From assembly GCF_014851565.1 (NCBI RefSeq), contig NZ_JACVAA010000005.1, positions 62,001 to 126,000 of the forward strand: DNA of 64,000 nt, read 5' to 3'. Under the pieces are notes generated by a model that was not told the origin of the DNA, made no database searches, and saw only the letters and a list, made by a program, of their open reading frames with translations. The translations under genes and the position numbers were made by a program. Below are positions 1 to 64,000 of the stretch, piece after piece (within the stretch, counting starts at the first letter, position 1; every line of letters starts with the position of its first letter). Origin of the DNA: Pseudomonas sp. PDM15 (lineage in GTDB: Bacteria; Pseudomonadota; Gammaproteobacteria; Pseudomonadales; Pseudomonadaceae).

Positions 1-284
1 AGTTGCGTCGCGACAACGGCCTGTCGGTGCGCGAGGCGATCGAGGAAGCCGCGTCGATCCGCCTGCGCCCGGTGCTGATGACCACCGCGGCGATGGTGTT
101 CGGCATGGTGCCGCTGATCCTCGCCACCGGCGCCGGTGCGGTGAGCCGCTTCGACATCGGCTTGGTGATCGCCACCGGCATGTCCATCGGCACCCTGTTC
201 ACCCTGTTCGTGCTGCCCTGCGTCTACACCCTGCTGGCCAGTCCGGACAAGATGCCGACTGCATCGACCGCGGCGGCTCACTGA
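1..284 (+). CDS. RND multidrug efflux transporter, C-terminal end (partial)
   Basis: Only the last 94 or so codons are present; the gene enters from the left edge in frame 3 and stops with TGA at 282-284. The visible protein matches the end of AcrB/MexB-type inner-membrane proton/drug antiporters: the RP-x-LMT element followed by the hydrophobic helices FGMVPLILATGAGA and MSIGTLFTLFVLPCVYTLL are typical of the last two transmembrane segments. Such proteins form the pump trimer of a tripartite efflux system. In P. aeruginosa the neighbours inaA and colRS lie near mexVW, so this may be the MexW-like subunit, but the substrate cannot be read from this fragment. A strong terminator follows. Confidence 0.9.
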   Translation, partial: LRRDNGLSVREAIEEAASIRLRPVLMTTAAMVFGMVPLILATGAGAVSRFDIGLVIATGMSIGTLFTLFVLPCVYTLLASPDKMPTASTAAAH

Positions 285-301
285 GCCACCGCCGGTAAAC
301 G

Positions 302-329
302 AAAAGCCCCGCCTAGGCGGGGCTTTTTT
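302..329 (+). terminator. Intrinsic terminator after the RND pump gene
   Basis: A perfect GC-rich stem, AGCCCCGCC pairing with GGCGGGGCT across a two-base TA loop, is followed by six T residues. It ends the rightward efflux transcript. The A-run on its left side lets it also act on the leftward transcript of the small gene at 363-599, so it may be bidirectional. Confidence 0.9.
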
Positions 330-362
330 CTGGGCCATCCGAGGCCGCAGCGGGCGAAAGAC

Positions 363-599
363 TTATTGCTCGCCCTTCATCGCATGCGACAGGCCGTACA
401 CCAGCAACAGCAGATTGTCGCTATCGGCCTGGACCGCCGCGGACTCTCGATGCCGGGCCGACACCACCGGGCACACCTGATCGGCACAGTTCGCCAGATC
501 GATTACCTGCGGCGCCGGCTCCTGCCAGGCAGCCGCAGCGAAGGCCGTGACGCTCAGGGCACCGACGAGGAACAATCCTCTAGCAATCTCTAATTTCAT
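363..599 (-). CDS. Small exported protein of unknown function (78 aa)
   Basis: I do not recognise a family. The 78-residue product starts with MKLEIARGLFLVGALSVTAF, a short charged N-terminus and hydrophobic core ending in AAAAW, which looks like a Sec signal peptide with cleavage near residue 24. The mature part is about 54 residues, carries a single Cys pair (C38 and C43, in NCADQVC) that could form a disulfide, and ends with a helix-like SDNLLLLVYGLSHAM. I chose the ATG at 599 because longer in-frame starts add a stretch unlike any leader. It shares orientation with inaA and may be read from the same transcript. A P. aeruginosa gene of unknown function occupies a similar place between mexW and inaA. 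Confidence 0.6.
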   Translation of the reverse strand: MKLEIARGLFLVGALSVTAFAAAAWQEPAPQVIDLANCADQVCPVVSARHRESAAVQADSDNLLLLVYGLSHAMKGEQ

Positions 600-741
600 C
601 TCGATAACCCCTTGATGGCGCTGCCAAACGCCTGAAATCAAAACTAGTTCAGGCCAGTCCTTGGCAACGTCCCAACCGACGAGTGGTTTCTCGGTCTGGG
701 CTATGGCGCCCTTCAGAGCGCCCTGCAGAAGCGAAGTTCCT

Positions 742-1440
742 TCACCCCAGCGGCAACGCCCTGCCCCACTGGCGGCGATAGCCCGACAGGAGCTGCTGCC
801 ATTCCGCGTCGCTCCATGACGAATGCCGCCGCAACTGCCGCAGGTCATGCAGCGCTGCGCGCTTGCGACTCAGGCGACGCCGGCTCTTCTCCAGATCGAG
901 CAGCGCCACTTCCACGCCTTCCGCCGTCACCTTGACGAACACATGCTTGGCGTACAGGCAGCCATGCTGCCAGCGGCCGAGGTGCATGCGCGCCAGGGTC
1001 GCACCTATTTGTTGCAGCAATACGTCATGCTGCTCGCCGGCACGCTCGCGGCCGCCGGCGGCGTACCAGCTGTCGATGTCGCTGAAGCCATCCAGCGCCT
1101 CGCTAACCAGCAGACCGCGCCAGCCCTGCTCTTCCTGATAACTCGCATCACAGTAGATCAGGCGTGGCACGCGCACACCGAGGCGGCTAAGCCCCAGCAG
1201 CGCATCACGTTCGCGCAGCACGGTGGGCCGGCCGAACGGGTGGCTCAGGCTACGGCACAGATGCCCCACCTGACGCTTGGCATACAGCAGCTGCCCGTTA
1301 GCATCATGCAGGCGCTGCACTCCGCTCTCGCCGCCCCTGCGTCGGTTGGGCTCTTCGACCCATTCTCCCTGCAGCTGCCACCAGTGCTCGAACTGATCGG
1401 CGGTGGCGACTGCACATCCGGACACGAACTCGGAAACCAT
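742..1440 (-). CDS. inaA: InaA-type lipopolysaccharide-kinase-family protein
   Basis: A 232-residue protein of the Kdo/WaaP-like kinase family. It shows the eukaryotic-type kinase fold: a catalytic-loop-like segment at residues 152-169 (MHLGRWQHG then CLYAKHVFV) and a metal-binding DLEK at 182-185 in LLDLEKSRRR, as in other InaA proteins. InaA proteins are cytoplasmic and induced by weak acids or envelope stress; the substrate is not established. The ATG at 1440 is preceded by GGAGAG at good spacing, so the upstream in-frame ATG at 1476 was rejected. It lies downstream of colRS on the same strand, as in P. aeruginosa, and belongs to the same functional theme of lipopolysaccharide and membrane maintenance. 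Confidence 0.85.
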   Translation of the reverse strand: MVSEFVSGCAVATADQFEHWWQLQGEWVEEPNRRRGGESGVQRLHDANGQLLYAKRQVGHLCRSLSHPFGRPTVLRERDALLGLSRLGVRVPRLIYCDASYQEEQGWRGLLVSEALDGFSDIDSWYAAGGRERAGEQHDVLLQQIGATLARMHLGRWQHGCLYAKHVFVKVTAEGVEVALLDLEKSRRRLSRKRAALHDLRQLRRHSSWSDAEWQQLLSGYRRQWGRALPLG

Positions 1441-1600
1441 CGACTCTCCAAAAAAACTGCGCGGTTCTTCGACCATAGGTATGCCGAGGTAACAGCGGGT
1501 AACGAATCTGCCTCGAATGACCCCATAACGGTAGCCATTTCCGATCTACGGCAAGCGATCGGACGGATATTGCAAAGGGCATACCCATCTGACCAAACCT

Positions 1601-2882
<1,282 letters not shown>

Positions 2883-2893
<11 letters not shown>

Positions 2894-3566
2894 CGCCTGG
2901 CTCCGCCAGTCGATATCCGACCCCGTGCACGGTGTGCAGCAGCGCCTTGTCGAAGGGTTTGTCGATCACCTGGCGCAACTGGTGCACGTGGCTGCGCAGG
3001 CTGTCGCTGTCCGGGCAGTCGTCGCCCCACAGCGCCTCCTCCAGCACCTCGCGGCGTACCACGTGCGGGCTCTTCTGCATCAGCAAGGCGAGCAGCTTGA
3101 GGCCGACCGGGTTGAGCCTGAGTGGCTTGCCGGCGCGGGCGATCTCCAGGGTATCGAGGTCGTAGCTGAGCTCGCCGACCTGTAAAAGGCGCTTGCCGCC
3201 ACCGAGGCTGCGACGCAGCACCGCCTCGATGCGCGCAGCCAGTTCGGACAGCGCGAAGGGTTTGACCAGGTAATCGTCGGCACCGGCCTGGAAGCCTTGC
3301 AGGCGATCGTCCAGCTGGTCGCGGGCGGTCAGCATGATCACCGGCGTGTCGCGCCGCGCCTCCTCGCGCAGGCGACGGCACAGGGTGTAGCCATCAATGC
3401 CGGGTAGCATGATGTCCAGCACCAGCAGGTCGTAATGCTCGCTGCTGGCCAGGCGCAGGCCGGACAGCCCGTCCTGGGCGCAGTCCACCGTGTAACCCTT
3501 GATCTGCAGGTAGTCGGCCATGTTGGCCAGGATGTCGCGGTTGTCCTCGACCAGGAGGATACGCAT
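2883..3566 (-). CDS. colR: ColR response regulator, OmpR family
   Basis: A 227-residue two-domain regulator. The receiver domain shows the acidic pair in LVEDN, phosphoacceptor Asp51 in LLVLDIMLPG and the conserved Lys in DDYLVKPF; the C-terminal winged helix ends in HTVHGVGYRL. The start is MRILLVEDN at 3566; the longer reading frame upstream adds 34 residues unlike this family. It is transcribed after groEL but separated from it by a terminator, so it should have its own promoter within 3567-3651. In pseudomonads ColR regulates lipid A and membrane-modifying genes in response to excess metal. Confidence 0.95.
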
Positions 3567-3651
3567 GGAAAGAACCCTATTCGTCGCAATGCCGGCAAAG
3601 ATACCGCGGAACGCTCCGGCGTCCGCCGTCTTTGACGGATTTTTCACCGGC

Positions 3652-3682
3652 AAGAAAAAGCCCCGCACGGGGCGGGGCTTCT
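3652..3682 (-). terminator. Intrinsic terminator of the groESL operon
   Basis: Read on the minus strand, AAGCCCCG pairs with CGGGGCTT around a short loop, then comes a T-rich tract (TTTTTCTT). It lies 27 nt beyond the groEL stop and separates groESL from colR. Confidence 0.88.
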
Positions 3683-3709
3683 TCGTTGCAGCTCAGGGTG
3701 CCGGTCGGC

Positions 3710-5362
<1,653 letters not shown>

Positions 5363-5397
5363 TCAATTCTGTAGGTTTAGACGGAGAACGTGTCGAA

Positions 5398-5691
5398 TCA
5401 GGCTTCGATGACGGCGAGGATTTCGTGCTCACCCATCACCAGCAGGTCTTCGCCATCGACCTTGACGGTGTTGCTGCCGCTGTACGGGCCGAACACCACC
5501 TTGTCACCGACCTTGACGGCCAGCGCGCGGACTTCGCCATTGTCCAGAACCTTGCCGGCGCCAACAGCGACGATCACGCCCTGGTTCGGCTTCTCGGCGG
5601 CCGAGCCCGGCAGCACGATGCCGCCAGCGGTCTTGGTTTCTTCTTCGCTGCGACGGATGACGACGCGGTCATGCAGAGGACGAAGCTTCAT
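5398..5691 (-). CDS. groES: Co-chaperonin GroES (10 kDa)
   Basis: The 97-residue protein has the usual GroES start [14 protein letters not shown], the mobile loop [15 protein letters not shown] that contacts GroEL, and the C-terminal half with [13 protein letters not shown]. It caps the GroEL cage as a heptamer. An AGGAGA ribosome-binding site stands upstream of the ATG. It is the first gene of the groESL operon and lies behind the sigma-32-like promoter at 5839-5867. Confidence 0.99.
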
Positions 5692-5838
5692 TGTCGATCT
5701 CTCCTATTAGTTGTTTTCACTGGCCGGCGACTGCGCCGGCGGGTTTAGGCAAATCCGGCTTGGGGCCGGGCGCGGCACGCCAAAGGCAAGTCGCGGAAGA
5801 CTGTTCCACCGAAACGGTGGAAACCTTGCGGTGATCGC

Positions 5839-5867
5839 TAGATAGGGGCGGCGGCAGGCATTTCAAG
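5839..5867 (-). promoter_or_regulatory. Sigma-32 (heat-shock) promoter of groESL
   Basis: On the minus strand CTTGAAA, a 12-base spacer and CCCCTATCTA match the RpoH consensus (CTTGAAA, about 13 bases, CCCCATnT) closely. It sits 148-176 nt upstream of the groES start. No other gene reads from it. The match is seen directly; promoter use is inferred. Confidence 0.82.
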
Positions 5868-5909
5868 GGCGACTGTGAATTTTTTTACACAGCCGCCTGC
5901 GGTCCGGCG

Positions 5910-6359
5910 TCAGTCGCGGCGCTGGTATTCGCCTTCGATCACCTGCGGGTGGGTCTGGCCGCTGCGAGCCCGGGCGTCGTCGAAGAACGCGCGCTGGCGC
6001 AGTGCCTGCTCCTGGGCGCGACGCTGCAGCTTGCCGATCATCAGGCGGCGGGTGAAGGGAATCAGGCACAGCAGGCCGAACACATCGCTGATGAAGCCCG
6101 GCAGCAACAGCAGACCGCCACCGACGGCGATCAGCAGGCCCTCGAACATCTCCTGCTCCGGCATCTCGCCACGCGCCAGCTTCTCGCGGGCCCGCCAGGC
6201 GGTAGCCACGCCGGCCACGCGCAGCAGAACGCTGCCAAGCACCGCGGTGCCGATCACCAGCAACAGAGTGGGCAGCACACCGATGGCACTGCCAACCTGG
6301 ATCAGCACGGCCAGCTCGACGATGGGGAACAGCAGGAACAGAAACAGAAAAGCGCGCAT
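5910..6359 (-). CDS. fxsA: FxsA family membrane protein
   Basis: A 149-residue inner-membrane protein with three or four hydrophobic helices in its first 100 residues (about 3-22, 29-46 and 75-98) and a charged, cytoplasmic, Arg/Gln-rich tail. It starts with MRAFLFLFLLFPIVELAVL, the signature of FxsA proteins. In E. coli FxsA overproduction relieves F-plasmid exclusion of phage T7; its normal role is unknown. It stands next to groESL, as in other pseudomonads, but upstream of the heat-shock promoter on the same strand, so it is a separate unit. The longer upstream reading frame lies out of frame with the gene above and was rejected. Confidence 0.9.
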   Translation of the reverse strand: MRAFLFLFLLFPIVELAVLIQVGSAIGVLPTLLLVIGTAVLGSVLLRVAGVATAWRAREKLARGEMPEQEMFEGLLIAVGGGLLLLPGFISDVFGLLCLIPFTRRLMIGKLQRRAQEQALRQRAFFDDARARSGQTHPQVIEGEYQRRD

Positions 6360-6423
6360 TGCGAATGTCCTTGGCGGAAGAACGGCTTCCGATACCGATG
6401 AAGTATGGGGCCTGGCGCTTAAT

Positions 6424-7149
6424 TCAAGCTGAAGCCTGCCGGGCGGTCGGCCAGCTCTCGGCGCGAGCCAGCAGTACCAGGGCCTGGCGCACCGCGCCGG
6501 GGTTGTTACAGGATGTTGGAAATGCCAGCCAGTGCAGGCCCTTGCCGATGCGCAGGTGGAAACCTTCGCTGTCGATACCGGCCAGCTGCGCCGTCTCGTG
6601 ATCCGGCAGGTTGGCCAGCTGCACGTAGTGAGCGATCGCCGAGGCATGGTCGTCGTTCATATGCTCGACCATGCTGCGCTCGGGCTCGCCGGCATGCGGG
6701 TTGGCCAGGTTGACTCCCTGCAGCCAGTGGATGGCACCGAAGCCACCGATGAAGCGCCAGCGCACGGGCTCGAGCACCCAGAAGTCGAAGTCGTGGGCGC
6801 TGTGATAGTCGCGTGAATCGGGGAAGTAGCGGTAGTAACGCTCGGCGGCGGCCTCGATGGCTGCGGGCTCCTCCAGCTGGCGGGCTTCGGCCAGCAAGGT
6901 CAGGCGCCCGGCTGCCTGCACGTCTTCGGCGCCGCGCTCACCGATCAGCAGCGAGCACTTGGCATCCTTCTGCAGATTGTGGGTGTGCTGGGCGATGCGG
7001 CTGATCAGAATCAGCGGCCGGCCCTGCTCGTCCAGGCAGTAAGGCACCACCGATCCGAAAGGGAAGCCCGGCATGCTCTTGGAGTGGGTGGAAAGCACCC
7101 CGCGGTATTCCTTGAGCAACAATTCTCGGGCATGCTTCTCGGCTGTCAT
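6424..7149 (-). CDS. HugZ-like FMN-binding split-barrel protein with DUF2470 domain
   Basis: A 241-residue two-domain protein: an N-terminal pyridoxamine-phosphate-oxidase-like split barrel (about residues 8-140, with STHSKSMPGFPFGSVVPYC at its start) and a C-terminal DUF2470 domain (about 155-235, with MVEHMNDDHASAIAHYV). This architecture is shared with HugZ-type haem oxygenases, but also with related proteins that do not degrade haem. A GAGGAGT ribosome-binding site lies 12 nt from the ATG; a TTG two codons earlier has better spacing and could be the true start. It is divergent from the SDR gene and within 1 kb of a complete phu haem-uptake locus, which makes a role in haem handling attractive but unproven. 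Confidence 0.85.
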   Translation of the reverse strand: MTAEKHARELLLKEYRGVLSTHSKSMPGFPFGSVVPYCLDEQGRPLILISRIAQHTHNLQKDAKCSLLIGERGAEDVQAAGRLTLLAEARQLEEPAAIEAAAERYYRYFPDSRDYHSAHDFDFWVLEPVRWRFIGGFGAIHWLQGVNLANPHAGEPERSMVEHMNDDHASAIAHYVQLANLPDHETAQLAGIDSEGFHLRIGKGLHWLAFPTSCNNPGAVRQALVLLARAESWPTARQASA

Positions 7150-7248
7150 GCTCAATTTATGACTCCTCGCTAAGAATTCGTCGAAAACAAAACGAACAGG
7201 CGCCCAGCGCCAGCGGGGCAATCTTCAAGACCTTCGAGGAGCAGTGTT

Positions 7249-8007
7249 ATGGAACTCAAAGACAAAGTCATCATCATCACCGGCGGTTGCCAGGGCCTGG
7301 GCCGCGCCATGGGCGAATACCTGGCCGCCAAGGGCGCCAAGCTGGCGCTGGTCGACCTCAACCAGGAGAAACTGGATGACGCCGTGGCCGCCTGTAAGGC
7401 AGCAGGTGGTGACGCCCGCGCCTACCTGTGCAACGTGGCCAACGAAGAGCAGGTGACCCACATGGTCGCCCAGGTGGCTGCGGACTTCGGCGCCATCAAC
7501 GGCCTGGTCAACAACGCCGGCATCCTGCGTGACGGCCTGACCATCAAGGTCAAGGACGGCGAGTTGACCAAGATGAGCCTGGCCCAGTGGCAGTCGGTGA
7601 TCGACGTCAACCTGACCGGCGTGTTCCTCTGCACCCGCGAAGTGGCAGCCAAGATGATCGAGCTGAAGAACCAGGGCGCGATTGTCAACATCTCCTCCAT
7701 CTCCCGCGCCGGCAACATGGGCCAGGCCAACTACTCCGCGGCCAAGGCCGGCGTCGCCGCCGACACCGTAGTGTGGGCCAAGGAACTGGCGCGCTACGGC
7801 ATCCGCGTAGCGGGCGTCGCTCCTGGCTTCATCGAGACCGAGATGACCAGCGGCATGAAACCGGAAGCTCTGGAAAAGATGACCTCCGGCATCCCGCTGC
7901 GCCGCATGGGCAAGCCGACCGAGATCGCCCACTCCGTGGCTTACATCATGGAAAACGACTACTACACCGGTCGTATTCTCGAGCTCGACGGCGGTCTGCG
8001 CCTCTGA
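7249..8007 (+). CDS. Short-chain dehydrogenase/reductase
   Basis: A 252-residue classical SDR. The cofactor motif TGGCQGLG is at residues 11-18, NNAG at 88-91, and the catalytic triad is Ser149, Tyr162 and Lys166. Asp36 in ALVDLN suggests preference for NAD over NADP, though this is an inference. The C-terminus [10 protein letters not shown] resembles FabG-type 3-ketoacyl reductases. The substrate is unknown. GAGGAG precedes the ATG, and a terminator closes the transcript at 8101-8125. It is a single-gene unit divergent from the HugZ-like gene; the pair is conserved in P. aeruginosa beside groESL. Confidence 0.92.
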
Positions 8008-8100
8008 TTGGGTTTCGATCTGCTGCGCGTCGGCCAGGCGTTGTTGGAGAAGGCCGCCTAGCCTGACTCTAGCTCGCGAGATTGATCCACCACTCTGTAA

Positions 8101-8125
8101 AAAGCCCCGCATTGCGGTTTTTTTT
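8101..8125 (+). terminator. Intrinsic terminator after the SDR gene
   Basis: CCGC-ATT-GCGG hairpin (8107-8117) followed by eight T residues, between the convergent SDR and phuW genes. The A-run at 8098-8103 may give weak termination for the leftward phu transcript as well. Confidence 0.85.
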
Positions 8126-8139
8126 GCTTTCTGCGGCTG

Positions 8140-9027
8140 TTACTTCTTGCGCAGCTTGGCGCAGTGATCCTCCGGCGCATTGGCGGCGGTGTACCAGACA
8201 TAGTCGGCACTCCCGGCGGCTGGCTCCTTGCCGACTTCGGCGAGGATCAGCACGGCGTTGCCTTCACCCGCGCCGAGGTCGGTTAGGTGCAGCGGTACGC
8301 CCAGGTCTTTGCGCACATGGAAGGCACCGGCCAGCAGCATCGCCGGCTTTGGCGCGGCGGCCAGGCGCTCGGCCATGCGCCGGTCGCGCTGCTGCTGCAC
8401 GGCGAGCATCGCGGGAATCTGGCTGTCCGGCAGCAGGCCGCAGTGGGACTCGCGGATGTCTTCCTGAAGTTTCTCCTGCACCGCCGGCGCGGTGGAAGCC
8501 GAACCCCGCAGGGTCGGGCGCGCCTGATAGATCTGCATGATTTCGGCGCGGTCCAGGTTGGCCGACAGCAACGGATAGGGTTGGCGCAGCTCATGCTGCA
8601 CCAGCGCGCCGTAGAGTCCCCAATCCCAGTTCGGCAGCCAGGCCAGAGCAACGAAGGCGTCGGCCGGCGGCTGGCCGGCGCGGATCTCGGCCTGCACCTG
8701 TTCGACCTTGGCCTGCTGGTTGGGGTTGATCATCTCCATCAACACACTGCCCTGCGCACGCTGCGCTGAGAGCTCGCGCGACAGCCACAGCTGCAGGGCA
8801 TGGTGGTCGGGGTTGTCGTGCTGTTCGCCGACCAGCACGCGCCGCGCCTGGGCCAGGCGCTCGACCAGCTGTTCCGGGCTAATGCGCTCGCCACTGGCCA
8901 AATCGACGATCTGCCCCAATTGGGCGTGATCGCGGCCCTCGGGGGCGATGGGCGCGGGGGGCGGCAGCACGCCGCGGGACTGGCAGGCGGCCAGCAGGGA
9001 CAGACAGCAGAGCAGAACAATACGCAT
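8140..9027 (-). CDS. phuW: PhuW, ChaN-like haem-binding lipoprotein
   Basis: A 295-residue lipoprotein: MRIVLLCCLSLLAAC gives a type II signal with lipidated Cys15. The rest is a ChaN/DUF399 domain (with RRVLVGEQHDNPDHH at about 62-76 and the closing GAFHVRKDLGVP). ChaN of Campylobacter binds haem and is iron-regulated. It is the last gene of the leftward phuSTUVW set, 17 nt beyond phuV, which supports a role in haem uptake. A convergent terminator separates it from the SDR gene. Confidence 0.88.
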   Translation of the reverse strand: MRIVLLCCLSLLAACQSRGVLPPPAPIAPEGRDHAQLGQIVDLASGERISPEQLVERLAQARRVLVGEQHDNPDHHALQLWLSRELSAQRAQGSVLMEMINPNQQAKVEQVQAEIRAGQPPADAFVALAWLPNWDWGLYGALVQHELRQPYPLLSANLDRAEIMQIYQARPTLRGSASTAPAVQEKLQEDIRESHCGLLPDSQIPAMLAVQQQRDRRMAERLAAAPKPAMLLAGAFHVRKDLGVPLHLTDLGAGEGNAVLILAEVGKEPAAGSADYVWYTAANAPEDHCAKLRKK

Positions 9028-9044
9028 GGGAATTCCTGAAGGGT

Positions 9045-9811
<767 letters not shown>

Positions 9812-9812
<1 letters not shown>

Positions 9813-10849
9813 CAGGCCCGCCCCCGCACCAGCAGATAAAGAAAGAACGGCGCGCCGATCAGCGCCGTGACGATGCCGATCGGCAGCTCCGCCGGCGCCA
9901 GCACCAGGCGGGCGACCAGGTCGGCCAGCAGCAGCAGGCTGGCACCGGCCAGCAGCGAGGCCGGCAGCAGCACGCGATGATCCGGGCCGACCAGCAGGCG
10001 CATCAGGTGCGGCACCACCAGGCCGATGAAGCCGATCAGACCGGCGGCCGCCACGGCGGCGCCGACGCCGAGGGCGGTGCACAGCACCAGCTCCAGCTTG
10101 ATCCGCTCGACATTGAAGCCCAGGTGGCGCGCCTCCGACTCGCCGAGCAACAGCGCGTTGAGCGCCGAGGCGCGACGCGGCAACCAGATGGCCACGCCGA
10201 GGGTCACCAGCAGCAGCGGCCACAGCCGTGGATAACTAGCGCCATTGAGGCTGCCGAGGTTCCAGAAGGTCAGGCTGCGCAACGTGGCGTCGTCGGCCAG
10301 GTAGGTGAACAGGCCGACACCGGCACCGGACATGGCCGTCAGCGCCACGCCCGCCAGGAGCATGGTGGCGACGTTGGTCTGCCCATCGCGACGACCGAAT
10401 CGGTAAACCACCGCAGTCACGATCAGGCCGCCAGTGAAGGCGCAGATTGACAGCAGGTATGGCGCCAGGGCCGGCGGCAGGCCACCAACCATGCTGCCGC
10501 CGACGATGGCGATGGCCGCACCCAGCGCCGCGCCGCCAGCGACGCCGACCAGGCCGGGATCGGCCAGCGGGTTGCGGAACAGGCCCTGCATGGCCACGCC
10601 GGACAGCGCCAGCACGATACCCACGCACAGCCCCAGCAGGCTGCGCGGCAGGCGGATCTGGCCGAGAATCAGCTCGGCCTGCTGCAGCCCCTCGCCATCG
10701 ATGGGCAGGCCCATCAGCCGTAGAGCGGCCAGCAGGGTGTCACCCAGCGGCAGGCTCACCGGCCCCAGGGCCAGCGACAACCAGAACGCGAGCAGCAGAA
10801 GAACGCCCATTGCCAGCAGCAATGGGCGGGGTCGAAAAACAGGAGTCAT
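9812..10849 (-). CDS. phuU: Haem ABC transporter permease PhuU (FecCD family)
   Basis: A 345-residue polytopic inner-membrane protein of the FecCD/BtuC family, with about ten predicted helices and the family motif [19 protein letters not shown] near residue 67 and [18 protein letters not shown] near 255. It forms the membrane channel for haem. The start overlaps the phuT stop by 4 nt (ATGA). Length and motifs are ordinary. Confidence 0.95.
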
Positions 10850-11733
10850 CGGTCGAGTCTGGCCGTCAGTGCTTGCTCGGAAGGATAAAAGGCCGCCGAC
10901 AGCTCGGCCAGTCCTTCAGGCAGACGCGGACCAAGACCACCGACCAGCAGGGTCGGGTCGAGGGTCAGCAGGCGGCCGTCACGCGCGGCGCTGGTCTGCT
11001 GCAGCACAGGGTTCTGCTGCAGCAGTGCCTTGCGCGCCTCCTCACCGTGCAGGCTGCGATCAGCGAAGATCACCACCTGCGGGTCCATGGCCAGCAGCGC
11101 CTCGTTGGAGATCGGCTTGTAGCCACTGTGCTCGGTACGGCTCTCGCCACCGGCATGCTCGATCAGCCACACCGCCAGGCTGTCCTTGCCCGCCGCCATG
11201 ACGTTGCTGCCAGCGTGACCGAGCAGCATCAGCACGCGCGGCGGCGTCTGCCGCTTCTGCGCCTGGGCGACCCAGTCCGCCTGACGCTGCAGGTCCTGGC
11301 GGTAGGCAGTCATCTGCTCGCGAGCCTGCTCGGGCGTGCCGAGCAGTTCGCCCAGACGCAGCACATTGCGCTCCAGGGTATCCAGGTCGGGCCTGGCGGA
11401 CAGCGCCTCGATGCGGATGCCGGCGGCCTTGATCTGCGCGATCACCGGCGGCGGGCCCATCTCCTCGCTGCCGATCAGGATGTCCGGGCGCAGCGACAGC
11501 ACGCCCTCGGCGGACAGCGCGCGCTGGTAGCCGATGCTCGGCAGCTTGCGCAGGGTCTGCGGATGCAGGCTGGTGGTGTCGACACCGACCAGCTTGCCTT
11601 CACCGCCCAGACGCACCACCCACTCGCTCAGCGAGCCGCCGGAGCTGACCCAGCGTTGCGGCAGATCGGCCGCCGCGGCGGCATGGCTGAACACCAGGCT
11701 GCCGCACAGCAGAAGAACTTTGGACAGGCGCAT
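10846..11733 (-). CDS. phuT: Periplasmic haem-binding protein PhuT
   Basis: A 295-residue substrate-binding protein of the type III fold. The signal peptide MRLSKVLLLCGSLVFSHAAA ends near residue 22. Tyr69 in SIGYQRALSAEG corresponds to the tyrosine that ligates haem in PhuT/ShuT. It delivers haem from PhuR to PhuUV. The ATG at 11733 follows GGAGG at good spacing; the longer frame reads into phuS out of frame and was rejected. Confidence 0.95.
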   Translation of the reverse strand: MRLSKVLLLCGSLVFSHAAAAADLPQRWVSSGGSLSEWVVRLGGEGKLVGVDTTSLHPQTLRKLPSIGYQRALSAEGVLSLRPDILIGSEEMGPPPVIAQIKAAGIRIEALSARPDLDTLERNVLRLGELLGTPEQAREQMTAYRQDLQRQADWVAQAQKRQTPPRVLMLLGHAGSNVMAAGKDSLAVWLIEHAGGESRTEHSGYKPISNEALLAMDPQVVIFADRSLHGEEARKALLQQNPVLQQTSAARDGRLLTLDPTLLVGGLGPRLPEGLAELSAAFYPSEQALTARLDR

Positions 11734-11734
11734 C

Positions 11735-12802
11735 TCAAGCCTCCAGGGCGGCGATGGCTTCGGCCAGCTCGCGCCACTCGACCAGCTCCGGCACACCCGG
11801 CTTGCGCGCGCCGAACAACTGCACGACCAACTCGCCATCGGCGTCGAAGGCCTCGTAGCTGGTGATGATGCCGTCGCTGCTGGGCTTGCGCACACGCCAC
11901 AGCTCGACCACGCCCGGGGTTTTCAGGTGCAGGTTGAACTCGGGGTCGAGCACGTTGAACCAGTCACCCATCCAGCGCAGGTTGCTCACGGTACCGGAGT
12001 GGATCTGAATGCAATGCTGGTTGCCGACGAAGACCATGATCGGCACCTGGCGGGCGCCGGCCTCTTCCAGCAGCTTGGGCAGCTCGACGGCGGCCAGCGG
12101 CTCGGCCCACTCGCGACCGGCCAGGCGCAGGGCCTGGGTACGGGCCACATCGTGGCGCTTGAGCATGGCGAAGAAGTGGTGGGTGTCCTTCAGCTCGGCC
12201 CAGTCGGCGCGCAGGGCGGCGGCGTCCACCTCGGCGTCGGCACGCGGGGCCTTGCGCTCGGCCAGCGGCTGCAAGTCCAGTTCGGCGCTCTGCTCGGCGG
12301 CGCGGAAGCGCTCGACCAGCGGCGCCCAAGCCGCCTCCTCGCTCTTGGCGGTGAGGTAGACCTTGTGCACGGCGGTGCCCTGGCGATCAAAGATCTGAAT
12401 GCTGCGCTGCATGCCGCGCTCGGTGTCTTCTGCGACAGCGAAAACGCTGGCCCACTGGGTCATGAACAAGCGCAGGTCGATGTCGGGGGAGACCACCAGG
12501 CCCATGGCGCCGTTGGCCATCACCGATACCTCGCGGTAGTAGCCCTTGCGCTCGTGCACGCAATGCTCGTTGCGGGTCAGCGCCATGATGTAGCCCAACT
12601 CACCCAGTGCCGGCAGCAGCTCGGCCCACTCGGTGCGCAGGCGCACGGCATCCACGCCCAGGCGGCTGGCAGTCAGCTCGGCCTCGCTGACGCCCAGTTT
12701 GGCGGCAGCATCGCGGGCGCGCAGGCCGGACTGTTCGGCGCGCAGGCGCTGCCAGTCCTGGTAAAGCGCGGAGGCATTGGGGGCGGTGATCTGCATGGTC
12801 AT
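11735..12802 (-). CDS. phuS: Cytoplasmic haem-trafficking protein PhuS
   Basis: A 355-residue protein with two repeated HemS domains (about 20-175 and 195-350). His208-His209 in the DTHHFFAML segment correspond to the haem-ligating histidines of P. aeruginosa PhuS, which hands haem to a haem oxygenase. It is the first gene of the leftward operon, just 1 nt before phuT. MTMQITAP gives two adjacent ATG starts; the first is used here. The Fur box upstream implies iron repression. Confidence 0.96.
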   Translation of the reverse strand: MTMQITAPNASALYQDWQRLRAEQSGLRARDAAAKLGVSEAELTASRLGVDAVRLRTEWAELLPALGELGYIMALTRNEHCVHERKGYYREVSVMANGAMGLVVSPDIDLRLFMTQWASVFAVAEDTERGMQRSIQIFDRQGTAVHKVYLTAKSEEAAWAPLVERFRAAEQSAELDLQPLAERKAPRADAEVDAAALRADWAELKDTHHFFAMLKRHDVARTQALRLAGREWAEPLAAVELPKLLEEAGARQVPIMVFVGNQHCIQIHSGTVSNLRWMGDWFNVLDPEFNLHLKTPGVVELWRVRKPSSDGIITSYEAFDADGELVVQLFGARKPGVPELVEWRELAEAIAALEA

Positions 12803-12925
12803 GGTGCTACCTCATTTCGTTGTTTGGCGAGCGAGCCTCCCCTACCCCGTTGCCGGAATGGGGAGATGGCGGCTCGTTCGAGTCGGCGCAGGCTACTCCA
12901 TCGAGAATCAAATTCCAATGCTTGT

Positions 12926-12944
12926 GATAATGATTTGCATTTGA
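12926..12944. promoter_or_regulatory. Fur box in the phuS-phuR divergent region
   Basis: The 19-base site beginning GATAATGAT and continuing TTGCATTTGA matches 13 of 19 positions of the Fur consensus GATAATGATAATCATTATC. It lies 124 nt upstream of phuS and 71 nt upstream of phuR, the expected place to repress both transcripts when iron is sufficient. No other box was found in this 213-base gap. Confidence 0.75.
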
Positions 12945-13015
12945 GAAGAAGAATCTATTACCGTGCTGCCCGCCAAATTCACTGGCCACCAAGAGCCACT
13001 AGCGGGAGTAATGTC

Positions 13016-15319
13016 ATGTCCACCCCACCCTTCGCCTTGCGCCCATGGATGGCGCTGTTGCTGCTCAGCCCCTCGCTGGCATTCGCACAGGCCACGGACA
13101 GCGCCACCGAGCTCGCCCCCACCCAGGTCACCGGCAACGCCGTGCAGGAAGAGCTGCCGACCACCACCAAGACCGACGCCAAGACCCTGGAGCAGCGCCA
13201 GATCCGCAGCTTCGACGACCTCGGCCGACGCTCCGAACCCGGCGTGAACTACAGCCGCACCAGCGAGAGCATCAACATCCGCGGCCTGGATCGCGACCGC
13301 GTGCTGACCACCATCGACGGCATCCGCGTACCGTGGATGACCGATGGCGCACGTAGCCAGGGCCCGACCGGCGGCGCCCAGGGCGGCCTCGACTCGATCG
13401 ATTTCAACGGCCTGTCTTCGGTGGACATCGTGCGCGGCGCCAACTCCAGCCTGGTCGGCTCCGGCGCCCTGGGCGGCGCAGTGCAGCTGTTCACTCTCAA
13501 TCCGGAGGACCTGCTGGGTGAAGGCAAGGACTTCGGCAGCCTGGCCAAGACCGACTACGACAGTGCCGACCACAGCTGGGGACTGAACGGCGCCATCGCC
13601 GGCCGCTACCAGGACACCTCCTGGCTGCTGCAAGCCGGCCAGCGTCGCGGCAACGAACTGGAAAGTGGCGGCGACGACAATACCTACGGCACCAGCCGCA
13701 CCGAGGCCAACCCGGCAGACACCGAGCAGCAGAGCCTGCTGGTCAAGCTGCAACAACGCTTCGATGGCGGCCACAAGGTCGGCTTCACCGGCGAGCTCTT
13801 CGAGCGCGAGAACGACATCGACAGCCGCACCAACCAGGGCACTACCTACCTGCTCGGCGAGAACGGCACCGAAGAGAACAACAAGCGCCAGCGCCTGTCC
13901 GTCGACTACGCCTTCCAGGCCGAGAACGGCGACGGCCTGATCGACAGCGCCAACGCCATCGCCTACTGGCAGAAGCTGCGCCGCCATGACGACCAGAGTG
14001 GCATCCGCACCGTCACCGACGGCCGTGCGGCCATCCCGGACTTCCTGTTCTTCGGCCTGCCGGGCAATCCCTACAAGTACCCGGCCGGCGCGTTCGGCCG
14101 CGACAACCAGATCGAGAAGGAGCTGTATGGCGTCTCCGGCGATGTCGGCAAGGCATTCGAGATCGCCGGCCTGCCGAACAGGCTGACGCTGGGCGGCGAG
14201 CTGTACCAGATCAACACCGAGCAGGTCTCCGAGGGCTATGACAACTGCCCGGGCTTCACCATCGACCCGAGCCACCCGATGTACATGGGACCGGCCGCCT
14301 GCGATTTCCTGCACACCAACCAGGCCGACATGCCCAAGGTCGAAGGCACCCAGTGGGCGCTCTACGCCACCGACGAGATCAGCTTCGCCGATGGCCGCGT
14401 CAAGTTGACCCCCGGACTGCGCTACGACCACTACAAGCAGGACCCGAAGGCTACCAGCGACTTCGACAACAACATCAACCCGGCCAACGACCAGACGCTG
14501 GAAGCGAGCAAGGACCACAAGCTGTCCGGCAGCCTGCTGGCTACCTGGCAGGTGGCCGACGAAGCCATGCTGTATGCCCAGTGGGCCCAGGGCTTCAAGG
14601 CACCGGACGCCACCCAGCTGTACATGAACTACGGCGCCGAAGGCAGCTACCTGCGCCTGGGCAACTCAGACCTCAAACCGGAAGAGAGCACCGGCTACGA
14701 GATCGGCGCGCAGCTGGGCAATGAGAAGTTCGGTGGCTTGGTCAGCCTGTTCGACAACCATTACAAGAACTTCATCGACGACGACGTGGTGATGGATGCC
14801 GCCGACCTGGCAGCCGTAGGCCTCAGTGCCGCCGACTACCCGATGGGCGTGACCCGCACCGAGAACCGCGCCAAGGTACAGATCTACGGCGCCGAGTTGG
14901 CCGCCCACTGGGAGTTAGTACCGCACTGGAAAGTCTGGGGTTCGGTGGCCTGGGCCAATGGCGAAGATCGTGAAACCAACCAGCGCCTCAGCTCTGTGGC
15001 CCCGATCACCAGCCTGCTGGGCCTGAGCTACGAGCGCGACCAGTACGGTGCCGATCTGATGCTGCGGGCCGCCGCGGCCCGAGACAAGGTGGAGAACGAC
15101 AGTGACTTCGAGGCCCCCGGCTATGGCGTGGTCGACATGACCGGCTGGTGGCAACCCGCCGAGCTGAAAGGCATGAAGCTGCAGGCTGGCCTGTTCAACG
15201 CCCTCGACAAGAAGTACTGGAACGCGCTGAACGTGCCCACCGGCCCCCTGGTGCAACCGGACGACTACTACAGCGAAGTCGGACGCAACTTCCGCGTCTC
15301 CGCTTCCTGGCAGTACTGA
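13016..15319 (+). CDS. phuR: TonB-dependent haem receptor PhuR
   Basis: A 767-residue outer-membrane receptor. The signal peptide ends at AFAQA near residue 25, followed by the plug domain (NIRGLDRDRVLTTIDGIRVP; VDIVRGANSSLVGSGALGGAV) and a 22-strand barrel finishing in the C-terminal WQY. The haem-receptor box appears as FKAP and NSDLKPE, variants of FRAP/NPNL, flanking a tyrosine-rich loop (LYMNYGAEGSYLRLG) that could hold the haem-ligating Tyr. ATG at 13016 has GGGAG 7 nt upstream; an overlapping ATG at 13011 is out of frame. It is divergent from phuSTUVW and Fur-controlled. Confidence 0.96.
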   Translation: MSTPPFALRPWMALLLLSPSLAFAQATDSATELAPTQVTGNAVQEELPTTTKTDAKTLEQRQIRSFDDLGRRSEPGVNYSRTSESINIRGLDRDRVLTTIDGIRVPWMTDGARSQGPTGGAQGGLDSIDFNGLSSVDIVRGANSSLVGSGALGGAVQLFTLNPEDLLGEGKDFGSLAKTDYDSADHSWGLNGAIAGRYQDTSWLLQAGQRRGNELESGGDDNTYGTSRTEANPADTEQQSLLVKLQQRFDGGHKVGFTGELFERENDIDSRTNQGTTYLLGENGTEENNKRQRLSVDYAFQAENGDGLIDSANAIAYWQKLRRHDDQSGIRTVTDGRAAIPDFLFFGLPGNPYKYPAGAFGRDNQIEKELYGVSGDVGKAFEIAGLPNRLTLGGELYQINTEQVSEGYDNCPGFTIDPSHPMYMGPAACDFLHTNQADMPKVEGTQWALYATDEISFADGRVKLTPGLRYDHYKQDPKATSDFDNNINPANDQTLEASKDHKLSGSLLATWQVADEAMLYAQWAQGFKAPDATQLYMNYGAEGSYLRLGNSDLKPEESTGYEIGAQLGNEKFGGLVSLFDNHYKNFIDDDVVMDAADLAAVGLSAADYPMGVTRTENRAKVQIYGAELAAHWELVPHWKVWGSVAWANGEDRETNQRLSSVAPITSLLGLSYERDQYGADLMLRAAAARDKVENDSDFEAPGYGVVDMTGWWQPAELKGMKLQAGLFNALDKKYWNALNVPTGPLVQPDDYYSEVGRNFRVSASWQY

Positions 15320-15401
15320 GTTCAACTTCGCGCAAGGACGCGCGCCCTACCCCATCGCCACGCCCATGCGGGATAATCCCCGCCTCGGCGTGGAGATTCC
15401 C

Positions 15402-15722
15402 ATGATTCATCTGTGCGCCCCGGGTGAGCTGGTCGAAGGCCAGAGCCGGGGCTTTGTCATTCAGGGTCGCAAGTTGCTGGCGGTACGCCGCGACGGCCAG
15501 GCCCACGTCTACCTGAACAACTGCCCGCATCGCGACCTGACGCTGGAATGGCGCGCGGACGACTTCCTCGATGCCAGTGGCAGCATGATCCAGTGCGCTC
15601 ACCATGGCGCGCTGTTCCTGATCGAGAACGGCGAGTGCGTCACCGGCCCCTGCGCCGGGCAGTCACTGCGCAAGGTCGATTGCAGGGAAGACGGCGACGC
15701 CATTTGGGTCGAGCCGGCCTAG
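15402..15722 (+). CDS. Small Rieske [2Fe-2S] protein
   Basis: A 106-residue stand-alone Rieske domain. Cluster ligands are Cys41 and His43 (CPH) and Cys65 and His68 (CAHH), spaced as in ferredoxin-like Rieske proteins. No catalytic domain, membrane anchor or signal peptide is present. GGAG is 6 nt before the chosen ATG, so the upstream ATG at 15366 was rejected. The stop TAG overlaps the convergent sfsA stop within a single CTAG. The redox partner is unknown; its place just after phuR could be chance. Confidence 0.9.
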
Positions 15723-16426
15723 GCCAATACCTCCAGTCGGCGCAGCAGGCGCACTTCCTCGGGGTCTACCGCGGCGCCATAGGCCAGCACCTCCACACCC
15801 GCCGCGCGCGCCTCGCGCAGGCCCGCCGCATAGGCCGGGTCGATCTCCTCGGCGGCGCGCACCGCCTCGATGCCGGACAGGTTCACGCAGTACAGCAGCA
15901 CCGCCCGCACACCCTGCCTGGCCAGTGCAGCCAGCTCACGCAGGTGCTTGGCGCCACGCTCGGTCACCGCATCGGGGAAGGCAGCCACCGTGGAGTCGGC
16001 GAAGCCCAGGGTCACGCTCTTCACCTCAAGGAACAGCGAGCCGGACAGGTAGTCCAGGCGGAAGTCGGCGCGGCTGCCTTCGCTGCCGTAGACCACCTCG
16101 CGCTTGAGGCCGGTGAAGCCGGCCAGCTCGCTGATGATGCCGGCGCGCAGAGCCTCTTCGACCAGGGCGTTGGCGCGACCGGTGTTGAGGCAGGCCAGCC
16201 GCCCGTGCGGCGTCTCGCCCAGTTCCCAGGTACCCGGCAGCTTGCGCTTGGGGTCGTTGGAACGGCTGAACCAGACACGGCAGCCCTCGCTCAGGCAGTT
16301 GAGCATGGAGCCGGTGTTGGGGCAGTGGATGGTCAGCGCCTCGCCGCTGCTCGTCTCGATATCGGCGAGGAAGCGCTTGTAGCGGCGCAGCAGGCGCCCC
16401 TCTTCCAGCGGCGGATCAAAGCGCAT
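15719..16426 (-). CDS. sfsA: SfsA family DNA/RNA nuclease protein
   Basis: A 235-residue SfsA protein. Recognisable stretches are the N-terminal OB-like region ([24 protein letters not shown]) and the nuclease-like core ([19 protein letters not shown] with the D-ExK pattern). E. coli SfsA was named as a sugar-fermentation stimulator but its biochemistry is unclear; nuclease activity has been suggested. It overlaps the aminotransferase by 11 nt upstream, so they are probably cotranscribed. P. aeruginosa carries it in the same setting. Confidence 0.92.
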
Positions 16427-17597
16427 CGGGATTCCATGTATTCAGGCCGCGGGCGATGCGTTCCACCGCCTGCTGCAGGCGCTCGACATTCTGCGTGTAG
16501 GCGAAGCGCACGTGGTGGCCGGCCAGGTGACGGCCGAAGTCCAGGCCCGGAGTGAAGGCCACGTGCTCGGTCTCGATGAAGTGCCGGCAGAAGGCGAAGG
16601 CGTCGCCGCCGAAGCTCGAAATATCCGCATATAAATAGAAGGCCCCTTCGGGCTCCACGGCGATGCGGAAGCCCAGCTCGCGCAGGGCCGGCAACAGGTA
16701 GTCACGGCGGCGCTGGAACTCGTGGCGGCGCTCCTCGAAGATCGCCAGGGTCGCCGGCTCGAAGCAGGCCAGGGCGGCATGCTGGGCCATGCTTGGCGCG
16801 CTGATATAGAGGTTCTGCGCCAGCTTCTCCAGCTCCGGCACCGCGTTGCTCGGCGCCACCAGCCAGCCCAGGCGCCAGCCGGTCATGCCGAAGTACTTGG
16901 AGAAGCTGTTGAGGACGAAGGCATCGTCGTCCACCTCCAGCACACTGGCCGCCTCACAGCCGTAGGTCAGGCCGTGGTAGATCTCGTCCACCACCAGATG
17001 CCCACCGCGCTGTTTGAGCGTGCTCGCCAGCGCGGCCAGCTCATCCTTGTGCAGCAGGGTGCCGGTGGGGTTGGCCGGCGAGGCGACCAGGGCGCCGACG
17101 CTGTCGCCATCCCAGTGCCGCTCCACCAGCTGCGGGGTGAGCTGGTAGCGACTCTCGGGGCCGACCGGCACCAGCTGCGCGGCACCTTCGACCAGACGCA
17201 GGAAGTGACGATTGCAGGGGTAGCCGGGGTCGGCCAGCAGCCAGTGCTTGCCCGGATCGACCAAGAGGCTTGCGGCCAGCAGCAGCGCGCCAGAACCGCC
17301 GGGAGTAATCAGCACGCGTTCGGGGTCGATATCCACACCATAGCGGCTGGCGTAGAAAGCCGAGATGGCCTGGCGCAACTGCGGGATGCCGCGCGCCGCG
17401 GTGTAGCGGGTATGGCCGGCAGCCAACGCGGCCTGGCCGGCGCGCACGATGGGCTCGGCGGTGGTGAAGTCCGGCTCGCCGATCTCCAGATGGATGACGT
17501 CATGGCCGGCGGCTTGCAGTTCGTTGGCCCGCGCCAGCAACGCCATGACATGGAAAGGTTCGATGGCGCGACTGCGCGCACTGAAGGGCTGGGCCAT
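16416..17597 (-). CDS. Pyridoxal-phosphate aminotransferase, class I
   Basis: A 393-residue fold-type I aminotransferase. The PLP lysine is in [15 protein letters not shown], with Asn and Asp/Tyr cofactor contacts in ASPANPTGT and VVDEIYHGL, and the closing Arg in [10 protein letters not shown]. It resembles aspartate/aromatic transaminases encoded before dksA in P. aeruginosa; the amino-acid substrate cannot be assigned. AGGAAGG stands before the ATG at 17597. It is divergent from dksA and shares a transcript with sfsA. Confidence 0.92.
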
Positions 17598-17793
17598 TGG
17601 CCTTCCTTTATTAAGGAAAAGGGGGGATTCTAACCAACTGCCCACGCTGCCAGTAAGAAGCGTGACAACCGGGAGTAGCTTCGCCGGAATCGATCTGGTA
17701 AGTTCGCCCGCTTGCAGCCGCAGGCCCGGTGTCCGAGCCGGCAAAGGAACAGATCCTGCGCAATGGATCAGAGAGAGTGAGAGGCGGTCATCC

Positions 17794-18237
17794 ATGCCCA
17801 CCAAAGCAAAACAGAACGGCAACCAGCTGATTCGTGGCTTCGAACCCTACAAAGAGAAGAAGGGCGAGGAGTACATGAGCGATCCGATGCGTGCTCACTT
17901 CACCAGCATTCTCAACAAGTGGAAGCTGGAGCTGATGCAGGAAGTGGATCGCACCGTGCACCACATGCAGGACGAAGCCGCCAACTTCCCGGACCCGGCC
18001 GATCGCGCCAGCCAGGAAGAAGAGTTCAGCCTCGAACTGCGCGCCCGTGATCGCGAGCGCAAGCTGATCAAGAAGATCGACGAGACCCTGCAGCTGATCG
18101 AAGACAACGATTACGGCTGGTGTGATTCCTGCGGCGTGGAGATCGGCATCCGCCGCCTCGAAGCCCGCCCGACCGCGACCCTGTGCATCGACTGCAAGAC
18201 GCTGGCGGAAATCAAGGAAAAGCAGATCGGTTCCTGA
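17794..18237 (+). CDS. dksA: RNA polymerase-binding transcription factor DksA
   Basis: A 147-residue DksA. The coiled-coil tip acidic motif is D67-x-x-D70-x-A72 (DPADRA) and the zinc finger has Cys110, Cys113, Cys131 and Cys134. It enters the polymerase secondary channel and acts with ppGpp to repress stable RNA and activate amino-acid genes. The ATG at 17794 is preferred over upstream in-frame codons because MPTKAKQNG is the family start. gluQRS follows, as in most gammaproteobacteria. Confidence 0.98.
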
Positions 18238-18243
18238 TTCCGG

Positions 18244-18265
18244 ACGGGGCGCTAAGGCGCCCCGT
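18244..18265 (+). terminator. Probable terminator between dksA and gluQRS
   Basis: A 9-bp perfect stem ACGGGGCGC/GCGCCCCGT with a 4-base loop starts 6 nt after the dksA stop. The T-tract after it is poor, so read-through into gluQRS is likely. Confidence 0.55.
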
Positions 18266-18328
18266 TGCATTTCCGGCTACCGATAAGCGGGCTGGCGCCG
18301 CAAGGCTCCAGCCGATAGCCTCCCGCCC

Positions 18329-19216
18329 ATGAAAGACTCCTCCTATATCGGGCGCTTCGCCCCCACGCCCAGTGGCTACCTGCACTTCGGCTCGCTGGTC
18401 GCGGCCCTCGCCTCCTACCTGGACGCACGCAGTGTCGGCGGCCAGTGGCTGCTGCGCATGGAAGACCTCGATCCACCGCGCGAGGTGCCCGGCGCCCAGG
18501 ACGCGATCCTGCGTAGCCTGGAGCTGTACGGCTTCGAGTGGGACGGCGAACAGGTGCGACAGAGCGAGCGGCACCACGAATACGCCGCGCTGATCGAGCG
18601 CCTGTTCAGCCAGGGCCTGGCCTACGCCTGCACCTGCTCACGCAAGCAGCTGGAAGGTTCGGGCGGCATCTACCCCGGCACCTGCCGCAACGCCGGCCAT
18701 GCCGACTTTGAGTCCGCCATCCGCCTGCGCGTGCCGGAGCTGGAGTACCGCTTCACCGACCGCGTGCAGGGCGAGTTCCGCCAGCACCTGGGCCGTGAGG
18801 TCGGCGACTTCGTCATTCGGCGTAAGGATGGCCTGTTCGCCTACCAGCTGGCCGTGGTGCTGGACGATGCCTGGCAGGGCGTGACCGACGTGGTGCGCGG
18901 CGCCGACCTGCTCGACTCCACGCCGCGCCAGCTGTACCTGCAGGAGCTGCTCGGCCTGCCACAACCGCGCTACCTGCACGTGCCGCTGATCATCCAGCCG
19001 GATGGCCACAAGCTGGGCAAGAGCTACCGCTCGCCACCGCTGCCGGCCGACCAGGCGCCACCACTGCTGACCCGCGCCCTGCGCGCGCTCGGCCAGCAGC
19101 CACCGGCCGAGCTGGCCGGTGCCACGCCGCACGAGGTACTGGCCTGGGGCATCGCCCACTGGGACGCCACGCGAATTCCGCGCAGCCGGACCTTGGCGGA
19201 AGCCCAGCTACGCTGA
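18329..19216 (+). CDS. gluQRS: Glutamyl-Q tRNA(Asp) synthetase
   Basis: A 295-residue paralogue of the glutamyl-tRNA synthetase catalytic domain that charges queuosine of tRNA-Asp. HIGH-like box PTPSGYLHFGS (13-22), zinc-site Cys pair CTCS and the downstream YPGTC, and KLGKS in place of KMSKS are visible; no anticodon-binding domain is present, as expected for this family. It follows dksA with a weak terminator between. Confidence 0.95.
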   Translation: MKDSSYIGRFAPTPSGYLHFGSLVAALASYLDARSVGGQWLLRMEDLDPPREVPGAQDAILRSLELYGFEWDGEQVRQSERHHEYAALIERLFSQGLAYACTCSRKQLEGSGGIYPGTCRNAGHADFESAIRLRVPELEYRFTDRVQGEFRQHLGREVGDFVIRRKDGLFAYQLAVVLDDAWQGVTDVVRGADLLDSTPRQLYLQELLGLPQPRYLHVPLIIQPDGHKLGKSYRSPPLPADQAPPLLTRALRALGQQPPAELAGATPHEVLAWGIAHWDATRIPRSRTLAEAQLR

Positions 19217-19310
19217 CTGAACAGGTCAGACGCGTTCACCAATGGGGCCAGCGGCTTCCCCGCCATCGCGCGCTCCCGTACCATCCGGTCATTCCGTACG
19301 GACCCGACCT

Positions 19311-19487
19311 ATGTACATCTACCGACTGGTACTGATCCTGGTGGTGGGCATCTACCTGTTCTCCCCCGCCATCATGGACTGGTGGATCGATCCCAATGGC
19401 GCCTGGTACAGGCCGTACCTGCTGTGGCTGATCCTCATCGTCGTCACCCTGATACTGCAGAGCCAGCGCGATGCCGACGAGCTTTGA
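19311..19487 (+). CDS. cbrX: CbrX, small membrane protein upstream of CbrA
   Basis: A 58-residue protein with two hydrophobic helices (about 3-22 and 35-52) separated by a short WWIDPNGAWYRP loop. Its position directly before cbrA, with a 17-nt overlap of the two frames (cbrA ATG at 19471, cbrX TGA at 19485-19487), matches cbrX described in P. putida and P. fluorescens, where it is cotranscribed with cbrAB. No signal peptide is evident beyond the first helix. Translation of cbrA is probably coupled to it. Confidence 0.85.
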   Translation: MYIYRLVLILVVGIYLFSPAIMDWWIDPNGAWYRPYLLWLILIVVTLILQSQRDADEL

Positions 19488-22425
19488 ACTCAGCCAGCTG
19501 ATCCTGATCAGCTCCGCCTACCTGCTGCTGCTATTCGGCGTGGCCTGGGTCAGCGAGAAGGGCCTGATCCCGCGCTGGATCATCCGCCACCCGCTGACCT
19601 ACACCCTGTCGCTCGGTGTGTACGCCAGCGCCTGGGCCTTCTACGGCACCGTCGGGCTGGCCTACCAGTACGGCTTCGGCTTCCTCGCCAGCTACCTGGG
19701 GGTGACCGGCGCCTTCCTCCTGGCCCCGGTGCTGCTCTACCCGATCCTGCGCATCACCCGCACCTATCAGCTGTCGTCGCTGGCCGACCTGTTCGCCTTC
19801 CGCTTCCGCAGCACCTGGGCCGGCGTGCTCACCACCCTGTTCATGCTGGTCGGCCTGCTACCGCTGCTGGCATTGCAGATCCAGGCGGTGGCCGACTCCA
19901 TCGGCATCCTCACCCGCGAGCCGCTGCAGGATCGCTTCGCCCTCGGCTTCTGCGCGCTGATCACCCTGTTCACCATCCTCTTCGGCGCACGCCATATCGC
20001 CACCCGCGAAAAGCACGAGGGCCTGGTGTTCGCCATCGCATTCGAATCGGTGGTCAAGCTGGGCGCCCTCGGCGGCATCGGCCTGTACGCCCTGTACGGC
20101 GTGTTCGGCGGCCCCGGCGAACTGGAGCAGTGGCTGCTGCAGAACCAGCATGCGCTGACCACCCTGCACACCCCGCTACAGGAAGGCCCCTGGCGCACCT
20201 TGCTGCTGGTGTTCTTCGCCTCGGCCATCGTCATGCCGCACATGTACCACATGACCTTCACCGAGAATCTCAACCCACGCGCCATCGTCAGCGCCAGCTG
20301 GGGCCTGCCGCTGCTCCTGCTGCTGATGAGCCTGTCGGTACCGCTGATCCTCTGGGCCAGCCTGAAGATCGGCGCCACCACCAACCCGGAATACTTCACC
20401 CTGGGTCTGGGCCTGGCCGTCGGCGACCGCAACCTGGCGTTGCTCGCTTATGTCGGCGGCCTGTCCGCCTCCAGTGGCCTGATCATCGTCAGCACCCTGG
20501 CGCTGTCGGGCATGGCGCTCAACCACCTGGTGCTGCCGCTGTATCAGCCGCCCGCGGAAGGCAATATCTACCGCTGGCTGAAGTGGACGCGCCGCGCGCT
20601 GATCCTCGCCATCATCGCGGCCGCCTACGGCTTCTACCTGTTGCTCGGCGCCGAGCAGGACCTGGCCAACCTCGGCATCGTCGCCTTCGTCGCCACCCTG
20701 CAGTTCCTACCGGGTGTGCTCTCGGTACTGTACTGGCCCACCGCCAACCATCGGGGTTTCATCGCCGGCCTGCTGGCCGGCATCGCCGTGTGGACAGTGA
20801 GCATGCTGGTGCCGCTGGTCAGCAATCTGCAGGGCGTGCACCTGCCGTGGTTCGACATCGTCTACGTGCTCGACGAGAACAGCTGGCACCTGGCCGCCGT
20901 CGGCTCGCTGGCGGCCAACGTGCTGGTGTTCACCCTGGTCTCGCTGTTCACCGAGGGCAGCGACGAGGAGAAGAGCGCCGCCGAAGCCTGCACCGTGGAC
21001 AACGTGCGCCGCCCACAGCGCCGCGAGCTGCTGGCCGGCTCGCCGCAGGAATTCGCATCCGAGCTGGCCAAACCGCTCGGCGCGGTCACCGCGCAGAAGG
21101 AAGTGGAGCGAGCCCTGCGCGACCTGCACCTGCCCTTCGACGAGCGCCGCCCCTACGCCCTGCGCCGCCTGCGCGACCGCCTCGAGGCCAACCTGTCCGG
21201 CCTGATGGGCCCGAGCGTGGCCCAGGACATGGTCGAGACCTTCCTGCCCTACAAGTCCGGCAGCGAGGCCTACGTCAGCGAGGACATCCATTTCATCGAG
21301 AGCCGCCTGGAGGATTACCAGTCGCGCCTCACCGGCCTGGCCGCCGAGCTGGACGCCCTGCGCCGCTTCCACCGCCAGACCCTGCAGGAACTGCCGATGG
21401 GCGTGTGCTCCCTGGCCAAGGACCAGGAGGTGCTGATGTGGAACCGCGCCATGGAGGAGCTGACCGACATCAGCGCGCAACAGGTGGTCGGCTCGCGCCT
21501 GCTCAGCCTGGACGAACCCTGGCGCAGCCTGCTCAAGGACTTCATCGAGCAGGGCGAGGAACACCTGCACAAACAGCATTTGGCGCTGGATGGCGAAGTG
21601 CGCTGGCTCAACCTGCACAAGGCCGCCATCGACGAGCCGCTGGCCCCGGGCAACAGCGGCCTGGTGTTGCTGGTCGAGGACGTTACCGAGACCCGCGTGC
21701 TGGAAGACCAGCTGGTGCACTCCGAGCGCCTGGCCAGCATCGGACGCCTGGCCGCCGGCGTGGCCCACGAGATCGGCAACCCGGTCACCGGCATCGCCTG
21801 CCTGGCGCAGAACCTGCGCGAGGAACGCGAGGGCGACGAGGAAGTGGACGAGCTGAGCACGCAGATCCTCGACCAGACCAAGCGCATCTCGCGCATCGTC
21901 CAGTCGCTGATGAACTTCGCCCATGCCGGCCAGCAGCAGCGCGCCGAGTATCCGGTGAGCCTGGCCGACGTGGCACAGGACGCCATCGGCCTGCTGTCGC
22001 TGAACCGCAACAGCACCGAGGTGCAGTTCTTCAACCTGTGCGATCCCGACCATCTGGCCAAGGGCGACCCGCAGCGCCTGGCCCAGGTGCTGATCAACCT
22101 GCTGTCCAATGCCCGCGATGCCTCGCCGGTCGGCGGCGCCATCCGGGTGACCAGCGAGGCCACGGAGCAGAGCGTGGAACTGATAGTCGAAGATGAAGGC
22201 ACGGGCATTCCGCAGGCGATCATGGACCGCCTGTTCGAGCCCTTCTTCACCACCAAGGATCCGGGCAAGGGCACCGGTTTGGGGCTCGCGCTGGTCTATT
22301 CGATCGTGGAAGAGCATTATGGGCAGATCACCATCGACAGCCCGGCCGACCCCGAACGCCAGCGCGGAACTCGATTCCGCGTTACCCTGCCGCGCTATGT
22401 CGAAGCGACGTCCGTAGCGACCTGA
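19471..22425 (+). CDS. cbrA: CbrA sensor kinase/transporter
   Basis: A 984-residue hybrid protein. Residues about 1-500 form a sodium/solute symporter (SLC5-like) with around 13 helices; a STAC-like linker follows, then a PAS domain (about 620-740), a HisKA domain with phosphoacceptor His766 in AAGVAHEIGNPVTGI, and HATPase motifs (NLLSNARDASP, VEDEGTGIP, GKGTGLGLALV). CbrA senses the carbon/nitrogen balance and phosphorylates CbrB; P. putida CbrA also transports histidine. It overlaps cbrX and precedes cbrB by 71 nt. Confidence 0.97.
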   Translation: MPTSFELSQLILISSAYLLLLFGVAWVSEKGLIPRWIIRHPLTYTLSLGVYASAWAFYGTVGLAYQYGFGFLASYLGVTGAFLLAPVLLYPILRITRTYQLSSLADLFAFRFRSTWAGVLTTLFMLVGLLPLLALQIQAVADSIGILTREPLQDRFALGFCALITLFTILFGARHIATREKHEGLVFAIAFESVVKLGALGGIGLYALYGVFGGPGELEQWLLQNQHALTTLHTPLQEGPWRTLLLVFFASAIVMPHMYHMTFTENLNPRAIVSASWGLPLLLLLMSLSVPLILWASLKIGATTNPEYFTLGLGLAVGDRNLALLAYVGGLSASSGLIIVSTLALSGMALNHLVLPLYQPPAEGNIYRWLKWTRRALILAIIAAAYGFYLLLGAEQDLANLGIVAFVATLQFLPGVLSVLYWPTANHRGFIAGLLAGIAVWTVSMLVPLVSNLQGVHLPWFDIVYVLDENSWHLAAVGSLAANVLVFTLVSLFTEGSDEEKSAAEACTVDNVRRPQRRELLAGSPQEFASELAKPLGAVTAQKEVERALRDLHLPFDERRPYALRRLRDRLEANLSGLMGPSVAQDMVETFLPYKSGSEAYVSEDIHFIESRLEDYQSRLTGLAAELDALRRFHRQTLQELPMGVCSLAKDQEVLMWNRAMEELTDISAQQVVGSRLLSLDEPWRSLLKDFIEQGEEHLHKQHLALDGEVRWLNLHKAAIDEPLAPGNSGLVLLVEDVTETRVLEDQLVHSERLASIGRLAAGVAHEIGNPVTGIACLAQNLREEREGDEEVDELSTQILDQTKRISRIVQSLMNFAHAGQQQRAEYPVSLADVAQDAIGLLSLNRNSTEVQFFNLCDPDHLAKGDPQRLAQVLINLLSNARDASPVGGAIRVTSEATEQSVELIVEDEGTGIPQAIMDRLFEPFFTTKDPGKGTGLGLALVYSIVEEHYGQITIDSPADPERQRGTRFRVTLPRYVEATSVAT

Positions 22426-22496
22426 GTAGTGACCTAGAACCGCCGAGAGCCCGTGAAGCGCCCCGCGCGGATTCGGAGACCGTCGAGAGAGAATCA

Positions 22497-23915
<1,419 letters not shown>

Positions 23916-23959
23916 GCCTGCTGCGCGGAGACAGAGCTGCGGGCGGATGGTTCCGCAGC

Positions 23960-23987
23960 TGTTACCCCGATCAAACATCGCGTAACA
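23960..23987 (+). promoter_or_regulatory. Probable CbrB upstream activating site for crcZ
   Basis: TGTTAC and GTAACA form an inverted pair separated by 16 bases, about 100 nt upstream of the crcZ sigma-54 promoter. A further GTAAC occurs at 24004. CbrB is known to bind TGTTAC/GTAACA half-sites in crcZ promoters; use of these copies is inferred. The site overlaps the foot of the cbrB terminator. Confidence 0.65.
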
Positions 23988-24025
23988 AAAGCCGGGTTCA
24001 TCGGTAACGAGAACCCGGCTTTTTT
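23987..24025 (+). terminator. Intrinsic terminator of cbrB
   Basis: GCCGGGTTC (23991-23999) pairs with GAACCCGGC (24011-24019) across an 11-base loop, flanked by AAAA and a T6 tract. It ends the cbrXAB transcript 76 nt after the cbrB stop. Confidence 0.92.
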
Positions 24026-24084
24026 ATGTCTCCTCATTGCCGCCGATATCGCTAACCCCTTGAAAAACAAGGACTCGCAAAAAC

Positions 24085-24100
24085 TGGCACGGCTTCTGCT
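24085..24100 (+). promoter_or_regulatory. crcZ: Sigma-54 promoter of crcZ
   Basis: TGGCAC-GGCTT-CTGCT has the invariant GG (24086-24087) and GC (24098-24099) separated by 10 bases, the -24/-12 pattern of RpoN promoters. Transcription should begin about 12 bases on, near G24110. Confidence 0.88.
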
Positions 24101-24109
24101 TTATCTCTG

Positions 24110-24465
24110 GCACAACAACAATAAAAAACGTTTCAAGCTTCAATAATAAAAACAATACAGAACGACTCCAGCACAACAAAAACAATAACGCGGAGGCGCA
24201 GCTAACTGATTCTTTTGGAGAGGATGTGCCTTTGGGGTTCGCCCCACGACCAGGCTGAGAACAACAAAAACTGCACTAAAGCAGAGCCTGTACTGGTTGG
24301 GTCACGGAAAGACCACGGCAATATCAGCATCCAAAGCAATCCGTTTGCTCCTGGTACCCAGCTTGGGATACCTAAAACGGGCCTACAACAAAAACAACAG
24401 GCCCGACACAATAACAAAAACAAAGCACGCACCTATTTGGGGGGGAGCCTCGGCTCCCCCAGTCG
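24110..24465 (+). ncRNA. crcZ: CrcZ small RNA (Hfq/Crc antagonist)
   Basis: An untranslated, AT-rich stretch between cbrB and pcnB, the site of crcZ in all pseudomonads. It carries six A-rich CA motifs of the AAnAAnAA type at about 24114, 24142, 24174, 24260, 24387 and 24410, which bind the distal face of Hfq with Crc and so relieve catabolite repression. One motif (24387-24398) sits in the loop of a hairpin formed by GGGCCT and AGGCCC. A hairpin GGGGGAGCC/GGCTCCCCC (24441-24460) closes it; there is no clear T-tract, so the 3' end is approximate. The start is set from the sigma-54 promoter. About 356 nt, similar to the P. putida RNA. Confidence 0.9.
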
Positions 24466-24588
24466 CTTCACCCCTCTCGCCTTCCCCAGCCTGCCTTCTC
24501 CACCATTCTTCTTCCCAATGCTAGAATCCGCGCCAATCGTGCGGTTACCGGCATTTCCGGCCGCTTATTCCTGCAAACAGTGCCTCTC

Positions 24589-25998
24589 ATGCTGAAAAAG
24601 CTGTTCAAGTCCCTTCGTTCGCCGCTCAAGCGCCAAGCCCGTCCTCGCAGCACGCCTGAAGTGCTCGGCCCCCGCCAGCATTCGCTGCAGCGTGGCCAGT
24701 TCAGCCGCAATGCGGTGGGCGTGGTGGATCGTCTGCAGAAGGCCGGCTACCAGGCCTATCTGGTGGGCGGCTGCGTTCGCGACCTGCTGATCGGCGTGCA
24801 GCCGAAGGACTTCGACGTGGCCACCAGCGCCACCCCCGAGCAGGTGCGCGCCGAGTTCCGCAATGCACGGGTGATCGGCCGCCGCTTCAAGCTGGCCCAT
24901 GTGCACTTCGGCCGCGAGATCATCGAAGTGGCCACCTTCCGCAGCAATCACCCGCAGGGCGATGACGAGGAAGACAGCCACCAGTCGGCACGCCACGAGA
25001 GCGGCCGCATCCTGCGCGACAACGTCTACGGCACCCTGGAGAGCGACGCCCAGCGCCGCGACTTCACCATCAACGCCCTGTATTTCGACGTCAGCGGCGA
25101 GCGCGTGCTGGACTACGCCCACGGCGTGCACGACATCCGCAACCGCCTGATCCGCCTGATCGGCGACCCCGAGCAGCGCTATCTGGAAGACCCGGTGCGC
25201 ATGCTGCGTGCCGTGCGCTTCGCCGCCAAGCTCGGCTTCGAGATCGAGAAGCACAGCGCCGCGCCGATCCGCCGCCTGGCGCCGATGCTGCGCGACATTC
25301 CGGCCGCACGCCTGTTCGAGGAAGTGCTCAAGCTGTTCCTCGCCGGCCGCGCCGAGCGCACCTTTGAGCTGCTGGTCGAGTACGACCTGTTCGCCCCGCT
25401 GTTCCCGGCCAGCGCCAAGGCCCTGGAGCGCGACCCGGAGTACGCCGGCGACCTGATCCGTCAGGCCCTGGCCAATACCGACGAGCGCATCGCCCTGGGC
25501 AAGCCGGTGACGCCTGCCTTCCTCTTCGCCGCCCTGCTTTGGCCGGCCATTCCGGCCCGCGCGGCGCAACTGCAGGCGCGCGGCATGCCGCCGATCCCGG
25601 CCATGCAGGAGGCGGCACACGACCTGATCGTCGAGCAGTGCAAGCGCATCGCCATTCCCAAGCGCTTCACCATCCCGATCCGCGAGATCTGGGACATGCA
25701 GGAACGCCTGCCGCGCCGCCAAGGCAAGCGCGCCGACCTGCTGCTGGAGAATCCGCGCTTCCGCGCAGGCTACGACTTCCTGCTCCTGCGCGAAGACGCC
25801 GGCGAGCAGACCGATGGCCTCGGCGACTGGTGGACCGACTACCAGGACGCCAGCGACAGCGAGCGCCGCAGCATGATCCGCGAGCTCGGCAATCGCCAGG
25901 AAGAAGACGGCGAAGGCGGCGCTCCGGCGCGCAAACGCCGGCGCGGCGGGCGCAACCGTCGCCGCGGACCGCGCAGCGAAGCCCCGGCCGGCGAATAA
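24589..25998 (+). CDS. pcnB: Poly(A) polymerase I
   Basis: A 469-residue class II nucleotidyltransferase. The catalytic motif is LVGGCVRDLLIG with Asp74 and Asp76 in PKDFDVATSATP; the neck RFAAKLGF and the basic C-terminal tail (KRRRGGRNRRRG) that contacts RNA are visible. It adds 3' poly(A) tails that promote RNA decay. I use ATG at 24589 (MLKKLFKS, the family start); a GTG three codons earlier is possible. Its stop is directly followed by the folK start. Confidence 0.96.
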   Translation: MLKKLFKSLRSPLKRQARPRSTPEVLGPRQHSLQRGQFSRNAVGVVDRLQKAGYQAYLVGGCVRDLLIGVQPKDFDVATSATPEQVRAEFRNARVIGRRFKLAHVHFGREIIEVATFRSNHPQGDDEEDSHQSARHESGRILRDNVYGTLESDAQRRDFTINALYFDVSGERVLDYAHGVHDIRNRLIRLIGDPEQRYLEDPVRMLRAVRFAAKLGFEIEKHSAAPIRRLAPMLRDIPAARLFEEVLKLFLAGRAERTFELLVEYDLFAPLFPASAKALERDPEYAGDLIRQALANTDERIALGKPVTPAFLFAALLWPAIPARAAQLQARGMPPIPAMQEAAHDLIVEQCKRIAIPKRFTIPIREIWDMQERLPRRQGKRADLLLENPRFRAGYDFLLLREDAGEQTDGLGDWWTDYQDASDSERRSMIRELGNRQEEDGEGGAPARKRRRGGRNRRRGPRSEAPAGE

Positions 25999-26478
25999 GT
26001 GGAACGGGTCTATATCGGCCTCGGCAGCAACCTGGCCGAGCCGCACCAGCAGCTGCGGGCCGCGCTCGCAGCCGTCGCCGAGCTGCCGCACAGCAATCTG
26101 GTCGCCACTTCCTCCTTTTATGCCAGCGACCCGCTGGGTCCCTCGGACCAGCCGCGCTACGTCAATGCCGTGGCCGCGCTGGATACCGAACTGGCACCGC
26201 TGCAGCTGCTCGACGCCCTGCAACGCATCGAACTGGAGCAGGGCCGCGTGCGCAAGGCCGAGCGCTGGGGGCCACGCACCCTGGACCTGGACATCCTGCT
26301 ATTCGGCTCGCGCATCCTCGCCGAGGAGCGCCTGACCGTGCCGCACTACCACATGCATGCGCGCGCCTTCGTCCTCTACCCGCTGGCCGAGATTGCCCCG
26401 CAGCTGCAGCTGCCCGACGGGCGCAGCCTGGAGCAGCTGCTGGCCGCCTGCCCCTACGAGGGGCTGGAGCGCCTGTAA
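25999..26478 (+). CDS. folK: 6-hydroxymethyl-7,8-dihydropterin pyrophosphokinase
   Basis: A 159-residue HPPK of folate synthesis that transfers pyrophosphate from ATP to hydroxymethyl-dihydropterin. Signatures are YIGLGSNL at the start and RWGPRTLDLDILLFG. The start is GTG immediately after the pcnB TAA, so translation is probably coupled. Next is panB after a 173-nt gap. Confidence 0.95.
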   Translation: MERVYIGLGSNLAEPHQQLRAALAAVAELPHSNLVATSSFYASDPLGPSDQPRYVNAVAALDTELAPLQLLDALQRIELEQGRVRKAERWGPRTLDLDILLFGSRILAEERLTVPHYHMHARAFVLYPLAEIAPQLQLPDGRSLEQLLAACPYEGLERL

Positions 26479-26651
26479 GCGCAGCGCCGGTAACGCCGTA
26501 ACAGCGCGGTAACACCCGTGATTGACTTCACGCCCCCCCATCGGGACTATAGGCGTCCCGTTGCCCCGAGGCGGTGCAGAGAGTGCCGTCCAAGAGGCCC
26601 AGAGCAGGCGCCACAAGTGCCGTATCCGGCCCGCTGATGAGGAATCTCCAA

Positions 26652-27452
26652 ATGCCTGATGTAACCGTAAGCACCCTGCTGGGCCTGAAGCAGAAGGGCG
26701 AGAAGATCGCCATGCTCACCGCCTACGACGCCACCTTCGCCCAGGCAGCCTGCCAGGCCGGTGTGGAAGTGCTGCTGGTGGGAGACTCCCTGGGTATGGT
26801 CCTGCAAGGCCACGACAGCACCCTGCCGGTGTCGCTGGCCGACATGGCCTACCACACCGCCGCAGTGAAGCGCGGCAACCAGGGCGCGCTGATCCTCGCC
26901 GACCTGCCGTTCATGGCCTACGCCACCCTGGAACAGACCTTCGCCAGCAGCGCCGCTCTGATGCAGGCCGGCGCCCACATGATCAAGCTGGAAGGCGCGA
27001 GCTGGCTGGCCGAGCCGGTCCGCCAGCTGGCCGAGCGCGGCGTGCCGGTGTGTGCCCATCTGGGCCTGACGCCGCAGGCGGTCAACGTATTCGGCGGTTA
27101 CAAGGTGCAGGGCCGCGGTGATGCCGCAGCGCGCCAGCTGCGCGCCGACGCCATGGCCCTGGAACAGGCCGGTGCCGCCATGCTCCTGCTCGAGTGCGTG
27201 CCCAGCGAACTGGCCGCCGAAATCAGCCAGTCGGTGAAGATCCCGGTGATCGGCATCGGCGCAGGCGCAGCCACCGACGGCCAGGTACTGGTGATGCACG
27301 ACATGCTCGGCCTGTCCCTGACCGGCCGCGCACCGAAGTTCGTGAAGAATTTCATGGAAGGCCAGCCCAGCGTCCAGGCCGCCTTCGCCGCCTATGTACG
27401 CGCAGTGAAGGACGTCAGCTTCCCCGCCGAGGAACACGGATTCTCCGCATGA
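26652..27452 (+). CDS. panB: 3-methyl-2-oxobutanoate hydroxymethyltransferase
   Basis: A 266-residue TIM-barrel enzyme that adds a hydroxymethyl group from methylene-THF to ketoisovalerate, the first pantothenate step. [18 protein letters not shown] holds metal and substrate residues, and [11 protein letters not shown] is typical. ATG at 26652 has GAGGAAT upstream. The stop overlaps the panC start (ATGA). Confidence 0.97.
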
Positions 27453-28297
27453 ACACCGTCAAGACCGTACTGGAACTGCGCGCCGCCGTGGCGCGCGCGC
27501 GTGGCGAGGGCAAGCGCATCGCCTTCGTGCCGACCATGGGCAACCTGCACGAAGGCCACGTGGCCCTGGTGGAGAAGGCCGGCCAGCGCGCCGACTTCGT
27601 GGTCGCCAGCATCTTCGTCAACCCGCTGCAGTTCGGCCCTAGCGAAGACCTGGCCAAGTACCCGCGCACCCTGGCCGCCGACCAGGAGAAATTGGTCGCC
27701 GCCGGTTGCCACCTACTGTTCCACCCGGACGTTGAGGAGATGTATCCCCACGGCCAGGACGGCCAGACTCGCGTCGGCGTGCCGGGTGTCTCCGAGGGCC
27801 TTTGCGGCGCCAGCCGCCCCGGCCACTTCGAGGGCGTGGCCACGGTGGTGACCAAGCTGTTCAATATGGTCCAGCCGGACCTCGCCGTGTTCGGCGAGAA
27901 GGACTTCCAGCAACTGGCGGTGATCCGCACCCTGGTGCGCGACCTGAATATGCCGGTGCAGATCATTGGCGAGCCAACCGTGCGCGCCGAGGACGGCCTG
28001 GCCCTGTCGTCGCGCAACGGCTACCTGAGCGCCGAGCAGCGCGATGCCGCGCCAGCCCTGTATCGCACCCTGCAGCAGTTGGCCGAGGCCATCCGCGCCG
28101 GTGGCCGTGACTTCGCCCAACTGATCGAGCGCGGTCAGGCCAGCCTGGCCAGTGCCGGCTTCCGCCCCGACTACCTGGAGATTCGCGAAGCGCTGAGCCT
28201 GCGTCCGGCCCAGGCCGACGACCGCCAACTGGTGATCCTGGGCGCCGCCTTCATGGGCAACACGCGCCTGATCGATAACCTGACGCTCGAGCTGTAA
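27449..28297 (+). CDS. panC: Pantothenate synthetase
   Basis: A 282-residue ATP-dependent ligase joining pantoate and beta-alanine. HIGH motif is MGNLHEGH and the KMSKS equivalent is [15 protein letters not shown] is also conserved. The ATG overlaps the panB stop by 4 nt. A hairpin follows before panD. Confidence 0.97.
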
Positions 28298-28317
28298 CCC
28301 GCACATCGCCTGGTCTT

Positions 28318-28335
28318 GAACCCCCTCGGGGGTTC
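28318..28335 (+). other. Hairpin between panC and panD
   Basis: GAACCCCC and GGGGGTTC pair across TC, 20 nt after the panC stop, with no T-tract. It may shape decay or expression of the pan transcript; not called a terminator. Confidence 0.5.
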
Positions 28336-28377
28336 GGGCACACTCTGCCGCCGCCGTATTCCGAGAGGGAAATAGTC

Positions 28378-28758
28378 ATGCACGCCATCATGCTCAAGGC
28401 CAAGCTGCACCGCGCCATCGTCACCCATGCGGTGCTCGACTATGAAGGCTCCTGCGCCATCGACGGCGAGTGGCTGGACCTGTCCGGCATTCGCGAGTAC
28501 GAGCAGATCCAGATCTACAACATCGACAACGGCGAACGCTTCACCACCTACGCCATCCGCGGCGAGGAAGGCTCGAAGATCATCTCGGTCAACGGCGCTG
28601 CCGCGCACAAGGCCGGCGTCGGTCACCGCGTGATCATCTGCGCCTACGCCCACTACAGCGAGGCCGAGCTGGCCAACTTCCAACCCCGCGTGCTGTACAT
28701 GGGTGCCGATGGCGAACTGAGCCACACCAGCAACGCGATTCCCGTGCAAGTCGCCTGA
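28378..28758 (+). CDS. panD: Aspartate 1-decarboxylase (proenzyme)
   Basis: A 126-residue pyruvoyl enzyme that makes beta-alanine from aspartate. The self-cleavage site is Gly24-Ser25 in DYEGSCAID; Ser25 becomes the pyruvoyl group. Length and sequence are ordinary. It completes panBCD and is followed by a strong terminator. Confidence 0.97.
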
Positions 28759-28782
28759 ACGGGTCGCGTCCCGCTACACTCC

Positions 28783-28806
28783 AAGCCCGGAATCTCCGGG
28801 CTTTTT
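28783..28806 (+). terminator. Intrinsic terminator after panD
   Basis: AAGCCCGG/CCGGGCTT stem with a 5-base loop and T5. It ends the pan transcript; pgi begins 38 nt later. Confidence 0.9.
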
Positions 28807-28844
28807 AATGCCCGAAACGCCGCATAACAAGGAAATTGCCACCC

Positions 28845-30509
28845 ATGGCGTACTACCAGCAACCGCTCGACGTCACCACCCTGCCCGCCTGGCAGGCCCT
28901 GCGCCAACACCGCCAGGCCATGCAGGACTTCAGCATGCGCGACGCATTCGCCAGCGACGCCAAGCGTTTCGAGCGCTTCTCCATGAGCACCAGCGGTATC
29001 TTCCTCGACTATTCGAAGAACCTGCTCAGCGAGGAGACCCGCACGCTGCTGGTCAACCTGGCCAAGGAAGCCGGTCTGCAGGAGGCCATCGAGGCCCTGT
29101 TCAACGGCGAACGAGTCAACTCTTCGGAAGATCGCCCGGCCCTGCACACCGCCCTGCGCCGCCCCATCGGCGACTGCGTCATGGTCGACGGCGCCAACGT
29201 GATGCCGGACGTGCACCGCGTACTCAACCAGATGACCGACATCGTCGGGCGCATCCACAGCAACCTGTGGCGCGGCTACAGCGAGAAGACCATCACCGAC
29301 GTGGTCAACATCGGTATCGGCGGCTCCTTCCTCGGCCCGCAACTGGTCTCCGAGGCGCTGCTGCCGTTCACCCAGCACGGCGTGCGCTGCCACTACCTGG
29401 CCAACATCGACGGCAGCGAGTTCCATGAACTGGCCGCCAAGCTGAACGCCGAAACCACCCTGTTCATCGTCTCGTCGAAATCCTTCGGCACCCTGGAAAC
29501 CCTGAAGAACGCCCAGGCCGCCCGCTCCTGGTACCTGGCCCGTGGCGGCACGGAGGAGAAGCTGTACCGTCACTTCATCGCCGTCACCAGTAACAACCAG
29601 GCGGCCATCGAGTTCGGCATCCGAGAGAAGAACATCTTCCCGATGTGGGATTGGGTCGGCGGGCGCTACTCGCTGTGGTCGGCCATCGGCCTGCCGATTG
29701 CCTTGGCCATCGGCATGTCCAACTTCAAGGAGCTGCTGTCCGGCGCCTACAGCATGGACAACCATTTCCGCAGCACCAGCTTCGACAAGAACATGCCGGT
29801 GCTGCTGGCCCTGCTCGGCGTCTGGTACGGCAACTTCTGGGGCGCCCAGAGCCACGCCATCCTGCCGTACGACCACTACCTGCGGAACATCACCAAGCAC
29901 CTGCAGCAGCTGGACATGGAGTCCAACGGCAAGAGCGTGCGCCAGGACGGCAGCCCGGTGAGCGTCGAGACCGGCCCGGTGATCTGGGGCGGCGTCGGCT
30001 GCAACGGCCAGCATGCCTACCACCAGCTGCTGCACCAGGGCACCCCGCTGATTCCGGCCGACTTCATCGTGCCGGTGGTCAGCTACAACCCGGTGGCCGA
30101 CCATCACCAGTGGCTGTACGCCAACTGCCTGTCGCAGAGCCAGGCGCTGATGCTCGGCAAGTGTCGCAACGAGGCCGAGGCCGAACTGCGCGCCAAGGGC
30201 CTGGGCGAGGACGAAGTGCAACGCCTGGCGCCGCACAAGGTGATCCCCGGCAACCGCCCGAGCAACACCCTGGTGCTTGAGCGCATCAGCCCGCGGCGCC
30301 TCGGCGCGCTGGTGGCGATGTATGAGCACAAGGTGTTCGTGCAGAGCGTGATCTGGGGAATCAACGCCTTCGACCAGTGGGGCGTGGAGCTGGGCAAGGA
30401 CCTCGGCAAGGGCGTCTACCAGCGCCTCACCGCCTGGGATGCGGCGCCGGCCGAGGACGCCTCGACCCAGGGCCTGATCGACTTCTTCCGCGGTCGTCAC
30501 CGCGGCTGA
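28845..30509 (+). CDS. pgi: Glucose-6-phosphate isomerase
   Basis: A 554-residue enzyme interconverting glucose 6-phosphate and fructose 6-phosphate. Signature stretches are [25 protein letters not shown] and the C-terminal [12 protein letters not shown]. The ATG at 28845 follows AAGGAAA; a TTG three codons earlier is less likely. pgi stands alone between two terminators. Confidence 0.97.
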
Positions 30510-30521
30510 GGCGCGCCGCCA

Positions 30522-30549
30522 GTCGCCGGGCGCAACGCCCGGCGACCGT
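30522..30549 (+). terminator. Probable terminator after pgi
   Basis: An 11-bp stem GTCGCCGGGCG/CGCCCGGCGAC with loop CAA, then a short T-tract (CGTTT), 12 nt past the pgi stop. Confidence 0.65.
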
Positions 30550-30735
30550 TTCTGCCACCGCCAGCCGGCCCTCCCCGCACTGCTATCGTTAGCGCCGCCG
30601 GCGCCAGCCCGGAACTGCCTTCCCGGTCGATTGCCGAACCTACAAGGGCGGCCTGCGCGCTCGCGCACACCATGCCTGAACGCCGAGGCTTGAACCGAGC
30701 AGATGCTTGGTACACCCTAGCCGGCATCGTGGATC

Positions 30736-30750
30736 AACAACAAGACAAGG
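30736..30750 (+). promoter_or_regulatory. CA motif and ribosome-binding site of acsB (Hfq/Crc target)
   Basis: AACAACAA (30736-30743) is an AAnAAnAA motif lying just upstream of the AAGG ribosome-binding site and 15 nt before the ATG. Hfq and Crc bind such motifs to block translation, and acetyl-CoA synthetase is a known Crc-regulated gene in pseudomonads. Binding here is inferred. Confidence 0.65.
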
Positions 30751-30758
30751 ACCCCGCC

Positions 30759-32696
<1,938 letters not shown>

Positions 32697-32710
32697 AATC
32701 GCGGCACACT

Positions 32711-32732
32711 GTGGGAGCCACCCGGCTCCCGC
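32711..32732. repeat. REP-like hairpin after acsB
   Basis: GGGAGCC pairs with GGCTCCC across ACCC, preceded by a TGTG. It looks like an isolated member of the short palindromic repeats common in pseudomonads, but only one copy is present here, so it could instead be a processing stem. Confidence 0.4.
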
Positions 32733-32756
32733 TCTCCGCTGTCGTAGAGTCGCTCC

Positions 32757-33635
32757 ATGGAATTCCTCCGCCGCCGCATCGAAGCCCAGGTCCTCAGCCT
32801 CAGCGGTATCGTTCTCGCCCAGATCGACTTCAGCCAGCCCCAGGGCGACCCCGGCCTGTTCGGCCCCGACGCGGTGTGCTGGCGCGTGCATGGCGACTTC
32901 ACCAGCATGATGGTTGGCGGCATCAGCGCCCTGCTGCTGCAGGCCCTGCACCCGCTGGCGTTGTCAGGCGTGTGGGACCACTCGAATTTCCGCGAAGACC
33001 TGATCGGCCGCCTACGCCGTACCGGCCAATTCATCTCCGGCACTACCTTCGGCTCGCGCCGCGATGCCGAGTGGCTGATCGACAAGGTGCGAACCATTCA
33101 CCTCAAGGTGGTCGGCACCGCGCCGGACGGCCGCCCCTACGCGGCCAGCGACCCGGCCCTGCTGACCTGGGTACACGTGGCCGAAGTCTCCAGCTTCCTT
33201 GCCGCCCACCTGCGCTATTGCAACCCGCAGCTCAGCGAGGTCGACCGGGACCGCTACTACGCCGAGGTGGCGCTGATCGCCGAACGCCTCGGTGCCGAGA
33301 ACGTGCCACGCTCGCGCGCCGAAGTCGCCGCCTACCTCGATGGCGTGCGCCCGCAGCTGCTGTGTGACGAACGCTCGCGGGAGATCCTGCGCATCCTGCA
33401 GGGCGCGCCGGCACCCAGCGCCCTGGCCGTACCAGTGGGCAAGCTACTGATGCAGGCCGGCTTTGACCTGCTGCCGGACTGGGCCCAGGCCATGCTCGAC
33501 ACACCAATCGGCCCGGCCCGCAGCCACGCCATCCGCGCCGGGGTGAACAGCCTGGCTCCGACGCTGCGCTGGGCCGTGCGCGGCGGCGCCGTGCATCGCG
33601 CACGCCAGCGCATGGGCCTGCCGCCACGCGACTGA
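32757..33635 (+). CDS. DUF2236 (MpaB/latex-clearing oxygenase-like) protein
   Basis: A 292-residue protein resembling the DUF2236 family. Family members bind haem or act as oxygenases on polymers, but most are uncharacterised. Visible are WRVHGDFTSMMVGGISALLLQ (about 41-61) with a conserved His, WDHSNFREDLIGRLRRTGQFI and TWVHVAEVSSFLAAH, which supplies histidines that could bind a metal. No signal peptide is present, so it is probably cytoplasmic. It is a single gene after the acsB hairpin and before the thiolase. Function unknown. Confidence 0.85.
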   Translation: MEFLRRRIEAQVLSLSGIVLAQIDFSQPQGDPGLFGPDAVCWRVHGDFTSMMVGGISALLLQALHPLALSGVWDHSNFREDLIGRLRRTGQFISGTTFGSRRDAEWLIDKVRTIHLKVVGTAPDGRPYAASDPALLTWVHVAEVSSFLAAHLRYCNPQLSEVDRDRYYAEVALIAERLGAENVPRSRAEVAAYLDGVRPQLLCDERSREILRILQGAPAPSALAVPVGKLLMQAGFDLLPDWAQAMLDTPIGPARSHAIRAGVNSLAPTLRWAVRGGAVHRARQRMGLPPRD

Positions 33636-33731
33636 GCGGTCGGCTCCGGCACTGGCCGGGATCGAATCGGCTATGCCACCATAGCGCCCCCGTCGCGCCA
33701 CCGTGCGCGCACCGATTTCGAGGAGCCCGTC

Positions 33732-34913
33732 ATGCAAGAAGTCGTCATCGTCGCCGCCACCCGCACCGCCATCGGCAGCTTCCAGGGCTCCCTGGCCGGC
33801 GTGCCCGCCGTCGACCTGGGCGCTGCGGTGATCAAACGCCTGCTGGAGCAAACCGGCATCAATGGCAGCGAAGTCGACGAGGTGATCCTCGGCCACGTGC
33901 TGACCGCCGGCGCCGGGCAGAACACCGCCCGCCAGGCCTCGATCAAGGCCGGCCTGCCTAATGCCGTACCGGCCCTGACCCTGAACAAGGTCTGCGGCTC
34001 CGGCCTCAAGGCACTGCATCTGGGCGCCCAGGCGATCCGTTGCGGCGACGCCGAGGTGATCGTCGCCGGCGGCATGGAGAACATGAGCCTGGCGCCCTAC
34101 GTCATGCCCGCCGCCCGCACCGGCCAGCGCATGGGCCACGGCAAGCTGGTCGACACCATGATCCAGGACGGACTGTGGGATGCCTTCAACGACTACCACA
34201 TGGGAATCACCGCCGAGAACCTGGTGGACAAATACGCCATCAGCCGCGAGCAGCAGGACGCCTTCGCCGCCGCCTCCCAGCAGAAGGCCGTGGCCGCCAT
34301 CGAGGCCGGCCGCTTCAATGACGAGATCACCCCGATCCTGATCCCGTCGCGCAAGGGCGACCCGGTCAGCTTCGCCAAGGATGAGCAGCCGCGCGCCGGC
34401 ACCACCGCAGAAAGCCTGGCCAGCCTCAAACCGGCATTCAAGAAAGACGGCAGCGTCACCGCCGGCAACGCCTCCAGCCTCAACGACGGCGCCGCCGCTG
34501 TGCTGCTGATGAGCGCCGACAAAGCCAAGGCCCTGGGCCTGCCGGTGCTGGCCAAGATCGCCGCCTACGCCAACGCCGGCGTCGACCCGGCGATCATGGG
34601 CATCGGTCCGGTCTCGGCGACCAAGCGCTGCCTGGAGAAAGCCGGCTGGCAGCTGGCCGACCTCGACCTGATCGAGGCCAACGAGGCCTTCGCCGCCCAG
34701 GCCCTGTCGGTGGGCAAGGAGCTGGGCTGGGACGCGGCCAAGGTCAACGTCAATGGCGGCGCCATCGCCCTCGGCCACCCCATCGGCGCCTCCGGCTGCC
34801 GCGTGTTGGTGACCCTGCTGCACGAGATGATCAAGCGCGATGCCAAGAAGGGCCTCGCCACCCTGTGCATCGGCGGCGGCCAGGGCGTAGCCCTGGCGAT
34901 CGAACGCGCCTGA
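33732..34913 (+). CDS. atoB: Acetyl-CoA acetyltransferase (thiolase)
   Basis: A 393-residue thiolase. The nucleophile is Cys88 in NKVCGSG, with His349 in GHPIGASG and Cys379 in CIGGGQG. It condenses two acetyl-CoA molecules or cleaves acetoacetyl-CoA. It lies near acsB, but no partner genes are adjacent, so the direction of use is unknown; the symbol atoB is by family resemblance. A strong terminator follows. Confidence 0.93.
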
Positions 34914-34932
34914 TCCGACTCGCGACGAGACC

Positions 34933-34959
34933 AACGCCGGCCTAGAGCCGGCGTTTTTC
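34933..34959 (+). terminator. Intrinsic terminator after the thiolase gene
   Basis: AACGCCGGC/GCCGGCGTT stem around CTAGA, followed by T5. It is clear and strong. Confidence 0.92.
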
Positions 34960-34996
34960 TTGGTAAACTGCGCGCCCTCCGTTCCGAGACGCCGCC

Positions 34997-36010
34997 ATGT
35001 CCTCTCTCGACCAGGCGCTCTCCGCCGCCCTCGATGCCCGCCAGCCCCTGCTGGCAGAGCTGCACCAGCAGCAGACCGACTGCTACCGGCTGTTCCATGG
35101 CAGCCAGGAAGGCGCACCCGGCCTCACCATCGACCGTTACGGCCCGCAACTGATGGTGCAGAGCTTCCATCAGACGCTGGAAAGCGATGCCCTGCTCGCC
35201 CTGCACGCAACCATCAACCAGCGCCTCGACCTCGATCTGCAACTGGTCTACAACGACCGCTCCGGCGGCAACTCGCGCGTCGACCGCCGCGACCCGGTGT
35301 ACCAGGCCACGCCCGAGGCGCTGGAAGACCAGATCGGCCATGAATGGGGACTCAACTACCGGGTACGCGGCCGCCATCCGGGCCAGGACCCGCTGCTGTT
35401 CCTCGACCTGCGCAACGCCCGCGGCTGGGTCAAGGCCAACAGCGCCGGCAAGAGCGTGCTCAACTTGTTCGCCTACACCTGCGGCGTCGGCCTGTGCGCC
35501 GCGGCCGGTGGCGCGCGCGAAGTGCTCAACCTGGACTTCGCCGAGGGCAACCTGGCGGTGGGCCGCGAGAACGTGGCGCTTAATCCGGGACTGGCGATGG
35601 ACTTCGTGCAGTCCGACTACTTTCCCGCCATCCGCCAGCTGGCCGGCCTGCCCATTGCCGCCCGTCGCGGGCACAAGCTGCCGAGCTACCCGCGCCTGGA
35701 ACAGCGCCAGTTCGACCTGGTATTGCTCGACCCGCCGGCCTGGGCCAAGAGCGCATTCGGCACCGTCGACCTGTTGCGCGACTACCAGAGTCTGCTCAAG
35801 CCGGCGATCCTCGCCACTGCCGAGGACGGCGTGCTGATCTGCTGCAACAACCTGGCGAAAGTGGCGATGGACGACTGGCGCCCGCAGGTGCTGCGCTGCG
35901 CCGAGAAACTCGGTCGCCCGGTGCGCGAATGCGAGCAGATCGTCCCCGCTGCCGACTTCCCCTCGCGCGACGGCCAGCCGCCACTGAAGACCCTGGTGCT
36001 GCGCTTCTAA
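34997..36010 (+). CDS. SAM-dependent RNA methyltransferase (RlmI/RlmK-like)
   Basis: A 337-residue class I methyltransferase. The N-terminal part (about 1-110, with GLTIDRYGPQLMVQ) resembles the PUA-adjacent domain of 23S rRNA methyltransferases. The SAM site is LNLFAYTCGVG and the catalytic DPPAW motif is LLDPPAWAKS, as in RlmI-like enzymes. No Cys catalytic pair is obvious. The exact rRNA target cannot be read. It is a single gene after a terminator and 76 nt before the DUF748 gene. Confidence 0.85.
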   Translation: MSSLDQALSAALDARQPLLAELHQQQTDCYRLFHGSQEGAPGLTIDRYGPQLMVQSFHQTLESDALLALHATINQRLDLDLQLVYNDRSGGNSRVDRRDPVYQATPEALEDQIGHEWGLNYRVRGRHPGQDPLLFLDLRNARGWVKANSAGKSVLNLFAYTCGVGLCAAAGGAREVLNLDFAEGNLAVGRENVALNPGLAMDFVQSDYFPAIRQLAGLPIAARRGHKLPSYPRLEQRQFDLVLLDPPAWAKSAFGTVDLLRDYQSLLKPAILATAEDGVLICCNNLAKVAMDDWRPQVLRCAEKLGRPVRECEQIVPAADFPSRDGQPPLKTLVLRF

Positions 36011-36086
36011 GTCGGTCACAAGGGCACAGTGCTGGCCCACAAAGCGTGACGGCCCATGCCATACTCCTGGCGTCTCAGCCCGGAAG

Positions 36087-39000
36087 ATGTACCGCACCAT
36101 GCCCAAAGGATTGAAACGCGCCGCCTACGCGCTCGCGATTGCATTCGGCCTGTATAGCCTGCTCGGTTTCCTGATCCTGCCAGGCATTGCGCTGCGGGTG
36201 GCCAACCAGCAACTGACCCAGCTGGCCACCGTGCCGGCGCGCCTGGAGCGCATCGAGCTCAACCCCTTCAGCCTGGAGCTGCAGCTCTGGGGCCTGCATA
36301 TCGGCGAGCCGGCCAAGCCGCAGGTCGCCTTCCAGCGTCTATACGCCAACCTGCAACTGAACAGTCTGTGGAGCGGCGCCCTGCACCTGGCCGACATCGA
36401 GCTGGAGAAGGCGCATACCGAGGTGCTGTTCGCCAAGGACGGCAAGCTCAACCTGACCGGCCTGTTCCAGCTGCCGCCCAGCGAAGAGAAACCCGCAACG
36501 GAGGAGCCGAGCGAGCCCTTCCCGCTGCGCATCGGTCGCATCGCCCTGATCGAGAACGGCCTGCACTTCGAGGACCTGCGCCCCAGCGAGCCGGTGGAGT
36601 TCATCTACGACTCGCTCAATCTGGAGCTTACCAACCTCAGCACCCTGCCCGACGACAACGCCAACATGCAGATGGTCGCCGTCGGCCCGCGCGGCGGGCG
36701 CATCGACTGGCAGGGCCAGGTCAGCCTTACCCCGATCACCTCCAAGGGCCAGCTCAAGATCACCGACGGCAAGCTCAAGGGTGTGTGGCCCTATGTGCGC
36801 GATGCCGTGCCATTGGTGCTGGAGGACGGCGTGCTCGACCTCAGCGCCGACTACTCGCTGAACCTGGCCGAGGGCACCGAGCTGCAGCTGAGCAACGTCA
36901 GTGCGGCGCTCTCCACCTTCGCCATCAAGAGCCCCGAGGACAAGCCGCTGGTGCGCCTGGAACGCCTGGACGTCAGTGAAACCAGCCTGGACCTGGCCAA
37001 GCAGCAGGTGGTGATCGGCAAGATCCGCAGCCACAAGCTGGAGACCTGGGCCGCCCGCGAGAAAGACGGCCAGCTGGACTGGCAGAAGCTGTTCGCCAGC
37101 CATAGTAAGCCTGCTCCGGCAGCCGCACCTGCTGACTCGCAGCCCCTCGCCGCCGCGCCCGAAGCTCCGGCTCCGGCTCCGGCTCCGGCTCCGAACGAGG
37201 TTGGCGCAGGCTCCACTCCCGCAACAGCCGCACCGGATGCTTCTCAACAAACAGCCAGCGCCGCCGCTCCGACAGAGCCGAAAAAACCGGAAGAACCGGC
37301 CAAACCCTGGCAGGTGCTGCTGCGCGATGTGCAGCTGCGCGAGTACCAGATCCACCTGGCCGACCGCGCCGCAGGCAGCCAGGAGGTCAAGCTCGACCTG
37401 GCCCCGCTCAATCTCGACATCAAGGACTTCGACAGCCTTGGCACCTCGCCCTTCGCCCTCAAGCTCGATACCAGTGTGAACAAGCGCGGCCAGATCCAGG
37501 CCGAAGGCCAGGTCCAGCTACAGCCGACCACCGCCAAGCTGCAGCTGGTCACTCGCGATATCGACCTGCGTCTGGCGCAGTCCTACATCAGCCCCTTCGT
37601 CCGTCTGGAGCTGCGCAGTGGCCTGCTCGGCAGCGACCTGGCCGTGGACCTGAAGAGTGTCGACCCGCTGGCCTTCAGCATCGGCGGCCGCGCCGAGGTC
37701 AACCAGCTGCATACCCTGGATACCCTCAAGGACCGCGACTTCCTCAAATGGCAGCAACTGCTGGTGGAGGGTCTGAACTACCAGCACGAGCAGGGCCTGG
37801 TGATCGACAAGATCAACCTGCTGCAACCCTATGCGCGCTTCATCATCAACGAGGACCTGACCACCAACATCAACGATCTGGTCATCGCTCAGCCCGCCGA
37901 TCCGAATTCCAAGCCGGCGCCGGCCGGCAAGCAACTGCCGATCCGCATCGGCGGGGTGAACATCAAGGAAGGCTCGGCCAACTTCGCCGACTTCAGCCTG
38001 ACCCCCAACTTCGCCACCGCCATCCAGCAACTCAATGGCCAGATCGGTACGCTGGACAACCAGAGCCCGAAGACCGCCAGCGTCGACATCAAGGGCAAGG
38101 TCGACAAGTACGCGCCGGTCACCATCAAGGGCGGGCTGACGCCGTTCGACCCGATGAACAGCCTGGATATCGCCACCAGCTTCAAGAACGTCGAGCTGAC
38201 CACCCTTACGCCCTACTCCGGCAAGTTTGCCGGCTACCGCATCAAGAAGGGTCGCCTCAACCTGGACCTGCATTACCAGATCGAGAAGGGCCAGCTCAAC
38301 GCCGAGAACAAGCTGCTGTTGGAAGACCTGCAGCTGGGCGAGAAGGTCGACAGCAAGGACGCCGTGGACCTGCCGATCCGCCTGGCCGTGGCCCTGCTCA
38401 AGGACACTAAGGGCAATATCGACATCCAGCTGCCGGTGCAGGGCAACCTCAACGACCCGCAGTTCAGCGTCATGCCCATCGTCTGGCAGACCATGCGTAA
38501 CCTGGTGCTGCGCGCCGCCCAGGCACCGTTCAAATTCATCGCTGGTCTGGTCGGTGGTGGCGAAGCCGACCTCAGCCAGGTGCAGTTCGCCGCCGGTAGC
38601 AGCGAGCTGGATGGCGCCGCGCAAAAATCTCTGGATACCCTGGCTGCCGCGCTCAAGGAGCGCCCGGTGCTGCGCCTGGAGGTCGAGGGCATGAGCGCCG
38701 AAGCCAGCGATGGCCCGCTGCTGGCCGTGCAACGCCTGGAGCGCGAGTACCAGAGCACCCAGTACAAGATGCTGCAGCGCAACGGCGATCAGGTACCAGC
38801 CGAGCCCGAGCTGCTGGTGGTGGACGAGGACGACAAGGCCGTACTGCTGGAAGGCATCTACCGTACCCGGCTGAAGCAACAGCCGCCCGCAGAATGGAAG
38901 GAACTGCCGGACGAAGAACGCACGGCGAAGATGCGCAACGCCGTACTGGAGTCGTGGTCCAAGAGCGAACTGCTGCTGCGCCAACTCGGCCAGGCCCGCG

Positions 39001-39134
39001 CGGCCAGCATCAAGGATTACCTAGTGGAGCGCGGCGGCCTGGAAGACCAGCGCATCTATCTGCTCGATGTCAGCCTGGCGCAGGGCCAGGCCGGCGGCCA
39101 GGTTGCCACGGCGCTGCACTTGGGAAGCTTGTGA
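36087..39134 (+). CDS. DUF748 (AsmA-like) envelope protein
   Basis: A 1015-residue protein with an N-terminal transmembrane anchor (about 10-35), then repeated beta-rich DUF748/AsmA-like segments (about 40-330 and 410-790) such as those proposed to bridge lipid transport between membranes. A Pro/Ala-rich linker lies at about 345-410. Residues about 830-880 look like a weak OmpA-type module (QFAAGSSELDG then a helix and RLEVEG). Either ATG at 36087 or at 36099 (MPKGLKR) may start it. It ends one base into the first DUF2845 gene (TGATG), so coupling is likely. Its function is not established. Confidence 0.82.
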   Translation: MYRTMPKGLKRAAYALAIAFGLYSLLGFLILPGIALRVANQQLTQLATVPARLERIELNPFSLELQLWGLHIGEPAKPQVAFQRLYANLQLNSLWSGALHLADIELEKAHTEVLFAKDGKLNLTGLFQLPPSEEKPATEEPSEPFPLRIGRIALIENGLHFEDLRPSEPVEFIYDSLNLELTNLSTLPDDNANMQMVAVGPRGGRIDWQGQVSLTPITSKGQLKITDGKLKGVWPYVRDAVPLVLEDGVLDLSADYSLNLAEGTELQLSNVSAALSTFAIKSPEDKPLVRLERLDVSETSLDLAKQQVVIGKIRSHKLETWAAREKDGQLDWQKLFASHSKPAPAAAPADSQPLAAAPEAPAPAPAPAPNEVGAGSTPATAAPDASQQTASAAAPTEPKKPEEPAKPWQVLLRDVQLREYQIHLADRAAGSQEVKLDLAPLNLDIKDFDSLGTSPFALKLDTSVNKRGQIQAEGQVQLQPTTAKLQLVTRDIDLRLAQSYISPFVRLELRSGLLGSDLAVDLKSVDPLAFSIGGRAEVNQLHTLDTLKDRDFLKWQQLLVEGLNYQHEQGLVIDKINLLQPYARFIINEDLTTNINDLVIAQPADPNSKPAPAGKQLPIRIGGVNIKEGSANFADFSLTPNFATAIQQLNGQIGTLDNQSPKTASVDIKGKVDKYAPVTIKGGLTPFDPMNSLDIATSFKNVELTTLTPYSGKFAGYRIKKGRLNLDLHYQIEKGQLNAENKLLLEDLQLGEKVDSKDAVDLPIRLAVALLKDTKGNIDIQLPVQGNLNDPQFSVMPIVWQTMRNLVLRAAQAPFKFIAGLVGGGEADLSQVQFAAGSSELDGAAQKSLDTLAAALKERPVLRLEVEGMSAEASDGPLLAVQRLEREYQSTQYKMLQRNGDQVPAEPELLVVDEDDKAVLLEGIYRTRLKQQPPAEWKELPDEERTAKMRNAVLESWSKSELLLRQLGQARAASIKDYLVERGGLEDQRIYLLDVSLAQGQAGGQVATALHLGSL
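37164..37193 (+). repeat. Hexanucleotide tandem repeat in the DUF748 gene
   Basis: Five perfect copies of GCTCCG, encoding an Ala-Pro repeat in the linker. Copy-number change would add or remove Ala-Pro pairs without shifting frame. Confidence 0.95.
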
Positions 39135-39424
39135 TGAACCGAAGTCTATTGGCTATTGCGCTGATGCTTTCCTGCGGTTTGGCTGAGGCCGGGACACTGC
39201 GCTGTGGCAGCAAGCTGATCAACGAAGGCGACCGTGCCTTCGAGGTCCAGCGCAAGTGCGGAGAGCCGGAGTATCGAGACCTGGTCGGCTATACCGGCGG
39301 CAACTACGGCGACCGCGAACTGGTGATCGAAGAGTGGGTGTACGGCCCCACCAATGGCATGCTCAGCATCCTCACCTTCCAGGGCAATCGCCTGGTCCGT
39401 ATCGAAACCAAGCGCGCAGACTGA
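39134..39424 (+). CDS. DUF2845 exported protein, copy 1
   Basis: A 96-residue protein: signal peptide MNRSLLAIALMLSCGLAEAG, then the DUF2845 core LRCG ... EVQRKCG ... EEWVYGPTNGM ... GNRLVRIETKR. Two Cys (in LRCG and KCG) probably pair in the periplasm. It overlaps the DUF748 stop by one base and is the first of three related copies. Function unknown. Confidence 0.88.
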   Translation: MNRSLLAIALMLSCGLAEAGTLRCGSKLINEGDRAFEVQRKCGEPEYRDLVGYTGGNYGDRELVIEEWVYGPTNGMLSILTFQGNRLVRIETKRAD

Positions 39425-39477
39425 CAGAAGACAGGCCACCGTGTAGGCTTCCGCCTCTCCACCTACGGCCACTCATC

Positions 39478-39783
39478 ATGCGCCTCAAACAGCTGTTGTC
39501 TGCCCTCTGGCTACTGCTGGCCAGCACGGCCGAAGCGGCCTCCACACTGCGCTGCGGCACCCGCTTGATCAGTCTGGACGACTTGGCAGGCGAGGTGGAA
39601 GACAAGTGTGGAACCCCAGTCCAGCGCGACTTCCTCGGCTACAAGGAAGTGCTCGATATCTATGGTTACGTCCATGAGGTAGAGATCGAGGAATGGACCT
39701 ACGGGCCGAAGAACGGCATGTACTACTTCCTGCGTCTGGAAGGCAATCGCGTCACCAAGATCGAAAGCAAACGCGGCAAATGA
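39478..39783 (+). CDS. DUF2845 exported protein, copy 2
   Basis: A 101-residue paralogue with signal peptide MRLKQLLSALWLLLASTAEA and the same pattern: LRCG, EVEDKCG, GYKEV then EEWTYGPKNGM and GNRVTKIESKR. It differs by a longer middle (YGYVHEVEI). The start has no strong ribosome-binding site but is the best by signal peptide; it lies 53 nt after copy 1. Confidence 0.85.
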   Translation: MRLKQLLSALWLLLASTAEAASTLRCGTRLISLDDLAGEVEDKCGTPVQRDFLGYKEVLDIYGYVHEVEIEEWTYGPKNGMYYFLRLEGNRVTKIESKRGK

Positions 39784-39818
39784 CAGCCCGTTAATCCCTC
39801 GGAACAAGGATGCTCGCC

Positions 39819-40109
39819 ATGAAAAAACTGCTCGCCATCACCCTACTCGCCCTGATCACTGCCAGTGCCCAGGCCTCGCTGCGTTGCGAGCACGGCATTG
39901 CCGACAGGGGGGATCGCACCTCCGAAGTGCTGGCCAAGTGCGGGGCACCGGCGAGCCAGGCCGTTACCGGCTACATCCTCGACAAGGATGGCCACGAGAA
40001 ATTTCAGAAGGAAGAGTGGGTCTACGGTCCCAGAAACGGCGGCATGCTGTATTTCCTGCAGTTCGAGGGCGAGCGTCTCGTCCGGATCGACAGCAAACGC
40101 AGCAACTGA
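39819..40109 (+). CDS. DUF2845 exported protein, copy 3
   Basis: A 96-residue paralogue with signal peptide MKKLLAITLLALITASAQAS. Core elements: LRCEHG, EVLAKCG, EEWVYGPRNGGM, GERLVRIDSKR. AAGGA lies 9 nt upstream of the chosen ATG; an earlier ATG at 39810 is less likely. The glycine after LRC is replaced by Glu-His. The rhomboid gene starts 15 nt after it. Confidence 0.87.
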   Translation: MKKLLAITLLALITASAQASLRCEHGIADRGDRTSEVLAKCGAPASQAVTGYILDKDGHEKFQKEEWVYGPRNGGMLYFLQFEGERLVRIDSKRSN

Positions 40110-40124
40110 CCCAGACATCCTCCC

Positions 40125-41579
40125 ATGCTGATCATCCCCGCCGAGCACCCGCTGGACTGGAAGCGCCCTCCAGTCATCACCCTGCTGCTGATTCTGCTCA
40201 ACACCCTGATCTACTTCGCCTACCAGGGCGGAGACGAAGCTCGTCGCGAGGTGGCGGTGCAGACCTACCTCGACGGCGGCCTGCTCGGCCGCGAGCGCGC
40301 GCTGTTCCTCGAGGACATCGCCCAACGGGAAAAGCTGGACGACGAGCAGCGTGAATATGTCGACCATATGCGCCGCCAGGAACTGGCAGGGTGGATACTG
40401 CACGACCTGCAGTTCGAGCACGCACTACACCAGCGCAGCGACTTCCGCGCCGATCAGGCCTGGCAGGCGGCACGCGCCAGGGCCGAAGAGGCGCGCAACC
40501 AGCTCAGTACATTCCGCTTCGGTTTCATTCCGGCGCAGTTCACTGTCGAGGGGCTGTTCGGTGCCATGTTCCTGCATGGCAGCTTCGACCATCTGCTAGG
40601 CAACATGCTGTTCCTGTTCATCTTCGGCTTCGCCCTGGAGATCGCCCTTGGGCGCTGGGTCTATCTAGGACTGTACCTGCTCAGCGGCCTCGCCTCCCAC
40701 CTATTGTGGTGGGCGCTGGACCCGGTGTGGGTCACCGGCGTGGGGGCCTCGGGAGCCATCTCGGGGTTGATGGGCACGTACATCGGCGTATACGGCCTGC
40801 GCCGAATCAACTTCTTCTACTGGCTGGGTCCGCTGATTGGCTACTTCAAGGCGCCTGCCCTGTGGATACTGCCGGTCTGGATGGGCAAGGAACTCTACGG
40901 CCTGCTGGCGGCAGACGATCACGTCAACTATTACGCCCACCTCGGCGGCCTCGGCGCGGGCTTCCTCGCCGTGTGGCTGGCACGCCTCAGCGGTCGCCTG
41001 CAGATGGACGAAGCCTATCTGCTCAAGGAAGACCCGGACGCACCCTTCAAGCGCGAACTGGCGGCCTTGGATCAACTTATCGGCCAGTTCGCCCTGCCAC
41101 AGGCCGCCATGCGCGGCCCCGATCTGCTGACCCGCTACCCAGGCCGCCTCGCGCTGCTTGAGCGACTCTATGCCGTGGCCTGTGGGCGCCAGGATAAGGC
41201 TCTGCTGACCCAGGTATTCAAGCAGCTGTTCGCTCTGCCGGACACGGCAGAAGCCAGACCACTGCTGCTGCGTATGGCCAACGACAGCAGCGAAACGCAC
41301 CGCCAGTTGCTGGGGCATCCCGCCATACAGTTGCACCTGCTGCAGAAGCTGATCCGCATTGGTGAAGGCCCTCATGGTCTCGCTGCATGGCGGCGGCTCA
41401 GCCAGATGCCACAACCACCCCAGCAGCTGCCTCCACTGACGTTGCAGCTGGCCAAACAACTGGGGCAGCGCCGGGATCTGCGAGCGGTAAGCGAGCTGGC
41501 CCAGTACCTGCGCAAGGCCTTCCCCGAGGCGGAGCAGACCCAGCAGCTGAGTTTCTATCAACAGAACCTGGCGCGCTGA
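40125..41579 (+). CDS. Rhomboid-family intramembrane serine protease
   Basis: A 484-residue multi-spanning membrane protein. The catalytic pair is Ser209 in GVGASGAISG and His272 in YYAHLGGLGAGF, with the conserved loop element HGSFDHLLGNML at 151-162. A soluble segment at residues 35-130, between the first two helices, and a 190-residue cytoplasmic tail are extra relative to the core. It probably cleaves membrane-anchored substrates in the inner membrane; the substrate is unknown. It follows the three DUF2845 genes on one strand and could share their transcript. Confidence 0.92.
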   Translation: MLIIPAEHPLDWKRPPVITLLLILLNTLIYFAYQGGDEARREVAVQTYLDGGLLGRERALFLEDIAQREKLDDEQREYVDHMRRQELAGWILHDLQFEHALHQRSDFRADQAWQAARARAEEARNQLSTFRFGFIPAQFTVEGLFGAMFLHGSFDHLLGNMLFLFIFGFALEIALGRWVYLGLYLLSGLASHLLWWALDPVWVTGVGASGAISGLMGTYIGVYGLRRINFFYWLGPLIGYFKAPALWILPVWMGKELYGLLAADDHVNYYAHLGGLGAGFLAVWLARLSGRLQMDEAYLLKEDPDAPFKRELAALDQLIGQFALPQAAMRGPDLLTRYPGRLALLERLYAVACGRQDKALLTQVFKQLFALPDTAEARPLLLRMANDSSETHRQLLGHPAIQLHLLQKLIRIGEGPHGLAAWRRLSQMPQPPQQLPPLTLQLAKQLGQRRDLRAVSELAQYLRKAFPEAEQTQQLSFYQQNLAR

Positions 41580-41585
41580 GCCCAT

Positions 41586-41613
41586 AAAAAAGCCCCGAAC
41601 TCGGGGCTTTTTT
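41586..41613. terminator. Bidirectional intrinsic terminator
   Basis: AAAAAA-GCCCCGA-ACT-CGGGGC-TTTTTT between the convergent rhomboid and csbD genes; it gives a T-tract on both strands. Confidence 0.93.
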
Positions 41614-41627
41614 ATGGCAAACGGCTG

Positions 41628-41825
41628 CTACAGCTTACTGCTGAAGTCGCGCACTTCCTGTTGCGCCCGTTCCTTGGTCCAGCCGTAACGCTCCTGCAGC
41701 TTGCCTTCCAGATATTCGCTATGACCTTCGACGATATCCAGGTCGTCGTTGGTCAGATTGCCCCAGCGCTCCTGAATACGGCCGGAGAGCTGTTTCCATT
41801 TACCTTTGATCACATCGGAGTTCAT
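41628..41825 (-). CDS. CsbD-family stress protein
   Basis: A 65-residue hydrophilic CsbD (YjbJ) protein starting [19 protein letters not shown] and containing [17 protein letters not shown]. The family is general-stress induced and of unknown biochemical role. Preceded by a BON-domain gene on the same strand 49 nt away; P. aeruginosa has the same pair near pnp. Confidence 0.9.
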
Positions 41826-41844
41826 AGCGTTTCCTCCCAGAGGG

Positions 41845-41867
41845 CACTGCCGGCCATGCCGGCAGTG
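41845..41867 (-). other. Hairpin between the BON-domain gene and csbD
   Basis: CACTGCCGGC pairs with GCCGGCAGTG around a three-base loop. No T-tract follows on either strand, so it may be an RNA-stabilising or partial-termination stem inside the transcript. Confidence 0.6.
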
Positions 41868-41874
41868 TTGCGGG

Positions 41875-42228
41875 TTATTCGGTGGATTTCAGGCCATCGG
41901 CGGAAACGGAAGTTACGCCCTTGATCGCCTTGGCTTTTTCCACCGCCAGATCACGCTCGGCGTCGGTCGGCACGACACCGGAAAGCGAGACCACGCCTTC
42001 GTTGGTTTCTACCTTGATATCCAGACCGCTGATGCTGTCGTCGGCCAGGAAGCTGGCTTTCACCTTGCTGGTGATCCAGGTATCGGTAACAGCTTCTTCC
42101 GCCTCATTGACGGTTTCACTGGCGGCCATCTGCAGAGGCTCGTCGGCGAAGGCTGCGTTGCTCAGCGGCATGCCGATGACAGCGGCGGTAAGAGCGGCAA
42201 GGGTCCACTTGTTGAAAGGCTGTTTCAT
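41875..42228 (-). CDS. BON-domain periplasmic protein (OsmY-like)
   Basis: A 117-residue exported protein: signal peptide ending near SNAAFA (about residue 28), then one BON domain (about 49-115) with [15 protein letters not shown] and [22 protein letters not shown]. OsmY has two such domains; this has one. Such proteins respond to osmotic and envelope stress. It is read together with csbD. The 205 nt upstream contain an AT-rich patch at 42320-42355 that may hold its promoter. Confidence 0.88.
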
Positions 42229-42433
42229 AGCGATCTACTCCTGATTGCTTCGGAAGTAATCGCAGCCAACTCCTGGCTGCGCTTGCAGGGATAGGTATCG
42301 CAAGCGCTATGCCAGCTTTTCCATCAATAAAAATATATTTATTTTCAAACAGTTAAAGCAATTCAAAGCCGAGCGCGGGCATGCAAAATGCCGAAACCCT
42401 CCGAATGGACCGTGCAGATTGCAATACCTGACG

Positions 42434-43849
42434 TCATGCCCGTGCCGCCAATTGAGCAATGATGGCCTCCAGAGCAGCCACCTCTCCCAGCAGGGGGGAT
42501 TGCGGATAACGGGCACGAATGAAGCCGAGCAGCTTCTGCGCGGGCTCCAGCTGCCCCAACCCCTCGGCAAAGCCGCGAGCGGCCAACAGATACGCCCGTG
42601 GAATATGCGGATAGTCGGGGAAACGCTGATGCAAGTTGCGCAGCAGGCTCAGCCCTTCGCGGGTCTTGTGGCGCTGCAGCAGAGCCTCCGCCACACGCTC
42701 GCAGACTTGGGCATCGTCCGGCAGATAGTCGGGCTTCAGCTGGCGGGCGTTGAGCAGCGCCGTGGCAGCCTGAGCCGGATTCAGGCGTGCCGCCAGCGGC
42801 AGGTAATGCGCCAGGTGGCGCAGACAGCGCTCGCGTGCAGCGAGGCCGAATAGCAGCTGGTGGAAGCGCTCGTTGAGCTTGAGATCATTGGGCGCCACGT
42901 CCAGCGCCTTGGCCAGTACCTCCAGGGCATGGCCACTTTGCCCCTCCTTCAATCGCACCTCGGCATCGGCTAGGGCGCGACGGCGACGGTATTCCTCGGC
43001 GGGAAAGCCGCTCGGCGCCTCTTCCTCCACCGCCACGTAACCCAGGGCGCCCTGATACTGGAACACGGCGTAACCCATCATGGCGCACATCACCACGCTG
43101 AAATAACCGAACAGCAGCGCAGCGACGGGGATCAGCACCACCTCGGGCAAGCCCTTGGACAGCATGTAGATGACCCAGTCCGGGGACTGCCAGAGGATGA
43201 ACAGAAACACCCAGAGGATGAGATAGCGCCAGCCCATGGCCTGGATCACCGAGCCGACCTGGTCGGGGCTCAGCGCGGCCCCCAGGGTCTTGTCCAGCGC
43301 CAAGCGGATCAGGCTGGCCGGGATCAGCAATTGCACGCCCAGGGTAGCCGCCCAGAACAGAGCCTCGCTATCGAAGTCCGCCGCCAGCCAGACCACGGCG
43401 AAGGACAGGAAGAAGATCACCAGCACCCGCCAGAACAGGCTGAAGCCCTCGCCGTCGAAGGCACTGAGCAGGGACGGCGCCTCGCGTGTGCCCTGGCTGG
43501 CGCTCTCGATCACGCTCTGCAGGTACTTGGTGGCCACGCAGAACAGCGCCAGCCACAGCAGCTTCCAGGCCGGCATGAACAGGCTGGCCAGACATAACGC
43601 GGCGGCAAAGGCCAACGGGCCGGGCTGCAGGCCATAGCGGAAAAACGCGGGGATGCGCTGCCAGAACGGCTGCGCGGTGTTGGCCGCCCCCAGGAAGCGC
43701 AGCTTGCCACCGCACAGCGCACATTGCGGCTCCAGCTCCGGTGCGTCGGCATTCAGCGGCACGCAGCAGTCGCCATAGTCACGCTGACAGGGTGGGCAAT
43801 GCCAGGTTGCAGGCTGGGCGGGGTGATAGCGGCAGTGAGTGATTTCCAT
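42434..43849 (-). CDS. Zinc-ribbon, multi-spanning membrane protein with helical-repeat tail
   Basis: A 471-residue protein of unknown function. Residues 1-55 hold a Cys/His-rich zinc-ribbon-like segment (HCRYHPAQ, HCPPCQRDYGDCC, CALCGG). Residues about 75-275 have five or six hydrophobic helices. From about 295 a cytoplasmic, helical, TPR-like region (LKEGQSGHALEVLAKALDVAPND) completes it. ATG at 43849 (MEITHCRYHP) was chosen over 43909. It lies just downstream of the pnp terminator on the same strand and may be independent. I do not recognise a named family. Confidence 0.8.
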   Translation of the reverse strand: MEITHCRYHPAQPATWHCPPCQRDYGDCCVPLNADAPELEPQCALCGGKLRFLGAANTAQPFWQRIPAFFRYGLQPGPLAFAAALCLASLFMPAWKLLWLALFCVATKYLQSVIESASQGTREAPSLLSAFDGEGFSLFWRVLVIFFLSFAVVWLAADFDSEALFWAATLGVQLLIPASLIRLALDKTLGAALSPDQVGSVIQAMGWRYLILWVFLFILWQSPDWVIYMLSKGLPEVVLIPVAALLFGYFSVVMCAMMGYAVFQYQGALGYVAVEEEAPSGFPAEEYRRRRALADAEVRLKEGQSGHALEVLAKALDVAPNDLKLNERFHQLLFGLAARERCLRHLAHYLPLAARLNPAQAATALLNARQLKPDYLPDDAQVCERVAEALLQRHKTREGLSLLRNLHQRFPDYPHIPRAYLLAARGFAEGLGQLEPAQKLLGFIRARYPQSPLLGEVAALEAIIAQLAARA

Positions 43850-43907
43850 CGCCAGACGTCCTTGTTGGGTACTGCGGAAAGCGCCATTGTCGGGGCAAAA
43901 CGCGGGC

Positions 43908-43935
43908 AAAAAAAGAGGGCCCGCTAGGGGCCCTC
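43908..43935 (-). terminator. Intrinsic terminator of pnp
   Basis: GAGGGCCC pairs with GGGCCCTC; on the minus strand it is followed by a T7 tract. It ends pnp 23 nt after its stop. Confidence 0.92.
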
Positions 43936-43957
43936 CTTGTTACCGCCTGACTTGGAC

Positions 43958-46063
43958 TTAAACGCCCGAAGCCTTGGCAGCGGCAACGTCCTTGATGGAC
44001 AGCTTGATGCGGCCGCGGTTGTCCACGTCCAGCACCAGCACTTCGACTTCCTGGCCTTCCTTCAGTACGTCGGTGACCTTCTCAACGCGAGCGTCGCTGA
44101 GCATGGAGATGTGCACCAGACCGTCCTTGCCCGGCAGGATGTTGACGAAGGCGCCGAAGTCGACGATGCGCTCGACCTTGCCGACGTAGATCTTGCCGAT
44201 CTCGGCTTCCGCGGTGATGCCCAGCACGCGCTGACGCGCAGCCTCGGCAGCTTCCTTGGTTTCGCCGAAGATCTTGATCGAGCCGTCGTCTTCGATGTCG
44301 ATCGAGGCCTTGGTCTCTTCGCAGATGCCACGGATGGTGGCGCCGCCCTTGCCGATGACGTCACGGATTTTGTCCTGGTCGATCTTCATCGCGATCATGG
44401 TCGGGGCGTTGGCCGACAGCTCGGTGCGCGACTGGGCGATGACCTTGTTCATCTGGCCGAGGATGTTCAGGCGCGCTTCCAGGGCCTGGTTCAGGGCGAT
44501 CTCCATGATCTCTTCGGTGATGCCCTGGATCTTGATGTCCATCTGCAGTGCGGTCACGCCATTGGCGGTACCGGCCACCTTGAAGTCCATGTCGCCCAGG
44601 TGGTCTTCGTCACCGAGGATGTCGGTCAGTACGGCGAACTTGTCGCCTTCCTTGACCAGACCCATGGCGATACCGGCAACCGGGGCCTTCATCGGCACGC
44701 CGGCGTCCATCAGCGCCAGGGAAGCGCCGCAGACCGAAGCCATCGAGGACGAACCGTTGGACTCGGTGATTTCCGAGACGATACGGATGGTGTACGGGAA
44801 CTCGTCGGCAGCCGGCAGCATGGCGGCTACGCCACGACGGGCCAGACGACCGTGGCCAATTTCGCGGCGGCCGGTGGCGCCCATGCGGCCACACTCACCA
44901 ACCGAGTACGGCGGGAAGTTGTAGTGCAGCATGAAGGGGTCTTTCTTTTCGCCTTCCAGGGTGTCGAGCAGCTGCGCGTCACGGGCAGTACCGAGGGTGG
45001 CTACCACCAGGGCCTGGGTTTCGCCACGGGTGAACAGGGCCGAACCGTGGGTCTTGTCGAGTACGCCGACTTCGATGTTCAGGCCACGTACGGTGCGAGT
45101 GTCGCGACCGTCGATACGCGGTTTACCGTTGACGATGTTCTCGCGCACGGTGCGGTATTCGATCAGGCCGAAGGCGTCTTTGACTTCGCCGGAGGACGGC
45201 TGGCCTTCTTCGCCGGAGAACTTGGCGACGACCTGGTCGCGCAGCTCGTCCAGACGGTTGTAGCGGTCCTGCTTGATGGTGATGGTATAGGCCTGGGAAA
45301 TGGCTTCGCCGAACTCGGCCTTGATGGCGCTGAGCAGAGCGGTGTTCTCGGCCGGGGCAGTCCAGTTCCAGCGCGGCTTGCCGGTTTCGGCAGCCAGCTC
45401 GCCAACGGCCTTGATCACGGCCTGGAACTCGTCATGGGCGAACAGTACGGCGCCCAGCATCTGGTCTTCGGTCAGCTCTTTGGCTTCGGATTCGACCATC
45501 AGTACGGCGTCTTTGGTACCGGCCACGACCATGTCCAGGCTGGAAGCCTTGAGCTGCTCGTAGGTCGGGTTCAGCAGGTAGCCGGTTTCCGGGTGGAAGG
45601 CGACGCGCGCGGCACCGATCGGGCCGTCGAACGGAATGCCGGAGATGGCCAGGGCGGCCGAGGTGCCGATCATCGCGGCGATGTCCGGATCGGTCTTCTT
45701 GCTGGTGGAGACCACGGTGCAGATGACCTGCACTTCGTTGAGGAAGCCTTCCGGGAACAGCGGGCGGATCGGACGGTCGATCAGGCGCGAGGTCAGAGTC
45801 TCTTTCTCGGAAGGACGCGCTTCACGCTTGAAGAAGCCACCTGGGATCTTGCCGGCAGCGTAGGTTTTTTCCTGGTAGTGCACGGACAGCGGGAAGAAGC
45901 CCTTGCCCGGGTCGGCTTGCTTGGCGCCAACCACGGTGCACAGTACGCTGACATCGTTGTCCACGGTAACCAGGACGGCACCGGAGGCCTGACGGGCAAT
46001 GCGCCCGGTTTCGAGGGTGACGGTCGACTGACCGAACTGGAACTTTTTAATAACCGGAGTCAC
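43958..46063 (-). CDS. pnp: Polynucleotide phosphorylase
   Basis: A 701-residue 3'-5' exoribonuclease with two RNase PH-like cores, a KH domain ([16 protein letters not shown]) and an S1 domain ([18 protein letters not shown]), the length of the P. aeruginosa enzyme. It starts with GTG at 46063 ([11 protein letters not shown]) with AGAAGGAAA 7 nt upstream; longer open frame upstream lacks family similarity. It degrades mRNA, with the CrcZ/Hfq system nearby on the chromosome but not linked. A long hairpin precedes it. Confidence 0.97.
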
Positions 46064-46195
46064 GGTATTTTCCTTCTCTTTGTTGCCTTGGGGGAAACTG
46101 CTGCAACAGGGGCCTGCTGCCCCTGAAACCTGTTCAGAACTCGGCTCGGTGGAACCGGTTTTTGAACGGGTTTCAAATTCCGTTCTGTAGAAAGC

Positions 46196-46262
46196 CAGAA
46201 GCTGGAAGACCGAAGCCACGGGCCGGTTATCAACCGACCTGCAACCCCGAGCTTCCAGCTTC
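46196..46262 (-). other. Long stem-loop between rpsO and pnp
   Basis: A perfect 12-base inverted repeat (AGAAGCTGGAAG at 46196 and CTTCCAGCTTCT at 46251) frames a 43-base loop that contains a smaller GGTT/AACC stem. E. coli has an RNase III site in the same gene gap that controls pnp autoregulation; the same use here is inferred. Confidence 0.75.
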
Positions 46263-46281
46263 TCACTTCAGGGGGTACGTC

Positions 46282-46551
46282 TTAGCGACGCAGACCCAGG
46301 CGACCGATCAGGGCGCTGTAACGACTGGTGTCCTTACCCTTCAGGTAGTCCAGCAGCTTGCGGCGCTGGTTAACCATGCGGATCAGGCCACGACGCGAGT
46401 GGTGGTCTTTGCCGTTGGCCTTGAAGTGGTCCTGCAGCTTGTTGATGTTGGCGGTCAGCAGGGCAACCTGCACTTCCGGAGAACCGGTATCGCCTTCAGC
46501 TTGCTTGTAGTCGTTAACGATCTGGGCTTTTTCTTCAACGCTCAGTGCCAT
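46282..46551 (-). CDS. rpsO: 30S ribosomal protein S15
   Basis: An 89-residue S15 of standard length ([39 protein letters not shown]). It binds the three-way junction of 16S rRNA helices 20-22. The 173-nt leader from truB carries a hairpin at 46579-46593 that could be part of autoregulation. The gene is followed by pnp. Confidence 0.98.
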
Positions 46552-46724
46552 GGTAATGGGCTCCTAGAGTGAACAGGCCGGGAGCGACTCCCGTGTTTTA
46601 AATGGAGGAATGACCGCGCCTGTTGACAGCCACCCTCTTGGCCGCGAGGGAACGAGTCCGCCCGCGGTTCCGGTCATTCGACCGAATCAGTTGCCCTGGG
46701 CCTGAACCCGAGCTTCTACCGGCA

Positions 46725-47645
46725 TCAAGTAGCGGTAGAGATCAATCGCTTCGGCGCGATGCGCCCGTCTTCGCTCACTTCACCGATACCGATGAAGCGA
46801 CCATTGTGATCCTGCACCCGGACCATGCCGAACTTCGGCGCTTCCGGAGCGCGTACCGGCTGGCCGTGCAGCCAGTAATAGGCGCTGTGCTCGCTGAACT
46901 GCAGCAGGGGCCAGTGCTCCAGGCCGCTGTCCGATGGCAGCAGGAAGCGATCCAGCGCCTCGTTGCCGCCTTCCGCGTGCACCCGTTCCAGCTCTTCCAG
47001 TGTCACCGTCTGCGCCAGGCTGAACGGCCCGGCCTGGGTGCGCCGCAACTCGGCGACGTGGGCACCACAGCCCAGCTCGCGACCTAGATCCTCCACCAGG
47101 GTACGGATATAGGTGCCTTTGCTGCAGGCCACGGACAGGCGCAACTGCGCATTATCCAGGCCCAGCAAATCCAAGCGCGCGATAGTAACAGATCGCGCCT
47201 CGCGCTCCACTACCTCGCCGGCACGCGCCAGCTTGTACAGCGGCTGACCGTCCTTCTTCAGGGCCGAGTACATGGGCGGTATCTGTTTGATTTCACCACG
47301 GAAACGCGGCAGCTGCGCCTCCACGTCATCCCGACCGACGGTCACCTCGCGACGCTCGAGCACGTCCCCCTCGGCATCACCGGTGGTGGTGATCACGCCG
47401 AGCTGAGCCAGGGTCTCATAGCCCTTGTCGGCATCCAGCAGATACTGGGAGAACTTGGTGGCCTCGCCGAAGCACAGCGGCAGCACGCCGGTGGCCAGCG
47501 GATCGAGACTACCGGTGTGACCGGCCTTCTCGGCATTGAGCAACCAGCGCACCTTCTGCAGAGCCTGGTTGGAGCTCATGCCATGCGGCTTGTCCAGGAT
47601 CAGGATGCCACTGACATTGCGGCGGATACGTTTTACCTGGGCCAC
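46725..47645 (-). CDS. truB: tRNA pseudouridine-55 synthase
   Basis: A 306-residue enzyme converting U55 of tRNA to pseudouridine. The catalytic Asp48 is in [12 protein letters not shown]. The core and the PUA-like end are of usual size. It lies 2 nt after rbfA on the same transcript. Confidence 0.97.
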
Positions 47646-47647
47646 GC

Positions 47648-48025
47648 TCAGTCGTCCTGATGCTTGCTGTCTTCGGACACCGCACGATCGATCAGTGCCG
47701 ACAGGTGCGTACCACGCGAGATGCTCTCGTCGTAGTGGAAATGCAGCTGCGGCACGCTGCGCAGCTTCATCGCCTTGCCCAGCAGCATGCGCAGGTAACC
47801 GGCGGCGTCGTTGAGCACACGCACGTTCTGCTTGATCTTCTCCGCATCGTTCTCGCCCATCACGGTGATGAACACCTTGGCGTGGCCGACATCGCGGCTG
47901 ACGTCGACGGCGGTGATGGTGACGAAGCCCAGACGCGGGTCCTTGACCTCGCGCGGAATCATCTGCGCCAGTTCGCGCTGGATCTGATCGCCGATACGCT
48001 GGGTACGGCTATACACTTTTGCCAT
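47648..48025 (-). CDS. rbfA: Ribosome-binding factor A
   Basis: A 125-residue KH-like protein needed for 16S 5'-end maturation and cold adaptation (RVADQIQREL-type start, [26 protein letters not shown]). It is the gene between infB and truB, as usual. Confidence 0.96.
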
Positions 48026-48073
48026 TTCTTCCTACCTCACCCGCGACGCTGTCAGCGGGTTCACAAGCGGCAA

Positions 48074-48105
48074 ACGCCCGGCCGCGCTGATGCGGGGCCG
48101 GGCGT
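48074..48105 (-). other. Hairpin between infB and rbfA
   Basis: ACGCCCGGCC (48074) and GGCCGGGCGT (48096) form a 10-bp stem with a 12-base loop and only a TTT after it on the minus strand. A partial terminator or processing stem inside the operon. Confidence 0.6.
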
Positions 48106-48125
48106 CCGGTGTTGCGGGCCGTCCC

Positions 48126-50624
48126 TTACAGGGTACGAGCCACCTGGACCTTCTCGAACACTTCGATCTTGTCCCCGACCTTGACGTCGTTGTAGCTCTT
48201 CACGCCGATACCGCACTCCATGCCGTTACGCACTTCGGCGACGTCGTCCTTGAAGCGACGCAGGGATTCCAGCTCGCCTTCGAAGATCACCACGTCTTCG
48301 CGCAGTACGCGGATCGGACGGTTGCGATAGACAGTGCCCTCGATGACCATGCAGCCAGCGACAGCGCCGAACTTCGGCGAACGGAACACGTCACGCACTT
48401 CGGCGGTGCCCAGAATGTTCTCGCGAACATCGCTGCCGAGCATGCCGGTCAGGGCCTTCTTGACGTCTTCGATGATGTCGTAGATCACGTTGTAGTAACG
48501 CATGTCCAGGCCTTCGGCCTCGACGATCTTGCGCGCACCGGCATCGGCACGCACGTTGAAGCCGAACAGCACCGCGTTGGAAGCCAGCGCCAGGTTGGCA
48601 TCGGACTCGGTGATACCACCGACACCGCCACCGACCACGCGAACCTGGACTTCGTCGTTGCCCAGGCCGCTGAGCGAGCCTTGCAGCGCCTCGAGGGAGC
48701 CACGGACATCGGATTTGAGGACGATGTTGAGCGTCTTCTTCTCTTCCTGGCCCATGTTCTCGAAGATGTTTTCCAGCTTGCCAGCGTGAGCACGGGCCAG
48801 CTTCACTTCGCGGAACTTGCCCTGACGGAACAGTGCGACTTCGCGGGCCTTCTTCTCGTCGGCAACCACAGTCAGGTCGTCACCGGCATCCGGGGTGCCG
48901 TCCAGGCCGAGAATCTCGACCGGAATCGACGGACCGGCTTCCTTGATGGGCTGGCCGTTCTCGTCGAGCATGGCACGTATGCGGCCATAGTTGACGCCGC
49001 ACAGGACCATGTCGCCCTGGCGCAGGGTACCGTCCTGGACCAGCACGGTGGCTACCGGGCCACGGCCCTTGTCCAGACGGGACTCGACCACCACACCACG
49101 GCCGGGAGCCGACGGGGTGGCTTTCAGTTCGAGAACTTCGGCCTGCAGCAGCACGGCTTCGAGCAGCTCATCAACGCCGGTACCGGCCTTGGCCGAAACG
49201 CCTACGAACGGAGCATCGCCGCCCCACTCTTCCGGAATCACATCCAGCGCGGCCAGGCCGTTCTTGATGTTGTCCGGGTTGGCATCCGGCTTGTCCATCT
49301 TGTTGATGGCAACCACGATCGGCACGCCAGCCGCTTTCGCGTGCTGCACGGCTTCCTGGGTCTGCGGCATCACGCCGTCATCGGCCGCGACGACCAGAAT
49401 GACGATGTCGGTGGCCTTGGCACCGCGGGCACGCATCGCGGTGAACGCGGCGTGGCCCGGGGTATCGAGGAAGGTGACCATGCCGCGGTCGGTTTCCACG
49501 TGGTAGGCGCCGATGTGCTGGGTAATGCCACCGGCTTCGCCAGCAGCTACCTTGGCACGACGGATGTAGTCGAGCAGGGAGGTCTTGCCGTGGTCGACGT
49601 GGCCCATCACGGTCACTACCGGCGCACGGGAGAAAGCCTCGCCTTCGAACTTCAGCGACTCGGCCAGTTGCTCTTCGAGCGCGTTTTCGCTGACCAGCTT
49701 GACCTTGTGGCCCATTTCCTCGGCGACCAGCTGCGCGGTCTCCTGGTCCAGGATCTGGTTGATGGTCACCGGGGAGCCCATCTTGAACATGAACTTGACC
49801 ACTTCGGCGCCTTTGACCGACATCTGGGCAGCCAGGTCGCCAACGGTAATGGTCTCGCCGATCGCTACTTCGCGCACAATAGGTCCTGTCGGGCTCTGGA
49901 ACCCGTGCTGGTTACGCTTCTTCGGCTTCATCCGACCACCGCGACGGCGGTAATCATCGACTTCTTCGTCGGTGCTGCGCGGAGCAACACGCGGAGCCGG
50001 CACCTTTTCCTTCTCCTTGACGGAAGGACGGTGCTGGGCATGCTTGCGGTCACGACGCTCGTCGTCGTCGCTGCGTGCCGGCTTGTCTTTCTCGACGCGA
50101 CGCGGCTCTTCCTTCTTGCGCTCGACAGCAGCAACAGGTTCGGCAGCAGCGGCAGCCACGATCGGAGCAACGTCCACAGGCGCTTCGGCCGCAGTCGGCG
50201 CAGCAGCTTCCTGCGGCTTGCTGGCGGCCGCTTCGGCCTGCTTGCGCGCCTCTTCCTCGGCCTTCAGACGCACAGCCTCTTCGGCGGCACGCTGCTCTTC
50301 CAGCTCACGCTGCTTCTCGGCTTCGATCTCGGCCGGGCTGCGCTTGACGTAGGTCTTCTTCTTGCGCACTTCCACGCTGATGGTCTTGCTACCGGCAACC
50401 TTCAGGGTAGTGGTGGTCTTGCGCTGCAGAGTGATCTTGCGCGGCTCTTCCAGCTTCTCGCCGTGGCTGCCTTTCAGGTACGCCAGCAGAGCCTGCTTCT
50501 CGTTGTCAGTTACCACTTGCTCGGCGCTGGTGTGAGGCAAACCTGCCTCACGCATCTGCTGCAGCAGGCGCTCCACTGGTGTATCGACCACTTGGGCCAG
50601 TTCTTTCACCGTGACTTGCGTCAT
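48126..50624 (-). CDS. infB: Translation initiation factor IF-2
   Basis: An 832-residue GTPase that recruits initiator tRNA. The N-terminal domain repeats, a long charged Ala/Glu-rich linker (about 90-230) and the G domain with [14 protein letters not shown] and NKMDKP are visible, followed by the C-terminal domains. ATG at 50624 has an RBS. It sits in the rimP-nusA-infB-rbfA-truB cluster. Confidence 0.98.
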
Positions 50625-50651
50625 GCATTTCTCTCCTCAGGCCGCAACCGC

Positions 50652-52133
<1,482 letters not shown>

Positions 52134-52180
52134 CGTACGCCTCGCCTTTCGCAATCCATTGGATCCGCGGGATCCGCGTC

Positions 52181-52639
52181 TCAGTCAAAACGGGGGATAA
52201 TGTTGGCCTTGTCGATCAGATCGATCGGCAACAGGAATTCGTGGTCATCCACCAGCACCACCACGTCCTGCTCCTCCACACCGCGAAGGAGGCCCTGGAA
52301 ATTGCGCCGCCCATCGAAGGGCGAACGCAGTTTGATCTTCACCTGTTCGCCAACATGCTTGGCGAACTGTTCGATAGTGAACAGCGGTCGATCCATGCCC
52401 GGCGAGGACACCTCTAGGGTGTATTCGCTGCTGATCGGATCTTCGACGTCCAGTACGGCGCTGACCTGCCGGCTGACCGCCTCGCAATCCTCGATCAGGA
52501 TGCCGTTGGCATGATCGATGTACACGCGCAGCAGGGAATGTCGCCCCTGGGAAATGAACTCGATGCCCCAGCATTGATAGCCGAGAGATTCGATCACCGG
52601 GGCCAACATGGCCTGCAACTGTTCCAGCTTGCTCGACAC
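52181..52639 (-). CDS. rimP: Ribosome maturation factor RimP
   Basis: A 152-residue RimP with the N-terminal alpha/beta part ([11 protein letters not shown]) and the beta-barrel C-terminal part ([17 protein letters not shown]). It starts at GTG 52639 (VSSKLEQLQ), with GGAGGG spaced 6 nt upstream. A longer open frame upstream crosses the two terminators and was rejected. It assists 30S assembly. Confidence 0.95.
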
Positions 52640-52667
52640 CCGAAGCCCTCCGCGCATGTCGTAGAAA

Positions 52668-52690
52668 TAAAAAATGGGCGAAACGCCCAT
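52668..52690 (-). terminator. Intrinsic terminator in the rimP leader
   Basis: ATGGGCG/CGCCCAT stem with loop TTT and a T6 tract on the minus strand, 29 nt before the rimP start. It follows a second terminator at 52739-52760, so it is an attenuator candidate for rimP-nusA-infB. Confidence 0.85.
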
Positions 52691-52738
52691 CCATCGTGCC
52701 ACCCGACCGCAATGCCGGTGGCGGATTGTCCAGCTAGC

Positions 52739-52760
52739 AAAAAGCCCCTGAATAAGGGGC
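52739..52760 (-). terminator. Intrinsic terminator after tRNA-fMet
   Basis: GCCCCT/AGGGGC stem followed by T5 on the minus strand, 12 nt past the tRNA 3' end. Confidence 0.92.
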
Positions 52761-52771
52761 TTCTCTACAAC

Positions 52772-52848
<77 letters not shown>

Positions 52849-52914
52849 CCAAAGCTGGGCCAAGAGTATACGGACGTTACCCCTGAGGGTCAACCGAACT
52901 CCTGGAAACGACAA

Positions 52915-52933
52915 GGCCCGCGATCTGCGGGCC
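52915..52933 (-). other. Hairpin between the two tRNA genes
   Basis: GGCCCGC/GCGGGCC stem around a five-base loop, no clear T-tract. Probably a processing or weak termination stem. Confidence 0.6.
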
Positions 52934-52944
52934 CTGCCGAAATA

Positions 52945-53030
52945 TGGTACCGAGGAGGGGACTCGAACCCCTACAGCCTATGGCCACTACCACCTCAAGG
53001 TAGCGTGTCTACCAATTCCACCACCTCGGC
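52945..53030 (-). tRNA. tRNA-Leu (GAG)
   Basis: An 86-nt class II tRNA with long variable arm and encoded CCA; the anticodon loop TTGAGGT reads GAG. It follows secG on the same strand, as leuU does in E. coli. Confidence 0.98.
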
Positions 53031-53040
53031 AAAGAGGGTA

Positions 53041-53424
53041 TTACTTCTGCTCCGGGACTTGCGGCACGTCAGCCTTTTCGACTGCCGGCTTTTGCTCTTC
53101 GAGCACCGGAACATCTTCAACCGCCGGCCTCTCTTGCTGCACTTCCAGCACTGCCGGATCTGGCAAACCAGCCTGCGTCAGATTATCAGCTTTTTCTTTA
53201 GCAAAGAAGGCTAAACCCAAGCTGGTAATGAAAAAAGCCGCGGCGAGTATAGCAGTAAAGCGACTCAGAAAGGTAGCAGAACCTTGGCTTCCGAACACGG
53301 TACCCGAGGCACCCGCACCGAAAGAAGCACCGGCATCGGCACCCTTACCCTGCTGCAGCAGCACCAGACCAACGACACCAATGGCGCCCAGCAGATGCAC
53401 GACGATTACGACTGTTTCCAGCAT
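53041..53424 (-). CDS. secG: Preprotein translocase subunit SecG
   Basis: A 127-residue SecYEG accessory subunit with two hydrophobic helices (about 2-22 and 53-75). The region between is [20 protein letters not shown]. The Pro/Glu-rich C-terminal tail is longer than in E. coli. It lies 3 nt after tpiA. Confidence 0.96.
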
Positions 53425-53427
53425 TTA

Positions 53428-54183
53428 TCAGTTTCCTGCGGCGCGACAGATCGCACCAAACTCATCTGCGTTCAAAGAGGCCCCACCAATGAGCCCCCCA
53501 TCGATATCCGGCATACCGAACAACTCGGCAGCATTGGCGGCCTTGACACTGCCGCCATACAGAATTCTCACACCGCGCGCTACTTCTGCATTTTCTGCAT
53601 CCAGCTGCGCACGAATAGCTGCATGGACTTCCTGAGCCTGCTGTGGCGATGCAGTCAATCCGGTACCGATGGCCCAGACCGGCTCGTAAGCCACAACAGC
53701 CTTGGAGAAGGCACCGACACCCAACTCCTCGATCACACTTCCCAACTGGGCGGACACCACTTCAAGCGTCCTACCCGCCTGACGCTGCTCAAGGGTCTCA
53801 CCGATGCACAGAACCGGAACCAGACCACAGGATTGCGCAGCGGCAAACTTGCGACTTACCTGCTCGTCACGCTCACCCAGAATCATGCGACGCTCGGAGT
53901 GCCCCACCAGCACCATGCCGCAACCGGCATCGGCCAACTGGCTGGGCGCAATCTCACCGGTCAGAGCACCTTGCATGGGCTCTACGGCGCAGTTCTGCGC
54001 ACCGACAGCGATCGCCTTGCCTTCCAACCCAATCAGTACCTGATTGATGTGCAGACAAGGCGGCATGACTGCCACTTCGACACCGCTAGGCAGCGCCAAT
54101 TGACGAAGGCCCTTGATCAGCTCTGCGACGCTGGCGCGGGTACCGTGCATTTTCCAGTTACCAGCTACCAGGGGGCGACGCAT
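53428..54183 (-). CDS. tpiA: Triosephosphate isomerase
   Basis: A 251-residue TIM barrel. Lys11 (NWKM), catalytic His in VGHSERR and catalytic Glu in [12 protein letters not shown] are all present. It interconverts DHAP and glyceraldehyde 3-phosphate. Transcribed with secG and glmM. Confidence 0.98.
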
Positions 54184-54248
54184 GCCAGACCTCGTCGTTC
54201 AAAGTGGGCGCAGATGTTACCCAAGAGCTTTTCCACTAGCAAGCCGAA

Positions 54249-55586
54249 TCAGGCACAGACCTCGCCGACCACTTTGGCCAGCTCCTCGGCATAGCTACGC
54301 ACCTGATTTTCGTCATCGCCCTCGACCATCACGCGCACCAGCGGCTCGGTGCCGGACTTGCGCAGTAGCACACGGCCTCGCCCCGCCATGCTCTCGGTGA
54401 CTCGCGCGCAGGCATCCTTGACCGCTGCATGCTCCACGGGATCAACATCGCCGGAAAAGCGCACATTGATCAGTATCTGCGGGCACTTGCGCACCACCTG
54501 GCGCGCCTCGGCCAAGGTCTGCCCGCTGCGCTTGAGCGCCATCAGCACCTGCAACGCAGCGATGATCGCGTCGCCCGTGGTGGTGTGCTGGCAGCACACC
54601 AGGTGTCCGGAGTTCTCGCCCCCCAACTGCCACTCGCGCTCCTGCAGCTCGGCCATCACGTAACGATCGCCGACCTTGGCCCGCACGAAGGGAATGCCCA
54701 GCTCGCCGAGCGCCAGCTCAAGACCGAGATTGCTCATCAGGGTACCCACCACACCGCCCTGCAGCTTGCCGCGCTCCTGCAGGTCGCGGGCGATGATGTA
54801 CAGCAGCTCATCGCCATCCACTGCAGTACCCGTGTGGTCGACCATCAACACGCGATCGCCATCGCCATCGAAGGCGATACCCAAATCCGCCTGCTGCGCC
54901 AGCACCTCGGCCTGCAGCGACTCGACATGGGTGGAGCCACAGTTGTCGTTGATGTTCAGGCCGTTGGGCTGTGCCGACAACACGGACACCTGGGCACCCA
55001 GTTCGCGGAACACACTGGGCGCAACCTTGTAGGTGGCGCCATGGGCGCAGTCGATGACCAGCTTGAGACCGGCGAAGCTGGTGCTGCTCGGCACACTGCT
55101 CTTGCAGAACTCGATATAGCGACCCGCTGCATCGTTGATGCGCGAGACCTTGCCGAGCTGATCGGACTCCACCACCGTCATCGACTGATCGAGCAGCTCC
55201 TCGATCATCAACTCGATCTCGTCCGGCAGCTTGGTGCCCTTGCCGGAAAAGAACTTGAACCCGTTGTCATAGTGAGGATTGTGCGAGGCGCTGATAACGA
55301 TGCCCGCCTCGGCCTGGAAGGTACGCGTCAGATAGGCAATAGCCGGCGTCGGCATGGGACCGAGCAGCATCACGTCCGCGCCAGCGGCTACCAGGCCCGC
55401 CTCCAGTGCAGACTCGAACATATAGCCCGAGATACGGGTGTCCTTGCCGATCAGGATGCGGCACTTACCCTGCTTGCGGAACGCCATTCCGGCAGCCCAG
55501 CCCAGCTTGAGGATGAACTCGGGAGTGATGGGAAACTGGCCGACAGGGCCACGGATACCGTCGGTACCGAAATACTTTCTGCTCAT
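54249..55586 (-). CDS. glmM: Phosphoglucosamine mutase
   Basis: A 445-residue enzyme making glucosamine 1-phosphate for cell-wall precursors. Phosphoserine 101 is in [11 protein letters not shown], metal loop AFDGDGDR is present. ATG at 55586 has GGAG 5 nt upstream; a GTG two codons earlier is unlikely. Length equals that of the P. aeruginosa protein. Confidence 0.98.
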
Positions 55587-55601
55587 AGTCACTCCAACTT
55601 C

Positions 55602-56453
55602 TTATTCTGCTGCCTGCACGGCGGCGATCATGCGCACCGCATCGACAGTTTCGGCGACATCATGGACGCGCAGGATACACGCCCCCTTGGCCACCGCCAG
55701 GGCCGCCAGGGCCAGCCCGCCAGACAGGCGCTCGTGAACTTCGCGCCCCAGCGCCTGACCGATCATGGACTTGCGCGACACACCGACCAACAGCGGCCGA
55801 CCCAGTTCATGCAGCGCCTCCAGGCGCTTGAATAGGCTCAGGTTGTGGGCGAGAGTCTTGGCGAAACCGAAGCCGGGATCAAGGACGATGCGCTCGGCAT
55901 GAATGCCCGCCCCGGCGCAAGCGGCAATGCGTTGAGCGAGAAAATCACGAACCTCGCCCACCACATCGCGATACTGCGGATTCTGCTGCATGTTGCCGGG
56001 TTCACCGAGCATGTGCATCAGGCACACCGGCAAACCTGTGTCGGCTGCCGCCTCCAGTGCACCATCACGACGCAATGCGCGCACGTCGTTGATCAGCCCT
56101 GCCCCCAGCCGAGCGCCCTCGCGCATAACCGCGGGAGTCGAGGTATCCAGGGAGATGATCACATCCAGCTCGGCGGCAATGGCCTCGACCACCGGAGCCA
56201 CACGCTCCAGCTCCTCGACAGGCGACACAGGGCGAGCCCCCGGGCGAGTTGACTCACCACCAACGTCAATCAGCGTCGCCCCGGCCTCTACCATCTGCTC
56301 AGCATGACGCAAGGCAGCATCGCGCGCGGCGAAACGGCCGCCGTCGGAAAAGGAGTCGGGAGTGACATTGAGGATGCCCATCACTTGCGGCTGGGCCAGA
56401 TCGAGCACCCGGCTACCGCATGGCAGCCGGGGCGGGTACTGCGGAACGGTCAT
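55602..56453 (-). CDS. folP: Dihydropteroate synthase
   Basis: A 283-residue TIM-barrel enzyme, the sulfonamide target. Signatures are MGILNVTPDSFSDGG and IDVGGESTRPGA, with the C-terminal RVHDV motif. It joins PABA to hydroxymethyl-dihydropterin; folK is 30 kb away. It is 10 nt from ftsH. Confidence 0.98.
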   Translation of the reverse strand: MTVPQYPPRLPCGSRVLDLAQPQVMGILNVTPDSFSDGGRFAARDAALRHAEQMVEAGATLIDVGGESTRPGARPVSPVEELERVAPVVEAIAAELDVIISLDTSTPAVMREGARLGAGLINDVRALRRDGALEAAADTGLPVCLMHMLGEPGNMQQNPQYRDVVGEVRDFLAQRIAACAGAGIHAERIVLDPGFGFAKTLAHNLSLFKRLEALHELGRPLLVGVSRKSMIGQALGREVHERLSGGLALAALAVAKGACILRVHDVAETVDAVRMIAAVQAAE

Positions 56454-56462
56454 GCGCGGGCC

Positions 56463-58376
<1,914 letters not shown>

Positions 58377-58856
58377 TTCGCTACCCTCTGAAACGAGCCT
58401 CGTCCTGGAAACGCGCTTCGCATGACGGCTGGTGGATTACCAGCCTAACTTACTACACAACCCCTACCCCAGGCAGGAACCGTCTGTAACCCTTTATGAG
58501 ACCTGGCCATCCGACCCGCCCCCCTCAGGCCAGTTCCAGTCTAGGCGCCACGGCGCCTGCGAACCAGCCAGCGCACACGGCGGCAACTCTCCACCACACT
58601 CATATGGGGGCCGGATCGAAAATCACAAGGCCCATCCGATGGCCGCCTCTTCAGGAAAAGAGCACCGAAGCCATCCCGACCCGCGCGAACTAGTCTTGAG
58701 CGTGCAACAGGTTGATCGCCCGAATAGAAATGGGCGCAGCCGAGCCGGCTCGGGTAAACTCCGCGGTTTTTGCGGCCGGTGCGCGGCAACGGAATGGGTG
58801 AAGGCTGCGGCCTGCCCGCCGGGCAGGGTCGATATAAACAGCAGCAGGATTAGATT
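58377..58856. other. Intergenic region where rlmE/ftsJ is expected but missing
   Basis: 480 bases lie between ftsH and the divergent yhbY. In P. aeruginosa ftsJ (about 620 bases) stands here. No frame in either strand encodes FtsJ-like sequence, and the gap is too short for it. It contains a perfect stem GGCTGGT/ACCAGCC at 58427-58445 in the putative ftsH leader, and CCTGCCC/GGGCAGG at 58811-58827 before yhbY. No further feature was found. Confidence 0.7.
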
Positions 58857-59168
58857 ATGGCGCTTACCAACGAACAGAAGAAACACTTCAAGTCCATCGG
58901 TCACCACCTGAAACCGGTACTGATCGTAGCCGAGAACGGTCTCACCGAAGGAGTACTGGCCGAACTGGAGCGCGCCCTCAACGATCATGAACTGATCAAG
59001 GTGCAGTTCCGCCTGACCGAGCGCGACGACCGCCGCGCGCTGATCGACGAACTGGCCTCCGTCGGCCGCTGCGAGCTGGTTCAGGTGATCGGCAAGATGG
59101 CCCTGATCTACCGCAAGAACCCCAAGCCGAACAAGAACCTGTCCAACATTCATCGCTATCAGGCCTAA
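58857..59168 (+). CDS. yhbY: YhbY RNA-binding protein
   Basis: A 103-residue CRS1/YhbY (CRM) domain protein (KHFKSIGHHLKPVLIVAENGLT; ELIKVQFRL). It binds pre-50S particles. Standard length. Its divergent neighbour is ftsH. Confidence 0.95.
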   Translation: MALTNEQKKHFKSIGHHLKPVLIVAENGLTEGVLAELERALNDHELIKVQFRLTERDDRRALIDELASVGRCELVQVIGKMALIYRKNPKPNKNLSNIHRYQA

Positions 59169-59194
59169 ACAAGGCCTGTTCTTGCGTTCCCGCC

Positions 59195-59629
59195 TTACTC
59201 GCTCCGCTGCCCCGGCAGCGGTTGCAGCACCAGCACCAGGCCGCACAGTGCCAGCACCAGATAGTTGAACTGCAACCAGCGCGCCGCGTCCGGCTGCCAC
59301 TGGCGCACGGCGAAGAACACAACGGCCATGACCAGCACGATCAGCAGCAACTGGCCGCGCAACTCGCGCCACAGGCTGGACAGCCCCTGCGCCTGTGCCA
59401 ACACCATGCCCTGAAGCACCACGCAGAACGCAGCAAAGCCGATCAGCAGCGGGCTGAGCGCCGCATTGACCTCTTCGATCAGCAGCGGCGCTAGGCCCAT
59501 CTTCTCCAGCGTCGGCAGCATGACGAAGTGCAGCAGCCACAGGCCACCAACCCAGAAGGTCTGGGCCAGCTGCCAACTGATCGCACCAGCCCTTAGCGGC
59601 TGGCGCTTAAATATGGCGGACTTCGACAA
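59195..59629 (-). CDS. DUF4149 membrane protein
   Basis: A 144-residue protein with four hydrophobic segments (about 14-38, 53-76, 90-108 and 118-137). Unknown function. It overlaps the end of greA by 23 nt. The same gene lies at this place in P. aeruginosa. Confidence 0.85.
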
Positions 59630-60079
59630 TCTCGTACTCGACCAGGCCGCTCGGCGTCTTCACCGCCACCACATCGCCCTCTTCCTTGCCCACCAGGGCG
59701 CGGGCGATGGGTGAGCTGACAGACAGTTTGCCGATCTTGATGTCGGCCTCGTCCTCACCAACGATCTGATAGGTCACGCTCTCGTCGGTCTCGCAGTTGG
59801 CGATATCGACAGTGGTACCGAAGATCACCTTGCCGGTGTGGGCGATGGTGGTGACGTCGATCACCACCGCGTGCTGCAGGCGGCCTTCGATGTCGCGAAT
59901 ACGCGCCTCGACCATGCCCTGCTGTTCGCGGGCGGCGTGGTACTCGGCGTTCTCCTTGAGGTCGCCCAGCTCGCGCGCCTCACCGATGTCCTGGCTGAGC
60001 TTGGGACGCACCACCTTGGTCAGATGGGCCAGCTCTTCTTCCAGGGCGCGAGCGCCCTGGACGGTCATGGGGTACTTGT

Positions 60080-60083
<4 letters not shown>
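59607..60083 (-). CDS. greA: Transcription elongation factor GreA
   Basis: A 158-residue factor: N-terminal coiled coil (about 8-75) with acidic tip [20 protein letters not shown]-terminal globular domain with [16 protein letters not shown]. It rescues backtracked polymerase. ATGA overlap with carB links translation. Confidence 0.96.
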
Positions 60084-63301
<3,218 letters not shown>

Positions 63302-63337
63302 GTTTCTTACTCGAATCCTTGGGTCAGTCGGCGGGGC

Positions 63338-64000
63338 TTAGCGGCGCTTGGCCATGGCTTCGATGAAGCGGTCGAACAGCGGGGCGACGTCGTGCGGGCC
63401 CGGGCTGGCTTCCGGGTGACCCTGGAAGCTGAAGGCATCCTTGTCGGTACGCTCGATGCCCTGCAGGGTGCCGTCGAACAGCGACTTGTGAGTGGCGCGC
63501 AGGTTGGCCGGTAGGCTCGGCTCGTCCACGGCGAAACCGTGGTTCTGGCTGGTGATCATCACCACGCCGCTGTCGAGGTCCTGTACCGGGTGGTTGGCAC
63601 CGTGGTGGCCGGTGCCCATCTTCACGGTCTTGGCGCCGGAGGCCAGGGCCAGCAACTGGTGGCCGAGGCAGATGCCGAAGACCGGAATTTCGGTCTGCAG
63701 CACTTCCTTGATCGCAGCGATCGCGTAGTCGCACGGCTCGGGGTCGCCAGGGCCGTTGGAGAGGAACACGCCGTCCGGGTTCAGCGCCAGTACGTCCTTG
63801 GCAGGAGTCTGGGCCGGCACCACGGTCAGGCGGCAGCCGCGCTCGACCAGCATGCGCAGGATGTTGGTCTTGACCCCGTAGTCATAGGCGACCACGTGGT
63901 AAGGCAGCTCGCTGGCGGCGATTTCCGGATGGCTGTCGTCTTTCAGGTTCCACACGCTGGTGCGCCACTCGTAGCGCTCGGTGCAGCTGACCACCTTGGC
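63338..64000 (-). CDS. carA: Carbamoyl-phosphate synthase, small subunit (C-terminal part)
   Basis: The gene starts beyond the right edge. Only the C-terminal glutamine amidotransferase domain is seen, with nucleophile Cys in FGICLGHQL and the His-x-Glu pair in GHPEASPGP. It channels ammonia to CarB; the gap to carB is 36 nt. Confidence 0.96.

Follow-up and report, generated by a model that had tools for sequence, protein, structure and literature searches.

Tandem DUF2845 genes directly behind epaF in Pseudomonadaceae encode candidate partners of an AsmA-like bridge protein

The route by which phospholipids reach the outer membrane, and the helpers of AsmA-like bridge proteins at hand-over, remain an open question. 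In Escherichia coli, the genes ydbH and ynbE overlap (-1) and show strong measured coupling, and short gene overlaps are enriched among complex subunits (PMC10666635; PMC6728339); moreover, YdbH binds YnbE (PMC12977461). In Pseudomonas aeruginosa, EpaF (PA4735; PF05359) belongs to a set of four AsmA-like proteins that are redundantly essential; in the available sections of the report describing it, bacteria without YhdP, TamB, and YdbH need PA4735/EpaF, and plasmid-borne PA4735 alone, when induced, restores growth (PMC10900882). According to its authors, outer-membrane partners of AsmA-like proteins may await identification, or some of these proteins may insert lipid unaided. The sole operon named in those sections is tamA-tamB, and no mention was found there of an OmpA-like or C-terminal domain in EpaF, of DUF2845, of PA4736, or of the neighbours of epaF (PMC10900882). 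Furthermore, in the literature searched we found no use of the name DUF2845 and no joint treatment of AsmA, an OmpA-like domain, peptidoglycan, and phospholipid transport; epaF and AsmA occurred together in a single paper, and the paper retrieved for PA4736 dealt with an unrelated subject.

The window analysed here is the whole 64,000-nucleotide stretch of Pseudomonas sp. PDM15, in which a first-pass annotation had described a possible envelope module of five genes and stated that no such system was known. The bridge protein is in fact already known, DUF748 being the EpaF family (PMC10900882). Coordinates and Pfam matches bore out the gene content, all on the + strand: a DUF748 gene, three tandem DUF2845 genes, and a rhomboid gene. 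The first, epaF (36087..39134; PF05359, 985 bits), encodes an AsmA-like protein of the EpaF/PA4735 family with 1015 aa. A SAM-dependent methyltransferase gene recognised by profile match (PF10672; 34997..36010) ends 76 nt 5' of epaF and is its constant upstream neighbour, adjoining DUF748 in 46/46 linked genus loci read. Downstream are D1 (39134..39424; E 2.9e-16, 60.0 bits), D2 (39478..39783; E 1.8e-16, 60.6 bits), and D3 (39819..40109, with an alternative ATG start at 39810; E 4.2e-14, 53.0 bits), all matching DUF2845 (PF11006, cut-off 21) and predicted to be exported; start codons of D genes were picked by rule. As previously annotated, the D1 start codon shares 1 nt with the DUF748 stop (TGATG), and the rhomboid gene (40125..41579; PF01694, 81.7 bits at residues 143-286; an intramembrane serine protease of 484 aa) starts 15 nt past D3. 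A Shine-Dalgarno-like GGGAAG (39122-39127) stands 6 nt 5' of the D1 start. The gene run is closed by an intrinsic-terminator-like hairpin with a T tract (41580..41618, + strand; -27.1 kcal/mol, z -6.15 with 200 shuffles as reference), which lies directly 3' of the rhomboid stop and is missing from the list of the consensus terminator scan; the promoter scan gave 0 sites versus 1.0 expected, an uninformative outcome.

We regard the window EpaF as the probable PA4735 orthologue because of its family, its length, and its nearness to pnp (PA4740; PMC7641640). The likeness to the P. aeruginosa protein lies in the Pfam family, in length (1015 vs 1088 aa), and in genus-wide conservation, DUF748 being present in 99/99 genus genomes. 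In the AlphaFold2 model (pLDDT 79, pTM 0.58), an N-terminal membrane helix (residues 7-46, low confidence) is predicted together with a beta-rich tube of repeated long strands, a low-confidence linker (about 339-403), and a C-terminal OmpA/Pal-like domain (about 813-1014) that carries an insertion. This domain aligned with the OmpA-like fold at Z 15.0 and 2.1 A over 106/109 residues, and the Pfam OmpA profile gave 30.2 bits (cut-off 27.2; residues 834-872), with no single stretch passing alone. In OmpA/Pal-like domains, an Asp and an Arg are the peptidoglycan-binding residues. The corresponding Arg of EpaF, R971, is kept in 39/39 sequences (alignment A5, comprising 38 of 77 EpaF proteins and the window protein), and the column of the GHTD Asp holds Ala871, with an invariant Asp875 four residues further; one EpaF analysis left out two loci with frame breaks in epaF (L253 and L307). 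By this model, the C-terminus of EpaF is formed by a degenerate OmpA/Pal-like domain, a feature pointed to here.

Within Pseudomonadaceae, DUF2845 is carried by 66/99 genus genomes; in 64 of these it immediately follows the main DUF748 gene, with one further case across a contig break and one that is not so placed. The first DUF2845 start falls between -4 and +20 nt from the epaF stop in 78/80 loci and overlaps by 1 or 4 nt in 28/80, this set being the window plus 79 named loci of the best 80 of 313; among the genus loci read, 40/46 have this start at -4 to +25, and 20 overlap. The short spacing is kept in relatives with EpaF identity down to 53%, and the D1-D2 and D2-D3 gaps are mostly longer. 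As the named loci were chosen for their resemblance to D2, they do not sample copy number at random; L229 among them is nearly identical to the window, and P. aeruginosa, in which PA4736 would be the candidate DUF2845 gene, is absent among the best 80 of 313. The pairing is not obligate, as 33/99 genus genomes keep DUF748 without DUF2845. No DUF2845 match was found behind epaF in the genus genomes lacking it, and its presence on the EpaF tree takes five label changes, at least three of them forced. Since this retention of DUF748 alone has occurred repeatedly, DUF2845 is not needed for the core job of EpaF.

Identity to D1 is 47% for D2 and 43% for D3. LRC, KCG, EEWxYGPxN, and, at the C-terminus, [RK]IxxKR are common to the three proteins, much as reported earlier, and beyond these three this genome has no DUF2845 match (E 0.001). 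The DUF2845 profile was matched by 64/64 aligned members (alignment A4: 61 of 63 selected relatives and the three window proteins). In the DUF2845 tree, the D1 clade (100/99), the D3 clade (98/91), and a joint D2+D3 clade are well supported, D2 alone being weak (80/77), and the D1-D2-D3 order does not vary among the best 80 of 313 named loci; from this tree 17 linked genus genomes were left out, as were a 59-aa fragment (G075), one duplicate, and a copy in which no start was recognised (L070). The duplication followed by specialisation that had been suggested is thus upheld, D1, D2, and D3 being, as judged from sequence, old paralogues in a fixed order. Median pairwise dN/dS between relatives was 0.17 for D1 (first 60 pairs), 0.21 for D2 (first 60), and 0.10 for D3 (all 15 qualifying), with single pairs reaching 0.81; the three genes are under purifying selection and look selected as coding. 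Exactly two cysteines occur in the mature protein in 75/78 D1, 81/81 D2, and 17/17 D3, and these may form a disulfide; only two occur in the whole protein in 37/78, 37/81, and 13/17, respectively. A signal-peptide cysteine is found in window D1 and in neither D2 nor D3; by these counts it is not conserved, and a lipoprotein reading was set aside on this ground. No second hydrophobic segment was seen by eye past the signal peptide of the D proteins.

Compared with BamE, the AlphaFold2 model of D2 (pLDDT 90.9) gave a VIA Z of 7.6 and 2.5 A over 62 residues at 21% identity, although a Z <8 may reflect an arrangement that is simply common; in the fold comparison BamE came after a staphylococcal secretory protein, and the best Foldseek E was 0.74. 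By hhalign, a broad DUF2845 alignment (A7: 23 of 30 class loci, eight genus loci, and the three window proteins) matched a BamE alignment (A6: 27 of 30 loci) with probability 87, E 3.8e-6, and a score of 32.5, as high as none of 100 column shuffles (maximum 16.0). A narrow alignment had matched weakly (probability 48, 13 columns), and the A7-BamE comparison is post hoc because A7 was built after that result; the shuffles test the score, not the choice of A7. The Pfam BamE profile (PF04355) matched 0/64 DUF2845 members up to E 10, and sequence comparison with solved structures returned none convincing (the best hit, with E 0.0044, fell on a KCG repeat of tau). Altogether, models and profiles place DUF2845, with its conserved pair of cysteines, likely close to the BamE/OsmE/BLIP fold, and the family gains a likely fold and a genomic place.

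In the class, DUF2845 was present in 62/369 genomes, from 39 of which 40 loci were drawn. DUF748 was not found beside DUF2845 in 39 loci outside Pseudomonadaceae (6.7-12.5 kb stretches read), and double-domain DUF2845 proteins occur in 18/30 class loci checked. Genome-level co-occurrence with DUF748 is weak without the own family (14/63 vs 10.3 expected, P 0.12); for matches >500 bits, a cut chosen after the table was seen, it was 8/21 vs 3.4 expected (P 0.011). When the ORFs lying up to 4 kb from DUF2845 were all compared with one another, no consistent neighbour emerged in the 40 loci. One cluster of large proteins was observed in six loci, on either side and 68 to 3146 nt from DUF2845; one further cluster was antisense, and a few others covered three loci each. 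A recurrent partner outside the family was set aside.

In this context, D1-D3 are probably helper proteins of EpaF, and the locus names concrete EpaF partner candidates. We give about an even chance to the more specific reading that they are small, disulfide-bonded periplasmic adaptors of BamE-like fold whose synthesis is matched to that of EpaF and which act on this protein. EpaF would be an inner-membrane-anchored AsmA bridge that helps to move phospholipid to the outer membrane. Ribosomes finishing epaF would translate D1, and for this reason a fixed ratio of EpaF to D1 is proposed, and D2 and D3 would be diverged copies providing further contacts or regulation. If YnbE on YdbH and TamA on TamB are a guide, the D proteins probably bind EpaF at its distal end, the C-terminal OmpA-like domain, and would probably help it to make contact with the cell wall or the outer membrane; where present, the rhomboid could act as an optional regulator, e.g., by cutting the single membrane anchor of EpaF. 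We counted in favour the linkage, the tight spacing, the YdbH-YnbE precedent, the BamE likeness, and the two conserved cysteines, and against it the loss of DUF2845 with EpaF kept, the growth restored by PA4735 alone, the missing linkage outside the family, the weak genome-level co-occurrence, the chance that adjacency in a single genus is inherited, and the weak points of the BamE match (narrow alignment, Foldseek, rank, and Z).

The wide class distribution, the double-domain proteins, the absence of DUF748 or any consistent neighbour outside the family, and a fold nearest to BamE and OsmE would also suit a free-standing periplasmic envelope factor (e.g., BamE/OsmE-like, in OMP assembly or stress) that is merely co-transcribed with epaF so as to be regulated jointly and makes no contact with EpaF. 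However, the distance to epaF is far shorter than mere membership in an operon would require, and shorter than most gaps between D genes; we consider such a factor rather unlikely. Adjacency inside a single genus may also be plain inheritance: DUF2845 could have arisen once behind epaF in a Pseudomonadaceae ancestor and stayed without functional reason, as the linkage is seen in one family only and the linked copies form one group apart from 12 unlinked copies (100/99 in the DUF2845 tree). We consider this improbable, given that only the G080 copy of the linked group is located elsewhere, that genomes without DUF2845 show no match behind epaF, that the short spacing persists across diverged EpaF proteins, and that the D genes are under purifying selection.

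The first-pass annotation further included the rhomboid in the module, and it is conceivable, yet very improbable, that this protease is a core part processing the D proteins or EpaF, the five genes forming one proteolytically controlled envelope system. Where the long rhomboid is present, it follows directly behind the D genes in 5/5 genus genomes, always as the last gene there, and in 24/24 named loci (best 80 of 313), with its start -1 to +58 nt past the last D gene in 21/25 loci; GxSG and AHxGG motifs are found in 25/25 locus rhomboids and GNMLFL in 24/25 (GNMVFL in L294), and a rhombosortase assignment (TIGR03902) was rejected at 28.4 bits vs a cut-off of 84. Moreover, co-occurrence with DUF2845 in the class is slightly in excess (9/29 vs 4.9 expected, P 0.037; without the own family, 8/28 vs 4.6, P 0.066), the 29 class long rhomboids being those with a match starting at residue 1-3 from 75 genomes listed, and G320 (match starting at 18) and shorter matches being left out. 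Nevertheless, the long rhomboid is present in only 5/99 genus genomes and 24/80 named loci (best 80 of 313), is missing from 61/66 DUF2845 genus genomes, and has to be gained or lost 10 times on the EpaF tree, yet is clustered there (shuffled mean 20.6). Nor does it adjoin DUF2845 in the 28 other class genomes carrying it, of which 20 have no DUF2845 match, seven have DUF2845 elsewhere, and one (G445) has it on the opposite strand at a distance of 2 kb, separated by two genes. Cleavage of D proteins was set aside, as they lack a second hydrophobic segment and the rhomboid is mostly absent. The rhomboid is therefore an optional, patchy accessory of the locus; of the single module, the EpaF-DUF2845 unit stands inside Pseudomonadaceae and the five-gene version does not. 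Measured against the refuting condition given with that annotation, DUF2845 mostly occurs without the rhomboid, and the 39 loci read outside the family showed no adjacent DUF748.

Returning to the D proteins as EpaF adaptors, a close parallel is YdbH-YnbE(-YdbL) of E. coli, where the end of an AsmA-like gene likewise overlaps by 1 nt with the next gene, which encodes a small exported protein. Whereas YnbE is a lipoprotein of the outer membrane, window D2 and D3 have no lipobox cysteine and look soluble, with a BamE-like predicted fold, and YdbH belongs to PF11739, unlike EpaF in PF05359 (PMC10900882). TamB-TamA resembles the locus as an AsmA-like inner-membrane bridge encoded with a dedicated partner; however, TamA is an outer-membrane beta-barrel (PMC12977461), and none is encoded in the window gene run. 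With BamE/OsmE (PF04355) and BLIP, DUF2845 shares a predicted helix followed by an antiparallel meander, and the GxxxxxVxxxxGxP, WxY, and LxF pattern; it differs from BamE/OsmE in its conserved cysteine pair and lack of a conserved lipid anchor. The window rhomboid agrees with rhomboid proteases (PF01694) in its Pfam match and Ser/His motifs and departs from them in a large insert after TM1 (about 100 residues before the core) and a long C-terminal extension. In brief, we tentatively raise the possibility, which we hold below even, that the Pseudomonadaceae EpaF is a fourth phospholipid bridge with dedicated partners, namely tandem, disulfide-bonded, co-translated BamE-fold proteins docking on a repurposed OmpA/Pal-like tip, to which some lineages would have added a rhomboid to cut the bridge loose; such a partner type would be unrelated to YnbE and TamA and yet would have evolved the same gene layout.

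The genome under study (4.84 Mb, 43 contigs) belongs with Pseudomonas, and the top named match to D2, the second of its three tandem DUF2845 (PF11006) genes, was found in Pseudomonas sp. GD04019, with 99% identity across 80 residues; P. subflava and further species came next. In the window, the gene order was a methyltransferase (PF10672), the DUF748 (PF05359) gene epaF (36087-39134, + strand), D1, D2, D3, a rhomboid (40125-41579), and a strong terminator-like hairpin. The epaF stop contains the D1 start (TGATG), with GGGAAG 6 nt upstream of D1, and intergenic gaps are 53 nt (D1-D2), 35 nt (D2-D3), and 15 nt (D3-rhomboid). D1, D2, and D3 scored far over the DUF2845 profile cut-off and were the sole matches in the genome. 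The layout described in the first-pass annotation was confirmed, all genes and their spacing being found; its proposal of a single envelope module was half right, since the companionship of EpaF and DUF2845 stood within the genus, whereas the rhomboid was patchy and accessory.

According to PMC10900882, PF05359 in P. aeruginosa corresponds to PA4735/EpaF, an AsmA-like protein (Table 1), and also includes the short PA2708 (361 aa). EpaF turns essential once YhdP, TamB, and YdbH are missing, and when overexpressed keeps growth and outer-membrane integrity without these three proteins (PMC10900882). The window protein fits a PA4735 orthologue by family, by its close length (1015 vs 1088 aa), and by nearness to pnp, which lies a few genes past the locus here and in many relatives, and is PA4740 in P. 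aeruginosa (PMC7641640). Frame breaks between profile matches occurred in 2/79 epaF genes (L253, L307), which may reflect either sequencing error or pseudogenes.

Among 99 genus genomes, DUF748 was present in all and DUF2845 in 66; in 64 of these 66 (46 loci read, the window, and 17 judged from coordinates), a DUF2845 gene or cluster lay behind the main DUF748 gene, sharing its contig and strand. The others were G075, where DUF748 and DUF2845 occupy separate contigs both ending inside D1, and G080, with three DUF2845 genes, none near DUF748. With G075 counted, 46 genomes had a single linked copy, 15 had two, and 4 had three. Where DUF2845 was lacking (33 genomes), the region behind epaF gave no DUF2845 match and mostly held BON and pnp. 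On the EpaF tree (81 rows, G080 scored as without linked DUF2845), absence of the linked copy took five changes, at least three forced by well-supported branches. From this linkage, these absences, and these changes, DUF2845 is a stable but dispensable EpaF companion. Tandem BON-domain matches, in one gene or two, were also observed ahead of pnp in several genomes, mostly without DUF2845 (L095, L099, L103, L105, L107, L109, L111, L114, L123, L125; also L074).

The first DUF2845 start lay -4 to +25 nt from the epaF stop in 40/46 genus loci, with 20 overlaps, and two loci had no DUF2845 start within range. Gene order was invariant across the best 80 fetched of 313 named relatives: EpaF-D1-D2 (48), EpaF-D1-D2-rhomboid (11), EpaF-D1-D2-D3-rhomboid (10), EpaF-D1-D2-D3 (5), EpaF-D1-D2-other-rhomboid (2), EpaF-D2 (2), EpaF-D2-D3-rhomboid (1), and one D1-D2-D3 locus interrupted by a contig end. 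In 79 named loci plus the window, this first start fell at -4 to +20 nt in 78/80 (outliers, 74 and 188 nt), with overlaps of 1 or 4 nt in 28/80; the spacing was -1 to 77 nt between D1 and D2, and 25 to 62 nt between D2 and D3. As starts were picked by rule in both sets of loci, individual values may be off.

In the rhomboid (484 aa), about 100 residues separate TM1 from the conserved core, and the C-terminal extension is long. Rhomboids of this long form were detected in 5/99 genus genomes, always immediately behind DUF2845, with weak and short rhomboid matches only in six further genomes, and in 24 of the best 80 of 313 named loci. On the EpaF tree its presence took 10 changes (at least six forced) vs a shuffled mean of 20.6, indicating a clustered but patchy distribution. 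Class-wide, 29/369 genomes carried the long form, and nine of these also DUF2845 (4.9 expected, P 0.037, kinship ignored), or 8/28 with the window's own family excluded (P 0.066, kinship ignored). At the DUF2845 loci of those eight, the rhomboid was absent in seven, the 7/28 in which DUF2845 lies elsewhere in the genome; only in L174 (G445) was it 2 kb away, on the opposite strand, with two genes between. The rhomboid's Ser and His motifs were conserved in 25/25 copies, and it is an active-looking accessory.

In the DUF2845 tree (81 domains), which is limited by few columns (80), D1 formed a clade of 16 rows (support 100/99), D3 of 6 (98/91), and D2 with D3 of 24 (96/90), D2 by itself (17 rows) being weakly supported (80/77). 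Twelve unlinked genus copies formed a separate group (100/99; L073, L079-L081, L083-L090, some genus members). Median dN/dS was 0.17 (D1), 0.21 (D2), 0.10 (D3), and 0.27 (rhomboid). DUF2845 further occurred in 62/369 class genomes, and 18 of the best 30 class loci carried two domains in one frame, so that domain repetition is, judging from sequence, a theme of the family. Outside Pseudomonas, many DUF2845 proteins are of this two-domain kind, exported and about 200 aa long (among L129-L158, e.g., L132, L135, L138, L140, L145). Among 40 class loci read, no consistent DUF2845 neighbour was found, and DUF748 stood beside it solely in L185, a member of the window's own family. Genome-level co-occurrence with DUF748 across the class was weak: 16/65 DUF748 carriers (10.9 expected, P 0.051), 14/63 without the own family (P 0.12), and, at matches >500 bits, a cut picked once the table had been seen, 10/23 (3.9 expected, P 0.0017) and, with the own family excluded, 8/21 (P 0.011), kinship being ignored throughout.

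The D2 model (pLDDT 90.9) comprises a signal helix, a short hairpin, one helix, and a four-stranded meander. Foldseek returned no significant match for it, with BLIP entries among the top ones, and VIA-align placed a S. aureus secretory protein on top (Z 8.6), ahead of many BamE entries (best Z 7.6, with 62 residues superposed at 2.5 A and 21% identical), OsmE (Z 7.2), and BLIP (Z 6.4). Since Z <8 can reflect a common arrangement, sequence profiles were also compared by hhalign: the broad DUF2845 alignment matched BamE proteins (probability 87, E 3.8e-6, 56 columns) with a score of 32.5 vs a maximum of 16.0 in 100 column shuffles, the reversed and rhomboid profiles gave nothing, and the narrow alignment matched weakly (48% over 13 columns). 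Model and profiles suggest that DUF2845 likely has a BamE-like fold, while its sequences place it outside the BamE family proper.

The EpaF model was fair (pLDDT 79, pTM 0.58). For its tube, Foldseek ranked a Vps13 fragment on top (E 3.4e-3), and LPD-3 aligned over 381 residues with Z 10.3 but an rmsd of 11.8; the likeness to bridge-like lipid-transfer proteins is thus a loose one. Residues 813-1014 closely resemble OmpA/Pal-like domains (106 residues superposed at 2.1 A, Z 15.0), with Pfam OmpA slightly over its cut-off and an insertion near 890-957, and this end of EpaF (residues 813-1015, 38523-39131) is modelled as a degenerate domain of this type. Taking the peptidoglycan-site Arg and Asp to have their usual roles in OmpA-like domains, the Arg is R971 (invariant in 39/39 sequences), and the Asp position holds A871, with an invariant D875 nearby; the domain may bind the wall weakly or act as a docking site. 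Neither OmpA nor C-terminal is mentioned in the searched text of PMC10900882.

Among known systems, E. coli ydbH-ynbE comes nearest: there, an AsmA-like gene overlaps by 1 nt the next gene, encoding a small exported protein. Strong translational coupling was measured for this pair (PMC6728339; PMC10666635), YnbE interacts with YdbH (PMC12977461, citing Kumar et al., 2024), and E. coli gene pairs -8 to +10 nt apart encode complex subunits in 30.4% of cases vs 6.8% at >20 nt (PMC10666635). By this analogy and this enrichment, we infer that D1 would be a stoichiometric partner of EpaF. D1 could also be merely co-expressed with EpaF, with no contact, and in one of every three genus genomes surveyed EpaF does without D1. 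With D1 favoured as a partner, the locus joins an AsmA-like bridge to candidates for dedicated partners of an unrelated type, putatively BamE-like.
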